64,000 bases of DNA from Acidimicrobiales bacterium (lineage in GTDB: Bacteria > Actinomycetota > Acidimicrobiia > Acidimicrobiales > Iamiaceae), in assembly GCA_030448105.1 (NCBI GenBank), contig JAUJNP010000004.1:154141-218140 (forward strand), given 5' to 3'. The notes under the pieces are model-generated. The model was given only the letters and a program-made list of their open reading frames with translations. It was not told the origin of the DNA and made no database searches. Shown here piece after piece: positions 1 through 64,000 of the stretch (its first letter is position 1; each line of letters opens with the position of its first letter). Both the position numbers and the translations under genes were made by a program.

Positions 1-16
1 CGGTCGGGGAGCGAAC

Positions 17-34
17 CAGAACGTGTTCTAGTAT
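17..34 (+). promoter_or_regulatory. KstR-like palindrome overlapping a -10 box
   Basis: The arms AGAAC and GTTCT are separated by two bases, giving CnnAACnnGTTnnA at 17-30. This is one base from the mycobacterial KstR consensus TnnAACnnGTTnnA as I recall it. A TAGTAT -10 hexamer (29-34) overlaps its right edge, so a bound repressor would block the promoter of the aldehyde dehydrogenase. A purine-rich stretch AAGGGGG lies before the ATG. Assignment to a KstR-type regulator is inference. Confidence 0.5.
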
Positions 35-62
35 CCGGCTCCGGCGCGACAAGGGGGCCAGC

Positions 63-1502
63 ATGCGAGTCCACGACCGGCTCTACGTCGGCGGCGAATG
101 GGTCGAGCCCGGTGGCGGCGGCACCATCGAGGTGCGCTCCCCGGCCACCCAGGAACCGATCGGCCGGGTGCCCGAGGGCTCCACCGCCGATGTCGACAGG
201 GCCGTGGCCGTAGCCCGCCGGGCCTTCGACGAGGGCCCGTGGCCGCACATGGACCCGTCCGAACGGGCGGGCATGCTGGCGACGATGTCGGCGGGGATCT
301 CGGCCCGCAGCGACGAGCTGGCCCGGCTCATCAGCGAGGAGAACGGCTCCCCGGTGTCGTGGTCGATCATGGGCCAGGTCCTCTCGGCCACCATGGTGGC
401 CGACTACTACGTCGCCCTGGCCGAGGAGTTCCCCTTCCGGGAGGAGCGCAGCGGCCTGCTCGGGTCGGCGCTGGTGCGCAAGCTTCCCGTGGGTGTGGTG
501 GCGGGCATCGTCCCCTGGAACGTGCCCCTGTTCATCACCATGCTCAAGCTGGCCCCGGCCATGGTGGCGGGCTGCACCATGGTGCTGAAGCCGGCGCCGG
601 AGACGCCGCTCGACGCCTTCGTCCTGGCCGAGATCGCCGACGAGGCGGGCCTGCCACCGGGAGTGCTGAACGTGGTGCCCGCCGGCCGGGAGGTGGGCGA
701 GCACCTCGTCACCTCGGAGGGGATCGACAAGGTCAGCTTCACCGGGAGCACCGCCGCCGGGAGGCGGATCGCCGGCCTCTGCGGCGAGCGTCTGCGCCGG
801 GTCACCCTCGAGCTCGGCGGCAAGTCGGCGGCCATCGTCCTCGACGACGCCGACCTCGACTCGGTCGTCACCAACCTGGTGCCGGCGGCGATGATGAACA
901 ACGGCCAGGCGTGCGTGGCCCAGAGCCGAGTGCTGGTCGCTCGCGATCGTGCGGGCGAGCTGGTCGACGCCCTCAGCGAGGCGGTGGCCAAGCTGACGGT
1001 CGGCGATCCCCTCGACACCGCAACCGAGATCGGGCCACTGGTCGCCGAGCGTCAGCGCGACCGGGTGGAGGGCTACCTGGCCGCCGGCCGGGAGGAGGGC
1101 GCCCGCATCACCGTCGGCGGCGGCCGGCCCGGGGGCCTCGACGCCGGTTGGTACGTCGAGCCCACCGTGTTCGCCGGGGTGGACAACTCCATGCGCGTCG
1201 CCCGCGAGGAGATCTTCGGGCCGGTCATGACGGTGATCCCCTACGACGACGTCGACGGGGCCGTGGCCATCGCCAACGACTCGCCCTACGGCCTGTCCGG
1301 CTCGGTGTACGGCACCGACGTCGAAGCCGCCACCGAGGTCGCCGGGCGGGTGCGCACGGGCACGTCCACCGTCAACGGTTTCATGCTCGAGTTCGGCTGC
1401 CCGTTCGGCGGGTTCAAGGAATCGGGCCTGGGCCGCGAGCTCGGCCCCGAGGGCCTCGCGGCCTACCTGGAGCTCCAGTCCATCAGCCTGCCGGGCGGGT
1501 AG
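63..1502 (+). CDS. NAD(P)-dependent aldehyde dehydrogenase
   Basis: A 479-residue member of the aldehyde dehydrogenase superfamily, which oxidises aldehydes to carboxylic acids with NAD(P)+. The family hallmarks are present in order: PWNVPLF in the coenzyme fold, KPAPETP, the FTGST motif, LELGGKSA carrying the general-base Glu, and NNGQAC with the catalytic Cys. The C-terminal half has EEIFGPV and PFGGFKESG. Length is normal. ATG follows AAGGGGG. The kinase-like gene 7 bases downstream and the broken gene after it look co-transcribed. With the upstream KstR-like palindrome this suggests lipid or sterol-type catabolism; the substrate cannot be read from sequence. Confidence 0.93.
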   Translation: MRVHDRLYVGGEWVEPGGGGTIEVRSPATQEPIGRVPEGSTADVDRAVAVARRAFDEGPWPHMDPSERAGMLATMSAGISARSDELARLISEENGSPVSWSIMGQVLSATMVADYYVALAEEFPFREERSGLLGSALVRKLPVGVVAGIVPWNVPLFITMLKLAPAMVAGCTMVLKPAPETPLDAFVLAEIADEAGLPPGVLNVVPAGREVGEHLVTSEGIDKVSFTGSTAAGRRIAGLCGERLRRVTLELGGKSAAIVLDDADLDSVVTNLVPAAMMNNGQACVAQSRVLVARDRAGELVDALSEAVAKLTVGDPLDTATEIGPLVAERQRDRVEGYLAAGREEGARITVGGGRPGGLDAGWYVEPTVFAGVDNSMRVAREEIFGPVMTVIPYDDVDGAVAIANDSPYGLSGSVYGTDVEAATEVAGRVRTGTSTVNGFMLEFGCPFGGFKESGLGRELGPEGLAAYLELQSISLPGG

Positions 1503-1509
1503 AAGCGCG

Positions 1510-2604
1510 GTGGCCTTGGCGTTCGCTCGGGACCGGGCCGCCGCCAGGGAGGCGCTCGCCGCGTGGCTGGCGTCCCGGCTGGAGGGAGCCACCGACGTGC
1601 GGCTCTCGGAGCTGTCGGGCCCGCCGGCCACCGGCTTCTCCAACGAGACCATCGTGTTCGACGCCTCGTGGACCGAGGCGGCCACCGGCGGGAAGCGCAC
1701 GGAGGGTTTGGTCGTCCGGGTGCGTCCCTCGACCCACACCGTGTTCCCCGCGGACCGCTTCGCCGACCAGTACCGGGTCATGGCCGCGCTGGGCGAGCAC
1801 ACCGACGTGTCGGTGCCGCCGATGCGTGGGTTCGAGGAGGACCCCACCATCCTGGGAGCACCGTTCATGGTGATGGGCCGAGTGGAGGGTGAGGCCCCGC
1901 CGGACAACCCGCCTTACCCGCAGGAGGGGTGGCTGGCCGACAGCCCACCCGAGGCCCAGGCCCAGCTCTGGTGGGAGGGCCTGGAGGCCATGGCCGCCGT
2001 CCACGCCGTCGACTGGCGTGCCCTCGGGCTCGACGATCTCGAGGGCGCCGACGTTCCCGCCGGCGGGCACGCCGCCGCGCGGCTGGCGTGGTGGGAGCAC
2101 TACCTCGACTGGGCCGCCGCCGGCGCTCCCCAGCCGGTCCCCGAGGCGGCACGGGCATGGCTGCGCGCCAACCTCTCCGCCCAGGAGGAGGCGGCACCGG
2201 CGCTGTGCTGGGGCGACGCCCGCATCGGCAACCAGCTCTTCGCCGGCCACCGGGTGCAGGCGGTGCTCGACTGGGAGATGGTCCACGTCGGCGACCCGCG
2301 GTGGGACCTCGCCTGGTTCCTCTGGATGGACCGCCACCACAGCGAAGGGGTGGGCGCGCCCCGGTTGCCCGGGTTCCCCTCCTCCGAGGACACCGTGGCC
2401 CGGTGGGAGGCGAGCACGGGGCGGTCGGCGACGGCCCTCGGATGGTGGCAGGTGCTGGCCGGCCTCGGCTTCGCGGCGGTGATGGTGCGGTTGTCGCACC
2501 TGCTCGTCGCCTTCGAGATCTTCCCGGCCGACTCGGACTTCGCCCACACCAACACCGGCGTCACCTTCCTCGCCGCCGAGCTCGAACGGCTCGGTGCCCG
2601 GTGA
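1510..2604 (+). CDS. Aminoglycoside-phosphotransferase-fold (APH/ACAD10-type) kinase-like protein
   Basis: 364 residues with the phosphotransferase fold shared by APH enzymes, choline kinases and the ACAD10/11 N-terminal domain. Visible are the GFSNET nucleotide-loop region, a LCWGDARIGNQLF motif corresponding to the HGDxxxxN catalytic loop (His replaced by Trp), and VLDWEMVHVGDPRWDLAW, matching the IDWE-x-G-DP metal-binding motif. Members beside aldehyde or acyl-CoA dehydrogenases are usually thought to phosphorylate hydroxy-acyl or alcohol intermediates rather than antibiotics. The GTG start lies 7 bases after the aldehyde dehydrogenase stop, and the stop overlaps the next start as GTGA. 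Substrate unknown. Confidence 0.82.
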   Translation: MALAFARDRAAAREALAAWLASRLEGATDVRLSELSGPPATGFSNETIVFDASWTEAATGGKRTEGLVVRVRPSTHTVFPADRFADQYRVMAALGEHTDVSVPPMRGFEEDPTILGAPFMVMGRVEGEAPPDNPPYPQEGWLADSPPEAQAQLWWEGLEAMAAVHAVDWRALGLDDLEGADVPAGGHAAARLAWWEHYLDWAAAGAPQPVPEAARAWLRANLSAQEEAAPALCWGDARIGNQLFAGHRVQAVLDWEMVHVGDPRWDLAWFLWMDRHHSEGVGAPRLPGFPSSEDTVARWEASTGRSATALGWWQVLAGLGFAAVMVRLSHLLVAFEIFPADSDFAHTNTGVTFLAAELERLGAR

Positions 2605-3372
2605 CCCTCTCGCCCCTCGACGACTACCCCATCCACCAGGCGCCCATCTCCATGCGCCACGTCGCCACCAGCGACCGCAACTTCTACGACCGCTACTACT
2701 TCAACTGCCACCCTTCCTCGGATGAGTTGTTCCCCGTCGCCGGCGTGGGCCAGTACCCCAACCTCGGCGTGCTCGACGGTTTCGTCGCCGTGCTCCACGA
2801 CGGCGTGCACCGGGTGGTGCGGGCATCCAAGGAGCTGACCCTCGACCGCATGGACAGCGCGGTCGGTCCCATCCGGGTCGAGGTGCTCGAGCCGCTGCAC
2901 CGGTTGCGGGTGGTGTGCGAGGCGAACGAGTGGGGGGTGGAGGCGGACCTCACCTGGGAGGGAGCCATCTCGGCCCACGCCGAGGAGCGTCACTTCCTGC
3001 GCAGCAACCAGCGGGTGACGTTCGACTCCATGCGCCTGGCCCAGGTCGGGCGTTGGTCCGGGTCGATAGTGCTCGACGGCACCTCGTTCAAGGTCACCCC
3101 CGACCGGTGGTGGGGGAGCCGCGACCGATCATGGGGCATCCGCCCGGTGGGCGAACCGGAGCCGGCGGGCATCGGCGCCGCCCACCCGATGGAGGGCTTC
3201 TACTGGGTGTACGCCCCGATGCAGTTCGACGACTGCGCCCTGCTGTGCATCGTGCAGGAGGAGCCGGACGGTCGGCGCGTGCTCGAGCAGGCGGTGCGGG
3301 TCTGGTCCGATCCCGCGCGGCCTGTTCGAGTGGCTCATCCTGGGCCGCCACGACCCGAGCGGGCTGAGGTAG
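2601..3372 (+). pseudogene. Broken gene of a ~350-residue actinobacterial family (internal deletion plus frame change)
   Basis: The GTG start overlaps the upstream stop (GTGA). About 235 residues read well, including YDRYYFNCHP, WWGSRDRSWG and EGFYWVYAPMQFDD. Near 3308-3318 the frame changes, and only the short tail GLFEWLILGRHDPSGLR remains, in another frame, ending at TAG 3370-3372. Full members of this family, as I recall them, have about 100 more residues between these parts and end with a similar GLFEW-type tail. The simplest reading is a deletion that removed the middle and shifted frame. Reading straight on in the first frame instead gives a long, arginine-rich, non-homologous extension. 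It resembles DUF7064/7065-type proteins, but that name is uncertain. Confidence 0.6.
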
Positions 3373-3385
3373 GGACGCGACGCTC

Positions 3386-4546
3386 TCAGGCCGGCTCGTG
3401 GAAGAGGGCTACCGATGCGGTGAAGCCGTGCAGGAAGCTTCGGCTGCCGACGGGGCCGACCTCGCCGGCGCAGAACATGCCGGCGCAGTTCCCGCCAGTG
3501 GCGGCGGCCACCATGCCGGCGTCGTGGTGGGGCTGGTCGAACAGGTGGGTCCCCCGGCCGTTGCAGGTGAACACGAGGGCACCGTCGGCGTGCCCGGCAC
3601 CGGCCAGCGCCTGGCGGAGGTCGTCGTCGGCGGCGGCGGCGTCGCGGACCTGGAACTGCACCGTGGTGCCCACCGGCACCTCGTCGCCCACCGCCATGGC
3701 GCCCACCGAGCGGTCGGCGCCGAGCACGTTGCGCACGAGGAAGTCCCCTCGATCGAAGTCCGCCTTGGCCTCGTCGACCACGACGCCGAGGTGGAGGCCC
3801 TGCTGCATCCGTGCCCGGTCGGCCGGGTCGGATCGCTCCGCCAGCTCCAGCAGCCGCTCCAGGGCGGGCCGCCCGGCCAGCTCGTAGATGACGTGGCCCT
3901 CGGAGCGGGTGACGATCATCGGCTCACCGAGGGGCCGGCACCCCTGGGACACCACGGGAACCAGCGGTGGCGAGCCCTGCGATCCCTCCAGGAGCACGCC
4001 GACGGCACCGTCGTGGTGCAGCTCGTGGTCCAGGACGAGGCGGTTGCCGCCCGGGCCCCGCGCCGCCGAGGCCAGGCCGCCCACCGTGGTCAGCTCCGGA
4101 CGATCGCCGGCCAGGGAGGCCAGGAAGGCGTCGACCGGGAAGGAGAACGGGTCGGCCAGCAGGAGCAGGGTGCGACCGGCGCCGGTGGCGGCATCGCCCC
4201 GATCGGGCAGGCCCCGCACCCGGTAGCCGTCGTCGTCGGGCTCGGCCTCCAGGCGCACCGGCGTCGCCGGGCCGGTCGATCCCGCCCACAGGGTCAGGGC
4301 CGAGCGTTCCTCCACCTCCCGGGGACCGGCCAGCACGGACACGGCGGTAGCGCCGAGCAGCGTCCGGGGGCGGAGCAGCGATCGCACGGCGCCGGCGATG
4401 TCCTCGACCGCTCCGGTGAGGGGAGCGGTGGCGAACAGCACGGCGAGGTCGGGCTCGGGCCCGACCTGCTCGAGCACCTCGCCGATCACCTCGCCGGCGG
4501 CCTCGGCGGGAACGGGGTGTTCGGATAGGGACGCGGCGAAGGGCAT
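3386..4546 (-). CDS. FIST-domain sensory protein
   Basis: 386 residues matching the FIST N plus FIST C architecture, an intracellular sensory module predicted to bind small ligands such as amino acids. The N-terminal half has the hallmark DLAVLFAT and TLLGATA stretches, followed by a strand-rich region. The C-terminal half contains VGAMAVGDEVPVGTTVQFQ and ALVFTCNGRG, typical of FIST C. No kinase or cyclase domain is fused, so it would have to signal through a partner. Its ATG overlaps the last base of the stop of the upstream gene (TGATG), so the two are probably translated together. Confidence 0.85.
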   Translation of the reverse strand: MPFAASLSEHPVPAEAAGEVIGEVLEQVGPEPDLAVLFATAPLTGAVEDIAGAVRSLLRPRTLLGATAVSVLAGPREVEERSALTLWAGSTGPATPVRLEAEPDDDGYRVRGLPDRGDAATGAGRTLLLLADPFSFPVDAFLASLAGDRPELTTVGGLASAARGPGGNRLVLDHELHHDGAVGVLLEGSQGSPPLVPVVSQGCRPLGEPMIVTRSEGHVIYELAGRPALERLLELAERSDPADRARMQQGLHLGVVVDEAKADFDRGDFLVRNVLGADRSVGAMAVGDEVPVGTTVQFQVRDAAAADDDLRQALAGAGHADGALVFTCNGRGTHLFDQPHHDAGMVAAATGGNCAGMFCAGEVGPVGSRSFLHGFTASVALFHEPA

Positions 4547-4953
4547 CAGTCGACCGGGGGGAGGAGGGTGAAGGGCACGGTGGTCTGGGGGCCGAGGTCG
4601 AGCCGGCAGTGGGCCTCGACCGTCCCGTAGTCCTCGAAGGCCAGCTCGGCCCGCACCAGGCGGTAGTTGAACTTGCCGGGCTCGACCTCGAGGGGCTGCA
4701 CGTTGCGGGCGACCTTCTCACCGTGGCGGTGGTAGGTGACCTCCAGGGCGCCCGATCCCGGCTCGCCCGGCGGGCAGTGGACCAGCACGAGGAGGTGGGG
4801 CTCCACCGTGAGCGGCGCCGGCGACGGGGCCGCCATCGAGAAGTGGACGCCGGTCAGGTCGATGCGGGTCGATGGGCCCGGCACCGACCGCAGGTCGATC
4901 CCCTCGATGAAGACAGCCGCAACGATGTTCACCGGAAGCTGCCTGACACCCAC
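4546..4953 (-). CDS. Small conserved protein, function unknown
   Basis: 135 residues, no signal peptide and no membrane segment. The pattern is alternating beta strands, with short motifs HLLVLVHCPPGEPG and the C-terminal LELGPQTTVPF-like end LDLGPQTTVPFTLL, resembling the beta-sandwich proteins grouped as DUF6941 in actinobacteria; that match is from memory and uncertain. It starts with GTG four bases after the nagA stop region and its stop overlaps the FIST gene start, so it sits between them in one apparent transcription unit. Confidence 0.6.
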   Translation of the reverse strand: MGVRQLPVNIVAAVFIEGIDLRSVPGPSTRIDLTGVHFSMAAPSPAPLTVEPHLLVLVHCPPGEPGSGALEVTYHRHGEKVARNVQPLEVEPGKFNYRLVRAELAFEDYGTVEAHCRLDLGPQTTVPFTLLPPVD

Positions 4954-4959
4954 GTGACG

Positions 4960-6054
4960 CTACCCGTGCACCTGCTGGCCTCCTATCCAGGTGGCGGTGC
5001 ACGTGAGGGTGGTGGGGTCGAGGGCGGCAATGTCGGCGCGGCGCCCGGCGGTCAGGGCGCCGCGGTCGTCGAGGCCGAGCAGCCGGGCCGGGTTGGTGCT
5101 GGCGGCGGCCACCGCTCGTGCGAGCGACACCCCGCAGTGCCCCACCACGTTGGCCACGCACCGGTCCAGGGTGATCACCGCGCCCGCAAGGGTGCCGTCG
5201 GCCAGGCGGGCCACCGAGCCGTCGCCTTCGATCACCACCCCCCCGACCCGGCCGTCCCGCCAGGCGACGGCATCGGTGACGAGCACCACCTGGTCGGCGG
5301 GTTTGCAGCGGAAGGCGACCTCGAGGGCGACGGGATGGACGTGCACGAGGTCGGCGATGAGCGACACCGCCACCCGGTCGTCGGTGAGGAAGCCGCCCAC
5401 CATCCCCGGCGCGCGGTGATCGAGGCCCGACATCGCGTTGTAGCCGTGGGTGACGAGGCGGGCCCCGGCGTCCACGCCGGCCCGGGCGCACGCGAGGTCG
5501 GCGGCCGAGTGCCCCAAGGCGACGACCACTCCCTCATCGGCGAGGAGGGCGATGGCCTCGAGCCCACCGTCGACCTCCGGGGCCAGGGTGACGATGCGCA
5601 CCACGGGCGGCAGCCCGGCGAGCCACGACCGGTCGGGCGGGACGATCCACCGAGGCGGGTGCGCTCCCGGTCGACCGCCGATGAACGGCCCCTCGAGGTG
5701 GGCGCCGGCGATGGCGGGGCGTGGTCCCGGCCGCGCCGCCGCCGCCGCGATCCGCTCCAGGGGAGCGGCGAAGCGGTCGAGGGGGGCGGTGACCAGCGTG
5801 GGGCACCAGGTCGTGACCCCCGAGGCGCCCAGCAGCCGGTCGAGGCGGTCCCAGTCCGACCCCTCGGCGACGGCCACGTCGACGTCGTCCATGCCGTTCA
5901 CCTGCAGGTCGATCAGGCCCGGCACGAGCACCCGGTCCGGCACCACACCGCTCGTGGTCGAAACCCCTGCGATCCGGTCGCCGGACACCTCCACCACCCC
6001 GGGCGAGAGGACCCCGCCGGGGGTGACCACCTGCGACGCGGCCAAGGCGACCAT
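4960..6054 (-). CDS. nagA: N-acetylglucosamine-6-phosphate deacetylase
   Basis: 364 residues of the amidohydrolase superfamily, removing acetate from GlcNAc-6-phosphate to give glucosamine-6-phosphate. Recognisable blocks are LIDLQVNGMDDVDV near the N-terminus (Q replaces the usual HxH pair, as in NagA), GAHLEGPFIGG with the metal Glu, VALGHSAAD and THGYNAMSGLDHRAPG with metal-binding His, LIADLVHVHP, and VLVTDAV with the catalytic Asp. ATG at 6054 was chosen because it follows a TACCGT box by 8 bases and matches the family N-terminus; a longer reading to 6204 would overlap the divergent regulator. It pairs functionally with the GH84 gene. Confidence 0.92.
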   Translation of the reverse strand: MVALAASQVVTPGGVLSPGVVEVSGDRIAGVSTTSGVVPDRVLVPGLIDLQVNGMDDVDVAVAEGSDWDRLDRLLGASGVTTWCPTLVTAPLDRFAAPLERIAAAAARPGPRPAIAGAHLEGPFIGGRPGAHPPRWIVPPDRSWLAGLPPVVRIVTLAPEVDGGLEAIALLADEGVVVALGHSAADLACARAGVDAGARLVTHGYNAMSGLDHRAPGMVGGFLTDDRVAVSLIADLVHVHPVALEVAFRCKPADQVVLVTDAVAWRDGRVGGVVIEGDGSVARLADGTLAGAVITLDRCVANVVGHCGVSLARAVAAASTNPARLLGLDDRGALTAGRRADIAALDPTTLTCTATWIGGQQVHG

Positions 6055-6062
6055 GGCCCGGG

Positions 6063-6068
6063 ACGGTA
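6063..6068 (-). promoter_or_regulatory. -10 box of nagA
   Basis: TACCGT on the minus strand lies 8 bases before the nagA ATG. It lies about 30 bases from the oppositely directed TAGCCT box of the TetR gene, so one bound dimer could cover both. Confidence 0.5.
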
Positions 6069-6098
6069 GTGGGAATGGGGCCGGGCGGACCCGGTGGG

Positions 6099-6104
6099 TA
6101 GCCT
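6099..6104 (+). promoter_or_regulatory. -10 box of the TetR gene, leaderless spacing
   Basis: TAGCCT is followed by exactly 6 bases and then the GTG start at 6111, so transcription would begin at or next to the start codon. Confidence 0.6.
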
Positions 6105-6110
6105 CCCAGG

Positions 6111-6728
6111 GTGACGGCCACCGACCACCCCGCCCTCTCGACGCGAGAGGCGATCCTGGTGGAGGCCCGTCGGTGCTTCGCGCTGCACGGCTTCGAGGGC
6201 ACATCCCTCAACGACATCGCCGAGGCGGTGGGGATCCGCCGCCCCAGCCTGTTGCACCACTTCCCGTCCAAGGGCGCGGTGTACAACGAGGTCTTCCTCT
6301 TCAGCCTGGCCGAGTGGTCCTCGATGATGGAAGGGGCCATCGAGGAGCCCGGCCACGAGGGCTGGAACAAGGTCGACTACGTGATCACCGCCGGCTTCCG
6401 GTTCTTCGAGCAGAACCCTGACTTCGTCCGCATCATGCGCCGGGAGGCGCTCGAGGGCGGCCAGCACCTCGGTATCGATCTCGGCGCGGCCCTGCGTCCC
6501 CACTTCGAGCGGGCGGTGGCCTACTTCACCCGCGAGATGGAGGCGGGGCGGTTCCGGGTGCACGACCCCGAGCAGCTCATCCTCACCGGGTACGGCGCCC
6601 TGCTCACCTACTTCAGCGACGCCCCGTTCCTCGAAGCCCTGCTCGGCCACGACCCCCTCGAGCCCGCCGCCCTGGAGGCCAGGCTGGACCACGTCCGGGA
6701 GCTGTTCCGCGCCGCCCTCAGTCGCTGA
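6111..6728 (+). CDS. TetR-family transcriptional regulator
   Basis: 205 residues. The N-terminal helix-turn-helix reads [20 protein letters not shown] followed by a recognition helix with [16 protein letters not shown], the classic TetR pattern. The C-terminal ligand domain is helical with no recognisable effector signature. It is divergent from nagA and convergent with the GH84 gene, overlapping that gene's 3' end by 11 bases. The position argues for control of amino-sugar use and of itself, but the sequence does not reveal the ligand. Confidence 0.9.
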
Positions 6729-7998
6729 GCGTGTCGAGGGCGAGGCGGACGAGGGCGTCGACGGCGTTGGCGTCCTCCTCGAAGGCCGAGCGGTGCAGCC
6801 GCCAGGCGCCGTCGGGCCCTTGGAGCAGCACCGGCCGGAACCCGCAGCGCACCCCCATCACCGTCTGCTCGGAGCGGCGCACCCGCGGCCAGCGCCCGGC
6901 CAGGGAGAGGGCGTCGAGCAGGGCGTCCTCGGGGCGGGCGGCCTCGAGGACCCGCAGCGCGGCCTGGCCGACGGTGGCCTCCCGGTGGACCTGGGCCAGC
7001 CAGGCGTCGGCTTCGCCGTCGAGGCCGGGGGCGGTGCACTCCGCCGCCGCCTCCAGCCATGACTCCAGGGCGACAGCGGCGTCGGCCCGGCCGGGGCCGG
7101 TGGTGGTCGACGCCAGCGCCGCCACCAGCGCCCTGGGCACGGCGCCGTCGCACGCCTCGGCGAACGCCCGCAATCCGCTGGCGTCGGCCTCCTGCGCCCA
7201 GGCCACCTCGGGGTCCTCACCCCGCAGCCAGGCGCCCACCGACGCCAAGGGCAGCTTCGAGCAGCGGGGCTGCACCATGGGGTTGGCCAGATAGCCGGCG
7301 CACTGCTCGACCAGGGCCGGGTCCCGGCCCCTGAGCGGGCCGAGGAAGAGGCGGTCGGCCATCGCCGCGTCGTTCACGGGGTAGTTGTCCCAGAGGAGCG
7401 GCCGGCGCCCGCCCATGGCCTCGGTCCGACGGCGGGCATCGGTCGCGGTGATCTTGTCGTTCACCACCGCGGGACCCGTCCAGGCGATCGGCACCTCGGC
7501 GGGCACCCCCGCGGCCAGGGCGTCGAGGTAGGGGGTGGAGTGGGTGCCGACGTACTCGGTGGGCACCAGCACCACCTCGGCCCGACCGCTCAGGTGGTCG
7601 GCCAGCTCGGTGGTCAGGGCGGCGTGGGCCGCGCCGGCCGACGGGTCGAAGGCGATGTCGTCGAGGGCCAGCACCACCAGCCCCACCCCCAGGCCTGCCA
7701 CCTGGTCCACCTTGGCCCGCAGCGCCGCCCGGTCGCCCGGGTCAGCGTGGTCGATGTCGAGGCCGGGGGAGATGGCGAACCCGACGGTCAGCCCACCCTC
7801 GGCCAGGAGCCGGGCGAACCCGTCGAGCTCGGCGGGACCGTACAGCTCCCGCCAGCGGTCCCGGTGCAGCGGATCGTCCTTGGGGGCGTACACGTAGTGG
7901 GTCATCCCCCGCGCCGCGCACCACCGCATCACCTCGATGCGCTCGTCCCACGACCACGGCCGCCCGTAGAACCCCTCGATCAGCCCGGCGATGGCCAT
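6718..7998 (-). CDS. GH84 beta-N-acetylglucosaminidase (hyaluronidase/O-GlcNAcase type)
   Basis: 426 residues. The first 290 form a GH84 catalytic domain: it opens with [13 protein letters not shown], then YVYAPKDDP, and carries the catalytic Asp pair at residues 113-114 in [27 protein letters not shown] and PLRGR complete the pocket. The substrate-assisted mechanism releases terminal GlcNAc. The remaining 130 residues are helical and unassigned. There is no signal peptide, so the enzyme appears cytoplasmic. With nagA nearby it would feed GlcNAc salvage, though no GlcNAc kinase or NagB lies in the window. Confidence 0.88.
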
Positions 7999-8002
7999 GT
8001 AA

Positions 8003-8037
8003 GCGTCAGTCTGCTCCGCCGGGCGGGTGCGCAGCGT
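8003..8037 (-). repeat. Dispersed intergenic repeat, partial copy
   Basis: On the minus strand this reads ACGCTGCGCA, CCGCC, C, GGCGGAGCAG and then CT, closely matching the first half of the copy at 53200. The CCGCC/GGCGG core can form a small hairpin. It fills the space between the divergent GH84 and acyl-CoA synthetase genes. The second half of the repeat is absent here. Confidence 0.45.
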
Positions 8038-8043
8038 TAGGGT
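8038..8043 (+). promoter_or_regulatory. -10 box of the acyl-CoA synthetase operon
   Basis: TAGGGT lies 8 bases before the GTG start at 8052, consistent with a leaderless or nearly leaderless transcript. Confidence 0.5.
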
Positions 8044-8051
8044 CAGCGGCC

Positions 8052-8720
8052 GTGCCCGAAGCGCCGGCGAGCCCGACCCGCACGCTGTCGGAGGACGAGT
8101 CGAAGCGCCGGTTGGCCGCCCACGGGGTGCCGGTGGCGCCTGAACGACTGGCCGCCGACGCCGCCGGGGCGGTGGCGGCGGCCGAGGCCCTGGGGTTCCC
8201 GGTGGTGGTCAAGCTGCGGGGCGAGGGCATCGCCCACAAGACCGAACGGGGGCTGGTGCGGCTCGGCCTGGCCGACGCCGCCGCCGTGCGCGCCGCCGCC
8301 GCCGACCTGCTCGCCGCGGCCACCCCCGACGACGGCGACGTCGGCCTGCTCGTGGCCCCCATGGTGCGGGGGAACCGCGAGCTGATCGCCGGGCTGGCCA
8401 CCGACCCCCAGTTCGGCACGACGGTCCTGCTCGGCGTGGGCGGGGTGCTGGCCGAGGCGCTGGCCGACGTCACCCTCAGGCTCGTTCCCATCGAGGCCGT
8501 CGACGCCGCCGAGATGATCGACGACCTGAAGACCTCGAGGCTGCTCGGACCGTTCCGGGGCGAGCCGGCGGTGGACCGCGTGGCGTTGGCCGGCGTCCTG
8601 CTGGCCCTCTCGGCGGCGGCCATGGCCGAGCCCACCATCGTGTCCGCCGACCTCAACCCGCTCATCATCAGCGACGGCCGCCCCGTGGCCGTCGACGCCC
8701 TGGTCGAGGTGACGGTTTGA
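8052..8720 (+). CDS. ADP-forming acyl-CoA synthetase, ATP-grasp (beta-type) subunit
   Basis: 222 residues of the ATP-grasp domain found in ADP-forming acetate/acyl-CoA ligases, which interconvert acyl-CoA + ADP + Pi and acid + CoA + ATP. Motifs include PVVVKLRGEGIAHKTERGLV in the nucleotide-binding region, MVRGNRELIAGLATDPQFG, and LLGVGGVLAEAL; the end ADLNPLIIS holds the metal-binding Asn. In many organisms this domain is fused behind the CoA-binding part, but here it is a separate gene upstream of its partner. Its stop overlaps the next start as TTGA, implying coupled 1:1 synthesis. Confidence 0.85.
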   Translation: MPEAPASPTRTLSEDESKRRLAAHGVPVAPERLAADAAGAVAAAEALGFPVVVKLRGEGIAHKTERGLVRLGLADAAAVRAAAADLLAAATPDDGDVGLLVAPMVRGNRELIAGLATDPQFGTTVLLGVGGVLAEALADVTLRLVPIEAVDAAEMIDDLKTSRLLGPFRGEPAVDRVALAGVLLALSAAAMAEPTIVSADLNPLIISDGRPVAVDALVEVTV

Positions 8721-10204
8721 GGGGCGAGCCGCCCGCGCCCGAGCAGTTCCGCGCCTTGTTCGACCCGAAGGGCGTGGTCGTGGCCGGGGCGTCCACCCAC
8801 CCCGGCAAGTTCGGGTTCGTCAGCCTCCACAACCTCCTAGCGGCCGGGTACCGCGGCGACGTCTTCGCCACCAACCGGGACGGGGCCGACGTGTTGGGGG
8901 TGGCCACGGTCGGCTCGATCGAGGACCTTCCCGCCGGGCGGGCAGACCTCGTCTTCGTCTGCACCCCCGCCGCCGCCAACCTCGACGTACTGAGGGCCTG
9001 CGCCGCCAAGGGCGTGCGGGCGGCGTTCGTCACCTCCGCCGGCTACGGCGAGGCGGGCGAGGAGGGCCGGCGGGCCGAGCAGGAGCTGGTGGCGGTGGCC
9101 GACGACCTGGGGATGCTCCTGGCCGGCCCCAACGGCCAGGGCGTGGTTTCCACCCCGGCGCGCCTGTGCGCCCAGATCGTGGCTCCCTACCCGCCCCCCG
9201 GGCGCATCGCCGTGGCCAGCCAGTCGGGCAACTTCGTGTCGTCGTTCCTGAACTACGCGGTGCAGACCGGCGTCGGCATCAGCCGGGCGGTCAGCGCCGG
9301 CAACGCCGCCGCCGTCGGCGTGCCCGACTACCTAGGCTGGTACGCCGACGACCCCGAGACGGCGGTCGGCCTGGCCTACGTGGAGGGGGTGCCCGATGGC
9401 CGGGCGTTCTTCGAGCAGGTGCGGGCGGCGGCCGCCGCCAAGCCGCTCGTGCTGGTGAAGGGGGGCGCCACCGCCGGTGGTCAACGGGCAGCCGCCAGCC
9501 ACACCGGTTCCCTGGCCGCCGACGACAAGGTGTTCGACGGCGCCTGCCGGCAGGCGGGCGTCACCCGGGCGGCCACGGTGGAGGAGGCCTTCGAGGCGGC
9601 CGCCACCTTCGCCACCCAGCCGCTGCCCCGGGGCCCCCGCACGGTGGTGATGACGACGGCCGGCGGGTGGGGGGTGGTCACCGCCGACGCCATCGGCGCC
9701 AGCTCGCTCGAGCTGGCACCCCTGCCCGACGACCTGCGGACGGCCATCGACGCCAAGCTCCCACCCCGCTGGAGCGGCGGCAACCCGGTCGACCTCGCCG
9801 GCGGGGAGACCCGCGACACCATCCCCGAGGTGCTGGAGCTGATCGCCGGCTGCCCCGAGGTCGACGCCGTCCTCCAGCTCGGGCTCGGCATCCAGTCCAA
9901 CCAGGCCCGGATGATGCGGGCGGGCCCCTTCTATCCCGACCACGGGCTCGACCGGATCGTCGCCTACCACGAACGTCAGGACGCCCGCTTCGCCGAGGCG
10001 GCGGCCGACATCTCCGACCGCACCGGCAAGCCCATCCTGGTGGCCACCGAGCTGGCGGTGGCCGACCCGGCCAACCCCGGACCGGCCACCGTCCGAGCCA
10101 CCGGGAGGCTCTGCTACGCCTCCGCCGACCGAGCTGTCACCGCACTGGAGCATCTGTGGCGGAGGGCCCGCCACCTCCAGCGCCGCGGCCGGCCTCTCCC
10201 GTGA
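8717..10204 (+). CDS. ADP-forming acyl-CoA synthetase, CoA-binding/ligase (alpha-type) subunit
   Basis: 495 residues: an N-terminal CoA-binding Rossmann domain (FDPKGVVVAGASTHPGKFG, VFVCTPAAAN), then two succinyl-CoA-synthetase-like domains with VASQSGNF and the phosphohistidine-bearing segment AASHTGSLAADD. The TTG start overlaps the upstream stop by four bases. Together with the ATP-grasp gene this makes a complete enzyme that conserves the thioester energy as ATP. Substrate specificity cannot be judged; candidates are acetate, branched-chain or aromatic acids. Confidence 0.85.
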   Translation: MRGEPPAPEQFRALFDPKGVVVAGASTHPGKFGFVSLHNLLAAGYRGDVFATNRDGADVLGVATVGSIEDLPAGRADLVFVCTPAAANLDVLRACAAKGVRAAFVTSAGYGEAGEEGRRAEQELVAVADDLGMLLAGPNGQGVVSTPARLCAQIVAPYPPPGRIAVASQSGNFVSSFLNYAVQTGVGISRAVSAGNAAAVGVPDYLGWYADDPETAVGLAYVEGVPDGRAFFEQVRAAAAAKPLVLVKGGATAGGQRAAASHTGSLAADDKVFDGACRQAGVTRAATVEEAFEAAATFATQPLPRGPRTVVMTTAGGWGVVTADAIGASSLELAPLPDDLRTAIDAKLPPRWSGGNPVDLAGGETRDTIPEVLELIAGCPEVDAVLQLGLGIQSNQARMMRAGPFYPDHGLDRIVAYHERQDARFAEAAADISDRTGKPILVATELAVADPANPGPATVRATGRLCYASADRAVTALEHLWRRARHLQRRGRPLP

Positions 10205-10220
10205 CGCCGAGGCCGGGCTG

Positions 10221-11648
10221 ATGCAGCCCAGGCAGCGGCGCTTCGTGATCCCCACCGCCTTCGCCGTGCTCGCCCTCGTCCTCGGTTGGGCCTCCGTGCG
10301 GGCCGGCGCCGACGCCTCACCGCCCGGACCGCGGGTGGAGGTGGAGCGGCCGACCACGCCGGTCCTGTCGCCCCGGAGGGTGGCCGCCTACCTCGCCGCG
10401 CCGATCGCCGATGCCGAGCTGCGAGCCCGGCTGGGCGCGGTGGTGGCGGCGTCGCCCGGCGCCACCTGCCTCACCGTGTCGGTGGGCGGTCGCCTGGTCT
10501 ACGAGCACAACCCCGATCTGCCGCTGGTGCCGGCGTCGACCCAGAAGCTGGTGACGGCCACCGCCGCCCTCACCCAGCTCGGTGAGGCCACCCGGTTGCG
10601 CACCCGGGTTCTGGCGGCGGCCCCACCCGACGCAGGGGCGGTGGCGGGCGACCTGTGGCTCGTGGGGGGCGGCGATCCGCTCCTCGCCACCCGCGACTAC
10701 GTCGGGCACTTCGCCAACCAGCCCCAGGTCCACACGTCGCTGGAGGCGCTGGCCGACGTGGTGAAGGCGGCCGGGGTCACCCGGGTGCAAGGCCGGTTGG
10801 TGGGCGACGAGTCCCGCTTCGACGCCGACCGCTACCCGGACCCGTGGCCGCAGCGCTACATCGACCAGAACCAGTCGGGTCCGCTCTCGGCCCTCTCCGT
10901 CAACGACGCGTTCACCACCTGGCCGGCCAAGCAGGCCGAGGGGGCCGAGGAGGAGACCGCGGCCGCCGACCCGCCGCGCTACGCCGCCGAGGTGTTCCGC
11001 CGGCTGCTCGGCGAGCGGGGGGTGACGGTGGCGGGCGGGGTCGCCACCGGTCGCGCTCCGGGTGGGGCGGCGGAGGTGGCCGGTGTCGACTCGCCTCCCA
11101 TGCGCGAGATCGTGCGCCAGATGGTGGCCGAGAGCGACAACCAGACCGCCGAGCTGCTGGTGAAGGAGCTCGGGCGGGTGAAGGGGGGCGCGCCCACCAC
11201 CGCGGCCGGCGTGAAGGTGGTGACCGCCACCATGGGCCGGCTCGGCCTCGCCCGCGATGGCACCCGTGCCGCCGACGGCTCAGGCCTGGCCGAGGACAAC
11301 GCGGCGAGCTGCCGGCTCCTGTTGAGGGTGCTCGACCGCAGTGGCCGTGCGTCGGTGCTGGCCCGCAGCCTCGCCGTGGCCGGCAAGAGCGGGACCCTGG
11401 TCGAGCGCTTCGCCGAAAGCGCCGCCAAGGGTCGGCTCCGGGCGAAGACCGGCACCCTCAACACCGTCACCTCCCTCGCCGGCTTCGTCGATGCCCTCCA
11501 GGGGCCGGTGCTCACCTTCGCCTACGTGGCCAACGGCCGCACGGTGAATGACGACCTCCTGGAGCTCCAGGAGGCGATGGGCGACGACCTGGTGACCTAC
11601 CCCCAGGGCCCTTCCCTCGCCGCTCTCGGCCCCAAGCCGGTGCGGTGA
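10221..11648 (+). CDS. dacB: D-alanyl-D-alanine carboxypeptidase/endopeptidase (class C PBP, peptidase S13)
   Basis: 475 residues. A hydrophobic N-terminal segment (about residues 9-24) exports the protein. The penicillin-binding catalytic triad is complete: S106-TQ-K109 in VPASTQKL, S305-D-N307 in ESDNQTAELL, and K409-T-G411 in RAKTGTLNT. DacB-type enzymes trim or cut peptidoglycan cross-bridges outside the membrane. It begins a rightward run of envelope-related genes, one base before the LON-domain gene. Length is close to the family norm, with the large insert typical of PBP4. Confidence 0.92.
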   Translation: MQPRQRRFVIPTAFAVLALVLGWASVRAGADASPPGPRVEVERPTTPVLSPRRVAAYLAAPIADAELRARLGAVVAASPGATCLTVSVGGRLVYEHNPDLPLVPASTQKLVTATAALTQLGEATRLRTRVLAAAPPDAGAVAGDLWLVGGGDPLLATRDYVGHFANQPQVHTSLEALADVVKAAGVTRVQGRLVGDESRFDADRYPDPWPQRYIDQNQSGPLSALSVNDAFTTWPAKQAEGAEEETAAADPPRYAAEVFRRLLGERGVTVAGGVATGRAPGGAAEVAGVDSPPMREIVRQMVAESDNQTAELLVKELGRVKGGAPTTAAGVKVVTATMGRLGLARDGTRAADGSGLAEDNAASCRLLLRVLDRSGRASVLARSLAVAGKSGTLVERFAESAAKGRLRAKTGTLNTVTSLAGFVDALQGPVLTFAYVANGRTVNDDLLELQEAMGDDLVTYPQGPSLAALGPKPVR

Positions 11649-11649
11649 G

Positions 11650-12267
11650 GTGAGCCGCGCCCTTCCCATGTTCCCCCTCGGCAACGTGCTCTTCCCCAGC
11701 ATGTTCCTGCCGCTGCACGTTTTCGAGCCCCGCTACCGGGCCCTGGTGCGGGACTGCCTGGACGGCGGCTCGGAGTTCGGTGTGGTGCTGATCGAGCGGG
11801 GGAGCGAGGTGGGCGGCGACGACGTGCGCACCGACGCGGGGACGGTCGCCCGGATCCTCGAGGCCCACGAGCTCGATGACGGTCGGTGGGTGGTGGGTGC
11901 GGTCGGCACCCACCGCATCCGGGTGCGCTCGTGGCTGGAGGATGACCCTTACCCCCGAGCCGAGGTGGAGGACTGGCCCGACGAGGGGACGGCGTCGCTA
12001 GAGGACCGTTACCCGGTGGTGGTGGCCTCCCTCCGGAGGGTCCTGGCCTTGACCGCCGAGCTGGGCGACCCCGCTCCCCCTTCCACCGTCGAGCTGTCGG
12101 AGGACCCCTTGCTCGGGTCGTACCAGGTGGCCGCGCTGGCACCGTTCGGCCCGGCCGACCAGCAGGTCCTCCTGCGCGCCGCTGGCGCCGAGCAACGCCT
12201 CGAGCAGGCCGGCGCCATGCTCGACGAGGAGGCCAACTTCCTCTCCCAGCGGCTGGCCATGGGTTGA
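11650..12267 (+). CDS. LON substrate-binding (N-terminal) domain protein
   Basis: 205 residues matching a stand-alone Lon N-terminal domain: MFPLGNVLFPSMFLPLHVFEPRYR at the start is the typical PUA-like opening and GTVARILEAHELDDGRW the central strand pair. There is no AAA+ or protease domain, so it is not a Lon protease; such proteins are conserved in actinobacteria with no firm role. GTG start lies one base after the dacB stop. Confidence 0.88.
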   Translation: MSRALPMFPLGNVLFPSMFLPLHVFEPRYRALVRDCLDGGSEFGVVLIERGSEVGGDDVRTDAGTVARILEAHELDDGRWVVGAVGTHRIRVRSWLEDDPYPRAEVEDWPDEGTASLEDRYPVVVASLRRVLALTAELGDPAPPSTVELSEDPLLGSYQVAALAPFGPADQQVLLRAAGAEQRLEQAGAMLDEEANFLSQRLAMG

Positions 12268-12339
12268 CCCCCCGGTGCGGGGCCGGTTGCACCGCGCACC
12301 CCCCGCCGGGTAGGAAGAGCCGCTCCACGGAGGTGTCAC

Positions 12340-12681
12340 GTGACAGACCCGCAGCCGGCGGGGCGCACCAGGGACAAGGGCGCCGGACAGGTGATCGAGG
12401 AGCTCTGGGCGCTGCTGAAGACCTACGCCCGCCAGGAGACGGTCGACCCCGTGCGCAACCTCGGCCGCTTCGTCGGCTACGGGGTCGGCGGGATGCTGCT
12501 CGTCGGGCTGGGCGGCACCGTCCTCGTGCTCGCCCTCCTGCGGGCCATCCAGGCCGAGACCGATCCCCACTGGACGGGGAACTGGTCGTGGATCCCCTAC
12601 GCCATCACCCTGGTGGTGGCCAGCGTGGCCGCCTATCTGGCGTACAGGGCCATCTCGCGCAAGGGGAAGGCCACCCGATGA
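12340..12681 (+). CDS. Small membrane protein of the actinobacterial Holin-X (holin superfamily III) type
   Basis: 113 residues with two membrane segments, about residues 46-68 (VGYGVGGMLLVGLGGTVLVLAL) and 84-103, after a charged N-terminal helix. The arrangement matches actinobacterial 'phage holin family' proteins, which despite the name are chromosomal and not phage markers. A strong GGAGGTG precedes the GTG start. The stop overlaps the next ATG (ATGA). It heads a group of three small genes before trmI. Confidence 0.7.
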   Translation: MTDPQPAGRTRDKGAGQVIEELWALLKTYARQETVDPVRNLGRFVGYGVGGMLLVGLGGTVLVLALLRAIQAETDPHWTGNWSWIPYAITLVVASVAAYLAYRAISRKGKATR

Positions 12682-12911
12682 GCCCGGACCACGACCGTCC
12701 CGACCTCCACGGCGGCCGGGTCACCCGCGAGGACATCGAGGCCAAGTTCCGTGAGATCAAGGGCGAGGTGGAGACCACCGCCGAGTCGGCCAAGGGCATG
12801 GCCGTCGCCGTGGGGGCGGCCGTCGCCGTGGTTGTGGTGCTCGGCGTGTTCCTCCTCGGCAAGCGGCGGGGCCGCAAACGCAGCACCTTCATCGAGGTCC
12901 GGCGGCTCTGA
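12678..12911 (+). CDS. Small single-pass membrane protein
   Basis: 77 residues: an acidic N-terminal helix with EDIEAKFREIKGEVETT, one membrane span of about 20 Ala/Val-rich residues, then a basic tail GKRRGRKR. It resembles short actinobacterial proteins that accompany Holin-X genes. The start overlaps the upstream stop as ATGA and its own stop overlaps the next ATG by one base, so all three small genes look translationally coupled. Function unknown. Confidence 0.65.
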   Translation: MSPDHDRPDLHGGRVTREDIEAKFREIKGEVETTAESAKGMAVAVGAAVAVVVVLGVFLLGKRRGRKRSTFIEVRRL

Positions 12912-13162
12912 TGGCGCGCCGCAACCGACGCGGCACGAAGATCAAGGCGCAGCCGGGCCGGGGGATCACCTACCTGCGCCGCACGGCGACGCGGAAGGGG
13001 ATCTTCGGCGGGAGCCGCGCGTGGGTGGCGGTCAGCGTGGCGACCTGGGGCTACACCAAGCTCAAGTCCATGGCCGAGCGCAAGGCGGAGGTGGTCTTCA
13101 GTGAGGAGATCCAGCCCGGCCAGCGCGTCATCATCTCCAACGACCGCCCCACCGTCGACTGA
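12911..13162 (+). CDS. Small basic protein, function unknown
   Basis: 83 residues, strongly basic at the N-terminus (RRNRRGTKIKAQPGRG) with a short moderately hydrophobic stretch around SRAWVAVSVATWG that could be a membrane-anchoring helix. It ends acidic. No family recognised. It overlaps the preceding gene by one base and stops 8 bases before trmI, so it belongs to the same unit. Confidence 0.6.
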   Translation: MARRNRRGTKIKAQPGRGITYLRRTATRKGIFGGSRAWVAVSVATWGYTKLKSMAERKAEVVFSEEIQPGQRVIISNDRPTVD

Positions 13163-13170
13163 ACACCTCC

Positions 13171-13956
13171 ATGCGGGCGTCGGTGAACCCGCCGTTCGCG
13201 GCGGGCGACCGCGTGCTCCTGATCGACGCCAAGCAGCGGCGCTACCTCGTCACCCTGGCCGAGGGGGGCGAGTTCCACTCCCACGCCGGCTTCGTGCCCC
13301 ACGGCGAGCTCATCGGTGCCCACGACGGGGCGGTGGTCACCTCCACCCGCAACGCCCGCTACACCGCGTTCCGGCCCACCCTGTCGGACTTCGTGCTGAA
13401 GATGCCTCGCGGCGCCCAGGTGATCTACCCGAAGGACCTCGGGCCGCTGCTGTTGCTGGCCGACGTGTACCCCGGGGCCCGCATCCTCGAGTCGGGCGTG
13501 GGATCCGGGGCCCTCTCGATGACGCTGCTCCGAGCCGGCGCCGAGGTGACCGGCTACGAGCTGCGCCCCGACTTCGCCGCCCGCGCCCGCCGCAACGTCG
13601 AGTCCTTCCTGGGCGAGGCCGCCGCCGCCCGCTACGCGGTGCACGAGCGCGACTGCTACGAGGGCATCGACGAGGTCGGCCTCGACCGCGTCGTGCTCGA
13701 TCTGCCGGAGCCCTGGCGGGTGGTGCCCGCCGCCGAGGAGGCGCTCCGACCGGGCGGGATCCTCGTCGCCTACACCCCCACGATCGGGCAGGCCGCCTCC
13801 TTGCGGGCGACCCTGGACGGCAGCGGCTTCGCGATGGCGGAGACCCTCGAGGTGCTGCACCGCACCTGGCACATCGAGGGTCAGTCGGTGCGGCCCGACC
13901 ACCGGATGGTGGCCCACACCGGCTTCCTCACCTCCGCCCGCCTGCTCGGGTCCTGA
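13171..13956 (+). CDS. trmI: tRNA (adenine-58-N1)-methyltransferase
   Basis: 261 residues, the SAM-dependent enzyme that makes m1A58 in the T-loop of tRNA. It has the N-terminal beta domain typical of TrmI (HSHAGFVPHGELIGA), the substrate loop YPKDLGPLLLLADVYPGARILESG, the SAM motif VGSGALSMTLL, and DRVVLDLPEPW corresponding to motif IV. Length is close to mycobacterial TrmI (Rv2118c), which also lies near the proteasome ATPase gene. Confidence 0.93.
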   Translation: MRASVNPPFAAGDRVLLIDAKQRRYLVTLAEGGEFHSHAGFVPHGELIGAHDGAVVTSTRNARYTAFRPTLSDFVLKMPRGAQVIYPKDLGPLLLLADVYPGARILESGVGSGALSMTLLRAGAEVTGYELRPDFAARARRNVESFLGEAAAARYAVHERDCYEGIDEVGLDRVVLDLPEPWRVVPAAEEALRPGGILVAYTPTIGQAASLRATLDGSGFAMAETLEVLHRTWHIEGQSVRPDHRMVAHTGFLTSARLLGS

Positions 13957-13960
13957 CGCG

Positions 13961-15127
13961 GTGCCGTTCAACGCGCTCGATGTGATCCTCGCCGGGCTCC
14001 TCGTCATGGGAGGGTTCGGAGGGTGGCGGTTGGGCCTGCTCGCCCGGGCCGCCTCATGGGCCGGGATGGCCCTCGGCCTGGTGCTGGCCGCCCGGGTGCT
14101 GCCCACGGTGGTGACCTCGGCCGAGCGCTCGAGCGGCCGGGCGGGGGTGGTGATGATCGCCCTCGCCATCCTGGCAGGGGGCGCGTTCGTCGGCCAGGCC
14201 ATCGGGCTGCTGGTGGGCACGCGGCTGCACCTGGGGATCCGTTCGGCCGAGGGCCGCAGTGCGGACGCCGCCGCCGGCGCGGTGACGGGCGTGCTGGGGG
14301 TCCTGGTGGCGGTCTGGATCCTCGTGCCCACCCTTGCCGACGTGCCCGGCTGGGAGGCCCGCCAGGTGCGGACGTCGCGGATCACCCGGGCGGTGGAGGA
14401 GATCTTCCCGGCACCGCCCGACGCCACCGGCACCCTCCGCCACCTCCTCGGCGAGCAGTACCCGCGGGTGTTCGACGCGCTGCGGCCGTCGCCATCGGTG
14501 GGTCCGCCCCCGGCCGCCAGCGGCCTGAGCCGGGCCACCTCCGATCAGGTGGCCCGGTCCACGGTGAAGGTGGTGGGCGAGGCGTGTGGACGGATCCAGG
14601 AGGGGAGCGGGTTCGTCGCCGGGCCCGACCTCGTGGTCACCAACGCCCACGTGGTGGCGGGCGAGCGGACCACGCTCCTGGAGCGCTCCGACGGGTCCCG
14701 GGTGTCGGCCCGGGTCGTGGCCTTCGACCCCGCGCGCGACCTGGCCGTGTTGGCGGCCCCCGGGATCGGGCGGCCGCCCCTGGCCCTGGGCGACACCGCG
14801 GCCGGCGGGCGGGGCGCGGTCTTCGGCCATCCGGGCGGGGGCGACCTCCGCATCACCCCGTTCTCGGTGGGCCAGCGCATCACCGCGGTCGGGCGCGACA
14901 TCTACGGCGAGGCCCGCACCGAGCGCGACGTGCTCGTGCTGGCGGCGGACCTGGCCCCCGGCGACTCGGGGGCGGCGCTGGTGGATGCCACGGGGCAGGT
15001 GGTGGGGGTGGCCTTCGCCATCGCCCCCGACCGGCCCGGCGTGGCCTACGCCCTCAGCACCGCCGAGCTCCGTCCGGTGCTGGACCAGGCGGCCGCGCCG
15101 GTCGACACCGGCGCCTGTGTCGCCTAA
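13961..15127 (+). CDS. MarP-type periplasmic serine protease (CvpA membrane domain + trypsin-like domain)
   Basis: 388 residues. About residues 1-130 form a CvpA/colicin-V-production domain with four hydrophobic helices. After a linker comes a chymotrypsin-fold protease with a full triad: H230 in VVTNAHVVAG, D260 in DPARDLAVL and S336 in PGDSGAAL. C209 and C386 (GACVA at the C-terminus) match the disulphide pair that in mycobacterial MarP controls activity. MarP protects mycobacteria from acid and oxidative stress by cutting cell-wall substrates. It ends the trmI run; the following 340 bases have no gene. Confidence 0.9.
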   Translation: MPFNALDVILAGLLVMGGFGGWRLGLLARAASWAGMALGLVLAARVLPTVVTSAERSSGRAGVVMIALAILAGGAFVGQAIGLLVGTRLHLGIRSAEGRSADAAAGAVTGVLGVLVAVWILVPTLADVPGWEARQVRTSRITRAVEEIFPAPPDATGTLRHLLGEQYPRVFDALRPSPSVGPPPAASGLSRATSDQVARSTVKVVGEACGRIQEGSGFVAGPDLVVTNAHVVAGERTTLLERSDGSRVSARVVAFDPARDLAVLAAPGIGRPPLALGDTAAGGRGAVFGHPGGGDLRITPFSVGQRITAVGRDIYGEARTERDVLVLAADLAPGDSGAALVDATGQVVGVAFAIAPDRPGVAYALSTAELRPVLDQAAAPVDTGACVA

Positions 15128-15467
15128 AAGGGATGGCGCGGATTGATCCGCGGGTCGTGGCGGTCGCGGGTTGGGCCGGTGGATGAGCATGAGGGGTGAG
15201 TGGTGTGTTGTGTTCCACCTCGCGCCGAAAGATCCGGTCGCCGTCGATCAGGGCTGACTGTCCACCCGGCGACCGGTGCCAAGCGGTGGTGCGGGGCAGG
15301 TAACCGAGGCAACCGCGGCGCCCGCTGACTCGCCGAGCCCATCCCCGCCGCACCCTCGCAGCGGAGCCCCTCGGACAGCGCCTTGTTGAAGATGGGACCC
15401 GTAGGGCCGACGGCCATCTCGGTGAGGGTGGCGGGCCGACCGCCGCCGACCTCCGCGGCCTGCTCGG
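15128..15467. other. Intergenic stretch without an intact gene, possible gene remnants
   Basis: This lies between the marP stop and a truncated kinase-like fragment. No reading frame with a credible start spans it. On the minus strand a stretch around 15385-15470 reads LAEQAAEVGGGRP and MAVGPTGPIFNKALSEGL, which looks protein-like but has no start or continuation. I read it as decayed sequence; no terminator or RNA was recognised. Confidence 0.4.
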
Positions 15468-15866
15468 CTAGTCGTCGGGGGGGTCGGCCACTAACGACAA
15501 AGCTATGGCCGCGGCGATTCCGTCTGCGGCCACTTCCGCCGTGTCGAAGGTCCAATCGGCCGCGGGCATCGCTGCCAGCTTGCGAGCGAACCGATCGTGA
15601 GCAGGTCGGAGGATCGCCGGGTCTTTGGAGAAGTTCCTCGGCATCGCATCGTTGGTGACGCGATCGAGAGCAACGTCGTAGGAAGCGAGCAGGCGGACCC
15701 GTCGGGGCTCGACGCCGGGCGGCAACTCGGCGAGCAGCGGCGCTTCCTCGTCGTGGCTGTAGAAGGGTCCGTTCACGATCACGTCCGTTCCTTCGTCGAG
15801 CCACGAGCGAACGAGCCGGCCGTGCACTCGCCGCGCCGCCCCGCCGTAGCCGCCACCGCCAAGGGC
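15468..15866 (-). pseudogene. 3' fragment of a P-loop kinase-like (AAA/shikimate-kinase-type) gene
   Basis: About 132 residues in frame, beginning abruptly at GYGGAARRVHGRLVRSW and continuing with GTDVIVNGPFYSHDEE, RLLASYDVALDRVTND and FSKDPAILRPAHDRFARKL. This is the pattern of the second half of small P-loop NTP-dependent kinases, where an Arg-rich helix precedes a 'D...' strand. The P-loop half is missing, and only four bases separate the break from the ferredoxin stop. There is no start codon in a sensible place. It is read as a truncated remnant. Confidence 0.55.
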
Positions 15867-15870
15867 AGCG

Positions 15871-16107
15871 TTACTCGACCTCGATGAAGATGCACTCTCC
15901 GGGGCACTCTTCGGCGGACTCGATGACCGCCTCCTCCTGGCCGGCGGGCACGTTGGCCAGGCCCTCGGCGCCGCCCGGGTCGGAGAACACCTTGTCGCCC
16001 TCCCTGACGTAGGCGAGGCCGTCGTCGAGGAGGGTGAACACGTCGGGGGCGATCTCCTCGCAGAGCCCATCCCCGGTGCAGAGATCCTGGTCGATCCAGA
16101 CCTTCAT
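15871..16107 (-). CDS. Single-cluster [3Fe-4S]/[4Fe-4S] ferredoxin
   Basis: 78 residues of the small acidic ferredoxin family. Cluster ligands are C10 and C16 (CTGDGLC, so the middle Cys position holds Gly, favouring a 3Fe-4S cluster) and C68 in the terminal ECPGEC; C72 is also present. Such ferredoxins donate electrons to P450s or other oxygenases, or to reductases. AGGAGAGG lies about 10 bases before the ATG. It is transcribed away from the proteasome ATPase gene. No P450 is in the window. Confidence 0.9.
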   Translation of the reverse strand: MKVWIDQDLCTGDGLCEEIAPDVFTLLDDGLAYVREGDKVFSDPGGAEGLANVPAGQEEAVIESAEECPGECIFIEVE

Positions 16108-16290
16108 GGTTGCCGTCGCCTCTCCTGGTCGAGTGCCCGGACTCGCCGTCCGGGGATGCCGACCCAGCGTAACCCACCGACCGATAAACGCGAGAACCAT
16201 CGGGGAAACTCTTCTGGGACGCGCGGCGAACGTCCGAGGCGAGCGCGTGCAGGGCCGCGCCCCGTCCCCAAGGCGGCGCAGGGGCAGGTA

Positions 16291-16296
16291 TAGGGT
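16291..16296 (+). promoter_or_regulatory. -10 box of arc
   Basis: TAGGGT (within TATAGGGT) lies 36 bases before the ATG. Unlike most neighbouring genes this one has a leader with a clear AGGAGGCGG ribosome site at 16319-16327. Confidence 0.5.
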
Positions 16297-16332
16297 CCGA
16301 AACACCGGAACCCGACGCAGGAGGCGGTTCCC

Positions 16333-18093
16333 ATGAGCGAATCGGACAAGGATCGGTTGGCAGCGGCCAGGGCCGAGCTGGCCGAGCTGCGCGACCAGGC
16401 GACCGCCCTCGAGGAGGAGGCCGTCTCACTGCGCCGCCGCCTCCAGGACGCTCCAAAGCGGGTCCGCACCCTCGAGGAGCGCCTGCTCGAGACCAAGGGC
16501 CAGCTCTCCCAGGCCGTCTCCCAGAACGAGAAGCTCAGCTACACCCTCCGCGAGGCGCGCGACCACATCGCCGCCCTGCGCGAGGAGGTCGACAAGCTCA
16601 CCCAGCCCCCGTCTGCCTACGGCACGGTGCTCGCCTCCAACGACGACGGCACCGTCGACGTGTTCTCCGGCGGCCGCAAGATGCGGGTGGCGGTCCTGCC
16701 TGAGGTGGCCGCCGACCTCCGACGGGGCTGTGAGGTGGTGCTCAACGAGTCCCTCAACGTGGTTCTCGCTCGTGGCGCCGAGCTCACCGGGGAGGTCGTC
16801 ACCGTCAAGGAGGTCATGGCCGGCCACCGGGCCCTGGTGGTGGGACGGGCCGACGAGGAGCGGGTCTGCGAGATGATCGACGCCCTCGGCGCCGTCGCCG
16901 TGCGGGCGGGCGACACCCTGCTCATGGACACCCGGTCGGGCCTCCTGCTCGAGAAGCTGCCCCGTCCCGAGGTGGAGGAGCTGGTGCTCGAGGAGGTGCC
17001 CGACATCAGCTACGCCGACGTGGGCGGCCTCGACGTCCAGATCGAGGCCATCGCCGACGCCGTCGAGCTGCCCTTCCTGCACCAGGCGCTCTTCGCGGAG
17101 CACAAGCTGCCCGCCCCCAAGGGCATACTCCTGTACGGGCCCCCGGGCTGCGGCAAGACCCTCATCGCCAAGGCGGTGGCCAACTCCCTCGCCAAGAAGG
17201 TGGCGGAGGTGTCGGGCGACAAGGACGCCCGCAGCTTCTTCCTCAACATCAAGGGTCCCGAGCTGCTCAACAAGTACGTGGGCGAGACCGAGCGCCAGAT
17301 CCGCCTCGTGTTCCAGCGGGCCCGGGAGAAGTCCGAGGAGGGCTGGCCGGTCATCGTGTTCTTCGACGAGATGGACTCGATGTTCCGCACCCGGGGCACC
17401 GGCATCAGCTCGGACATGGAGTCCACCATCGTGCCCCAGCTCCTCGCCGAGATCGACGGGGTGGAGACGCTGAAGAACGTGATCGTGATCGGCGCCTCCA
17501 ACCGGGAGGACCTCATCGACCCGGCCATCCTCCGCCCCGGGCGACTCGACGTGAAGATCAAGATCGAGCGTCCCAACTCCGACGCCGCCGCCCAGATCTT
17601 CGCCCGCTACCTCACCTCGGACCTGCCCCTGGCGGTCGACGAGGTGCGCGACCTCGGCGGCGGCGACGCCGACAAGTGCGTGCGGGTGATGATCGAGGAC
17701 ACCGTGGCCGAGATGTACCGGGCCGACGAGTCCAACCAGTTCCTCGAGGTCACCTACCAGAACGGTGACAAGGAGATCATGTACTTCAAGGACTTCTCCT
17801 CGGGGGCCATGATCGAGAACATCGTGCGCCGGGCCAAGAAGCTGGCCATCAAGCGGCTGATCAACGGCGGTCCCCGGGGCATCCGCACCGACGACCTCAT
17901 CTCCTCGATCCACCAGGAGTACAAGGAGCACGAGGACCTGCCCAACACCACCAACCCCGACGACTGGGCCAAGATCTCCGGCAAGAAGGGCGAGCGCATA
18001 GTCTACGTGCGCACCCTGATCGCCAAGGAGGACGACTCGGTGGCCCGCGGCGGGCGCTCCATCGAGCGGGTGGCCACCGGCCAGTACCTGTAG
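16333..18093 (+). CDS. arc: Proteasome-associated AAA ATPase ARC/Mpa
   Basis: 586 residues. Residues 1-90 are a coiled coil that in Mpa binds Pup. Two OB-fold segments follow ([19 protein letters not shown] and TLLMDTRSG regions). The AAA domain has Walker A GPPGCGKT at 269-276, Walker [10 protein letters not shown] with D345-E346, and second-region RPGRLDVKI. The protein ends in GQYL, the conserved C-terminus whose penultimate Tyr docks into the 20S core. It unfolds pupylated proteins and feeds them to PrcAB. It opens the proteasome locus, with dop 82 bases downstream. Confidence 0.97.
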
Positions 18094-18163
18094 GGCCTCC
18101 GGCCTGCGAGGCGCCCGCCCGGTAGCGAGCGAGGGTGCACGTCGATCGGGTCAGCGGCGTGGG

Positions 18164-18169
18164 TAGGGT
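18164..18169 (+). promoter_or_regulatory. -10 box of dop, leaderless spacing
   Basis: TAGGGT, then 6 bases, then the GTG start of dop at 18176. Confidence 0.6.
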
Positions 18170-18175
18170 GCCGCG

Positions 18176-19684
18176 GTGGCCGTCCCCAAGATCTGCGGGA
18201 TCGAGACCGAGTACGGGATCGTGCTGCGCGGAGCGGGGGAGTCGAACCCGGTCACCGCGTCGAGCCTGCTGATCAACGCCTACGTCTCGGACCTGGCGGT
18301 CACGGCCGCCGCCGCCGCACCGAAGGTGGGGTGGGACTTCGAGGACGAGTCGCCCGGCAACGACGCCCGCGGCTACGCCGCCGAGGGTTCCCTCGCGCCC
18401 GAGGTGGAGACCCACCTGGTCAACGCGGTGCTCACCAACGGCGCCCGCTTCTACGTCGACCACGCCCACCCGGAGCTCTCGACCCCCGAGTGCGCCGACG
18501 CCCTGGCCGTGGTCACCTGGGACCGGGCGGCCGAGCGCATCCTGGCCCAGGCCATGGCCGCTGCCGCCCGTCTCCTGCCCGACGGCCAGGAGATCCTGGT
18601 CCACAAGAACAACTCCGACGGCAAGGGCAACTCCTACGGCTGCCACGAGAACTACCTCATGGACCGGGCCGTGCCCTTCAACCGGATCATCACCCATGCC
18701 ACCGCCCACTTCGTCACCCGCCAGCTCTTCACCGGCGCCGGCAAGGTGGGCAGCGAGGCCAGCGGCGTGTCGATGGCCGAGGTCCCCTACCAGCTCACCC
18801 AGCGGGCCGACTTCTTCGAGGCCGAGGTGGGCCTGGAGACCACCCTCAAGCGGCCGATCGTCAACACCCGCGACGAGCCCCACGCCGACTCCCAGAAGTA
18901 CCGCCGCCTCCACGTGATCGTCGGCGACGCCAATCTCTCGGAGGTGGCCACCTTCCTCAAGGTGGGCACCACCGCCCTGGTGCTGGCCATGGTGGAGGAG
19001 GACTTCCTGCCCCGGGAGTTCGTGTTCCGCGCCCCGGTGCACGCCCTGCGCCAGGTGTCCTACGACGTCGACCTGCGCCGCCCGCTGGAGCTGGTCGACG
19101 GCACCACCGTCACCGCCCTGGAGGTGCAGTGGGAGCTGCTCGACCGGGCCCGGAAGTTCACCGAGGACCGTGGGCTGGAGGTGGTCGGCGCCGAGGTGGG
19201 CGCCGACGTGTTGCGCCGATGGGAGGCGGTGTTGAACGGCCTGGAGTCCGACCCGATGAGCCTCTCCGACCAGCTCGACTGGGTGGCCAAGCTGAGGCTG
19301 CTCGAGGCGTGGCGCGAACGCAACGGCGCCGGCTGGGAGGACCCGCGGGTGGCGGCCCTGGCCCTCCAGTACTGCGACCTGCGGCCCGCCCGCTCGCTCG
19401 CCGCCCGCGTGGGCCTCGAGCGCATCACCGACGACGACGCGGTGACCCGGGCCATGACCGAACCCCCCGAGGACACCCGGGCCTACTTCCGGGGCCGGTG
19501 CCTGGCCAAGTTCGCCCCCTCCATCGTCGCCGCCAACTGGGACTCCATGGTGTTCGACGTCGGCCGCGAGCCGCTGCGGCGGGTGCCGATGATGGAACCG
19601 ATGCGTGGAACCCGGGCCCACGTCGGTACGTTGCTGGACGAATGCAGCACCCCGGCCGAGCTGCTGGACAGACTGGGATCTTGA
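18176..19684 (+). CDS. dop: Deamidase/depupylase of Pup
   Basis: 502 residues of the glutamine-synthetase-like Pup ligase/depupylase family. It begins PKICGIETEYGIVLRG with the catalytic Glu/Tyr segment, followed by a Dop-type insert (residues about 40-65), [25 protein letters not shown] and [13 protein letters not shown]. The N-terminal GIETEYG and the insert distinguish it from PafA. Dop converts the C-terminal Gln of Pup to Glu and removes Pup from substrates. Because the pup gene here ends in Gln, Dop is required before ligation. Confidence 0.96.
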   Translation: MAVPKICGIETEYGIVLRGAGESNPVTASSLLINAYVSDLAVTAAAAAPKVGWDFEDESPGNDARGYAAEGSLAPEVETHLVNAVLTNGARFYVDHAHPELSTPECADALAVVTWDRAAERILAQAMAAAARLLPDGQEILVHKNNSDGKGNSYGCHENYLMDRAVPFNRIITHATAHFVTRQLFTGAGKVGSEASGVSMAEVPYQLTQRADFFEAEVGLETTLKRPIVNTRDEPHADSQKYRRLHVIVGDANLSEVATFLKVGTTALVLAMVEEDFLPREFVFRAPVHALRQVSYDVDLRRPLELVDGTTVTALEVQWELLDRARKFTEDRGLEVVGAEVGADVLRRWEAVLNGLESDPMSLSDQLDWVAKLRLLEAWRERNGAGWEDPRVAALALQYCDLRPARSLAARVGLERITDDDAVTRAMTEPPEDTRAYFRGRCLAKFAPSIVAANWDSMVFDVGREPLRRVPMMEPMRGTRAHVGTLLDECSTPAELLDRLGS

Positions 19685-19705
19685 CCGGACCGGAAGGAGG
19701 TTGCG

Positions 19706-19900
19706 ATGGCTGAACGAGAGCAGAAGCGCAAGGCGACACCCGCTCGGGACACCGAGGACGTGGCCGAGGCGCCCGCCCCCTCCGAGAGCGGCGAGAAGAT
19801 CAAGGCCGAGCTGGACGAGCTCCTCGACGAGATTGACGACGTTCTCGAGCTCAACGCCGAGGAGTTCGTGCGGGGCTACATCCAGAAGGGCGGCCAGTAG
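19706..19900 (+). CDS. pup: Prokaryotic ubiquitin-like protein Pup
   Basis: 64 residues, highly charged and disordered at the N-terminus. The central helix KIKAELDELLDEIDDVLE binds the ARC coiled coil. The C-terminus FVRGYIQKGGQ ends in Gly-Gly-Gln, so it is made in the inactive form and must be deamidated by Dop. AAGGAGG lies 7 bases before the ATG. It sits between dop and prcB in the usual order. Confidence 0.97.
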   Translation: MAEREQKRKATPARDTEDVAEAPAPSESGEKIKAELDELLDEIDDVLELNAEEFVRGYIQKGGQ

Positions 19901-19936
19901 GCCGTCCCCACCGTCGGAGCCGGCGCGGGTGTCCGG

Positions 19937-19942
19937 TAGCCT
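19937..19942 (+). promoter_or_regulatory. -10 box of prcB, leaderless spacing
   Basis: TAGCCT, then 6 bases, then the GTG of prcB at 19949. It would allow the 20S subunits to be made separately from dop-pup. Confidence 0.6.
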
Positions 19943-19948
19943 CCGGCC

Positions 19949-20770
19949 GTGAACCTGCCGCTCTTCTCCCCGGGCGACGATCCCGGCCCCGACTTCGCCG
20001 AGCTGCTCCGCCGCTCGAACCCCGTCGCCCCCGCTCCCACCACCGTGGTGGGCGACGGCCTGCAGGTCACCCATGGCACCACGGTGGTGGCCGTGCGCTA
20101 CGCGGACGGCGTGGTGATGGCCGGTGACCGCCGGGCCACGTCGGGCAACCTCATCAGCCACCGGTCCATCGAGAAGGTGTTCCCCGCCGACCGCTTCTCG
20201 GGCGTGGCCATCGCCGGTGCGGCCGGGCCGGCCATGGAGATGGTGAAGCTGTTCCAGCTCCAGCTCGAGCACTACGAGAAGGTCGAAGGCGCCCATCTGA
20301 GCCTCGAGGGCAAGGCCAACCAGCTCAGCCAGATGGTGCGCAACCACCTCCCGGCGGCGATGCAGGGCTTGGCCGTGGTGCCCTTGTTCGCCGGCTACGA
20401 CATCCGCCGCCAGGTGGGCCGGCTCTTCCAGTACGACGTCACCGGCGGCCGCTACGAGGAGTCCGACTACGCCTCCACCGGCTCCGGCAGCCTGCACGCC
20501 GGCACGGTGGTCAAGCTCGGATATCGGGACGGCCTCGACCGGGGCGCCACCCTGGACCTCGCCCTGTCCGCCCTGTTCCAAGCGGCCGACGAGGACTCCG
20601 CCACCGGCGGCCCCGACGTCCTTCGTGGCATCTACCCGGTGATGGCCACCATCACCGGCGGCGGCTTCGAGCGGGTCCCCGACGACGAGATCGCCGAGCG
20701 CTTCACCGATCTGCTCGACGAGCTCCGGGCCGTGCGTTCCACCACCACCTCCGGCGGCGCCCCGTCATGA
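19949..20770 (+). CDS. prcB: 20S proteasome beta subunit
   Basis: 273 residues. A 43-residue propeptide ends at HG; the mature chain begins with the nucleophile T44 in TTVVAVRYADGVVMAGDRRAT. The catalytic Asp and Lys of the family lie in GVVMAGDRRAT and IEKVF. GSGSLHAGTVVK follows in the core. It assembles with PrcA into a 28-mer and provides all peptidase activity. PrcA starts 10 bases downstream after GAGGAGCG. Confidence 0.96.
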   Translation: MNLPLFSPGDDPGPDFAELLRRSNPVAPAPTTVVGDGLQVTHGTTVVAVRYADGVVMAGDRRATSGNLISHRSIEKVFPADRFSGVAIAGAAGPAMEMVKLFQLQLEHYEKVEGAHLSLEGKANQLSQMVRNHLPAAMQGLAVVPLFAGYDIRRQVGRLFQYDVTGGRYEESDYASTGSGSLHAGTVVKLGYRDGLDRGATLDLALSALFQAADEDSATGGPDVLRGIYPVMATITGGGFERVPDDEIAERFTDLLDELRAVRSTTTSGGAPS

Positions 20771-20780
20771 GGAGCGCGGC

Positions 20781-21590
20781 ATGAGTATGCCCTTCTACGT
20801 GGCGCCCGAGCAGGTGATGAAGGATCGGGCCGACTACGCCCGCAAGGGCATCGCCCGGGGCCGCAGCCTGGTGGGGCTGACCGCGGCCGACGGCATCCTC
20901 ATCTGCGCCGAGAACCCCTCCAGCACCTTGCGCAAGGTGAGCGAGATCTACGACCGCATCGCCTTCGCCGGCGTCGGTCGCTACAACGAGTTCGACCAGC
21001 TCCGCATCGCCGGCGTGCGCCACGCCGACCTGAAGGGCTTCTCGTTCAGCCGTGAGGACGTCGACTCGCGGGGCCTGGCCAACCAGTACGCCCAGATCCT
21101 CGGCCAGATCTTCACCCACGAGATGAAGCCGATGGAGGTGGAGATCCTCGTGGCCGAGGTGGGCGTCACCGCCGAGCGCGATCAGCTGTACCACATCCTC
21201 TACGACGGCACCGTCGTGGACGAGTCGTCGTTCAGCGTCCTCGGGGGCGACGCTGAGGCCATCGCCGAGCGGGTCCGGGGGGCGTGGGCGCCCGACGCCG
21301 ACCTGGCCACGTCCCTCACCACCGCCGTCGAGGCGCTGGCCGGCCCGGACCGCCGGCTCGGCCCGGGCGACCTGGAGGTGGCCCTGCTGGCGCGGGGCGA
21401 CGGGCGACGCACCTTCCGCCGCCTCGAGGACGACGAGGTGGCGGCCATGGTCGGATCGGGCGACGCCCCCGAGCCGGTGGAGGAGGCGACGGTGGCACCG
21501 GAGGACGACCCCGTCCCCGGCGATGGCGACGCCACCGGCCAGACGCCCCCGGTGCCCCCCGGCGCCGGCGACGAGCCTCCCGCCCGCTGA
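20781..21590 (+). CDS. prcA: 20S proteasome alpha subunit
   Basis: 269 residues. The N-terminal MPFYVAPEQVMKDRADYARKG is the alpha-type gate and H0 helix, and no N-terminal Thr nucleophile exists. The remaining core has VSEIYDRIAFAGVGRYNEF. A C-terminal tail of about 45 residues is acidic and Pro-rich. Alpha rings close the 20S chamber and bind the ARC C-terminus. GAGGAGCG precedes the ATG. Confidence 0.96.
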   Translation: MSMPFYVAPEQVMKDRADYARKGIARGRSLVGLTAADGILICAENPSSTLRKVSEIYDRIAFAGVGRYNEFDQLRIAGVRHADLKGFSFSREDVDSRGLANQYAQILGQIFTHEMKPMEVEILVAEVGVTAERDQLYHILYDGTVVDESSFSVLGGDAEAIAERVRGAWAPDADLATSLTTAVEALAGPDRRLGPGDLEVALLARGDGRRTFRRLEDDEVAAMVGSGDAPEPVEEATVAPEDDPVPGDGDATGQTPPVPPGAGDEPPAR

Positions 21591-21638
21591 CCAGCTCGGC
21601 CGATGGCGGTCCCTCCGCCGAACCGGTGCGCCAGCCCG

Positions 21639-21644
21639 TAGGGT
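21639..21644 (+). promoter_or_regulatory. -10 box of pafA, leaderless spacing
   Basis: TAGGGT, then 6 bases, then the GTG of pafA at 21651. Confidence 0.6.
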
Positions 21645-21650
21645 CCGGGT

Positions 21651-23009
21651 GTGGAGCGTCGGATCTTCGGGCTCGAGAACGAGTACGGGGTCACGTGCAC
21701 CCTGCGCGGCCAACGCCGGCTGAGCCCGGACGAGGTGGCCCGCTACCTGTTCCGGCGGGTGGTGTCCTGGGGGCGCAGCAGCAACGTCTTCCTCGCCAAC
21801 GGCGCCCGGCTGTACCTCGACGTCGGTTCCCACCCCGAGTACGCCACCCCCGAGTGCGACTCGGTGCACGACCTGGTCGTGCACGACAAGGCAGGTGAGC
21901 GCATCCTCGAACAGCTCCTGGCCAGCGCCGAGCAGCGCCTCCGGGAGGAGGGCATCCGGGGCGTCATCTACCTCTTCAAGAACAACACCGACTCCGCGGG
22001 CAACTCCTACGGCTGCCACGAGAACTACCTCACCAGCCGGCGCGACGAGTTCGGGCACTACGCCGAGGTGCTGATCCCGTTCTTCGTGTCCCGCCAGATC
22101 TACGCCGGGGCCGGCAAGGTGATGCAGACGGCCCGCGGCGCCATGTTCTCGATCAGCCAACGGGCCGAGCACATCTGGGAGGGCGTCTCCAGCGCCACCA
22201 CGCGGAGCCGGCCCATCATCAACACCCGCGACGAGCCCCATGCCGACGCCGAGCGCTACCGGCGCCTGCACGTCATCGTGGGCGACTCGAACATGAGCGA
22301 GTACTCCACCTTCCTCAAGGTGGGCACCACCAGCATCATGCTGAGGATGCTCGAGGAGCCGAACGTGGTGCTCCGGGACATGACGCTGGAGAACCCGATC
22401 CGGGCCATCCGCGAGATCAGCCACGACCCCACCTGCACCCGACGGGTGCGCCTGGCCAACGGCCGGGAGGCCAGCGCCCTCGAGATCCAGGCCGAGTACC
22501 TCAACCGGGCCCAGCGCTACGCCGCCAGCCGGGGCCTCTCCCCGCTCGAGCAGAAGGCGCTCGACATGTGGGAGCACTGCCTCACCGGCATCGAGAAGGA
22601 CCCCCTCAGCCTCGACCGCGAGTGCGACTGGGTCATCAAGCACAACCTGATCGAGGCCTACCGGTCTCGCCACGAGCTGCCCCTCAGCCACCCCAAGGTG
22701 GCGCTCATGGACCTCCAGTACCACGACGTCAACCGCAGCCGCGGGCTGTTCTACCGGATGCAGGGTCGGGGCCTGGTCGACCGCACCTGCACCGATGCCG
22801 AGATCGACACCGCAGTGGAGACGCCTCCTCAGACCACCCGGGCCCGGCTGCGGGGCGAGTTCATCCGCCGGGCCAAGGAGCGCCGTCGCGACTACACGGT
22901 GGACTGGGTGCACCTCAAGCTCAACGACCAGGCCCAGCGCACCGTCCTGTGCAAGGACCCGTTCAAGTCTCGGGACGAACGGGTCGAGAAGCTGATCGCC
23001 TCACTCTGA
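21651..23009 (+). CDS. pafA: Pup-protein ligase
   Basis: 452 residues of the Pup ligase family. It starts [15 protein letters not shown] with the nucleotide/metal Glu motif ENEYG, followed by [17 protein letters not shown] with the catalytic Asp, [18 protein letters not shown] and [10 protein letters not shown]. It lacks the Dop-type insert. It forms the isopeptide bond between the C-terminal Glu of Pup and a substrate lysine. Length equals mycobacterial PafA. The following methyltransferase gene starts 7 bases downstream. Confidence 0.97.
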
Positions 23010-23016
23010 GCCCGCG

Positions 23017-23706
23017 ATGACCGCGGTGGAGCCCGACTACGACGAGGATCCGGAGCGCTTCCGCTCCGCTCGTCGCGCCGTGCACCGCTACGGCACGGCC
23101 GGCGACGTGCATCCGGCGGTGGCGGCTCGGCTGGCGGTGGAGGGCCTGGCCCCGGTGCTCGACGTGGGCTGTGGCGACGGGGCCCTCCTCGACGCCGGCC
23201 CTCCGCCCGGCTGGCTCGGTGTCGACCGCTCGAGTGCCCTGCTCGCCTCGGTCACCGCACCGGTCGTGCAGGCCGACGCGGCTGCCCTGCCCTTCGCCGA
23301 AGGGTCGGTGGGAGCAGTGTGCGCGCTGTGGATGCTCTACCACCTCGACCACCCGGCCGCCGCCGTCGGCGAGGCGCACAGGGTGCTACGACCGGGCGGC
23401 CTGTTCGCGGCCTGCACGAGTAGCCGCAACAACGACCCTGAGCTGGCTCCCTTCGTCGGCGCGGTGGCGCCCTCCACCTTCGACGCCGAGGAGGCGGCCG
23501 CCGTGGTGGCCGCCGTCTTCGGCGCGGTGGAGGTCGAGCGCTGGGACGGCGTCTTCGTGCGCCTGCCCGACCGCCCGGCGGTGGAGGACTACCTGCTCGG
23601 TCGGGGCGCCAGCGTCGAGGGCGCGGCCGATGTGGCCGCCGCGGTCACGGTGCCGCTCGAGCTGACCAAGCGGGGTGTGCTGGTCTGGGGCCGGCGCGCC
23701 GGCTAA
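23017..23706 (+). CDS. Class I SAM-dependent methyltransferase
   Basis: 229 residues with a methyltransferase-11 fold: motif I VLDVGCGDGALLDAG (residues about 48-62), acidic loop VDRSSALL, and LWMLYHLDHPAAAVGEAHRVLRPGG, the post-motif helix of UbiE/BioC-type enzymes. The substrate is not evident. It lies inside the proteasome gene run between pafA and the DUF3866 gene and overlaps the latter by one base, so it is co-expressed with them; whether it modifies a proteasome component is unknown. Confidence 0.85.
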   Translation: MTAVEPDYDEDPERFRSARRAVHRYGTAGDVHPAVAARLAVEGLAPVLDVGCGDGALLDAGPPPGWLGVDRSSALLASVTAPVVQADAAALPFAEGSVGAVCALWMLYHLDHPAAAVGEAHRVLRPGGLFAACTSSRNNDPELAPFVGAVAPSTFDAEEAAAVVAAVFGAVEVERWDGVFVRLPDRPAVEDYLLGRGASVEGAADVAAAVTVPLELTKRGVLVWGRRAG

Positions 23707-24722
23707 TGCCATCGTTCCGGCGGGCGACCGTCACCGCCATCCTCGCCGAGCGGCCGGGGCTGCAGCGGGTGGCGCTCGGCGGGGAGCGGGCCTACTCCCT
23801 CACCGACCTGACGGGGCCGGTGGCAGTGGGCGACGACGTCATCCTCAACACCACCGCGGTCGATCTCGGGCTGGGCACCGGCGGCTGGCACGTCGTGCAC
23901 TGGAACCTTGCACGCGACGGGTGGTCCCAGCCGGGGCCGGGCCACATCATGAAGCTGCGCTACACCAGCCTCCAGGTCGACACGGGGGCGGCGGAGGAGC
24001 AGCACCCCGACCTCCCCGGTGACCTCGGCGGGACTCCGGTGGTGGCCTGCAGCCTGCACAGCCAGGTGCCGGGCGTGGCCGTGGCCGTGAAGGATCTCCG
24101 CCCCGCCAGCCGGGTGAGCTACGTGATGACCGACGGCGCCGCCCTGCCGATGGTGCTCTCGGACCTGGTGGTGGCCATGGTCGAGTCCGGCCTGATCGAT
24201 GGCACCGTCACCGCCGGCCACGCCTTCGGTGGCCAGTTGGAGGCGGTGAACGTGGCCTCGGCGCTGAACCTGGCCGTCCACGCCCAGCAGGCGGACGTGG
24301 TCGTGGTGGCCATGGGCCCGGGGGTGGTCGGCACCGGCACCCCCCTCGGCACGACCGCCCTGGAGGTGGCGGGCATCCTCGACGCCACCGCCTGGCTGGG
24401 CGGCCGGCCCGTGGCCTGCCTGAGGGTGGGGGAGGGCGACGCCCGGGAGCGCCATCGGGGCGTCAGCCACCACACCCGCACCGCGCTCGGAGCGACCCGC
24501 TCGGAGGTGACGGTGGCCGCCCCCGCCGGGTTGGACCTCCCCGCCGGGCCCTGGGACCGCCACCGGGTGGTGGCGGTGGATCCGCCTGACGTGGCCGCGC
24601 TGCTGGCGGCCCGGGACCTCCGGGTGACCACCATGGGCCGCGGGCCGGAGGAGGAACCGGGGTTCTTCGCCGCGTGCGGCGCGGCCGGCGCTGTCGCCGC
24701 CGAGATGCTGGGCCCGTCGTGA
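23706..24722 (+). CDS. DUF3866 family protein
   Basis: 338 residues, cytoplasmic. Motifs VALGGERAYSLTDLTG, VVHWNLARDG and GPGHIMKLRYTSLQVDTGA, then VVVAMGPGVVGTGTPLGTTALE, match the actinobacterial DUF3866 family, commonly located beside pafA/pafB. No catalytic residues are known. Its stop overlaps a GTG (GTGA at 24719) that could start pafB. Confidence 0.85.
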   Translation: MPSFRRATVTAILAERPGLQRVALGGERAYSLTDLTGPVAVGDDVILNTTAVDLGLGTGGWHVVHWNLARDGWSQPGPGHIMKLRYTSLQVDTGAAEEQHPDLPGDLGGTPVVACSLHSQVPGVAVAVKDLRPASRVSYVMTDGAALPMVLSDLVVAMVESGLIDGTVTAGHAFGGQLEAVNVASALNLAVHAQQADVVVVAMGPGVVGTGTPLGTTALEVAGILDATAWLGGRPVACLRVGEGDARERHRGVSHHTRTALGATRSEVTVAAPAGLDLPAGPWDRHRVVAVDPPDVAALLAARDLRVTTMGRGPEEEPGFFAACGAAGAVAAEMLGPS

Positions 24723-24744
24723 CGGCGCCGGCGGCGCCGACCGG

Positions 24745-24750
24745 TAGCTT
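24745..24750 (+). promoter_or_regulatory. Internal -10 box of pafB
   Basis: TAGCTT, then 7 bases, then a GTG at 24758 in the pafB frame. It would give a leaderless pafB message independent of the upstream genes. Confidence 0.5.
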
Positions 24751-24757
24751 GCGGGCG

Positions 24758-25714
24758 GTGGCCAGCCGGATCGAGCGCCTCCTCAACCTGCTGAACGTGC
24801 TCATCGGCGCCGAGCGGCCGGTCAGCGCGGCACGGATCCGGGCGATGGTGCCCGGCTATCCCGCCGAGCAGGCGAGCTTCCATCGTCAGTTCGAGCGGGA
24901 CAAGGCCGAGCTGCGGGACATGGGCCTGCCGCTGGCCGCCGAGACCGTGCCGGGCACCTACCCCGAGGAGGTCGGCTACCGAATCCCGAGGGAGGAGGCC
25001 TACCTTCGCGACCCCGGCCTGGAGCCCGAGGAGCTGGCCGCCCTGCACCTGGCCGCTTCGGCCATTCGCCTGGAGGGGATCGAGGGCAGCGGAGGGCTCT
25101 GGAAGCTGGGCGGCGCGCCGGAGGGCCCCGACGGCGCCGGTGCCGCTGCCGCTCGGAACGGCGCCGCCGGGGTGGCCGACCTCCCCGCCGATGATCGGCT
25201 GGTGACCCTGTTCCGGGCGGTGGCCCAGCGGCGCCAGATGCGCTTCACCTACGGGGAGGTGCCCCGCCGACTCGACCCGTACCGGCTCGACTGCGCACGC
25301 GGCCGCTGGTACGTCACCGGTCACGACCACACCCGCAACGCCACCCGCCACTTCCGCCTCGACCGGGTGGACGGGGCGGTCGAGGTGGGCGAGGTCGGCG
25401 CCTTCGAACGCCCGGCCGCCCGGGTGCCCGGGGTCCGCATGGAGCCATGGCGGTTCGCCAGCACCGAGCCGGTGACGGCCCGGGTGCTGATCGACGCCGA
25501 TCACGTGCCCACCGCCACCCAGGTGGCCCCCAGTGCCACCGTCGTGGAGGAGCGGGCGGACGGCGCGGTGGTGCTGGAGCTGGAGGTGAGCGACCTCGAC
25601 GGGTTCCGCTCCTTCGTCCTCGGCTTCCTCGAGCACGCCGAGGTGCTCGACCCCCCCGAGCTGCGCGACGAAGTGGTGGGGTGGCTGACCAGCGTGGCCG
25701 AGGCCGGCCCGTGA
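24758..25714 (+). CDS. pafB: WYL-domain transcriptional regulator PafB
   Basis: 318 residues from GTG 24758. The N-terminal winged helix (ASRIERLLNLLNVLIGAERPVSAARIRAMV) matches PafB closely, which is why this start is preferred; an upstream in-frame GTG at 24719, overlapping the DUF3866 stop, would add 13 poorly conserved residues. The WYL domain carries MRFTYGEVPRRLDPYRL and GRWYVTGHDH, and a WCX region ends the protein. With PafC it forms the mycobacterial DNA-damage activator of many LexA-independent genes. The Pup genes are linked by position, not biochemistry. The stop overlaps pafC (GTGA). Confidence 0.93.
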   Translation: MASRIERLLNLLNVLIGAERPVSAARIRAMVPGYPAEQASFHRQFERDKAELRDMGLPLAAETVPGTYPEEVGYRIPREEAYLRDPGLEPEELAALHLAASAIRLEGIEGSGGLWKLGGAPEGPDGAGAAAARNGAAGVADLPADDRLVTLFRAVAQRRQMRFTYGEVPRRLDPYRLDCARGRWYVTGHDHTRNATRHFRLDRVDGAVEVGEVGAFERPAARVPGVRMEPWRFASTEPVTARVLIDADHVPTATQVAPSATVVEERADGAVVLELEVSDLDGFRSFVLGFLEHAEVLDPPELRDEVVGWLTSVAEAGP

Positions 25715-26661
25715 AGGACCGGATCACCACCGCCGACAAGCTCCAGCGGCTCATCTCCATCGTGTCGTGGATCGCGGAGCGCGACGGCCCCACCATCGCC
25801 GAGGTGGGCAGCCGGTTCGGCATCGCCGAGCCGGAGCTCATCCAGCAGCTCGACATGGCCAGCATGGTGGGGGCCGAGTCGCCCGAGTACGGCGACATGC
25901 CCATCGAGGTCACCTACGAGGACGGGCGGGTGTGGGTGTTCCTGTTCGCCTTCCACCGCCCCCTGCCGCTCACCGCCGAGCAGGCGCTGGCCCTGGTGGC
26001 GGCGGGGGCCGGTCTGCAGGGCGTCCAGGGCAGCGACCCCGAAGAGCCGCTGGCCCGGGCGCTGGTCAAGCTGGCCGCGGTGCTGGGCGTCGACCCGACC
26101 GAGGCGCTCGAGGTCGACCTAGGGGTGGCCGACACGGCGGTGCTGGGCGAGCTGCGGGCGGCGGCGACCGAGCACCGGCGCGTCGAGCTGGACTACTGGT
26201 CGGCGGGGCGCGACCACCGCACGTCCCGCCAGGTGGAGCCGTGGCGGGTGTTCAACGACGCAGGGGCCTGGTACCTGCAGGCCAACTGCCACCTCGCCGG
26301 AGGCGAACGGGTCTTCCGGGTGGACCGCGTCCGGGGCGTGCAGCGCCTGGCTGAGACCTTCGTGCCGCCCACGCCCCTGCCCGAGGCGTCCTCCTACCGG
26401 GCCGGTGCCGGCGATCCCCGGGTGGTGCTCGAGCTCGAGCCCGAGGCCCGGTGGGTGGCGCAGTCGTTCCCGGTGGACGAGGTGGTCGACCTCGGTGGCG
26501 GTCGACTGCGGGTGACGATGCCGGCGGCGGCCCCGGCCTGGCTGGCCCGGGTGCTGCTCCGGCTCGGCCCTCACGCCCGCCCGGTCCACGTGGACGAGCG
26601 CTCGGGTGGGCCCGGCGTGGCGGCCGACGCGGCGGCTCGGATCCTGGCGCGGTACCGGTAG
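25711..26661 (+). CDS. pafC: WYL-domain transcriptional regulator PafC
   Basis: 316 residues. An N-terminal winged-helix (DRITTADKLQRLISIVSWIAERDGP), then the WYL domain with ELDYWSAGRDHRTSRQVEPWRVF and AWYLQANCHLAGGERVFRVDR, and a C-terminal WCX domain. In mycobacteria PafB and PafC form a heterodimer activated during DNA damage, probably by single-stranded DNA. GTG overlaps the pafB stop as GTGA, favouring equal synthesis. An intergenic 55 bases separates it from lepB. Confidence 0.93.
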   Translation: MKDRITTADKLQRLISIVSWIAERDGPTIAEVGSRFGIAEPELIQQLDMASMVGAESPEYGDMPIEVTYEDGRVWVFLFAFHRPLPLTAEQALALVAAGAGLQGVQGSDPEEPLARALVKLAAVLGVDPTEALEVDLGVADTAVLGELRAAATEHRRVELDYWSAGRDHRTSRQVEPWRVFNDAGAWYLQANCHLAGGERVFRVDRVRGVQRLAETFVPPTPLPEASSYRAGAGDPRVVLELEPEARWVAQSFPVDEVVDLGGGRLRVTMPAAAPAWLARVLLRLGPHARPVHVDERSGGPGVAADAAARILARYR

Positions 26662-26702
26662 CCGCGCCTGGCCGGCGGCGATGGTTCGAGAAGGACAACC
26701 GC

Positions 26703-26708
26703 TAGCGT
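26703..26708 (+). promoter_or_regulatory. -10 box of lepB
   Basis: TAGCGT, then 8 bases, then the GTG at 26717. Confidence 0.5.
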
Positions 26709-26716
26709 CGTCGTCC

Positions 26717-27397
26717 GTGGCCGACACCAGGGTGGAGCCCGAGGACGAGGGCACCGCCCCAGAGGTTCCCACCGCGCCGGCGGAGACGGCCGCGGGCCCC
26801 ACCGACGCCGATGCCCACACCGATGCCAAGGCCACGCGGCCGTCGGTGCTGCGGTCGGTCGTCGAGTGGCTCCTGGTGCTGGGGGGAGCGCTGCTGGTGG
26901 CCCTGGTGATCCGCACCTTCCTCTTCGCCACGTTCTGGATCCCTTCGGCCTCCATGCACCCGACGCTGCTGGAGAAGGACCGGGTGATCGTGAACAAGCT
27001 CAGCTACAAGGTCCACGAGGTCCACCGCGGCGACGTGGTGGTCTTCTCCAAACCGCCCGGCGAAGCCGACATCACCGAGGACGGCCGCCAGGTCAAGGAC
27101 CTCATCAAGCGGGTGGTGGGCCTGCCCGGTGAGACCGTCACCCTTCGCGACGGCAAGGTGCTCGTCGACGGCAAGGTGCTGCCGGAGCCCTACCTGCCAC
27201 GGGGCACTCGCACCGAGCCCATCTGCGACCTGCAGACCACCTTCGAGGTGCCCGAGGGGTCGGTGTTCGTGATGGGGGACAACCGGGCCAACTCCAAGGA
27301 CGCCCGCTGCTTCCGCGAACATTCCATCCGCACCTCCTCCATCGTGGGACGCGCCTTTGTGCGCATCTGGCCCTTCTCCCGTGTAGACGGCATCTGA
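26717..27397 (+). CDS. lepB: Signal peptidase I
   Basis: 226 residues. A 45-residue acidic, Ala-rich cytoplasmic tail precedes one membrane span (VEWLLVLGGALLVALVI). The catalytic Ser is S79 in PSASMHPTLL and the general-base Lys is K131 in KRVVGLPGE. Box E is present as GDNRANSKDAR. It cleaves Sec and Tat signal peptides outside the membrane, fitting the nearby tat genes. GTG 26717 was preferred because of the -10 box just upstream. Confidence 0.95.
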   Translation: MADTRVEPEDEGTAPEVPTAPAETAAGPTDADAHTDAKATRPSVLRSVVEWLLVLGGALLVALVIRTFLFATFWIPSASMHPTLLEKDRVIVNKLSYKVHEVHRGDVVVFSKPPGEADITEDGRQVKDLIKRVVGLPGETVTLRDGKVLVDGKVLPEPYLPRGTRTEPICDLQTTFEVPEGSVFVMGDNRANSKDARCFREHSIRTSSIVGRAFVRIWPFSRVDGI

Positions 27398-27402
27398 GGC
27401 TC

Positions 27403-28119
27403 CTAGGCCGCCCGGGCCAGCGCCTCCACCATGCGGTCGGTGTGGTCGCTGTAGACGGCGTCGATCCCCATGGCCAGGAGGCCGTCGAGAACGCGGTCGA
27501 ACTGGGCGTCCCAGCCGAAGGCGAGGACGTCGAACCGGTGGAAGAGGGTGGTGAGGCCTCCGGTCCACTCGCTGTGGTGCAGGTTCACGGCGTCGATCCC
27601 CCTGGCCTGGAGCTGGGCGGCGTGGCGCTCGGTGCCCGACCTCATCCGGCGTAGCCGGGTGGAGTCCACCAGGCGGACCTCCGGCGCCCGCTGGCGCCAG
27701 GAGGTCAGCAGGTCGTGGTCGTCGTGGCAGAGCCACAGCCGTCCGAGGGCGGCCGGCCCGGCCTGCCGGGCCGCTTCGATCAGGGGCGGAGCGGCGGCCG
27801 GGTCCTTAACGTCGATCGACAGCTCGAAGTCGTCGCCGCACGTCTCATAGAGCGCCTCGACGGTGGGGATGTGCGCGGGCAGGTCGGCCCGGGCGACGTT
27901 GCCTATCGACCGGCGCCGCAAGGCGGAGCCGACCATGCCGTCGTGGTCGAGCACGGCGACGCCGTCGGCGGTCACCCAGGCGTCGCTCTCGAGCCCGGTG
28001 GCCCCGAGCTTGCGGGCGAGGGCGAACGCCTCCAGGGTGTTCTCGGGAGCATGGGCGCGGGCCCCCCGGTGGGCGAACCCGATCGGTGGCCGACGCAACG
28101 ACGGGAGCCGGGTGGGCAT
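27403..28119 (-). CDS. Glycerophosphodiester phosphodiesterase
   Basis: 238 residues of a GDPD TIM barrel. The catalytic opening FAHRGARAHAPENTLEAF holds the essential His-Arg and Glu, followed by GLESDAWVTADGVAVLDHD with the metal-binding Glu/Asp and second His. ELSIDVKDP gives another conserved Asp/Lys block. It hydrolyses glycerophosphodiesters to glycerol-3-phosphate and an alcohol. No signal peptide, so it acts in the cytoplasm. It is convergent with lepB, 5 bases apart. A weak CAGGAT box stands 6 bases before the ATG. Confidence 0.9.
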   Translation of the reverse strand: MPTRLPSLRRPPIGFAHRGARAHAPENTLEAFALARKLGATGLESDAWVTADGVAVLDHDGMVGSALRRRSIGNVARADLPAHIPTVEALYETCGDDFELSIDVKDPAAAPPLIEAARQAGPAALGRLWLCHDDHDLLTSWRQRAPEVRLVDSTRLRRMRSGTERHAAQLQARGIDAVNLHHSEWTGGLTTLFHRFDVLAFGWDAQFDRVLDGLLAMGIDAVYSDHTDRMVEALARAA

Positions 28120-28236
28120 CGGCTCATCCTGGCAGGCTCGGCCGGCGTGCCCGGCCGGCGCGGACGCCGCGCCGCGAAGCCCTCAAGGTCTTGGGGCATG
28201 GGCCGATTGGTCCCTATTCGACACCGAGGAGTGGGG

Positions 28237-28569
28237 ATGGCGACGATCCGGGCCAGCTGCGCCGAGTGTGGGGACGTGGAGCTCACCACCGCGGACGTAA
28301 CCGTGCGGGTCTGCGCCGACGACCACCGGGGCGCCTACGCGTTTCGGTGCCCCCGCTGCACGATGGTCGTGGTGAAGGACGCCGAGCCCCGCATCGTGGA
28401 GCTCCTGGTGGCCTCGGGCGTATCCCTCACCACCTGGCGGCTCCCCGCCGAACTGGCCGAGCCCCGCCGAGGCGGGGCCATCACCCACGACGACCTGCTC
28501 GACTTCCACGACCTCCTGGCCGACGACGCTCAGTGGATGGACGAGCTGGCCCGCCTGGTCGATGGCTGA
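28237..28569 (+). CDS. Small zinc-ribbon protein
   Basis: 110 residues. Two CxxC pairs, CAEC at residues 8-11 and CPRC in the middle, form a zinc ribbon, joined by a beta region. The second half is helical (HDDLLDFHDLLADDAQWMDELARL). Similar small proteins are common and unnamed in actinobacteria. GAGGAGTGGGG gives a strong ribosome site. Role unknown; nucleic-acid binding is possible. Confidence 0.7.
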   Translation: MATIRASCAECGDVELTTADVTVRVCADDHRGAYAFRCPRCTMVVVKDAEPRIVELLVASGVSLTTWRLPAELAEPRRGGAITHDDLLDFHDLLADDAQWMDELARLVDG

Positions 28570-28576
28570 GGCCCGG

Positions 28577-28582
28577 TAGCGT
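28577..28582 (+). promoter_or_regulatory. -10 box, leaderless spacing
   Basis: TAGCGT, then 6 bases, then the GTG at 28589 of the small membrane protein gene. Confidence 0.55.
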
Positions 28583-28588
28583 GCGGGC

Positions 28589-28792
28589 GTGACGGGGTTG
28601 TGGATCGTGTCCCCCACGGTGGTCATCCTCGGCTGCCTGATCCTGGTCAAGGCCCTGGCCAAGGCGGCCTTGGCGGCCGAATCGATCCGCGAAGAGCTGG
28701 CCCGCCTCGAGCCCGTCAGGGTCGCCTCCGGCGCCCTCGAGGGCGAGACCGCCCGAGTCGGTTCCGCTCGGGAATCGGTGCGGCGGAGGTAG
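28589..28792 (+). CDS. Small membrane-anchored protein
   Basis: 67 residues: an N-terminal membrane helix (WIVSPTVVILGCLILVKALAKA) and a charged tail ESIREELARLEP. Unknown family. Its stop TAG lies inside the -10 box of the following tat gene (TAGGCT), so the two genes are tightly packed but probably have separate promoters. Confidence 0.65.
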   Translation: MTGLWIVSPTVVILGCLILVKALAKAALAAESIREELARLEPVRVASGALEGETARVGSARESVRRR

Positions 28793-28795
28793 GCT
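28790..28795 (+). promoter_or_regulatory. -10 box of tatA/B overlapping a stop codon
   Basis: TAGGCT, whose first three bases are the stop of the upstream gene; 7 bases later is the ATG at 28803. Confidence 0.55.
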
Positions 28796-28802
28796 CCCCC
28801 GC

Positions 28803-29168
28803 ATGTCCAACCTCGGGAGCGGCGAGATCCTCGTCGTCCTGTTGCTCGCACTGATCGTCCTCGGGCCCGAGCGCCTACCCCGGGCTGCCCGCCAGATAGG
28901 CAACTTCGTCCGCCAGGTGCGTCAGATGTCCTCCGGCTTCCAGGACGAGCTGCGCAGCGCCATCGACATCGGCGACCAGCCCTTTTCGCCGGAGGAATCC
29001 CGTATACGACCGCTGCCGTCGGCCACCTCCCTCAGCGCCCGATCGGTGGACGGGGATGACTCCGACGGCGACCTCGAGGCCGACATCCGGGCCCGCAACG
29101 ACGACGTCGAGCCCCATGGCGCCGACCGCTCCGGAGCGGTGACGCCCGACGAGCGGGCCGCCGGCTGA
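28803..29168 (+). CDS. tatA: Twin-arginine translocase TatA/TatB subunit
   Basis: 121 residues with one short N-terminal membrane helix (EILVVLLLALIVLGPERLP), the conserved FG-like hinge replaced by GPERLPRAAR, then an amphipathic helix with VRQMSSGFQDELR. GPERLP is more typical of TatB than of TatA, but only one such gene is present here. It forms the Tat pore with TatC for folded proteins. The acidic C-terminal tail is disordered. Confidence 0.88.
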   Translation: MSNLGSGEILVVLLLALIVLGPERLPRAARQIGNFVRQVRQMSSGFQDELRSAIDIGDQPFSPEESRIRPLPSATSLSARSVDGDDSDGDLEADIRARNDDVEPHGADRSGAVTPDERAAG

Positions 29169-29190
29169 CCCGCGTGGCCGGCCGGCGCCG

Positions 29191-29196
29191 TAGATC
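29191..29196 (+). promoter_or_regulatory. -10-like box (TAGATC) before a six-codon ORF
   Basis: TAGATC is 6 bases before ATG 29203 and 23 bases before the tatC ATG at 29220. The last base departs from TAnnnT (C in place of T; a T lies one base on). The spacing is that of the leaderless genes and points to the small ORF. Confidence 0.35.
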
Positions 29197-29202
29197 TCCT
29201 CG

Positions 29203-29223
29203 ATGAGCACACGGTCCCGATGA
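29203..29223 (+). CDS. Possible six-codon leader ORF coupled to tatC
   Basis: ATG AGC ACA CGG TCC CGA TGA encodes MSTRSR. Its TGA overlaps the tatC ATG (ATGA). No ribosome-binding sequence lies before tatC itself, so ribosomes ending this ORF could restart on tatC. This is inferred from layout only; a single such overlap can arise by chance. Confidence 0.3.
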   Translation: MSTRSR

Positions 29224-30008
29224 GCGCCCAGGCGGGCAAGGCGACCGCGGTCGAGGCCCCGGGCGCCCAGATGACGCTGCTCGACCACCTGGTCGAGCTG
29301 CGCACCCGTCTCGTGCGGGCCTGCCTGGCGGTGGCGGTGGGCGCCATGCTCGCCTGGTTCCTCTACCAGCCGATCCTCAACCTCCTGCTCGGCCCCCTTC
29401 GTGAGGCCGCACCGAGAGGATCGGATCTGGCCGACAAGCTGCTCACCCTCGACCCGCTCGAGCCGTTCGCGGTACGGATCAAGATCACCACCTATGCCGC
29501 CATCATGTTCGCCATGCCGATGATCCTGTGGCAGCTGTGGCGGTTCATAGCGCCCGGGCTCTACTCCAACGAGAAGAAGTACGCCGTCTGGTTCGTGGTG
29601 TGCGCCACCATCCTGTTCGTCCTGGGCGCCGGTATCGCCTTCTGGACCGTGCCCAAGGCGCTCGAGTTCCTCCAGAGCATCGGCGGGGAGGGCAACTTCA
29701 ACCAGTTCTACTCACCGGCGAAGTACCTGCGCCTCATCGTCTACATGATGCTGGCCTTCGGCGTGGGCTTCGAGTTCCCGATCCTGCTCGTTTTCCTGCA
29801 ACTGGCCGGGATCGTCTCCACCGACAAGCTGCGCCAGGCCCGCCGCTACGCCATCGTCGGCATCGCCTTCATCGTGGCCGTGATCACTCCCAGCGCCGAC
29901 CCGATCAGCATGGCCGCCCTCACCGTGCCGATGGTGCTCTTCTACGAGCTGAGCATCGTGTTCGGCCGCGTCCGGAACCGCCGCCTCAGCCGTGCCGCCG
30001 GCGGCTGA
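29220..30008 (+). CDS. tatC: Twin-arginine translocase TatC
   Basis: 262 residues with six membrane helices. It begins TLLDHLVELRTRLVRA, the conserved TatC N-terminus (usual xHLxELRxRL), then FMFAMPMILWQLWRFIAPGLY, with EKKY and FGVGFEFPILLVFLQ. It recognises the Arg-Arg signal. Its 3' end overlaps helY by 17 bases, the same order (tat then helY) as in mycobacteria, where these genes also follow pafABC. Confidence 0.95.
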   Translation: MSAQAGKATAVEAPGAQMTLLDHLVELRTRLVRACLAVAVGAMLAWFLYQPILNLLLGPLREAAPRGSDLADKLLTLDPLEPFAVRIKITTYAAIMFAMPMILWQLWRFIAPGLYSNEKKYAVWFVVCATILFVLGAGIAFWTVPKALEFLQSIGGEGNFNQFYSPAKYLRLIVYMMLAFGVGFEFPILLVFLQLAGIVSTDKLRQARRYAIVGIAFIVAVITPSADPISMAALTVPMVLFYELSIVFGRVRNRRLSRAAGG

Positions 30009-32625
30009 TCGGGGCTTCACCCTCGACCGCTTCCAGGTCGGGGCCATCGCCGCCATCGACGCCGGCTCCTCGGTGCTGGTGGCCGCCCCCACCGGCTCGG
30101 GCAAGACGGTGGTGGCTGAGCACGCCGTGGCCCAAGCCTTGGCCGCGGGGCGCAAGGCCTTCTACACCACCCCCATCAAGGCCCTCTCCAACCAGAAGTA
30201 CGCCGACCTGGTCGCCGTCCACGGCGCCGCCCGGGTGGGCTTGCTGACCGGCGACAACGCGGTGAACGGCGAGGCCCCGGTGGTGGTCATGACCACCGAG
30301 GTGCTGCGCAACATGATCTACGCCGCCTCGCCCTCCCTCGCCGGTCTCGAGGTGGTCGTGCTCGACGAGGTGCACTACCTCCAGGACCCGTACCGGGGGC
30401 CGGTGTGGGAGGAGGTGATCATCCACGCCCCGCCGGGAGTGCGCCTGGTGTGCCTGTCGGCCACGGTGTCCAACGCCGCCGAGCTGGCCGAGTGGATCGC
30501 GACGGTGCGGGGGCCGACCGCCACGGTGGTCGAGGAACGGCGCCCGGTGGAGCTGGTCAACCTCTACGCCGCCCACGACAAGACCACGCGGGAGACGGTG
30601 GTGCTGCCCACCCTCGTCGACGGCCGGCCCAACCCGATGGGGGAGCGCCTCGACGCCGACCTCGTGCGGCCGTCACGCCAGTCCCGGGGTCGCCCCCGCC
30701 GGCGGTTCGCCACCCCACGCCGGCTCGAGGTGGTGGACCACCTGGCCGAGGCGTCGCTGCTCCCGGCCATCTACTTCATCTTCAGCCGGGCCGGGTGCGA
30801 CGATGCCGCCGCCGGTCTGCTCGACGCCGGGGTCCGACTCACCGATCCCGGGGAGCGCCGCCGCATTCGCCACCTGGCCGAGGAACGCACCGCCGCCCTC
30901 TCCGACGGCGACCTCGACGTGCTGGGCTACGACCGCTGGCTGGCGGCACTGGAGGTGGGTGTGGCTGCGCACCACGCCGGGATGGTGCCGCCGTTCAAGG
31001 AGACGGTCGAGGCCTGCTTCGTCGAGGGGCTGGTGAAGGTGGTCTTCGCCACCGAGACCCTGGCCCTCGGCATCAACATGCCGGCCCGCTCGGTCGTGAT
31101 CGAGACGCTCACCAAGTTCACCGGCGAGAGCCACGAGTTCCTCACCCCCGGCGAGTACACCCAGCTCACGGGGCGGGCCGGCCGGCGGGGCATCGACGAG
31201 CTCGGCCGGGCGGTGGTGCTCTGGTCCCCGTTCGTCACCTTCGACCAGGTGGCGGCGCTGGCCCTCAGCCGCCACTTCGCCCTCACGTCGTCGTTCCGTC
31301 CCACCTACAACATGGCCGCCAACCTGGTGCGCCGCTACGCGGCCGATGACGCCCACCGCCTGCTCAACCGATCGTTCGCCCAGTTCCAGGCTGACCGATC
31401 GGTGGTGAAGTTGCAGGCCCGGCGCGACACCCGGCGCGAGGCCCTCGAAGCGCTCGAGGCCGAAGCCCGCTGCGAGCGCGGTGACGTGGAGGAGTACCGG
31501 GTGCTCGTGCGGGTCGACGAGGAAGCCCGCCGGGGCACCGCCGGCCGCCGGGAGGTGGAGGCGGCCCTGTCCCGTTTGAGGCCCGGGGACGTGATCGACC
31601 ACGGGGCCGACCGGTTGGCGGTCCTGTCGGTCGCCTACCGCGGCGCCGGCCGCTTGAGGGTGAACGGCATCGGCCGCAAGGGGCGCACCGTCGGCCTCGG
31701 TGCCACCGACTTCGACGAGCCGCCCTCGGCGCTGGCGTCGATCGCCCTGCCGGTGCCGTTCAACCCGAACAACCGGGCCTTCCAGCACGAGGTGGTCCAC
31801 CAGCTCCAGCGGGTCCGCGTGAAGGCGAAGAAGGGGTCCCGCCGCCGGGCGTCGCGGCCGGAACCGTCGGCCGCCGCCGAGGAGCACCCGGTGGCGGCGT
31901 GTCCACAACGGGCGGCCCACCTCCGAGCGGCAGCCCATGCCGAACGGGCGCGACGCGAGGTCGCCGACCTCGACCGCCGGATCGCCGGCAGCACTGGCTC
32001 GGTGGGCCGGCGCTTCGACGCCGTCCTCTCGGTGCTGGGCGACTGGGGATACGTGGACGGGTGGCGCCTGACGGCCAAGGGCGCCCTGCTCGTGCGGGTG
32101 TACCACGAGTGCGACCTGCTGGTGGCCGAGGCGCTGCACCAGGGGCTGTTCGACGACCTCGAGCCGGCCACCCTGGCCGGCATGGCGTCGTGCATCACCT
32201 ACGAGCACCGCAGTCGCATCCCGGCCCCACCCCCGTGGTTCCCCTCGAAGCGCGTCCGGGCCCGGTTCGAGGAGCTGGAGGGGCTGGGCCAGGAGCTCCA
32301 GGGCGCCGAGCGGCGGGCCCACCTGCCCGAGACCCGTCAGCCCGACCCCACCTTCTTCGCGCTGGCCCACGCGTGGGCCGCGGGCGAGGACCTCGACGCC
32401 GTGCTCGAGGACGAGGACCTCTCGGGCGGTGATTTCGTGCGCAACGTCCGCCAGCTCATCGACCTTCTACGCCAACTCGGTGACGCCGCCCCGATTGCCG
32501 GGACCCGGGATCGGGCCCGGGAGGCGGCCGATGGGCTGTTCAGGGGAGTGGTGGCGGCGTCGGCCGTGCTCGGGGCAGGCGACGCCGGCGAGGAGGCGCC
32601 CGCCGTCGTCGGTCCCGAGACGTGA
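29992..32625 (+). CDS. helY: Ski2/Mtr4-like DExH RNA helicase
   Basis: 877 residues. Walker A is APTGSGKT at 32-39, motif II LDEVHYLQDP, motif III SATVSNAAELA, and helicase C motifs GINMPARSVVIE and QLTGRAGRRGID. A central insert and C-terminal DSHCT-like helical domain match actinobacterial HelY. It is predicted to unwind structured RNA, linked in mycobacteria to rRNA or mRNA turnover. The GTG start lies in the tatC 3' end. The stop overlaps the next start as GTGA. Confidence 0.93.
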   Translation: MPPAADRGFTLDRFQVGAIAAIDAGSSVLVAAPTGSGKTVVAEHAVAQALAAGRKAFYTTPIKALSNQKYADLVAVHGAARVGLLTGDNAVNGEAPVVVMTTEVLRNMIYAASPSLAGLEVVVLDEVHYLQDPYRGPVWEEVIIHAPPGVRLVCLSATVSNAAELAEWIATVRGPTATVVEERRPVELVNLYAAHDKTTRETVVLPTLVDGRPNPMGERLDADLVRPSRQSRGRPRRRFATPRRLEVVDHLAEASLLPAIYFIFSRAGCDDAAAGLLDAGVRLTDPGERRRIRHLAEERTAALSDGDLDVLGYDRWLAALEVGVAAHHAGMVPPFKETVEACFVEGLVKVVFATETLALGINMPARSVVIETLTKFTGESHEFLTPGEYTQLTGRAGRRGIDELGRAVVLWSPFVTFDQVAALALSRHFALTSSFRPTYNMAANLVRRYAADDAHRLLNRSFAQFQADRSVVKLQARRDTRREALEALEAEARCERGDVEEYRVLVRVDEEARRGTAGRREVEAALSRLRPGDVIDHGADRLAVLSVAYRGAGRLRVNGIGRKGRTVGLGATDFDEPPSALASIALPVPFNPNNRAFQHEVVHQLQRVRVKAKKGSRRRASRPEPSAAAEEHPVAACPQRAAHLRAAAHAERARREVADLDRRIAGSTGSVGRRFDAVLSVLGDWGYVDGWRLTAKGALLVRVYHECDLLVAEALHQGLFDDLEPATLAGMASCITYEHRSRIPAPPPWFPSKRVRARFEELEGLGQELQGAERRAHLPETRQPDPTFFALAHAWAAGEDLDAVLEDEDLSGGDFVRNVRQLIDLLRQLGDAAPIAGTRDRAREAADGLFRGVVAASAVLGAGDAGEEAPAVVGPET

Positions 32626-33233
32626 CCGTCGAGCGGGGCCGGGCGTGGGGGGAGGCAGGAGGGCTCCCGGTCGGTGGCGTCGTGGTGCGCACCGACGCCG
32701 AGGCGCGTGCGGTGGTGGAGCGGGCCAGGAGGGCGGGCGACCGGGTGCCCCCGCTCGGCCTGCTCGGCGGCGACCTCTGCCGCACGCTCGGGGGCACCGG
32801 CGACGAAGCCCGTCTGCGTGGAGCCGGTGCGGTGCGGGTGCCGGTGGACCTCGGCGCCGTGCTCCTGGACGGCCGGCTGCACTGGTTCGTGGCCCACCTC
32901 GTGGCTCGCCGGGCGTGGTGGGCGGGCGACGCCTTCGTGGCCATGAACGCCCAGTACCTCGGCCGCTGGGACGTCGCCCCCCGGGGCCACCCGGGCGACG
33001 GGCGTCTCGACACCTTCCACGTGTCCATGGGGCCGGGCCAGCGGTGGAAGGCGCGGGCACGGCTGCCGTCGGGCACGCACCTGCCCCACCCCGGTATCCA
33101 CGAGGGTCGGGTCACCAATGTGCACGTGGATCTCGACGGGCCGCGGCCGGTGCGCCTCGACGGAGAGACGGTGGGCCGGGCGGCCGCCCTCTCGGTTCGG
33201 GTGGAGCCCGACGCGCTGCTCTGCGTGGTCTGA
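32622..33233 (+). CDS. Diacylglycerol/lipid-kinase C-terminal-domain-like protein
   Basis: 203 residues of mostly beta structure. VPVDLGAVLLDGRLHWFVAHLVARRAWW and NAQYLGRWDVAPRGHPGDGRLD resemble the C-terminal beta-sandwich of YegS/DgkB lipid kinases, including VDLDGPRPVRLDGE near the end. The ATP-binding N-terminal domain is absent, so it is not a functional kinase by itself. Coupled to helY by GTGA. Role unknown. Confidence 0.55.
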   Translation: MTVERGRAWGEAGGLPVGGVVVRTDAEARAVVERARRAGDRVPPLGLLGGDLCRTLGGTGDEARLRGAGAVRVPVDLGAVLLDGRLHWFVAHLVARRAWWAGDAFVAMNAQYLGRWDVAPRGHPGDGRLDTFHVSMGPGQRWKARARLPSGTHLPHPGIHEGRVTNVHVDLDGPRPVRLDGETVGRAAALSVRVEPDALLCVV

Positions 33234-33252
33234 CTGGCCGCTCGCCGAACCG

Positions 33253-33456
33253 TCAGACCTCGATGTCGCAGGGCCCCTGGAGGTAACGCCCGAGCTCGCC
33301 GAGCTCCTCGGACACCACGTCCAGCTCGGGGGCGTCCCGCAGGTCGTGGATCTCGTCGGTGGAACCGGCCGCGGCCACATCGTCCTCCAGGGCGGCGAAG
33401 GCGTCGACCACCGCTCCCGTCTGGTCGTCGATGGCGTCCGGCGCTTGGTCCGCCAT
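33253..33456 (-). pseudogene. Fragment resembling the C-terminus of an Acidimicrobiia lipoprotein-like family
   Basis: Reading from ATG 33456 gives 67 residues, ADQAPDAIDDQTGAVVDAF, then FAALEDDVA and a terminal YLQGPCDIEV. Homology seems to extend a little upstream in the same frame without a start. Larger proteins with an 'AP-[DE]-EI' helix and a terminal Cys are secreted in this group, so this looks like a 3' remnant. It might also be a small intact gene. Confidence 0.35.
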
Positions 33457-33526
33457 CGACTCGAGCGTGTCGACGAGCTCGTGATCCTGCCGATGAGTCG
33501 CCGGGGCCGACCCTGACCGGGGCGGG

Positions 33527-33532
33527 TACGGT
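33527..33532 (+). promoter_or_regulatory. -10 box of the MDR oxidoreductase gene
   Basis: TACGGT, then 8 bases, then the GTG at 33541. Confidence 0.5.
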
Positions 33533-33540
33533 CGCCGGCC

Positions 33541-34524
33541 GTGCGCGCCTGGGTCCTCGAGCAGTGTCCCGGCTCCTACCGCTGGGGCGAGGTGGCCGAG
33601 CCCAAGGTCGGTCCGGGCGACGTGCGGGTGCGGGTGGTCGCCAGCGCCCTGAACCACATGGACCTCTGGGTCACCCGCGGCCTCCCCGCCCCGCCGCTGC
33701 CGCACGTGCCCGGAGCCGACGCGGCCGGCGTGGTGGACGCGGTGGGCGAGGAGGTCACCCACGTCACCGTCGGCGACGAGGTGGTGGTCGACCCCACCGT
33801 CTGCACCGCCGAGGCCATCGCCACCCTCGGCATCGACGCCCCCGTGGCCAGGGGCACCACCATCGTGGGCGAGCACCGGTGGGGCGGCCACGCCGAGGCG
33901 GTCGTGGTACCGGAGCGCAACGTGGTGGCTCGTCCCCCCGGACGGTCCTGGGTCGAGTGCGCCGCCTACCCGACCGCGTACGTGACCGCGTGGCGGCTGC
34001 TGCGCCGGGCCCGGCTGCGGGCGGGGGAGGTGGTGCTGGTGGTGGGCATCGGTGGGGGCGTATCGGTCGCGGCGCTGGCGGTGGCCGCCCACCTCGGCGC
34101 CGAGGTCCACGTCACGTCCCGCGACGCGACCAAGGGTGAGCGGGCCTTGGCCCTCGGCGCGGTGGCCACCCACGACAGCGCCGCCGAGCGATGGGACGTG
34201 GAGGCCGACGTGGTGGTCGAGAGCGTGGGCCCGGCCACGTGGGAGAAGTCGGTGGCCGCCCTGCGTCGGGGGGGCCGGCTGGCGGTCTGCGGCGGCACCA
34301 GTGGGCGCACGGTGGAGCTGCACCTGCCCACCCTCTTCTTCCGCCAGCACGAGATCATCGGCTCCACCATGGGCAGCCCCGAGGAGTTCGCCGATCTCAC
34401 CAGGGCCGTCGCCGCCGGCCTACCGGTGCACGTGGACGCCGAGCTGGCCCTGGCCGACTACCCCGAGGCGCTCGAGCGCCTCCGCCGCGGCGACCAGCTC
34501 GGCAAGCTCGTCCTCCGTCACTGA
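33541..34524 (+). CDS. Zinc-type alcohol dehydrogenase/quinone-oxidoreductase family (MDR) enzyme
   Basis: 327 residues of the medium-chain dehydrogenase superfamily. The N-terminal catalytic fold has VVASALNHMDLWVTRG, VPGADAAGVVDAVGEEV and GDEVVVDP. The catalytic Cys and the structural-zinc Cys group are absent, suggesting a non-zinc, NADPH-quinone-type enzyme. The cofactor fold reads VVLVVGIGGGVSVAALAVA. Substrate unknown. A separate leaderless-type promoter precedes the next gene. Confidence 0.85.
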   Translation: MRAWVLEQCPGSYRWGEVAEPKVGPGDVRVRVVASALNHMDLWVTRGLPAPPLPHVPGADAAGVVDAVGEEVTHVTVGDEVVVDPTVCTAEAIATLGIDAPVARGTTIVGEHRWGGHAEAVVVPERNVVARPPGRSWVECAAYPTAYVTAWRLLRRARLRAGEVVLVVGIGGGVSVAALAVAAHLGAEVHVTSRDATKGERALALGAVATHDSAAERWDVEADVVVESVGPATWEKSVAALRRGGRLAVCGGTSGRTVELHLPTLFFRQHEIIGSTMGSPEEFADLTRAVAAGLPVHVDAELALADYPEALERLRRGDQLGKLVLRH

Positions 34525-34545
34525 CGCGCCGCCCGCGACGCGCCG

Positions 34546-34551
34546 TAGGGT
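34546..34551 (+). promoter_or_regulatory. -10 box of the M20 hydrolase gene
   Basis: TAGGGT, then 7 bases, then the ATG at 34559. Confidence 0.55.
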
Positions 34552-34558
34552 CGCTGCG

Positions 34559-35746
34559 ATGACCGACGTGGATGCCGTCAAGGACCGCCTCGCCACCGAG
34601 GTGGAAGGGCTGGCCGAGGTCCTCGTGGAGACCTCCCACTCCATCCACGCCCACCCGGAGGTGGGATTCGAGGAGCACCACGCCCATGACCTGCTCACCG
34701 AGGTCCTGGCCGACCACGGCGTCGCGGTCGAACGGGGTGCCTTCGGGCTCGACACCGCCTTCGCGGCGCGGGCCGGGTCGGCAGGGCCCACGGTGGCGGT
34801 GCTGTGCGAGTACGACGCCCTACCCGGCATCGGCCATGCGTGTGGCCACAACGTCATCGCCACCGCCGGTCTCGGCGCAGGGCTGGCCGCCGCCGCCCTC
34901 GCCGACGAGCTGGGCGGGCGGGTGCTGATCCTCGGCACCCCCGCCGAGGAGGGCGGTGGCGGCAAGGTGCTCATGGCCGACCGGGGGGCCTTCGGGGGGG
35001 TCGACGCCGCCATGATGGTGCACCCCGCCGGCGCCGACCTGCGCAGCATGAACGCCATCGCCACCCAGCAGTGCTGGGTGGACTACCACGGCAAGGCGGC
35101 CCACGCCGCTGCCGCCCCCCAGCTGGGCCGCAACGCCCTCGACGCCGCCGTGCTCGGCTACGTCAACGTGGCCGCCCTCCGCCAACACATCCGCCCGGAC
35201 GAGCGCATCCACGGGTTCTTCCCGAAGGCAGGCGACGCCGCCAACGTAGTGCCCGCCCACACCCGCGCCGTGTGGTTCGTCCGCTCTCCGAAGCTGGCCC
35301 GCCTGGAGCCGCTCAAAGAACGGGTCCTGGCCTGCCTGGAGGCGGGGGCCACCGCCGCCGGCTGCACCATGACCCACGAGTGGCGGGACCCGGCCTACGC
35401 CGACCTGGTCGACGTGGACGCCTTCGCTGACCTCTACGCCGCCAACGCCGCCCGGCTGGGCCGCAGCGTCGCTGACCACCGCGCGGGGCCCGGGGTGGTG
35501 GGCAGCACCGACATGGGCAACGTCAGCTACCTCGTGCCCTCCCTCCACCCGATGATCGCGGTGAGCCCGCCCGACGTTGCCATCCACACGGAGGACTTCG
35601 TCCGCTATGCGGGCGGCCCCGAGGGCGACCGGGCGGTGGTCGACGGGGCCAAGGCCATGGCCATGACGGTGGCCGACCTCTGGCTCCGCCCCGGCGCCCT
35701 GGCCGCTGTCCGGGCCGAGTTCGAGGCCGCCGACCGCTCGGCCTGA
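34559..35746 (+). CDS. M20-family amidohydrolase/metallopeptidase
   Basis: 395 residues of the M20D-type amidohydrolase group (carboxypeptidase/aminobenzoyl-glutamate or N-acyl-amino-acid hydrolases). CEYDALPGIGHACGHN is the metal-binding core (Cys, His-Asn), TPAEEGGGGK holds the general-base Glu pair, MMVHPAG a further His, and the lid domain lies between. The product is probably an amine plus an acid; the substrate is unknown. The ATG was selected because of the -10 box 7 bases upstream. Confidence 0.88.
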   Translation: MTDVDAVKDRLATEVEGLAEVLVETSHSIHAHPEVGFEEHHAHDLLTEVLADHGVAVERGAFGLDTAFAARAGSAGPTVAVLCEYDALPGIGHACGHNVIATAGLGAGLAAAALADELGGRVLILGTPAEEGGGGKVLMADRGAFGGVDAAMMVHPAGADLRSMNAIATQQCWVDYHGKAAHAAAAPQLGRNALDAAVLGYVNVAALRQHIRPDERIHGFFPKAGDAANVVPAHTRAVWFVRSPKLARLEPLKERVLACLEAGATAAGCTMTHEWRDPAYADLVDVDAFADLYAANAARLGRSVADHRAGPGVVGSTDMGNVSYLVPSLHPMIAVSPPDVAIHTEDFVRYAGGPEGDRAVVDGAKAMAMTVADLWLRPGALAAVRAEFEAADRSA

Positions 35747-35794
35747 AGCTGCTCGCCACCGAGGGCGGTCCCCGGGGGGGCGGCGGTCGACGCC

Positions 35795-35800
35795 TACCCT
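35795..35800 (+). promoter_or_regulatory. -10 box of the ThyX-like gene
   Basis: TACCCT, then 7 bases, then the GTG at 35808. Confidence 0.55.
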
Positions 35801-35807
35801 TCCCGCC

Positions 35808-37415
35808 GTGAGCACCTACGTCGGCGAGGAGTTCGCCCCCGAGGAGGCCGACATCCTCCGGCGGTACTTCACCAACCTCGACGGCCCGGTGTTCGCCCTG
35901 GTGAACCTGCCCGAGGTGGTGAAGGGGGCCCTCTTCGCCCGGTACTCACGGTCGCCGAAGAGCCTGCGGCGGCTGTTCCTCGACGAGTTCGTGGGCGAGC
36001 TCGACATCAGCGGCGACATCACCATCGACGCCACCGTGGGCCTGCGCCGAGCCGAGGAGCTCTACGACAAGGTGTTCTTCGAGTACGGCGACGACTCGGT
36101 GGCCCAGCTCGGCGGGGTGCACCTGGCCTGCGAGCAGGCCTCCAACCTGCTCACCAAGGTGCTCGAGTGGGGCCGGCTCATGTCCTACCTCGAGCAGTCG
36201 ACCCGCTACATCGCCTACGACAGCCGCATCGGCGGCCGCTACCGCTTCTACCGAGACCCCGAGCTGCTCGGCTCGCCGGTGGGCACCCGATACGTCGGCG
36301 ACATGGACCGACTGTTCGACACCTACGCCGAGCTGGTGCCCCGCCTGCAGGACTTCTTCCGACAGCAGTTCCCCAAGGACGTCGACGACTCCGATTTCGT
36401 GTACCGCCAAGCGGTGCGGGCCAAGGCGTTCGACGCCCTGCGGGGCATCCTCCCCGCCGCCTCGCTGTCCAACGTCGGCATCTACGGAACGGGCCAGGGC
36501 TACGAGCAGCTCCTGCTGCGCATGCGCGCCCACCCATTGCCCGAGGCCCGGGCCTACGCCGACCTCATGCTCTTCGAGCTGCGCAAGGTGATCCCGTCGT
36601 TCCTGAAGCGGGTGGACCTCGACGACCGGGGTGTGGCCTGGAGCACCTACCTGTCCACCACCCGCTCGGAGATGCAGGCCGAGGCCGCCCGGCTGTTCCC
36701 GCCGGCCACCCCGGTGGATCCTGCCCCCACCGTCACCCTCACCAGCTACGACCCCGACGCCGAGGTCCACCTGCTGACGGCCATGCTCTACCCCCACGTC
36801 GCCGTGCCCGAGCGCCAGGTGGAGGACCGGGTGCGGGCCCTCGGCGCCGAGGAGCGCCTGCGGGTGGTGCGGACCTACGTGGGGGAGCGGACCAACCGCC
36901 GGCACAAGCCCGGCCGGGCCCTCGAGCGCGTCGACTACCGCTTCGACGTGCTGGCCGACTACGGCGCCTTCCGCGACCTCCAACGCCACCGCATGCTCAC
37001 CGTGGAGTGGCAGGCCCTCAGCCCCCGCCACGGCTTCACCCGACCCGAAGCGGTCGACCTGGCCGGGGCTGCCCCCGCCTTCGACGCCGCCATGGACCGC
37101 TCCGCCGCCCTCCACGACCTGTTGGTGGACCGCTTCCCGGCCCAGGCCCCCTACGCGGTCAGCCTGGCCTACAAGGTGCGCTTCGTGCTGCAGTGCAACG
37201 CCCGGGAGGCGATGCACCTGATCGAGCTGCGCTCGGGCCCCCAGGGCCACCCCGCTTACCGCGAGGTGGCCCAGCAGATGCACCACCTCATCGCCACCGA
37301 GGCCGGCCACCCGGCGGTGGCGGAGATGATGCGGTTCGTGGACCACTCGCCGGAGCCCTCCCTCGCCCGCCTCGACGCCGAGCGCCGCGCCGAGTCCCGC
37401 CGCTCCGCCCCCTGA
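35808..37415 (+). CDS. Double-length ThyX-like flavoprotein
   Basis: 535 residues, about twice the length of standard ThyX (flavin-dependent thymidylate synthase). The N-terminal half has EYGDDSVAQLGG and MSYLEQSTRYIAYDSR, and the C-terminal half has TYVGERTNRRHKPGRA and QRHRMLTVEWQALSPRHG (R393-H-R395). Each half resembles a ThyX monomer, so the protein looks like a duplicated, fused ThyX. The canonical ThyX motif RHRxxSxNxxSxR is only partly kept: the second half has RHR but the Ser/Asn positions differ. Whether it makes dTMP or has another flavin role is open. Confidence 0.78.
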   Translation: MSTYVGEEFAPEEADILRRYFTNLDGPVFALVNLPEVVKGALFARYSRSPKSLRRLFLDEFVGELDISGDITIDATVGLRRAEELYDKVFFEYGDDSVAQLGGVHLACEQASNLLTKVLEWGRLMSYLEQSTRYIAYDSRIGGRYRFYRDPELLGSPVGTRYVGDMDRLFDTYAELVPRLQDFFRQQFPKDVDDSDFVYRQAVRAKAFDALRGILPAASLSNVGIYGTGQGYEQLLLRMRAHPLPEARAYADLMLFELRKVIPSFLKRVDLDDRGVAWSTYLSTTRSEMQAEAARLFPPATPVDPAPTVTLTSYDPDAEVHLLTAMLYPHVAVPERQVEDRVRALGAEERLRVVRTYVGERTNRRHKPGRALERVDYRFDVLADYGAFRDLQRHRMLTVEWQALSPRHGFTRPEAVDLAGAAPAFDAAMDRSAALHDLLVDRFPAQAPYAVSLAYKVRFVLQCNAREAMHLIELRSGPQGHPAYREVAQQMHHLIATEAGHPAVAEMMRFVDHSPEPSLARLDAERRAESRRSAP

Positions 37416-37434
37416 GGCGTTCGGCTTGGAGCAC

Positions 37435-37448
37435 CCGGTCGGGACCGG
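37435..37448. terminator. Possible short hairpin between convergent genes
   Basis: CCGGTC and GACCGG are separated by only GG, so the loop would be tight. It stands between the ThyX-like gene and the convergent DUF222 gene. No T-tract follows. Confidence 0.25.
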
Positions 37449-37475
37449 CCGTGAGCGAGGATCGAGCAACGTTGT

Positions 37476-38267
37476 TCAGACGGCCCAGTCGGTGGGGTGG
37501 GTGAAGTCGACCCATTTGGTGTGGATGGGTTCGCCGGTGGGTGGGGTCCAGTTGCTGGGGGGCGCGATCCAGTCGGGGCTGTGATCCGGGGGTGCGGGGC
37601 CGGCCCGGGTGATCTGTTCGCGGTCGGCTTTGTCGTCGGCGGCCTGCCACAACTGGTCACGCTTGGCCCCCAACGCGGCTTCGATCACCGCCCCCTCATC
37701 ACCGGGCAACCGGACCGTCAGGGACCAGGTGCCGTCGTCGCCGTAGCCGAACCCCACCCGACGCTCCTCCTCCACCGGGCCCGTATCGGGCACCGCGTCG
37801 GGGTCGGGGGGTGGGATGGGCCAGGCGTAGCCCCCCAACAGGTTCCGCAACTGGGGCACCGCCAACCCCCCGGCCAGCTCGGCTACTTCGGCGTCGGCGT
37901 GGGTGGGGACGACCCGGGTGATCACCGCCACCTGATCCACCGACAGCTCCCCGGCCGCGAACCTCGCCCTCGTCGCCGGCAGCTCGGGAAACCGTCGGGC
38001 ACAGCCCACCAGGGTGCGCGCTTGGGCCGGGGACACCCCGCAGCGCAACGTGACCCAGTGGTGGATCGACCGCAGCCCCCACCCCTCCCACGCCCCCGAC
38101 GCCCACACCTGGCCGATCAACTCCACCAACCGGGCATCGAGCACATTGCGGCTCCCCGCCAACTCCACCACCGCGTCCGACAACCCATCAGCCACCACAT
38201 CGGAGTCGCTCGGCAGTCCAAACATCTGTACGTAGGCTATCATTGACGCGACCTGATGAAGGCTCAT
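37476..38267 (-). pseudogene. Truncated DUF222 (13E12-type) gene, HNH nuclease part missing
   Basis: 263 residues. The N-terminal DUF222 domain is clear: LVELIGQVWASGAWEGWG, SIHHWVTLRCGVSPAQARTLV, and RFAAGELSVDQVAVI. The characteristic C-terminal HNH nuclease (a CRxPGC...HHIxHWxxGGxT motif) is absent; the reading frame ends at VDFTHPTDWAV and the following 60 bases carry no HNH sequence. Complete family members usually have about 400-450 residues. It is read as a 3'-truncated copy of a repeated actinobacterial element. The sequence near its 5' end is less GC-rich than its surroundings. ATG 38243 is an alternative start. Confidence 0.7.
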
Positions 38268-38347
38268 TTCACAAGAAATCGAGAACTTCCTCGATCGGGT
38301 GTCGCGTCCGGTCGAGCGCCGATATCGGAACGAAGCCGCCAGGCTCC

Positions 38348-38353
38348 TACGGT
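38348..38353 (+). promoter_or_regulatory. -10 box, leaderless spacing
   Basis: TACGGT, then 6 bases, then the ATG at 38360. Confidence 0.55.
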
Positions 38354-38359
38354 CTCACC

Positions 38360-38830
38360 ATGGACGAGCATCCTTTTGTCAGGGCGTGGCGAATCCGCGA
38401 CGCCGAGGAGTGGGGGAGAGCCCTCGCCTCCGACGTCGTGCTGCACTCGCCGATCCTGACCGCTCCGTTCGAGGGGCGGGCGGCGGCGGTCGACCTGTAC
38501 CGGGTGCTGTTCAAGACGTTCGGGCCCGTGGAGATCGCCCCCGCGTTCTCCGAGGGCTCCGCCCACGCCTTCTTCTGGCGGGCCGCCATCGGTCGGCGCA
38601 CGGTCGACGGAGTCGACCTGATCCGCCACGATCCCGTCACCGGCGAGATCGTCGACATCACGGTGATGATCCGTCCGCTCGTGGACATCGCCACCTTCGC
38701 CGCCGCCGTGGGCCCGGGCCTGGCCCAGCAGCGGAGCAGGGCACGGGGACGCTGGGCGCGGGCCCTGACCCTTCCCCTGCGCCCCTTCTTCACCGCCGTC
38801 GACCGGATCTCCGCCCGCCTCATCGGCTGA
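38360..38830 (+). CDS. NTF2/SnoaL-like protein
   Basis: 156 residues. DEHPFVRAWRIRDAEEWGRALASDVVLHSP followed by FEGRAAAVDLYRVLFKTFG and GVDLIRHDPVTGEIVDITVMIRPL is the cone-shaped NTF2-like fold used by steroid isomerases and polyketide cyclases. No specific catalytic pair could be assigned. A basic amphipathic C-terminal tail follows. Single-gene unit with its own promoter. Confidence 0.72.
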   Translation: MDEHPFVRAWRIRDAEEWGRALASDVVLHSPILTAPFEGRAAAVDLYRVLFKTFGPVEIAPAFSEGSAHAFFWRAAIGRRTVDGVDLIRHDPVTGEIVDITVMIRPLVDIATFAAAVGPGLAQQRSRARGRWARALTLPLRPFFTAVDRISARLIG

Positions 38831-38914
38831 CTACGCCCGACCCGCCAGCTCCGACTCATCCAGAGGGGTGAGTGGTGCTCATGTTGCTGTTGGGGTTGAT
38901 GTTGAGCCTGAGGT

Positions 38915-39871
38915 GTGTCAGTCTTCGCGGCGTCCCGCGGGCGGAGAACCTGGGGAGGTCCCGCCATCGGCGCGCACCCGTCCACCCATCTCCGTCCCTC
39001 CATCACCAAGACCCCGGTGGCGATCGGCGCGCTCGCCGTGGCCCTCGCCGCCGTCCTCCTCGCCGGAGTGGTCCCGGCGGGGGCGGCCTCCCGCCACGAC
39101 CCCCGCTACCAGGTCCGTCGAGGCGAGACCCTGAGCGAGATCGCCCTTCGCCTGGGCGTGGCCACACAGAGCTTGGCCGCCGCCAACGGGATCGGCGACG
39201 CGGATCGCGTGCTCGCCGGCACGTCGCTCCGGGTGCCCAGCGGCACCGCCGGCGCTACCGCGCCCGCGACCAGGCACCTGGTGCGCCCCGGCCAGCACCT
39301 GAGCGGCATCGCCGCCGTCTACGGGCTGTCGGTGGCTGCCCTGGCGGAGGCCAACGGGATCCGCGACCCCGACGTGGTGGTGATGGGAAGGACCCTCATC
39401 GTCCCGTCGGTCGGATCCTCCAGCGCCGGCCCGACCCCGACCGGTGGGGCCTCGCTGCCCAGCCGGCTGCGCTCGAGCCCGGACCGACTGGCCCTGATTC
39501 CGATCTTCGATCGCTGGGCGGCGCACTACGGCGTGCCCGCCGACCTGGTCAAGGCGGTGACGTGGCTCGAGTCGGGGTGGCAGAACGGGGTGGTGTCCTC
39601 CACCGGCGCGGTAGGGATCGGCCAGCTGATGCCGGACACCGTCGACCACATGTCGGTGGTGATCGGCACGCCTCTCGACCCCGAGGTGCCCGACCAGAAC
39701 ATCCGCATGAGCGCTCGCTTCCTGCGCTTCCTGCTCGACGCCACCGGTGGGCGCACCACCTCGGCCCTCGCCGGCTACTACCAGGGTCTGGCGTCGGTCG
39801 CCCGCAACGGCGTCTACCCCTCGACCCTCACCTACGTGGCCGGTGTGCTGTCGCTGCGGAGCCGCTTCTGA
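38915..39871 (+). CDS. Secreted LysM lytic transglycosylase
   Basis: 318 residues. About 33 residues precede a hydrophobic export segment (VAIGALAVALAAVLLAG, then Ala-Ala cleavage region). Two LysM modules follow (YQVRRGETLSEIALRLGV and LVRPGQHLSGIAAVYGLS), then an SLT domain with AVTWLESGWQNGVVSSTGAVGIGQLMP, whose Glu in WLESGW is catalytic. It cuts glycan strands outside the cell. GTG 38915 is the only reasonable start, but the long pre-signal stretch makes it doubtful; an RNA leader there cannot be excluded. Confidence 0.85.
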   Translation: MSVFAASRGRRTWGGPAIGAHPSTHLRPSITKTPVAIGALAVALAAVLLAGVVPAGAASRHDPRYQVRRGETLSEIALRLGVATQSLAAANGIGDADRVLAGTSLRVPSGTAGATAPATRHLVRPGQHLSGIAAVYGLSVAALAEANGIRDPDVVVMGRTLIVPSVGSSSAGPTPTGGASLPSRLRSSPDRLALIPIFDRWAAHYGVPADLVKAVTWLESGWQNGVVSSTGAVGIGQLMPDTVDHMSVVIGTPLDPEVPDQNIRMSARFLRFLLDATGGRTTSALAGYYQGLASVARNGVYPSTLTYVAGVLSLRSRF

Positions 39872-40184
39872 CCGACGATCGAGCTGGGGCGGGCGCAGAA
39901 ATCTTCGCACGTCCCTGACCTGCGCCTACGCGCGAAAGGCCAGGTCAGAGCGCTGCGCGCCGGCGGCGCCCAGGTGAACGGTCGGCTACAACCAGGTGAC
40001 GCCGTCAGGTCTCGGTCCGCCCAGTAGAGAACGCTTGTGCCGTCGTCGTCGATCGGATCCCGGTCGAGGACAGGTTCGGGTGGCACCACCGGCGGGCCGG
40101 GACCTGATGTGCGCGGATAGGTCGTACCGAGCCCGCGGGGGGTGAGGAACCGGGGAACGAGCGGCCTAACATCCCGCCCGCGAC
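39872..40184. other. Intergenic stretch with one hairpin
   Basis: No credible gene in 313 bases. It has an inverted repeat (next entry) after the transglycosylase and a TAACAT -10-like box at 40167-40172, 12 bases before GTG 40185. No tRNA or small RNA was recognised. Confidence 0.5.
39915..39948. terminator. Inverted repeat, probable terminator
   Basis: The 8-base arms CTGACCTG (39915-39922) and CAGGTCAG (39941-39948) match perfectly with an 18-base loop, 44 bases after the transglycosylase stop. No T-tract is present, as is usual in this group. It could also be a dyad operator. Confidence 0.4.
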
Positions 40185-40769
40185 GTGGCACCCCCCGCGC
40201 CCCAGGCACCCCTCGAGGACGACATGGCGAACGACGACGAGCTGGTCGAGGACCCAGAAGACCTCGAGGTCGTCGACCTCGACGAGGACGACGTCGACGA
40301 CGAAGACCTCGTCGAGGACGACCTCGCCGACCCAGCTCTCGTGGAGGACGACGACGATGACCTGGTCGTGGCGGACGACGACCTGGCAGCGGTGGAAGAC
40401 GACCTCGTGACCACCGACGTCCTCGTGGTGGACGAGGAGGAGGGCGCCACCACCGCCGCGGCCAAGCCGGCGGGTGACAAGGAGAAGGGCAAGGGCAAGG
40501 GCGACGACGACGAGGACGAGGACGACGACGAGGTCGATCCCGACGATGTCGAGGAGGACCTGGACACCATCCTCCGGGATCGCATCGCAGCCGCGCCCGA
40601 CGAGGAGGAGGACGAGGACGAGGTGGTCGAGACCGACGACCGCACCGAGGGCGGGGGACGGGTGCAACCCAAGCGCCCGGGCGAGTTCGTGTGCCAGTCC
40701 TGCTACCTCGTCAAGCACCCGAGCCAGCTGGCCGACGCCGACGCCATGCTCTGCGCCGACTGCGTGTGA
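40185..40769 (+). CDS. Highly acidic DUF4193-type zinc-ribbon protein
   Basis: 194 residues. More than half are Asp, Glu or Val/Leu in alternating runs such as DLDEDDVDDEDLVEDDLAD; a short Lys/Gly run (KEKGKGKG) interrupts them. The C-terminal FVCQSCYLVKHPSQLAD...MLCADC is the DUF4193 zinc ribbon (two CxxC). DUF4193 proteins are about 100 residues in most actinobacteria, so the acidic part is extended here. Function unknown. ATG 40224 is an alternative start. Confidence 0.82.
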   Translation: MAPPAPQAPLEDDMANDDELVEDPEDLEVVDLDEDDVDDEDLVEDDLADPALVEDDDDDLVVADDDLAAVEDDLVTTDVLVVDEEEGATTAAAKPAGDKEKGKGKGDDDEDEDDDEVDPDDVEEDLDTILRDRIAAAPDEEEDEDEVVETDDRTEGGGRVQPKRPGEFVCQSCYLVKHPSQLADADAMLCADCV

Positions 40770-40784
40770 CGAGCGCCACCGGCG

Positions 40785-43700
40785 GTGTCGCTCGCTGAGC
40801 CGTGCCCCACCTGCGGCACCGTCCTGCCCGTCGCCGCTCGCTTCTGCCCCTCGTGCGGGTCCGGGGTCGCTGGCCCCCCGGCCGCCCAACGGCGGGTGGT
40901 CACGGTGGTCTTCGCCGACCTGGCCGGCTTCACGACCCTTGCCGAGGGAAGGGACCCCGAATCGGTCAAGGAGCTCCTCGACCGGTGCTTCAGTGCCCTG
41001 GTGCCGGTCATCGCCCGCCACGGCGGGACCGTCGACAAGATCATCGGCGACGAGCTGATGGCCGTGTTCGGAGCACCGACCGCCCACGAGGACGATCCCG
41101 AGCGGGCGGTGCGGGCCGCTCTGGGCCTGGCCGATGAGCTGGCCAAGCTGGCTCCCGAGCTGGTCCTGCGGGTCGGGATCAACACCGGGGAGGTGCTGAG
41201 TGGGCCGGTCGGGCCGGCGGGCGCGTCCACGGTGACCGGCGACGCGGTCAACACCGCCCACCGCCTGGTGTCGGTGGCCAGCCCCGGGGAGATCCTCGTG
41301 GGCGAGCGCACCTGGGCGGCCACCTCCGACGCCGTCGCCTACGAGGCCCGGCCGCCCTACACGCTGCGGGGCAAGCAGGTGCCGGTGGGAGCGTGGGCGG
41401 CGCTGGCGGTGGCGGGCGTGCCCCGCCGCCGCAGTGCCCTGGGCGTCGGCGCGCCACTGGTGGGCCGCGACCTGGAGATGGACCAGTTGCGGGGCGCGGC
41501 TGGCACCGCCTTCGAGGAGCGCCGGCCCACGGTGGTGGTGGTCACCGGCGAGCCCGGCCTCGGCAAGACCCGGCTGGCGGTGGACTTCGCCCTCCGCCGC
41601 TGGCAGCGCCGCGACGAGCTGGTGCTGTGGACGACGTGTCCGGCCTACGGCGCCAGCGGTGCCCTGGAGCCGCTGGCCGAGCTGATGCGCAGCGCCCTCG
41701 ACGTCGACCCCAGCGACGACCGGGTCGCCCAGCTCGAACAGCTGGGGGTCGCCCTCGCGCCGCTGGCCGCCGCCGCCGGCGCTGACCGCGCCCTGCTCGG
41801 CGCCCGGCTGGCCCAACTGCTCGGCCTGCACGACCTGCCCCAGCGGGTGAGCGAGCCGGACCCCGGCCCCACCCGGGCCCGGGTCGTCGACCAGCTGGTG
41901 GCGGCCGCTCACCTCGTCCTGGCCGCACTGGCCGGCACCCGGCCGGTGATCGTCGTCGTGGACGACGTGCAGTGGGCCGACGATGCCGTGCTGGGGTTCC
42001 TTGAGCGCCTGCCGGCGCGGGTCGAGGCGGTGCCGCTGCTCGTGCTGGCCCTTGGGCGCGACGAGGTCCTCGAGCGTCGCGGCGAGCTGGGCCGGGGAAG
42101 GGCTGGCATCGTCCCCGTGCCGCTGACCCCGTTGGGAGCCGAGCCGGCCGGCCGCCTCCTGCGGGACCTCCTCGCCGCCACCGAGCTCGACCGCGCGGTC
42201 GGCGCGCCGGCCCCCGAGGTCGGCCCGCAGCTCGAGCAGCGCCTGCTCGACGCGGCCGGCGGCAACCCCCTGCTGCTCGAGCAGCTGGTCCGCTACCTGA
42301 CCGAGCTCGGTGCCCTCGCCGCCGTGGACGGGCGGTGGCAGGGCACCACCGACTTCGAGCGGTTGGGGCTTCCCGACGGCATCCGGTCGCTGATCGGTGC
42401 TCGCCTCGACGCCCTTCCCGAGGCTGAGCGCGACGTCCTGCGCGCCGCCGCCGTGTTCGGCCGGCGGTTCTGGGTGGACGGCCTCGCGTGCCTCCTCGGC
42501 AGCCAGGCGCCGGCGCCGGCGGTGGCCTCCCTCGCCGCTCGGGGGATCGTCGAGCCGGTGCCCGACGACCACCGTCTAGGAGCCGAGGCGTTAGGCGAGG
42601 CGACCCACTCAGCACAGCGCCTGTTGCGGCGCAGCCGCACCGCTCGGCCGGACGACGGCTCGACCTTTCCGCGCACGTCCTCGGGGGAGTACGCCTTCCG
42701 CCACGTCCTCACCCGCGACGTGGCCTACGCCGCCATCCCCATCGCCGACCGGGCCGACCAGCACGCAGCCGTGGCTCGGTGGCTGCGGAGCCGGTTCCCC
42801 GCCGACACCGACGGAGCCCTCGCCGGCCTGCTGGCCCACCACTACGAACGGGCGGTGGTGCTGAACCGGGAGCTGGAGCGCACCGACCCCGGCCTGGCGG
42901 GCGCCGCCTTCACCGCCCTGGTCCGGGCGGCCCGGGAGGCCGAGCGCCACGACGCGCTGCGCGAGGCCGAGCAGTGGTACACCCGAGCTCGCGAGCTGGG
43001 CACCTTCGACCCGCAAGCCTCGCTGGAGGTCACGCTGGCCCACGGGGTGGTGCTGGTCAACCTCCGCCGGTTCGACGACGCTCGTTCTGCCTTCGAGGTG
43101 GTCCGCCGGCGGGCGGTGGCCGCCGACCTGGTGGCGCCCCGACCGGACCTGGCCCGGACGGCCACCGCCTGGCAGGCTGCCGCCGCCCGCCTCAGCGGTG
43201 ACGGCGACACCGCCCGCGACCTCTTCGAGCAGGCGCAGCAGGAGTGGCGCGCCGCCGGCGACCTGGCCGGAGAAGCCGATGCGCTGCGGCTCCAGGGCTG
43301 GAGCGAGCTCACCGCCGGGCGGGCCCGGGCGGCTCAGCCCCGCCTGCGCCGCGCCGCGGAGCTCGAACGCCAAGCCGGGGTGGGGCCGCGCGGCGTCACG
43401 CTGCAGTCCCTGGGATGGTCAGAGCTCCTCGTCGGCGATACCGGTGCCGCCCAGGAGCACCTCTGGGCCGCCGCCGAGCGGCACTTCGCCGCCGACGATG
43501 CCGGCGCCCTGGCCTGGTGCTTCGGCATCCTGTGCTTCACCTTCCTGCAGCTCGGTCGCCTCCGCCAGGCCGAGGAAGGCGCTGCCGCCCTCCTCGCCCA
43601 GGCCCAGGCCCAGGGCGACCCCTGGTCGGAGGCCACCTGCACCGTCCTGCTGGCGGTCTGCCTCACCTACCAGGGCGACGTGGTCGCCGGTACGAGCCTG

Positions 43701-44402
43701 GCCACCGAGGCGGCACGCCGCTTCGACGAGCTGGGCGACGCGTGGGGGCAGGTCATGGCCCGCTTGGTGCTCGGCACCGCCGCCCGGATGGAAGGTGACC
43801 ACGGCCGTGCCCGCCGCCACCTGCTCGACGGTCTCGAGGTGTCACGTCGGGCGAGCTATGCCAGCGAGGACGGCCGGCTGCTGGCCGAGCTGGCGTTGGT
43901 GGAGGCCGACGCCGGCGAGGACGACTCCGCCAACCGTCGAGGCCGGGCGGCGTTGGCCATGGTGCGGGCCGGGATCGGCGACCACGACACCGGCCTGCGG
44001 GCGCTGATGGTGCTGGCCGAGCTGGCCCGCCGGGCGGGCGACCTGACCGAGGCGCAGCTGCTGCTCGAGGAGGCCGTGGGCCTGCCCGGCACGGGACCGC
44101 CCACCGACTCCTGGCGTCAGGCCAACGCGGCGTTGGCGACGGTGTTGGCGGAGCGGGGTGAGGTGGCCACCGCCGCCCGGCACGCCGCGGTGGCGGCCGA
44201 CGGTCCCGGGGAGGGGGTGCGGGTGGCGGTGGCCGTCGCTCGCGCCCGGGCGGCGGTGGCCGACGCCGAGGGAAGTCCCGCCCGAGCCGTGGACGCCCTG
44301 TCCGAAGTCCTGGCCCGCTTCGACCGGTGGCCCTTGGCGGTGCTCGGCCCGGTCCGTGAATACCGGGCCCACCTGCAACGGGCGCAGCTCGATCCCGGCT
44401 GA
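40785..44402 (+). CDS. Class III nucleotide cyclase / AAA-ATPase / TPR regulator
   Basis: 1205 residues. Residues 1-26 hold a zinc ribbon (C7, C10, C21, C24). A class III adenylate/guanylate cyclase domain follows, with metal Asp D45 in VVFADLAGF and D89 in IIGDELMAVFG, and the adenine-selecting Lys K85 immediately upstream; LRVGINTGEVL closes it. A STAND-type ATPase has Walker A GEPGLGKT at 255-262 and Walker B VIVVVDDVQWADD. The last 550 residues are TPR-like helices. No membrane segment. It probably couples an ATPase-switch to cAMP or signalling. It starts 16 bases after the acidic gene. Confidence 0.88.
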   Translation: MSLAEPCPTCGTVLPVAARFCPSCGSGVAGPPAAQRRVVTVVFADLAGFTTLAEGRDPESVKELLDRCFSALVPVIARHGGTVDKIIGDELMAVFGAPTAHEDDPERAVRAALGLADELAKLAPELVLRVGINTGEVLSGPVGPAGASTVTGDAVNTAHRLVSVASPGEILVGERTWAATSDAVAYEARPPYTLRGKQVPVGAWAALAVAGVPRRRSALGVGAPLVGRDLEMDQLRGAAGTAFEERRPTVVVVTGEPGLGKTRLAVDFALRRWQRRDELVLWTTCPAYGASGALEPLAELMRSALDVDPSDDRVAQLEQLGVALAPLAAAAGADRALLGARLAQLLGLHDLPQRVSEPDPGPTRARVVDQLVAAAHLVLAALAGTRPVIVVVDDVQWADDAVLGFLERLPARVEAVPLLVLALGRDEVLERRGELGRGRAGIVPVPLTPLGAEPAGRLLRDLLAATELDRAVGAPAPEVGPQLEQRLLDAAGGNPLLLEQLVRYLTELGALAAVDGRWQGTTDFERLGLPDGIRSLIGARLDALPEAERDVLRAAAVFGRRFWVDGLACLLGSQAPAPAVASLAARGIVEPVPDDHRLGAEALGEATHSAQRLLRRSRTARPDDGSTFPRTSSGEYAFRHVLTRDVAYAAIPIADRADQHAAVARWLRSRFPADTDGALAGLLAHHYERAVVLNRELERTDPGLAGAAFTALVRAAREAERHDALREAEQWYTRARELGTFDPQASLEVTLAHGVVLVNLRRFDDARSAFEVVRRRAVAADLVAPRPDLARTATAWQAAAARLSGDGDTARDLFEQAQQEWRAAGDLAGEADALRLQGWSELTAGRARAAQPRLRRAAELERQAGVGPRGVTLQSLGWSELLVGDTGAAQEHLWAAAERHFAADDAGALAWCFGILCFTFLQLGRLRQAEEGAAALLAQAQAQGDPWSEATCTVLLAVCLTYQGDVVAGTSLATEAARRFDELGDAWGQVMARLVLGTAARMEGDHGRARRHLLDGLEVSRRASYASEDGRLLAELALVEADAGEDDSANRRGRAALAMVRAGIGDHDTGLRALMVLAELARRAGDLTEAQLLLEEAVGLPGTGPPTDSWRQANAALATVLAERGEVATAARHAAVAADGPGEGVRVAVAVARARAAVADAEGSPARAVDALSEVLARFDRWPLAVLGPVREYRAHLQRAQLDPG

Positions 44403-44441
44403 AACTTTCTAAGCCGGGGGCCGGTCGGACAACATGCAGCG

Positions 44442-44966
44442 ATGAGCGAGCCCAAGAACCCGGTCGACCATGCGCTCGACCTGTTCGTCTTCGCCCCCCT
44501 CGGCTTCGCCCTAGAGGCCCGCACCCTGGTCCCCAAGCTGGTCGATCGTGGGCGCCAGCAGGTGGACGGCCAGGTCACCATGGCCCGGATGGTCGGCCGG
44601 TTCGCCGTTCAGCAGGGCCAGTCGGAGGCCGGGCGCCAACTGACGAAGGTGCAGGAGCAGACCCTGGGCGTCCTCGCCGATCTGGGGCTGCTGCCCCGTG
44701 AGCCGAGCGGTCCCGCTCGAACCGCCGACGTCGCCCCTGTCGCCGACGTCGATCCCTCCGAGGCCGAAGCTGCGGTCGAGGTGGATGACACCGTGCTCGA
44801 CGACGCCACCCTCGCCATCCCCGACTACGACAGCCTGGCCGCATCTCAGGTCATCCCCCGGCTGGCCGGCCTGGGCGATGGGGAGCTGGAAGCGGTGCGG
44901 GCCTACGAGCGGGCCAAGCGTGGCCGCAAGACGATCCTCAACAAGATCGCCCAGCTCCAGGCGTGA
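44442..44966 (+). CDS. Conserved actinobacterial protein with a terminal helical motif
   Basis: 174 residues. A helical N-terminal half (PLGFALEARTLVPKLVDRGR), an acidic linker, and a C-terminal motif IPDYDSLAASQVIPRLAGLG then LEAVRAYERAKRGRKTIL. That last block is a widespread short motif in actinobacterial proteins, where YDxLxAxxVxxxL precedes an ExxxxRxTIL helix. Function unknown. Its stop overlaps the GNAT start as GTGA. Confidence 0.7.
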   Translation: MSEPKNPVDHALDLFVFAPLGFALEARTLVPKLVDRGRQQVDGQVTMARMVGRFAVQQGQSEAGRQLTKVQEQTLGVLADLGLLPREPSGPARTADVAPVADVDPSEAEAAVEVDDTVLDDATLAIPDYDSLAASQVIPRLAGLGDGELEAVRAYERAKRGRKTILNKIAQLQA

Positions 44967-45481
44967 CCGCCGCCCCCGAGGAGGCGGCACGGCCGGCGGT
45001 CGAGCTCGATCGCCCGGTCATCGCGGCCCTCGCCCGCCGGGCGGTGCAGGAGCTGGCGCCGACCCGCGGGGGCGACGTGTGGCGCCGGCGGGAGGCCCGC
45101 CCCGAGCCGGTGGAGGCCTCCATCGACGCCGCCCTGGCCGCCGCCGCCCTCCCGGGGGCCAGCTGCACGGTGGTGGCGGGCACCCTCGACGACGTGGTGG
45201 TGGGCTACGGAGTGGCCTCGGTGGAGCGGTTGCGCGACGGCGGCCTCCTCGGCGTGGTCGACGACCTCTACGTGGAGCCCGACGCCCGCGGCGTGGGGGT
45301 GGGCGAGGCGATGATGGACGGGTTGTTGGCCTGGTGCGAGCAGCGGGGCTGCATCGGCGTCGACGCGCTGGCCCTGCCCGGCAACCGGGAGACCAAGAAC
45401 TTCTTCGAGCGCTTCGGGCTGACCGCCCGGGCCATCGTCGTCCATCGCCGCCTGGGCGCCGCCGAGGGCCCGCCGGAGTGA
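44963..45481 (+). CDS. GNAT-family N-acetyltransferase
   Basis: 172 residues. The acetyl-CoA motif A is DDLYVEPDARGVGVGEAMMDGLL, with the R-G-x-G-x-G/A loop (RGVGVGEAM), then LPGNRETKNFFERFGLTAR, typical motif B. Substrate unknown. GTG start overlaps the preceding stop and its own stop overlaps the NUDIX start as GTGA. Confidence 0.88.
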   Translation: MTAAPEEAARPAVELDRPVIAALARRAVQELAPTRGGDVWRRREARPEPVEASIDAALAAAALPGASCTVVAGTLDDVVVGYGVASVERLRDGGLLGVVDDLYVEPDARGVGVGEAMMDGLLAWCEQRGCIGVDALALPGNRETKNFFERFGLTARAIVVHRRLGAAEGPPE

Positions 45482-45957
45482 ACGGACCCGAGCTGTGCGT
45501 CAGCGCGCTGGTGGTGCGCGACGACGAGCTGCTGCTGGTGCGCCGTGGCCGCGGCCGGGCCGCGGGCACCTGGGCGCTGCCCGGTGGGCGGGTGCAGGAG
45601 GGGGAGCTGCTGGCCGAGGCCGTGGTCCGCGAGCTGGCCGAGGAGACCGCCCTCGAGGGCGTGTGCGGCGAGCTGGTGGGCTACACCGAGCTGCTGGGCG
45701 AGACGGCGTCGCCGGCGGGGGAGCGCGGTCACGCCGTGGTGCTCACCTTCCGGGTCCACCTGCTGGGCCCAGGTGCGCCCGCCGCCGGCGACGATGCCGC
45801 CGAGGCGGCATGGGTGGCCCTCGGCGAGGTGACCGAGCGCCCGCTGGCCGCCGGGGTGGGCGAGCTCCTCACCGACCACGGCATCGTGTCGGCGATCGGT
45901 CAGGGCAGGCTCAGCGGCCCTTCCAGGACGGCGCCCGCTTCTCGACGAAGGCAGTGA
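45478..45957 (+). CDS. NUDIX hydrolase
   Basis: 159 residues. The Nudix box is GGRVQEGELLAEAVVRELAEETAL (G-x5-E-x7-REUxEExxU, kept in two overlapping stretches). VNGPELCVSALVVRDDELLLVRRG is the leading beta strand. It hydrolyses nucleoside diphosphates linked to another group. The last 47 bases overlap the 3' end of the convergent crotonase gene, so the final residues (GPSRTAPASRRRQ) are probably unstructured. Confidence 0.85.
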   Translation: MNGPELCVSALVVRDDELLLVRRGRGRAAGTWALPGGRVQEGELLAEAVVRELAEETALEGVCGELVGYTELLGETASPAGERGHAVVLTFRVHLLGPGAPAAGDDAAEAAWVALGEVTERPLAAGVGELLTDHGIVSAIGQGRLSGPSRTAPASRRRQ

Positions 45958-46684
45958 TGCCCTCGTTGAAGTCCTCGGCGGAGAACATGGCCACGATCCC
46001 CTCGGCTGACATCTTCCAGCCCACCTCGTCGGGCTGGTCGGTGGCTTCGATCACGATGCGCCGGCTCTCGCGCACCGCCAGCGGGGCGTTCTCGCAGATG
46101 CGCCCGGCCATGGCCTGGGCGGTGGCCAGGGCCTCGCCCTCCTCGCACAGCTCGTTCACCAGGCCGAAGTGGTGGGCCCGCTCGGCGGGGAAGTCGAGCC
46201 GCCCGGTGAGCACCAGCTCCATGGCCACGTTGCGGGGCAGCTTGCGGGGCAGGCGGAACAGCCCGCCCGCCGCCGCCACCAGGTTGCGCTTCACCTCGGG
46301 CACGCCGAACACCGCCGTGCGCGACGCCACCACCAGATCGCACGCCAGCACCAGCTCGGTGCCCCCGGCCAGCGCGGGCCCGTCCACCGCCGCGATCACC
46401 GGCTTGGTGCGGTCACGCTGCACGAAGCCGCCGAAGCCGCCCCGCGCCGTGGACATGCCGCCAGGGTCCGAGGTCATGGCCTTGAGGTCGGCGCCGGCGC
46501 AGAAGATGTAGCCCTTTTCGGTGCGGGCCCCGGTGAGGATGCCCACCCACGCCTCGTCGTCGGCCTCGAGCTGGTCGACCGCTTCCTCGATGCCCCGGGC
46601 GACCTCACCGTTCACCGCGTTGCGGGCCTCGGGCCGGTTGATGGTGATGACGCCGACGTGCCCGTCGAGCTCGTAGGAGACCAT
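45911..46684 (-). CDS. Enoyl-CoA hydratase/isomerase (crotonase) family protein
   Basis: 257 residues of the crotonase fold: GVITINRPEARNAVNGEV near the start, FCAGADLKAM giving the first oxyanion site, and GPALAGGTELVLACDLVVAS the second, with the GGxxEL glycine. The catalytic acid positions of true hydratase are not decisive: the second Glu is not obvious, so it may be a hydratase, isomerase or dehalogenase-type member. It has a single promoter with a perfect palindrome. Confidence 0.88.
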   Translation of the reverse strand: MVSYELDGHVGVITINRPEARNAVNGEVARGIEEAVDQLEADDEAWVGILTGARTEKGYIFCAGADLKAMTSDPGGMSTARGGFGGFVQRDRTKPVIAAVDGPALAGGTELVLACDLVVASRTAVFGVPEVKRNLVAAAGGLFRLPRKLPRNVAMELVLTGRLDFPAERAHHFGLVNELCEEGEALATAQAMAGRICENAPLAVRESRRIVIEATDQPDEVGWKMSAEGIVAMFSAEDFNEGITAFVEKRAPSWKGR

Positions 46685-46690
46685 GGGCGC

Positions 46691-46717
46691 ACCCTAGCCA
46701 GCTTGACCGGCCGGTCA
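46691..46717 (-). promoter_or_regulatory. Crotonase promoter with a perfect 14-bp palindromic operator
   Basis: On the minus strand: CTGACC (-35), 16 bases, TAGGGT (-10), 6 bases, ATG at 46684. TGACCGGCCGGTCA (46704-46717) is a perfect palindrome overlapping the -35 element, a typical repressor site such as those of TetR-type acyl-CoA regulators. No regulator gene sits beside it. Confidence 0.6.
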
Positions 46718-46780
46718 GGTCGCCGGCGGTACCCACGTGGGTAGGTGGGCATCGGTGCCCGACGCCACCCCCGCCACCGA

Positions 46781-46978
46781 ATGAGCCCCGATGCCGGGCA
46801 CCTGCGTTGCCCGTTCTGCGATGCCTACACCGTCGCCCGCCTGTACCTGGCGTCGGTGCGCCTCGACTCGTGCGAGTGCCACAGCTGCGGCGCCCGCTGG
46901 GACGAGGAGCCCCGCAGCGGTGCGTACCGGGGGAGGAGCAGCCCCGAGTCGGTGATCACCCCCAGGGAGCCGGGCTGA
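46781..46978 (+). CDS. Small zinc-ribbon protein
   Basis: 65 residues from ATG 46781. Two CxxC pairs (CPFC near residue 9 and CHSC in the middle) form a zinc ribbon similar to transcription-elongation or primase-type ribbons. Reading back to GTG 46745 would add 12 residues. Unknown function. A strong hairpin follows. Confidence 0.55.
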   Translation: MSPDAGHLRCPFCDAYTVARLYLASVRLDSCECHSCGARWDEEPRSGAYRGRSSPESVITPREPG

Positions 46979-47022
46979 GTCGAGCCGAAAGGCGAGGCGC
47001 TCGCTCGCGTGGCCGATGCCAC

Positions 47023-47047
47023 ACCGCACCGACGAGTTCGGTGCGGT
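47023..47047. terminator. Perfect 10-bp hairpin
   Basis: ACCGCACCGA and TCGGTGCGGT are perfect complements with a 5-base loop (CGAGT). It lies 44 bases after the small zinc-ribbon stop and 83 bases before the broken MMPL gene. Stem strength suggests a terminator without a T-tract. Confidence 0.55.
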
Positions 47048-47130
47048 CGCCACGTCCGACCGTGTGAGGCCATCCGGACCACGCAGGCGGTGGGCCCGGA
47101 CAGCCGGCCCAGAGCCCAGGAGGCTCCCCT

Positions 47131-48165
47131 TTGTTCGCACGACTCGGTCCTTGGTGCCACGACCGCCGCAAGCTCGTCCTTGCCCTGTGGGTGGGCGTGC
47201 TGATCCTTCGGCGGCGCCGTCTCGGGAGCGGTCGGCAGCGGGTTCCGTGACGAGTTCAACCTGCCCGACGTCGAGTCGAAGCAGGGCTTCGACATCCTCG
47301 ACGAGGAGTTCGGCGGCCAGGGCACGGGCCAGTCCGGCACCATCGTGTTCCGCGCCGACCAGGGCGTGGAGGACCGGCGCGTCAAGGCGGCCATTACGAC
47401 CGACCTCGTCAACCGCCTGCGCGACGAGGTGCGGCCCCCGGCCGAGCGGACCGCCGGGTCGAGGTCGCCGTCACCGGCAGCGTGGCGGTGAACACCGACT
47501 TCTCGGCCTACCTCACCGCCCGGCTCCCGTACTTCTTCGCCGCCGTCCTCGCGCTGTCGTTCCTGCTCCTCATGGTCGTCTTCCGGTCGCTGCTGGTGCC
47601 GCTGAAGGCGGTGCTGATGAACCTCCTGTCGATCGGGGCGGCGTACGGCATCGTGGTGGCGCTGTTCCAGTGGGGGTGGCTGAGCGACGTCACCGGCCTG
47701 CAACCCGCGCCCATCGAGCCATGGGCCCCGATGATGCTGTTCGCCATCGTGTTCGGGCTGTCGATGGACTACGAGGTGTTCCTGCTCTCCCGGGTGCGCG
47801 AGGAGTGGACCCGCAGCGGAGACAGCCGCACCTCGGTGGCCGACGGCCTGGCCGCTACCGCCAAGGTCATCACCGCGGCGGCGGCGATCATGGTCTTCGT
47901 CTTCGGCAGCTTCATCCTCGAGAACGACCGGGTCATCAAGCTGATGGGGACGGGTCTGGCGGTTGCCATCCTCCTCGACGCCACCATCGTGCGGCTGCTG
48001 CTGGTGCCGGCGACCATGGAGCTCCTGGGCGACAGGAACTGGTGGCTGCCGCGCTGGCTCGACCGGATCCTGCCCACCATCGAGGTGGAAGGCCACGCCG
48101 ACCCCGTACCCGAGGAGGAGGAGGACCGCAGCGAGCGCGAGCCCGCCCGCGTCGGCCGCGGCTGA
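47131..48165 (+). pseudogene. Broken MMPL-family RND transporter
   Basis: TTG 47131 follows AGGAGG. The first part reads FARLGPWCHDRRKLVLALWVG (start of an MMPL protein). A frame change near 47206 moves to GGAVSGAVGSGFRDEFNLPDV. Near 47390 the text jumps from the N-terminal periplasmic domain (DRRVKAAI) straight to the second half (LVNRLRDEV), and near 47450 there is another frame change. From there GSVAVNTDFSAYLTARLPYF, six helices and GLSMDYEVFLLSRVREEW, up to MELLGDRNWWLPRWLDRILP, are intact. The middle, including the first membrane bundle, is lost. It cannot make a full transporter. Confidence 0.8.
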
Positions 48166-48231
48166 GCCCCCTCACCGTCGGGCGGGTAGCGCCGCCTCGG
48201 CCCGGGGCGGAGCGGTGCTCGCCGAGTCCGG

Positions 48232-49962
48232 TCAGGTGCGAACGTGTCCAGGCGGGGGCGGCGCCGGCGGGGTGGGCGCGGTCATCTCCGCCTGGGCCAC
48301 CTCGTCGGCCACCGGGTCGGGCGGATCATCGGCACGCGCCTCGGTGAGGCGGGCCTCGGCGACGGCTTCATCCTCGGGCTCGCCTACACGGGCGGCCGTG
48401 GGCTGGGCCTCGGGTGCCGAGGGGGCGACCGTGGGCGGCACCGGGCTGATCGCCTCCACCGCCGGCGGGGGAACGTCACGCGGCGGGGGAGAGGCGGCCG
48501 GAGCGGGAGGCGGGGGAGCGTCGGCTGGACGAGGCGGCGGGGGCGGCACGAGCAGCCCGGACCTGGCCTCGGAGGCAGGGGAGCGGTCGGGTGCGGGCGC
48601 ACCGCCACGGCGCCGGGCGGGAGCGGCGGGAGGTTCGATCCCGAAGCGGGCGGCGATCTGGGGCAGCCGGCTGGCGGTCTTGCGCACCGCGGCCAGCAGA
48701 GCGTCGCTGGGCGCGGCCGGAACGGTGGGGGGGAGCACCTTGAGGTGGACGGGCGAGAAGGACAGCGCCTCGAGCACGGTGGCCCAGCGGTCCTGGGGGG
48801 TCTCCTCGGTGAGGGCGCCCGCCGCCGCCTCCACCAGCCGGGTGGTGAGGTCGGGGGGCAGCAACGCTCCCGCCTTGGGGGGACGGGAGCTGAGGCGCAG
48901 GGCCCGGACGACCCGGCCTTCGGCCAGGTTCCCGGTGATCTCGCGCAGCCAGGCCGACTGCTCCTCCTCCACCCGCCGGGCCAGGCCGGCCCGCAGCTCC
49001 GCGGCCAGAGCGCGGGAGTCCTCGTCGCGGGCGGCGGTGTCGGCGGCCACGATCACCGAGCGCAGGTCGCGCAGGTCCAGCTCGTCCAAGTCGGCCCGGG
49101 CCGCTTCCGCCCGGTCGCGCCATTCCGCCACCCGGAGGCGGGGGAGGAGCTGCTCGGCCAGGTCCACCATCGGCTCGGGCTTGATCTCCGGGCGGCCCTC
49201 GGCCCGGGCCTGTTCGTTCTGCTTGTCGACGGCTTGGCGCACGGCGGGGATGCCGCCCCGCAGCACCTGCTCGGCCACCGGGCGCTCCTCCACGGCGAGG
49301 GTGTCGAGGACGGCGGCGCGGTGCGCCCGCCCCGCCCGGAGCCGCTTGGGGCGGGGCCGGGTGTCGGCTGGTGGGGTCGAGCGGCGGGGCCGGCTGTCGG
49401 CGCCCCGGTCGCGGTCGGGCCGCGGTGCCCGGGGAATGGAGGCACGGTCCCCATCGCCACCGCCGGCGCCGGCCGGCGCCGGCCGGCCCCCCCCCCCCCC
49501 GCGCGCGCCGGCGGGGGGCTCGCGGCCGTCACGACGCGCGGCGCGGTGCCGGCCTGCGCCCGGAGGCCCGGGGCGGGGGGGGCGGGGGCCGGGGGGGCGG
49601 GCGCCCGGGGGGCGGGCCCCCGCCCGCCGCTCGCTCGGGCGGCGATCGCCACGCTCACGGCCTTCGCGGCCACCTCGGCGGGGCGCCAGGGTGGTGGTCA
49701 CAAGGGTCTCGGGCTCCTCTCGCCCGAAGAGCTCGAGGCGGGCCGGCTCGGGGCGCGACCCCTTGGGGACGGCCACGCCGAGCACCTCGGTACCGTCGAG
49801 CCCGATCTCCACCTCGGCCCGCAGCACGTCGCCCACGGCGGGGGCGCCCGGCAGCATCGCCGCCGGCACCACGCCCTTGGGTTGGCGGGCACCGGCCGCC
49901 CGCCAGGTCCACGAACCGTCATCGCGGGTGCTCGTCAGCTCGATGTCGATCCTGCGGGACAT
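48232..49962 (-). CDS. Arg/Gly/Pro-rich protein, possible RNA-binding, function unknown
   Basis: 576 residues from ATG 49962. The N-terminal 75 residues are beta-rich (SRRIDIELTSTRDDGSWTWR...VGDVLRAEVEIG) and resemble an OB- or TRAM-like fold. Residues about 85-200 are a low-complexity Arg/Gly/Pro-rich segment. About 200-420 are helical (AVRQAVDKQNEQARAEG; ALRLSSRPPKAGALLP). The last 130 are Pro/Ala-rich. No enzyme motif. The layout recalls RNA-binding proteins with RGG tails, but that is inference. The C14 tract within it makes the frame uncertain. TAGGTT lies 8 bases before the ATG. Confidence 0.6.
   Translation of the reverse strand: MSRRIDIELTSTRDDGSWTWRAAGARQPKGVVPAAMLPGAPAVGDVLRAEVEIGLDGTEVLGVAVPKGSRPEPARLELFGREEPETLVTTTLAPRRGGREGRERGDRRPSERRAGARPPGARPPGPRPPRPGPPGAGRHRAARRDGREPPAGARGGGGGRPAPAGAGGGDGDRASIPRAPRPDRDRGADSRPRRSTPPADTRPRPKRLRAGRAHRAAVLDTLAVEERPVAEQVLRGGIPAVRQAVDKQNEQARAEGRPEIKPEPMVDLAEQLLPRLRVAEWRDRAEAARADLDELDLRDLRSVIVAADTAARDEDSRALAAELRAGLARRVEEEQSAWLREITGNLAEGRVVRALRLSSRPPKAGALLPPDLTTRLVEAAAGALTEETPQDRWATVLEALSFSPVHLKVLPPTVPAAPSDALLAAVRKTASRLPQIAARFGIEPPAAPARRRGGAPAPDRSPASEARSGLLVPPPPPRPADAPPPPAPAASPPPRDVPPPAVEAISPVPPTVAPSAPEAQPTAARVGEPEDEAVAEARLTEARADDPPDPVADEVAQAEMTAPTPPAPPPPGHVRT
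49487..49500. repeat. C14 homopolymer inside a coding region
   Basis: Fourteen C residues in a row on the plus strand (G14 in the message), within GC-only sequence running roughly 49460-49620. Slippage in replication or sequencing would change the frame of the Arg/Gly-rich gene. Confidence 0.9.
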
Positions 49963-49970
49963 GGGGGGCA

Positions 49971-49976
49971 AACCTA
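49971..49976 (-). promoter_or_regulatory. -10 box of the Arg/Gly-rich gene
   Basis: TAGGTT on the minus strand, then 8 bases, then the ATG at 49962. Confidence 0.5.
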
Positions 49977-50056
49977 CTCCGTGGCGCGGTCACGTCCCGA
50001 TGGGATGCTGGTGCTGTATCGCCCATAATGCAAGTTCTGTAAAGTTACGGGCCGGT

Positions 50057-50413
50057 TCAGGGATCCAGAGTGCGGGGCTCGATCCAGGCGGCAGCCGCCG
50101 GGCGAGCGTTGTCCAGCAGCCACCGCAGCGCGGCGGCCACGTCCTCGGGTCCGGCCGCCTCCTCCAGGTCCCGGTCGACGTCCTCGATGGCGGCCTGAAG
50201 GCAGTACAGGGCGCTCTGGAGGTCCTCGAGCACCCCGCGGTCCACGATCACGTCGTCGTCGCCGAGGCCGTGGGCGGCCGCCAACTTGCGGGCCAGGTGG
50301 GCCTGCTGGCGGCATCCCTGGCGGCAGTACCGCCGCGGCCGCCCTGGCCCGGGGTTGGGCACGATCAGGCGCCCGCACCACCGGCACCGCTCGCCCGTCG
50401 CTAGTTCCGTCAC
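50057..50413 (-). CDS. Small zinc-finger protein, possible regulator
   Basis: 118 residues from GTG 50413. CRWCGRLIVPNPGPGRPRRYC then QGC gives three or four zinc Cys in a short basic finger, followed by helical LEDLQSALYCLQAAIEDVDRDL. Zinc-finger sections of this type are seen in small actinobacterial DNA-binding proteins. Reading back to 50476 would add a non-conserved stretch. GTG is 6 bases from a TATTTT -10 box, and a perfect palindrome covers the start codon, suggesting self-regulation. Confidence 0.6.
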   Translation of the reverse strand: MTELATGERCRWCGRLIVPNPGPGRPRRYCRQGCRQQAHLARKLAAAHGLGDDDVIVDRGVLEDLQSALYCLQAAIEDVDRDLEEAAGPEDVAAALRWLLDNARPAAAAWIEPRTLDP

Positions 50414-50425
50414 GTGACGAAAATA
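50408..50425 (-). promoter_or_regulatory. TATTTT -10 box with a palindrome across the start codon
   Basis: TATTTT (50425-50420), then CGTCAC, then GTG at 50413: leaderless spacing. CGTCACGTGACG (50408-50419) is a perfect 12-bp palindrome spanning the start, suited to a repressor dimer. Confidence 0.6.
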
Positions 50426-50505
50426 GCCGACCGCGGTTGCCTCGCACCGGCAGAACAGCAACCGCGTGATGATCACGGTGAGACGGATCGGCTGAGCGGC
50501 CCCCG

Positions 50506-50511
50506 TAGGTT
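50506..50511 (+). promoter_or_regulatory. -10 box of the lipoprotein esterase, leaderless spacing
   Basis: TAGGTT, then 6 bases, then the GTG at 50518. Confidence 0.55.
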
Positions 50512-50517
50512 CATAGC

Positions 50518-51681
50518 GTGCCCCGACGACGTCTCGCCGCGCTTCTGCTCTCGGTCGCCGTGCTGGCCTCGTGCTCGGGCGGCGGCGATGGCGGTCGCGC
50601 TTCGAACACCACTCAACCCGCCACCACCACGCACGATCGCACCCCCTACACCGGCGAGGGCCCTTACGCCGCCGGGGTCACCGACCTGGCCCTGGTCGAC
50701 GGCCGCCGGGTGGTGGTGTGGTACCCGGCGGACAAGGCGGCAGCCGACGCCACCCCCCGCCAGACCTTCGACATCGCCAGCCTGCTGTCGCCCGAGCTGC
50801 AGGCCAAGATCCCCGCCGAGATGCGGGTGCAGTACGAGATCGACGCCCATCCCGGCGCGGCCTCGGCCGACGACGACGGCGCCTTCCCGCTGGTGCTGTT
50901 CAGCCACGGCTTCGCCGGGTTCCCCGAGCAGTCCGCCCACCTCACCACCTTCCTCGCCCGGTGGGGGTTCGTGGTGGTGGCCCCCGACCACGTCGAACGC
51001 TCCCTCAGCGGGCTGCTCGGCACCGCCGCCCGAGGTGTGGCCCGCCGCCGCGACCGCGAGGTGCTCGGCCTGGCCCTGGACGCGGTGGTGGCCGAAGGCC
51101 GGCGGCGGGGCTCGCACCTCGCGGGCATCGTCGACGAGGACCGCGCCGCCGTCATCGGGCACTCCGCCGGGGCCGGGGCGGCGTACGAGATGGCATCGCG
51201 CGACGGTCGCATCGACGCCTTCATCTCCTACTCGTTGGCCGAGCCCGCCGGCGCCGACGCCCCCGAGCCACCCGATGTGCCGGGCATGGTGATGCTGGGC
51301 ACCGCCGACGGGGTGATCCCCGCCGCCTCCACCCGCGCCGCCTACGAGCACATGCGGGGCCCGAAGTACCGGGTGGAGCTGGCTCGGGCCGGGCACCTCG
51401 TGTTCTCCGACATCTGCCTGATCGGCCGGGAGCAGGGAGGGCTGATCGGCATCGCCCGCTCCATCGACCTGCCCATCCCCAGCGAGCTGGCCAAGCTCGG
51501 CACCGATGGCTGCACCCCCGAGGACCTCGACCCCCGGCGGGCCTTCCCCGTCATCGACGACGTCAGCGTGGCGTTCCTGCGCCGCTACCTCGGGATCGAC
51601 GACGACGACACGGCGCTCGACCCCGAGGCCCTGGCCGGTGGCTTTCCCGGCGTCCGCGTCATGGTGCGGGCCCAGCGCTGA
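50518..51681 (+). CDS. Alpha/beta-hydrolase lipoprotein (platelet-activating-factor acetylhydrolase-like)
   Basis: 387 residues. A lipoprotein signal peptide ends in a lipobox (VLASC; Cys about residue 19). The alpha/beta-hydrolase fold has LFSHGFAGFPEQSAHL for the oxyanion region, the nucleophile elbow GHSAGAG, and a late His in RAGHLVFSD. This resembles dienelactone-hydrolase/PAF-AH II type esterases acting on an ester lipid outside the cell. The 3' end is convergent with the next gene. Confidence 0.82.
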   Translation: MPRRRLAALLLSVAVLASCSGGGDGGRASNTTQPATTTHDRTPYTGEGPYAAGVTDLALVDGRRVVVWYPADKAAADATPRQTFDIASLLSPELQAKIPAEMRVQYEIDAHPGAASADDDGAFPLVLFSHGFAGFPEQSAHLTTFLARWGFVVVAPDHVERSLSGLLGTAARGVARRRDREVLGLALDAVVAEGRRRGSHLAGIVDEDRAAVIGHSAGAGAAYEMASRDGRIDAFISYSLAEPAGADAPEPPDVPGMVMLGTADGVIPAASTRAAYEHMRGPKYRVELARAGHLVFSDICLIGREQGGLIGIARSIDLPIPSELAKLGTDGCTPEDLDPRRAFPVIDDVSVAFLRRYLGIDDDDTALDPEALAGGFPGVRVMVRAQR

Positions 51682-51692
51682 AGCCCCCGGCG

Positions 51693-51711
51693 GGTGGGTC
51701 AGCCGCCCACC
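51693..51711. terminator. Possible hairpin between convergent genes
   Basis: GGTGGG and CCCACC with a 7-base loop lie at the shared 3' end of the esterase and the membrane-protein gene. Weak. Confidence 0.3.
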
Positions 51712-52256
51712 TGGACCCGCCCCCCGGACAGCTGCAGGATCGCCCGCGACAGGGTGTCGGCGTCGACGTCGAGCCCGTGGAGGCCGAGCACCAGGCCGCG
51801 CCGGTGCACCAGCTTCCACAGCCGCTGGTCGTGGGGGGCCTGCACGCCGGGCGTGTCGGGGCCGACGCCGGGCATGGGCCGCACGACCAGCCGGCGCCCC
51901 AGGGTGCGGCGCTCGATGCGGGCGACCGCCGGCCAGGGCAGGGTCACCGAGCCGTACCCCGGCACGGCGAGCCAGAGGCCGCCGCCCGAGATGACGGCGG
52001 CGACGTCGACCGCGGCCCGCTTCCCCCACGAGTAGGCGTGGACCGTGATCTGGAAGACCTGGCTGATGACGAGGATGGCGAAGGGGCCGCCCGCCACCAG
52101 GGACGCCGACTCCCCCGCTGCCCACAGCCCGGCGCCCAGGACGCCGGTCAGGATGACCGCGTGGAGCACGACGATGGCGGTGAAGCGCCCGTTCACCTTG
52201 GCCCGGTCGGTGCGCACGACCAACTGCGGCGCGGTGGCGGTCGCGGTCGCGGTCAC
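51699..52256 (-). CDS. Two-helix membrane protein with a C-terminal beta domain
   Basis: 185 residues from GTG 52256 (a longer reading to 52316 is possible). Two membrane spans (FTAIVVLHAVILTGVLGAGLW and GGPFAILVISQVFQITVHAY) are followed by a strand-rich cytoplasmic domain (LWLAVPGYGSVTLPWPAVARIE, RRLVVRPMPG) resembling a PH-like fold seen in actinobacterial membrane proteins. Function unknown. Confidence 0.6.
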   Translation of the reverse strand: MTATATATAPQLVVRTDRAKVNGRFTAIVVLHAVILTGVLGAGLWAAGESASLVAGGPFAILVISQVFQITVHAYSWGKRAAVDVAAVISGGGLWLAVPGYGSVTLPWPAVARIERRTLGRRLVVRPMPGVGPDTPGVQAPHDQRLWKLVHRRGLVLGLHGLDVDADTLSRAILQLSGGRVQVGG

Positions 52257-52341
52257 CTTCGGGTTGCCTGCACGCCTCCATGCTCGCACGCCGCCCGGCC
52301 AGCCCCCACACGCCAACGGATCGGGCGACGGCCGGGCCTCC

Positions 52342-52347
52342 TAGACT
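52342..52347 (+). promoter_or_regulatory. -10 box of the aldolase gene
   Basis: TAGACT; the ATG is 37 bases downstream with GAGGAGCG before it, so this gene has a normal leader. Confidence 0.4.
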
Positions 52348-52384
52348 GGCGTCCAGCTCGGCCGGCCCTTCGAGGAGCGCAACC

Positions 52385-53200
52385 ATGCCTGCAGCCACGC
52401 CTATCCGCCCGCCCCACGACCCGTTCCTGCAGTTCGCCGACCCGGCCGAGGAACGGCTCCACCTCAAGCAGCGGCTGGCGGCGGCGTTCCGCATCTTCGG
52501 CCGTTTCGGCTTCGACGAGGGCGTGGCCGGCCACATCACCGCCCGCGACCCCGAGCACGCCGACCAGTTCTGGGTCAACCCGTTCGGGCTCAACTTCAGA
52601 ATGATCACCGTCGACGACCTGATCCTGGTCAACCACGACGGCGAGGTGGTCGGGGGCAACGGGACGGTGAACGTGGCGGCCTTCGCCATCCACTCCCAGG
52701 TCCACGCCGCCCGTCCCGACGTGATCGCCGCCGCCCACTCCCACTCGGTCAACGGCAAGGCCTTCTCCAGCCTGGGCAAGATGCTCGACCCGCTGACCCA
52801 GGACGCCTGCATCTTCCACGGCGACCACGGTCTGTTCGACGACTACACCGGCGTGGTGGTCGACGTCGAGGAGGGCAAGCGCATCGCCCACGCCCTCGGC
52901 GAGCACAAGGCCGCCATCCTGCGCAACCACGGCCTGCTCACGGTGGGCCACAGCGTGGACGAGGCCGTCTACTGGTTCGTCACCATGGAGCGCAGCTGCC
53001 AGGCCGAGCTGCTGGCCCGGGCGACCGGTGAGCCGGTGCTCATCGACGACGAGATGGCCCGCCACACCCAGACCCAGGTGGGCTCGCACCTGGCCGGTTG
53101 GTTCAGCGCCCAACCGCTCTTCGACTGGATCCTGACCACCGAACCCGACCTGCTGTCCGGCACCCAGCTCGTCACCGAAACTGTCGCCACCCGCGCGTGA
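52385..53200 (+). CDS. Class II aldolase/adducin family protein
   Basis: 271 residues. GFDEGVAGHITARDP and AAHSHSVNGKAFS carry the metal-binding His residues, with HGDHGLFDDYTG and ILRNHGLLTVGHSVDEA holding later ones, matching the fuculose-aldolase/adducin fold. Used in sugar aldolases and dehydratases. The actual substrate is unknown. A repeat follows immediately after its stop. Confidence 0.85.
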   Translation: MPAATPIRPPHDPFLQFADPAEERLHLKQRLAAAFRIFGRFGFDEGVAGHITARDPEHADQFWVNPFGLNFRMITVDDLILVNHDGEVVGGNGTVNVAAFAIHSQVHAARPDVIAAAHSHSVNGKAFSSLGKMLDPLTQDACIFHGDHGLFDDYTGVVVDVEEGKRIAHALGEHKAAILRNHGLLTVGHSVDEAVYWFVTMERSCQAELLARATGEPVLIDDEMARHTQTQVGSHLAGWFSAQPLFDWILTTEPDLLSGTQLVTETVATRA

Positions 53201-53263
53201 CGCTGCGCAGACCGCCAGGCGGAGCAGCCTCCAGCATGAGAGCCGGATGGCGAAGCCGCTCCG
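53200..53263 (+). repeat. Dispersed intergenic repeat, full copy
   Basis: It contains ACGCTGCGCA, CCGCCAGGCGGAGCAGC (53212-53228), 14 bases, then CCGGATGGCGAAGCCGCTCCG (53243-53263). The copy at 61391-61444 keeps both blocks with the same 14-base gap. CCGCC-A-GGCGG can fold into a hairpin just after the aldolase stop. Confidence 0.6.
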
Positions 53264-53291
53264 AGGAGGCGCAGCCGACGCAGGAGCCAAT

Positions 53292-54548
53292 GTGACGAAG
53301 TTCGGGATCTTCCTGGCCCCGTTCCACCCCGTCGGCCAGAACCCCACCCTCGCCCTCCACGACGACCTGGACCTGATCGGCCATCTCGACCGCCTGGGCT
53401 TCGACGAGGCGTGGATCGGCGAGCACCACTCGGCCGGCTACGAGATCATCACCTCGCCCGAGGTGTTCATCGCCACCGCCGCTGAACGCACCTCCCGCAT
53501 CCGCCTGGGCACGGGGGTGAGCTCGCTCCCGTACCACCAGCCCCTGATGCTGGCCGACCGCATGGTCCTGCTCGACCACCTCACCCGGGGCCGGGTCATG
53601 CTCGGGTGCGGGCCCGGCGCCCTGCCGTCGGACGCCTTCATGATGGGCATCGAGGTCGGCCGCCAGCGCGACATGATGGAGGAGTCGCTGGAGGTGATCC
53701 TGGCCCTCCTGGCCGGCGAGGTGGTGAACCGCCAGACCGACTGGTTCACCCTCCGCGACGCCCGCTTGCAGCTCCTGCCCTACACCCAGCCCCGGTTCGA
53801 GGTGGCGGTGGCGGCCCAGATATCCCCGGCCGGTCCCCGTGCCGCCGGGCGCTTCGGGTGCTCGCTGCTGTCCATCGGCGCCACCACCCAGGGCGGGTTC
53901 GACCTGCTCGGTTCCCACTGGGACATCATGGAGGAACGGGCCGAGCAGTTCGCCACCACCGTCGACCGGCGCGACTGGCGCCTGGTGGCACCGGTCCACG
54001 TGGCCGAGACCCGCGAGCAGGCCTACCGCGACGTGCAGTTCGGCTTGGCCGACTGGGTCGACTACTTCCAGCGGGTGGCGGCCCTTCCCCTCGCCCCCGA
54101 CACGACCAACACCACCGAGCTGGCCGACGCCATGAACGCCTCGGGCTTCGCCGTCGTCGGCACGCCCGACGACGTGGCCGGCCAGATCAGCCGCCTGCAC
54201 GAGCAGTCGGGCGGGTTCGGCACCTTCCTCTGCATGGCCCACGACTGGGCCGACCGGGCCGCCACCGCCCGCTCCTACGCCCTGCTGGCCCGGGAGGTCT
54301 TCCCCCGCTTCCAGGGCTCGGCCGACCCCCTCACCCGGTCCCGGGACTGGGCCATCGAGCGCCGACCGGAGTTCATCGGCGCCGTCGGTGGGGCGGTCAT
54401 GGACGCCATCTCCAAGCACCACGCCGAGAAGGCCGAGCACGCCGAGAAGGGCGAGCACGCCGGGAAGGGCGAGCACGCCGGGAAGGGCGAGCACGCCGAG
54501 GCGGGCATCCAGAAGGCCGAGCCGGCCGAGGCCGGCGCCGGCGATTGA
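53292..54548 (+). CDS. LLM-class flavin-dependent oxidoreductase
   Basis: 418 residues of the luciferase-like monooxygenase family (F420 or FMN): [65 protein letters not shown]. The TIM-barrel fold and flavin pocket are intact. The last 45 residues are a low-complexity tail with repeated EHAGKG units, not typical of the family. GTG 53292 was chosen because GCAGGAGCC precedes it; a longer reading from 53247 would start inside the repeat. Confidence 0.88.
54423..54506 (+). repeat. 18-bp tandem repeat in the 3' end of the LLM gene
   Basis: Four near-identical 18-bp units (54423, 54441, 54459, 54477) and a partial fifth encode [18 protein letters not shown] repeats. Variation in copy number would keep the frame. 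Confidence 0.85.
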
Positions 54549-54553
54549 GGGCC

Positions 54554-57406
<2,853 letters not shown>

Positions 57407-57430
57407 GCTCGGGCCCCTTGCTGGAAAACG

Positions 57431-57468
57431 GGCGCGATTCACCCCCGAAATCCGGGGGGGATCGCGCC
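57431..57468. terminator. Strong bidirectional terminator between gcvP and gcvT
   Basis: GGCGCGAT (57431-57438) pairs perfectly with ATCGCGCC (57461-57468), and inside it CCCCCG pairs with CGGGGG around an A-rich loop. It lies between two convergent gene ends, so it can stop transcription from both sides. Confidence 0.8.
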
Positions 57469-57483
57469 AAGAAGGGTCGTGAG

Positions 57484-58560
57484 TCAGCCCACCGCCGCCG
57501 GCTCGCTGGCACCGACGAAGGGCGTCGGCACGACCCGGGCGGCCAGCTCGGTGCCCCGGGCGTCGACGATCACCTCGGTCCCCTCCCCCACCTCGGTGAC
57601 GAGCAGGGCCAGGGCGATGCCGTGGCCGAGCACCGGGGAGAAGTTGCCGCTGGTGACCGTCCCGACCGGCTCGCCGTCGACCAGCACCGCCTGGCCCTCC
57701 CGGGGCGGGCGGCGGCCCGGCACCGCCAGCGCGCGCAGCCGCCGGGCCACGCCCCGCTCCCGTTCGGCGGCGAGGGGTTCCCGCCCCCGGAACGGACCCT
57801 TCGACCAGCTCACCACCCAGCCGAGCCCTGCTTGCAGGGGCGTGATGCCGGGACCCAGCTCGTGGCCGTGCAGGGGCAGGGCCGCCTCCAGCCGGAGGGT
57901 GTCGCGGGCGCCGAGGCCGGCCGGTTCGAACCCGCCGTCGAGCACGGCCGACCACAGCTCCTGGGCCCGGTCGGCCGGTACCGCCACCTCCACGCCATCC
58001 TCGCCGGTGTAACCGGTGCCGGCCACCAGGCACTCGGCGTCCCGCCACTTCACGACGGCCACGCGGAAGCGTCCGACGGCGGCCGCCTCGGCGCTGATCG
58101 GGTGCAGCCGGCGGCGGGCGTGGGGGCCTTGCAGGGCCAGCACCGCCCGCTCGGCGGTCACGTCCTGCGCCCCCGGGCCGAGGGCGTCGAGCACCCGGCC
58201 GGTGTTGGAGGCGTTGGGCATGACGTCGAAGCGGTCCTCCTCGGCCCACCAGACGATGAGGTCGTCGAGCACGGAGGCGTCAGCCTCGTCGAGCAGGTGG
58301 GTGTACTGGGCCCGGCCCGGGCCGATCTTGTCGAGGTCGTTGGTGAACGCCCGCTGGAGGCGGTCGCGGGCGCCGGGTCCGCGGAGGCGGACGGTGCCGA
58401 GGTGGCTGACGTCGAAGGCCACCGCCCCGGCACGGCACGCCCGGTGCTCGGCCAGAGTGCCGGCCGGGTAGGCGAGGGGCATATCCCACCCGCCGAACGC
58501 CACCATGCGGGCGCCAAGGGCGCGGTGGGCGCGGTCGAGGGGCGAGGTGCGGGCGGGCAC
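57484..58560 (-). CDS. gcvT: Aminomethyltransferase, T-protein
   Basis: 358 residues. MVAFGGWDMPLAYPAG at the start is the tetrahydrofolate-binding region, followed by AVAFDVSHLGTVRLRGPGA, GYTGEDGVEV and LEAALPLHGHEL. It transfers methylene to tetrahydrofolate and releases ammonia from GcvH. GTG start lies 3 bases after the stop of the nuclease-like gene, so gcvT is the last gene of a leftward operon starting at the MerR gene. Confidence 0.94.
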   Translation of the reverse strand: MPARTSPLDRAHRALGARMVAFGGWDMPLAYPAGTLAEHRACRAGAVAFDVSHLGTVRLRGPGARDRLQRAFTNDLDKIGPGRAQYTHLLDEADASVLDDLIVWWAEEDRFDVMPNASNTGRVLDALGPGAQDVTAERAVLALQGPHARRRLHPISAEAAAVGRFRVAVVKWRDAECLVAGTGYTGEDGVEVAVPADRAQELWSAVLDGGFEPAGLGARDTLRLEAALPLHGHELGPGITPLQAGLGWVVSWSKGPFRGREPLAAERERGVARRLRALAVPGRRPPREGQAVLVDGEPVGTVTSGNFSPVLGHGIALALLVTEVGEGTEVIVDARGTELAARVVPTPFVGASEPAAVG

Positions 58561-58563
58561 GGC

Positions 58564-59025
58564 TCAGGCGGCCGAGGTGGGACGCTGAGCCGGCGACCGC
58601 ACCTGCTCGGCGAGGCCGAGCAGGCCGGTGGCCTCCGAGGCCGTGGCCCGCACCACCGGTCCGGCGTCGGCCTGCTGCGACGGCGCTTCCAGGCCGTACT
58701 TCACGAGCAGCTGGAGGTAGTCCCGCTGGTACAGCAGGCGCACCCGCACCTCGGGGTGGCGATGGCGCAGGAGCCGGACCTTGCGGTTCTTGCGGGTGAC
58801 CAGGCGCTGGTCGAGGGTGGTGATCTCCACGTAGAGGTCGTGCTCGGGCAGGTAGAAGTCGGGCGTGAACGCCAGCGTGGGGCAGCCGTCGGCGCCGACC
58901 TCGAGCACGAAGGTGCGGGGCTCGTACTCCCAGGCCACCCCGTAGAAGTCGAACAGGGCGGCCAGCTGGCGCTCGGCGTTGTGGGCGAAGGACGCCGCCG
59001 GGGGGGGCTGGAGCAGTGGGATCAG
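58564..59025 (-). CDS. PD-(D/E)XK nuclease-like protein, apparent CTG start
   Basis: 153 residues. Helical ASFAHNAERQLAALFDFYG precedes a core with LAFTPDFYLPEHDLYVEIT, where PDF...EI is the D...ExK-type metal-binding pattern, and a basic RLVTRKNRKVRLL. TnsA- and Vsr-like nucleases have this layout. The frame has no ATG, GTG or TTG between the MerR stop region and the conserved sequence; the CTG at 59025 overlaps the MerR stop (CTGA), suggesting a CTG start. Substrate unknown. Confidence 0.65.
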   Translation of the reverse strand: MIPLLQPPPAASFAHNAERQLAALFDFYGVAWEYEPRTFVLEVGADGCPTLAFTPDFYLPEHDLYVEITTLDQRLVTRKNRKVRLLRHRHPEVRVRLLYQRDYLQLLVKYGLEAPSQQADAGPVVRATASEATGLLGLAEQVRSPAQRPTSAA

Positions 59026-59522
59026 CTCCCGAGCGCCGCCCGTGCGCTCCGGTCGGGCGGCGCCGGGTCGAGGTGGATGGCGTCGTCGAGCTCTTCCCTG
59101 ACGTCGTCGAGGGCCAGCAGGTTCAGAACGCCCTGGCCCCGGGTGCGGTTCACCACGTCGATCAGCTCGGCGCCGTCGCGGACCAGCACCGCGCTGGTGC
59201 CCGAGATGACGAGCTGCGCGCTGACGATGTCCTCGCCGAGGTTCTCGCGCAGGTAGTGGAACGCCGAGCGCACCGACTCGAGCTTTATGCCCGCATCGAG
59301 GAGGGTCTTGATGACCTTCAGCTCGAGCAGGTCCCGGTAGGAGTAGCGACGCCGGGTGCCGCTCCCCTTGGCGTCGGCCAGCGAAGGGCGCACCAGGTCG
59401 GTGCGGGCCCAGTAGTCGAGCTGGCGGTAGGTGATGCCGCAGATCTGCGCCGCCCGCTTGCCGCTGAAGCCCTCCTCGACCGTGCCGTCGCTTGCCGTGC
59501 CGTCGTCCACGTGTGCCTCCAC
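59022..59522 (-). CDS. MerR-family regulator (Rv1830-like)
   Basis: 166 residues. The MerR helix-turn-helix is RAAQICGITYRQLDYWARTDLVRPS, wing with GTRRRYSYRDLLELKV, then a dimerisation helix and a C-terminal domain with no metal-binding Cys, as in the mycobacterial Rv1830 type. It precedes a nuclease gene and gcvT in one operon. A GACAAT -10 box is 6 bases before the GTG. Confidence 0.9.
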   Translation of the reverse strand: MEAHVDDGTASDGTVEEGFSGKRAAQICGITYRQLDYWARTDLVRPSLADAKGSGTRRRYSYRDLLELKVIKTLLDAGIKLESVRSAFHYLRENLGEDIVSAQLVISGTSAVLVRDGAELIDVVNRTRGQGVLNLLALDDVREELDDAIHLDPAPPDRSARAALGS

Positions 59523-59528
59523 CCGCCA

Positions 59529-59534
59529 ATTGTC
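59529..59534 (-). promoter_or_regulatory. Weak -10 box of the MerR operon, leaderless spacing
   Basis: GACAAT, then 6 bases, then the GTG at 59522. An inverted repeat ACGGCGG/CCGCCGT (59549-59555 and 59574-59580) lies upstream and could be an operator. Confidence 0.4.
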
Positions 59535-59672
59535 ACAGACGTGAAACTACGGCGGTGTGATGATGACGGTACGCCGCCGTTCGAGCAGCGTCAATCACGG
59601 CCAGCGGGCCACCTCGACGTTCGGGATCTGCTCCAAACGCCCTTATCCATCCAGGGTCCGACATGATCTCCT

Positions 59673-59690
59673 CTCCGATGCTCATCGGAG
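59673..59690. promoter_or_regulatory. Palindromic site between divergent genes
   Basis: CTCCGATG, CT, CATCGGAG: 8-bp arms with a 2-bp centre. It lies between the divergent MerR operon and the gene at 59753. No regulator can be assigned. Confidence 0.5.
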
Positions 59691-59752
59691 GGACTGATCA
59701 CGCGTCGCGCGGGTAAGGACTGCCCCCACGGTCCTCGCAGGAGGGGTTGCAC

Positions 59753-60220
59753 ATGAGCCTGCCCAACAATCCGAACCAACCGCCCTACGGCGACCCTGTG
59801 GTCGCGGAGCCGGTGATCGCTGAGCCGGCACCGGAGGCCGCGTCCCCGCCGGGGGCGCCGCCGGCCGGTGCCTACGAACCGGTCACTCCGGTCCCGGCCG
59901 AGAAGCCCGAGGAATCCGAAGGGGGCGTGGGTGACAAGGCGAAGTCAGTCGCGCTGCTCGCGGGCGCGGCTGCGCTTGCGAACAAGGTTCGTCAGAAGGC
60001 ACCGAAGAAGGTGCAGGAGCTCCGCGAGAAGCGCACCGCTGGCCGTTACGTGATCCTCAGCGACGTCGGCGGCCGCCAAGTGGCGATCGGGCCCTATCCC
60101 GACGAATCAGCGGCACGCCAGGACACCGTGAAGCTCGCGGGCGTTCCTCACCTCATCGAGCTCGTGTCCCAGAGCGCGTACTTCCAGCCGGAGGAGGGCG
60201 GGAGCGCTCCGCTGCCCTGA
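59753..60220 (+). CDS. Hypothetical protein with a Pro/Ala-rich N-terminus
   Basis: 155 residues. The first 60 are Pro/Ala/Glu-rich and look unstructured; a segment DKAKSVALLAGAAALANKV could be a weak amphipathic helix; residues about 90-140 (GRYVILSDVGGRQVAIGPYPDE) are beta-rich and resemble a small SPOR-like or ferredoxin-like fold. AGGAGGGG is 7 bases before the ATG. Family not recognised. Confidence 0.6.
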   Translation: MSLPNNPNQPPYGDPVVAEPVIAEPAPEAASPPGAPPAGAYEPVTPVPAEKPEESEGGVGDKAKSVALLAGAAALANKVRQKAPKKVQELREKRTAGRYVILSDVGGRQVAIGPYPDESAARQDTVKLAGVPHLIELVSQSAYFQPEEGGSAPLP

Positions 60221-60249
60221 CGAAGCGCCCAGTGTCGTCTTGGCCAGGG

Positions 60250-60747
60250 TCATGACGCGAAGTCCTCGGGGTTCACGGTCTCGATGAACTCCTTGAACTG
60301 CTCGACCACCTCGTCGGGCCCGCCCTCGGTCTCGCTCTCCTCGTCGTCCGCGGTGTAGCCGGCCTCGTCGAGGACGGCTTCGTCGGCGAAGATCGGGGTG
60401 CCGGTGCGGGCGGCGAGGGCGATGGCGTCGGAGGGCCGGCTCGACACCCGGTGCACGCCGTCGCTGGCGTGGAGCTCGATCTCGGCGAAGAAGGTGCCGT
60501 CGCGCAGGTCGGTGACCACGATGGACTCGACGCTCACGCCGAGGTCGTCGAGCAGGTTCTTCATCAGGTCGTGGGTCATCGGGCGGGGGACCGTCACATC
60601 CTCCATGGCGAAGGCGATGGCCGTCGCTTCGGGCCCGCCGATGAAGATCGGCAGCACCCGGCGGTCGCCGCTGCGCTCCCGCAGGAGGGCGATCGGCGTG
60701 CTCGTGGGCAGCTCGACCCGGACCCCGACGAGCTCCATCTCGACCAC
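60250..60747 (-). CDS. Bifunctional nuclease family protein (BFN/DUF151)
   Basis: 165 residues. VEMELVGVRVELPTSTPIALL, LPIFIGGPEATAIAFAME, MTHDLMKNLLDDLG and SRPSDAIALAARTGTPIF are the BFN/DUF151 signature. Plant and archaeal members cut RNA and DNA; bacterial ones are poorly characterised. In mycobacteria the equivalent (Rv1829) lies between two MerR genes, as here. A TAGGGT box lies 6 bases before the GTG. Confidence 0.9.
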   Translation of the reverse strand: MVEMELVGVRVELPTSTPIALLRERSGDRRVLPIFIGGPEATAIAFAMEDVTVPRPMTHDLMKNLLDDLGVSVESIVVTDLRDGTFFAEIELHASDGVHRVSSRPSDAIALAARTGTPIFADEAVLDEAGYTADDEESETEGGPDEVVEQFKEFIETVNPEDFAS

Positions 60748-60753
60748 GTGCGC

Positions 60754-60759
60754 ACCCTA
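60754..60759 (-). promoter_or_regulatory. -10 box of the BFN gene, leaderless spacing
   Basis: TAGGGT on the minus strand, then 6 bases, then the GTG at 60747. Confidence 0.55.
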
Positions 60760-60808
60760 CCGAACCGACGCTGAGGTGCGTGGTCGGACGTGCCGTCCCC
60801 CGTGGGGC

Positions 60809-61420
60809 TCAACCGCCGTAGAGGTCCAGCAGGTGGCGGTCCGGCTCGGCGGCCAGGGCCATGGCGTCGGTGCCCCACAGGCCGTGCAGGTTGCGGTAAC
60901 GGCCGGCGAAGCCGAGCCCGTAGCCCAGCACGAAGGTGTCGCCGACCTCGAGGCCTACGAACTCCACCGGCACCGGCACCAGGCGGCGGGCGGGCTTGTC
61001 GACCAGGGCAGCGGCGGACAGCGAGGACGGCGCCCGCCGGGCCAGCTCGGCCCGGAGCCAGGTGAGGGTCAGGCCGGTGTCGACGATGTCCTCCACCAGC
61101 ACCACCGCCCGGCCACCGACGTCGGAGTCGAGGTCCCTCACCAGGCGGACCCGTCCGCTCCCGGGGGCATATGAGCTGAGGGCGAGGAAGTCGACGGTGA
61201 CGGGCACGCTGACCTGGCGCACCAGGTCGGCGAGGAAGAGCACACTGCCCTTCAACACGCCGACCAGCAGCACGCCGTCGGGGTGGGCGGCGGAGATCCG
61301 GGCCGCCACGTCCGCCACCAAGCGGTCGAGCTGCTCGCCCGTGGCCAGCGGGGTGAGCCCGGCCGCCGTGCAGGCTTGCTCCGCCCCCGGCGGAGCCGGC
61401 TTCGCCGATCCGGGTGTCAC
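60809..61420 (-). CDS. Hypoxanthine phosphoribosyltransferase-like protein
   Basis: 203 residues. LLVGVLKGSVLFLADLVRQ (first PRTase loop) and the PRPP-binding motif VVLVEDIVDTGLTLTWL are present, with VGLEVGDTFVLGYGLGF at the C-terminus, as in bacterial Hpt. It salvages hypoxanthine or guanine. The first 20 residues (SAKPAPPGAEQA) are read from the dispersed repeat, and I see no other usable start. It lies between the two MerR genes. Confidence 0.88.
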   Translation of the reverse strand: MTPGSAKPAPPGAEQACTAAGLTPLATGEQLDRLVADVAARISAAHPDGVLLVGVLKGSVLFLADLVRQVSVPVTVDFLALSSYAPGSGRVRLVRDLDSDVGGRAVVLVEDIVDTGLTLTWLRAELARRAPSSLSAAALVDKPARRLVPVPVEFVGLEVGDTFVLGYGLGFAGRYRNLHGLWGTDAMALAAEPDRHLLDLYGG

Positions 61421-61444
61421 GTGGGGTGCTGCTCCGCCTGGCGG
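61391..61444 (-). repeat. Dispersed intergenic repeat, full copy overlapping a start
   Basis: On the minus strand: CCGCCAGGCGGAGCAGC (61444-61428), 14 bases, then CCGGATCGGCGAAGCCGGCTCCG (61413-61391). The second block carries the first codons of the Hpt-like gene. It is a near copy of the repeat at 53200. Confidence 0.6.
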
Positions 61445-61454
61445 CTCCGCATCT

Positions 61455-62417
61455 TCAGGGCAGGTAGTCGCGCAACGCCCGCCGCAACAGGGCCGACCGG
61501 AGGCTCTGGCCGAGCGCGGCCAGCTCGCCGAGGGTGATCACCGCCTGCTGGCGGGCCTGCGGGTTGCGCTGCTTGACCATGGGCATGACCACCTGCTCCA
61601 GGAAACCCGCTTCGCGCTCGGCGGCCACCTTGAACATGCGCAGGTGGCGCGGCTCGATCCCGTGGCGGAGGAACCCGGCCGCCTTCTGGGCGACCACGAG
61701 GGCGTCGCCGTCGTAGTACACGTCGGCGCCCACGTTGCTCCCGGCGACGAGGCCGTACTCCTCCAGCTCGCGTAGCTGGCCGATGGCCAGCCCACTGGCC
61801 GAGGCCAGCGCGGCCAGGGTGAGGCTGACCGACGTGGGCCCTGAGTCGAGGGGCGTGGCCACCCGGCGCTCGGCGCCCGAGGGTGGCCCGGCCACCGGGC
61901 TGGTGGCCGGCTGGGCCTCGGGCGGTTCGCGACGGGCCCCGGCCTCGCCGGGCGCCCCCCCGAAGGGTAGGGACGGGGCCGGTTCGGTGGCCCGGGCAGC
62001 CGCCGCCCGGGCGGCGTCGGCCATCCAGATCGGCACGGGAGACCCCTCGGTTCCCGCCGCCGGTGGTGCTGCTACCGGGTCGGTCGGCCGGGCCGGGGCG
62101 GGGCCGGGCGCCGCGCTCGGATTGGTGGCGCCCACCCCGCTCGCTTCGGTGCCGGGATCGCGCTCGGCCAGGCGGTCCTTGATCACCTTGAGCGGCAGGA
62201 AGTGCTCCTTCTGCTGGAGGAGTATCCATCGCAGGCGCTCGATGTCGGGCTCGTAGAACTTGCGGTAGCCCGAGGGGGTGCGCTCCGGGTCGATCAGGCC
62301 CTGGCTCTCGAGGAACCGGATCTTGGAGATGGTGACGTCGGGGAACTCCTCCTGGAGCAGGCTCAGCACCTCGCCGATGGAGAGGTGCGCGTGGTCGCCC
62401 ATGGTCGTCCCCGTCAC
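61455..62417 (-). CDS. MerR-family regulator (FtsR/Rv1828-like)
   Basis: 320 residues. HLSIGEVLSLLQEEFPDVTISKIRFLESQGLIDPERTPSGYRKFYEPDIERLRWIL is the MerR DNA-binding domain (split here by position: residues about 10-65). Beyond a Pro/Ala-rich linker is a C-terminal domain with FKVAAEREAGFLEQVVMPM. FtsR-type MerR proteins regulate cell division genes in mycobacteria and corynebacteria. GTG overlaps the FHA stop (GTGA); ATG 62402 is an alternative. Confidence 0.9.
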   Translation of the reverse strand: MTGTTMGDHAHLSIGEVLSLLQEEFPDVTISKIRFLESQGLIDPERTPSGYRKFYEPDIERLRWILLQQKEHFLPLKVIKDRLAERDPGTEASGVGATNPSAAPGPAPARPTDPVAAPPAAGTEGSPVPIWMADAARAAAARATEPAPSLPFGGAPGEAGARREPPEAQPATSPVAGPPSGAERRVATPLDSGPTSVSLTLAALASASGLAIGQLRELEEYGLVAGSNVGADVYYDGDALVVAQKAAGFLRHGIEPRHLRMFKVAAEREAGFLEQVVMPMVKQRNPQARQQAVITLGELAALGQSLRSALLRRALRDYLP

Positions 62418-62899
62418 AGGCCGGCGCCGGCCACGAACACCAGCTTGAACTTCCCCACCTGGAGCTCGTCGCCATCGGCCAGCGTGGCCTCGTCGATGCG
62501 GCTGCGGTTCACGTAGGTGCCGTTCAGGGAACCGACGTCGCGCACCACGAAGCCCTCACCCCGGCGGACCACCTCCACGTGGCGACGAGACACGGTGATG
62601 TCGTCGAGGAAGATGTCGCTGTCGGGGTGGCGACCGGCGGTGACCACGTCCTTGTCGAGCGCGAACTTGGAGCCGGCGTTGGGCCCGCTGCGGACCACCA
62701 GGAGGCCGCCCGGGGGGACCTCGGTGAGGTCGACGCTGATCTCCTCCTCGCCCGTCGGCGCATCCACCTGGAAGGCGGCCGTGGCCGGGTCACCGCCGGC
62801 GTCCTCGGCTACCTGCCCCATGGCCGACCCGCACGACGAGCAGAAGTTGGACCCCGCCGGGTTGCGGTGGCCGCAACGGGCACAGAAGACCTCGGTCAT
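62414..62899 (-). CDS. Zinc-ribbon FHA-domain protein, GarA-like position
   Basis: 161 residues. An N-terminal zinc ribbon (CARC at residues 6-9, CSSC near 20-23) precedes an acidic linker and an FHA domain: VVTAGRHPDSDIFLDD, VSRRHVEV and SLNGTYVNRS, the phosphothreonine-binding signature. In mycobacteria the same slot holds GarA, whose N-terminal ETTS motif is phosphorylated by Ser/Thr kinases; no such Thr pair is visible here, and a zinc ribbon takes its place. It overlaps gcvH (ATGA) and ftsR (GTGA). Confidence 0.92.
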   Translation of the reverse strand: MTEVFCARCGHRNPAGSNFCSSCGSAMGQVAEDAGGDPATAAFQVDAPTGEEEISVDLTEVPPGGLLVVRSGPNAGSKFALDKDVVTAGRHPDSDIFLDDITVSRRHVEVVRRGEGFVVRDVGSLNGTYVNRSRIDEATLADGDELQVGKFKLVFVAGAGL

Positions 62900-63279
62900 G
62901 CGCCGTCGACCAGGGCGCGGTAGCCCTCGGCGTCGAGCAGCCCTTCGAGCTGAGAGGCGTCGCCCACCTCCAGCACGCAGATCCACCCGTCGCCGTAGGG
63001 ATCCTCGTTGAGGCGCTCGGGGGAATCGGCGAGGTCGGTGTTGACCTCGGCCACCGTGCCCGCGACCGGCGCGTAGATGTCAGAGACCGACTTGGTGGAC
63101 TCGACCTCGCTGACGGTGGCCCCTAGCTCGACGGTGGCGCCCACGTCGGGGACCTGGACGAACACCACGTCGCCCAACGCGTCCTGAGCGTAGTCGGTGA
63201 TCCCGATGGTGGCCCGCCCGCCTTCGACCCGCACCCACTCGTGGTCGCTCGTGTAGCGCAGGTCGTCGGGGATGTTCAT
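62896..63279 (-). CDS. gcvH: Glycine cleavage system H-protein
   Basis: 127 residues. The lipoylated lysine is K63 in SEVESTKSVSDIYAP, with the typical N-terminal YTSDHEWVRVEG and C-terminal GDGWICVLEV. It shuttles the aminomethyl arm between the P and T proteins. Together with the FHA and MerR genes it forms the first gene of a tightly overlapping leftward unit. Confidence 0.96.
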   Translation of the reverse strand: MNIPDDLRYTSDHEWVRVEGGRATIGITDYAQDALGDVVFVQVPDVGATVELGATVSEVESTKSVSDIYAPVAGTVAEVNTDLADSPERLNEDPYGDGWICVLEVGDASQLEGLLDAEGYRALVDGA

Positions 63280-63288
63280 GGCCCCGCC

Positions 63289-63294
63289 ACGCTA
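63289..63294 (-). promoter_or_regulatory. -10 box of the gcvH operon
   Basis: TAGCGT on the minus strand, 9 bases before the ATG at 63279. Confidence 0.45.
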
Positions 63295-63334
63295 CCTCAG
63301 CGCCGAACCCTCAGGTCGAGGGTGAGGGGTGGGC

Positions 63335-64000
63335 CTAGCGCGTCATCTGGCGGATGCGGCGGGCGTACTCCTGGGCCAGACGGCGGGCTTCGGCGTCGCT
63401 GCGACCCTCGGCCCAGACGGTGGTGACGGGCTCCTCGGGATCGGGCAGGGCCAGGGCCCAACCGCCCTCGTGCAGCACCTTGACGCCGTCGACCAGGACG
63501 AGCTGGCGGTCCTTGGTGTGCTCCACCAGGCTGCGCATCACCATGCCCTTCTGCTCCCAGGGCGTCACCACGTCCTCCCGGGCCATGTGCACCCGGGGCA
63601 GGGCGTCCACCACCGCCGAGAGGTCGGTGCGTTCCCGGGCCAGCAGCTCGAGCAGCTTGACGAGGGTGGCGGCGGCGTCGAAGGCGGGCAGGAACCCGGG
63701 CAGGATGTAGCCGCCGTCGGTGCTGGCGGCGAACCCCACCTCGGGGCGGGTGGCGGCGTCCATCAGCGCCGGGGCCGAGGTCTTGGTGTAGAGCACCGAG
63801 ACGCCGTGGGGCGCGACCAGGCTCTCCACCACCTGGCTCACGGTGACGGGCAGGGCGATCTGGTCGCCCACCATGTTTCCGGCCACCAGCGACACCAGAG
63901 CCAGCAGGGCGGTGGTGTCGCTGAGCACGCGCCCCTCGTCGTCGATCAGGGTGAGGTGCTCCCCGTCGGGATCGATCACCGCGCCGACCTTGGCCCCCGC
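63335..64000 (-). CDS. Phosphomannomutase/phosphoglucomutase-like protein, cut by the window edge
   Basis: The C-terminal 222 residues or so. It enters from the edge as VIDPDGEHLTLIDDEG, the metal- or sugar-binding loop region of alpha-D-phosphohexomutases, then VGFAASTDGGYILPGFLPAFDA and the C-terminal domain IV (VLHEGGWALALPDPEEP). Actinobacteria often fuse this module to a nucleotidyltransferase (mannose-1-phosphate guanylyltransferase); the missing N-terminal part is needed to tell. Presumably takes part in cell-wall sugar supply. Confidence 0.78.
   Translation of the reverse strand, partial: AGAKVGAVIDPDGEHLTLIDDEGRVLSDTTALLALVSLVAGNMVGDQIALPVTVSQVVESLVAPHGVSVLYTKTSAPALMDAATRPEVGFAASTDGGYILPGFLPAFDAAATLVKLLELLARERTDLSAVVDALPRVHMAREDVVTPWEQKGMVMRSLVEHTKDRQLVLVDGVKVLHEGGWALALPDPEEPVTTVWAEGRSDAEARRLAQEYARRIRQMTR

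Follow-up and report, generated by a model that had tools for sequence, protein, structure and literature searches.

A six-codon open reading frame ending on the tatC start codon: a candidate translational relay between tatA and tatC in an Acidimicrobiales genome

How ribosomes reach tatC, when its start codon lies 51 nt beyond the tatA stop codon and carries no recognisable ribosome-binding site, is the question raised by a locus in a metagenome-assembled genome (MAG) of the Acidimicrobiales. The window, meaning the whole stretch of 64,000 nt that was analysed (G000:C4:154141-218140), contains on its forward strand tatA (121 aa; 28803-29168; Pfam TatA_B_E, E 1.3e-8), a gap at 29169-29219 and the protein-export gene tatC (262 aa; 29220-30008; Pfam TatC, E 2.8e-65), whose start call is backed by an M/V-S-A N-terminus common to the relatives L032, L004 and L005. 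Within the gap lies the hexamer TAGATC (29191-29196), a possible weak -10 element of an internal leaderless transcript, and a six-base spacer, TCCTCG (29197-29202), separates it from the ATG at 29203 that opens a mini-ORF encoding MSTRSR (29203-29223). The TGA of this mini-ORF (29221-29223) overlaps the tatC ATG at 29220, and the two share the tetranucleotide ATGA (29220-29223). An initial annotation had described the hexamer, its six-base spacing, the mini-ORF and the overlap, and its sequence and coordinates proved to be correct throughout; it had also reported that no ribosome site precedes tatC, and no SD-like motif was seen upstream of the gene. Such an SD-less start is ordinary in this genome, since both a TANNNT box and an SD are lacking in 128 of 233 genes with an upstream gap of 31-70 nt. 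At six amino acids the mini-ORF falls inside the 5-50 aa range of leaderless coupled small ORFs, and the ATGA that its TGA shares with the tatC start is the RTGA linkage of the class described by Shell et al. (2015).

Transcription of the locus can be approached from the upstream gene. A TAGGCT box (28790-28795), 7 nt 5' of the tatA ATG, is predicted to be the leaderless-type -10 element of a tatAC operon, and 48 of 56 Acidimicrobiales relatives carry a TANNNT box within the 5-10 nt upstream of the tatA start, commonly GGTAGGCT and at 6-8 nt. The tatA-tatC interval yielded no terminator-like site. Because this putative leaderless promoter is conserved upstream at tatA, tatC would most simply be the second gene of the leaderless tatA transcript.

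The tatA-tatC junction among relatives

Comparison of 55 distinct tatA-tatC junctions revealed 4-nt NTGA overlaps in 14, gaps of -1 to 3 nt in 10 and gaps of more than 3 nt in 28. In L031, the nearest relative with a tatC (TatC 80% identical), the gap measures 46 nt and holds, in order, the block CCGTAGATCT, 4 nt, an ATG, the five-codon ORF MDGHR and a TGA overlapping the ATGA of tatC. The block is common to the window and L031, and an equally long shared block arose in 27 of 2000 shuffles. In the next relative, L032 (TatC 67%), a 13-codon ORF ends on the GTGA of tatC and no TA box is present. Retention of the ORF and its overlap in related genomes had been proposed as a check on the initial annotation, and both are thus found in the nearest tatC-bearing relative, together with the block, and in the third genome with GTGA in place of ATGA. 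In all three nearest tatC-bearing genomes (the window, L031 and L032) an ATG mini-ORF ends on the tatC start and has its first codon 32-34 nt downstream of the tatA stop, whereas many more distant relatives are without this coupled architecture. No tatC match was found in the same-genus genome G001.

Several gapped relatives, for example L005, L010, L014 and L050, have no mini-ORF within the gap, from which it follows that the mini-ORF is dispensable. A mini-ORF that reaches from an overlap with the tatA stop to an overlap with the tatC start is seen in L033, L020, L100 and L103. The sequence around the tatA stop makes such double overlaps nearly inevitable, and they show no excess; possibly, they are former tatC N-termini after a change of frame. 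Predicted RNA folding of the junction in the window was unremarkable (z 1.05). At L031:2900-2960 the tatA stop codon sits in the loop of a strong hairpin (131-nt stretch, z -2.9), and a weaker hairpin is seen in the window.

Mini-ORFs and leaderless starts across the genome

Across the genome, short gaps hold more mini-ORFs that end on an RTGA start than expected, and this excess is confined to the RTGA frame. Among 85 genes with an RTGA start, a gap of 11-70 nt and no leaderless box of their own, 31 are preceded by an RTG mini-ORF that ends on the overlap, compared with 18.6 expected from shuffles, so that about 40% of the class is excess over chance. The other shifted frame gave 11 such ORFs in the RTGA genes against 19 expected, and genes without RTGA gave 38 against 41.3. 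By Fisher's test, in a comparison devised after the tatC locus had been seen and with gene starts taken from our own ab initio calls, RTGA genes differed from other genes with P = 0.0004 (0.0003 without an alternative upstream start; 0.00002 for strong genes). Each of the two parts of the genome sample showed the trend, though less significantly. Only three of the 31 mini-ORFs have a TANNNT box of their own. A second mini-ORF of this form lies in the window at 44434-44445, where ATG CAG CGA TGA, placed 31 nt past the previous stop, terminates on the ATGA with which the following gene of 175 codons starts.

Leaderless starts are common in this genome. In a 1.9 Mb sample with 1873 ab initio genes, TANNNT was counted 168, 123, 88 and 37 times at 6, 7, 8 and 9 nt upstream of candidate starts, respectively, compared with roughly ten times at other spacings, and about 22% of gene starts have such a box 6-9 nt upstream; no -35 signal was seen upstream of these boxes. 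The statement that TAGATC shares the spacing of other leaderless starts holds to the extent that 6 nt is the commonest spacing, but the hexamer ends in C where the usual box ends in T. TANNNC boxes taken all together are near background and rare beside TANNNT, with only an approximately twofold rise at 6 nt (44 versus about 22). Within a TAGANC subclass, split off by hexamer post hoc after the data had been seen, a distance of exactly 6 nt before RTG was found for eight in-frame starts, compared with about 0.6 per control spacing, and before short ORFs for seven, compared with about 1.6. Rejecting the leaderless reading outright, on the ground that TANNNC is near background, was considered and dropped in view of this TAGANC enrichment at exactly 6 nt. 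Of 18 short leaderless ORFs located near genes, 7 end on RTGA, compared with 10 of 35 at control spacings, which indicates that such endings mostly arise mechanically in this genome. Clearer members of the class than tatC, with a TANNNT box and a short ORF of 5-14 codons placed on an RTGA gene start, are found in G000 at C5:17520 (-), C29:11595 (+), C18:98944 (+) and C4:224256 (+).

Candidate explanations for the tatC mini-ORF

The explanation tentatively favoured here, which we judge to fall a little short of an even chance, is that the tatC mini-ORF is a coupled relay ORF in an opened tatA-tatC junction. The two genes would be transcribed as one operon, driven by the leaderless promoter that is conserved before tatA. 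Many relatives have a tatC start that overlaps the tatA stop or lies only a few bases away from it, an arrangement that would couple both genes; in this lineage the junction appears to have opened to 51 nt, and part of it would be bridged by the six-codon ORF. Ribosomes would reach the mini-ORF by restarting 34 nt downstream of the tatA stop codon, and some might enter at 29203 directly, through a weak internal leaderless start. On terminating at the ATGA they would restart on tatC. The role of the mini-ORF would then lie in its position and not in its peptide. Restart has been reported over gaps of up to about 40 nt at a 3-10 fold lower efficiency, and works best between -4 and +3 (PMC12548453); given these limits, the mini-ORF would replace the gap of 51 nt by a shorter one of 34 nt followed by an overlap. 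Direct support extends to the sequence, the overlap, its conservation in the nearest tatC-bearing relatives, the conserved tatA box and the class enrichment; that the mini-ORF is translated and feeds tatC is what we infer from them.

The initial annotation had proposed a leaderless short ORF delivering ribosomes to tatC by termination-reinitiation. The coupling part of that model is plausible and such mini-ORFs are enriched genome-wide, while the leaderless part is weaker. In its full form, TAGATC would be the -10 element of an internal promoter, the transcript would begin at the A at 29203, and the six codons would be translated leaderlessly before restart on tatC, giving the gene a low, coupled supply of its own. 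An RTG at the 5' end is sufficient for translation in mycobacteria (PMC4633059), leaderless-type short ORFs ending on RTGA occur elsewhere in this genome, and the 6-nt distance, the TAGANC subclass and the retention of CCGTAGATCT in L031 all fit such a start. Nevertheless, the box lacks the final T of nearly all leaderless boxes, no called gene in the sample uses TAGATC itself at 6 nt, the spacer in L031 is 4 nt, a spacing without enrichment, the mini-ORF of L032 has no box, and no sigma-70-like promoter was found in the region. A leaderless -10 role for TAGATC is therefore best described as weak but possible, and an internal promoter as the source of tatC translation seems unlikely. We rate as equally unlikely a chance ORF, in which case tatC would rely on an SD-less start of its own within the tatA-tatC mRNA. 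The composition of the genome provides a ready background for such an ORF: a start codon with A as its next base always supplies a stop in the -1 frame, and at 73% GC there are few other stops, so functionless mini-ORFs on RTGA arise often. Shuffling of the gap in the window yielded an ATG mini-ORF in the right frame in 14-16% of cases, and an ATG or GTG one in about a third, so the tatC case taken singly is not significant. Nor was there a significant excess at the 18 open junctions of the window and its relatives (P range 0.09-0.18), either in ATG ORFs after the tatA stop (3 versus 1.3 by shuffles, P = 0.11) or in RTG mini-ORFs including overlaps (9 versus 7.1, P = 0.18). Starts that lack both SD and box are usual behind gaps of this length and the peptide is not conserved between the window and L031, all of which would suit an accidental ORF; against it stand the overlap retained in the nearest relative despite a changed gap length, and the genome-wide enrichment in the RTGA frame with depletion in the other.

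A missing base in the assembly, splitting a longer tatC that begins leaderlessly at 29203, would also put that ATG one frame away from tatC, and the genome itself is a draft MAG in 49 contigs. Such an error is highly improbable, as the independently assembled L031 has the same -1 register with a different sequence and length.

Extending the relay reading beyond this locus, Acidimicrobiia may use genome-wide relay ORFs of 2-14 codons, selected only for position, that carry ribosomes across opened junctions onto SD-less RTGA starts, with tatA-tatC as one case in which the overlap is conserved while sequence and length drift. This extension is speculative and more doubtful than the local reading. 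If the tatC case were real, the range of leaderless and coupled mini-ORFs, mapped to date in mycobacteria, would reach into a deep, mostly uncultured actinobacterial class, and the arrangement would suggest how genes without ribosome-binding sites stay coupled as operon junctions lengthen. Mini-ORFs of this type are missed by gene finders.

Relation to known coupled small ORFs

No paper was found in the literature on tatA-tatC translational coupling of this kind, although the coupling device itself is already known from mycobacteria. Ordinary -4 nt (NTGA) coupling within operons (PMC12548453) involves the same stop/start overlap and proposed restart, and its direct tatA-tatC form is that of the 14 overlapping junctions described above, whereas in the window it is the six-codon ORF, and not tatA, that makes the overlap with tatC. 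In Mycobacterium tuberculosis, translation of the AUGA-overlapping uORF uPPE2 is required for expression of ppe2 through termination-reinitiation (PMC11260477). The tatC mini-ORF resembles uPPE2 in its AUGA overlap and in the lack of an SD at the downstream gene, but uPPE2 comes with both an SD of its own and a B12 riboswitch, whereas tatC showed neither. Among Mycobacterium leaderless transcripts, "coupled" small ORFs are RTGA-linked more often than expected, and it is the linkage that is conserved and not the peptide (Shell et al. 2015, PMC4633059). Unlike those ORFs, which stand at the mapped 5' ends of transcripts, the tatC mini-ORF lies inside an operon behind tatA and has an atypical box. 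In its architecture, as far as this can be read from the DNA, it nonetheless appears to match them: a short ORF of putative leaderless type, with a TGA that is joined to the next start as RTGA, the linkage being kept while the peptide changes.
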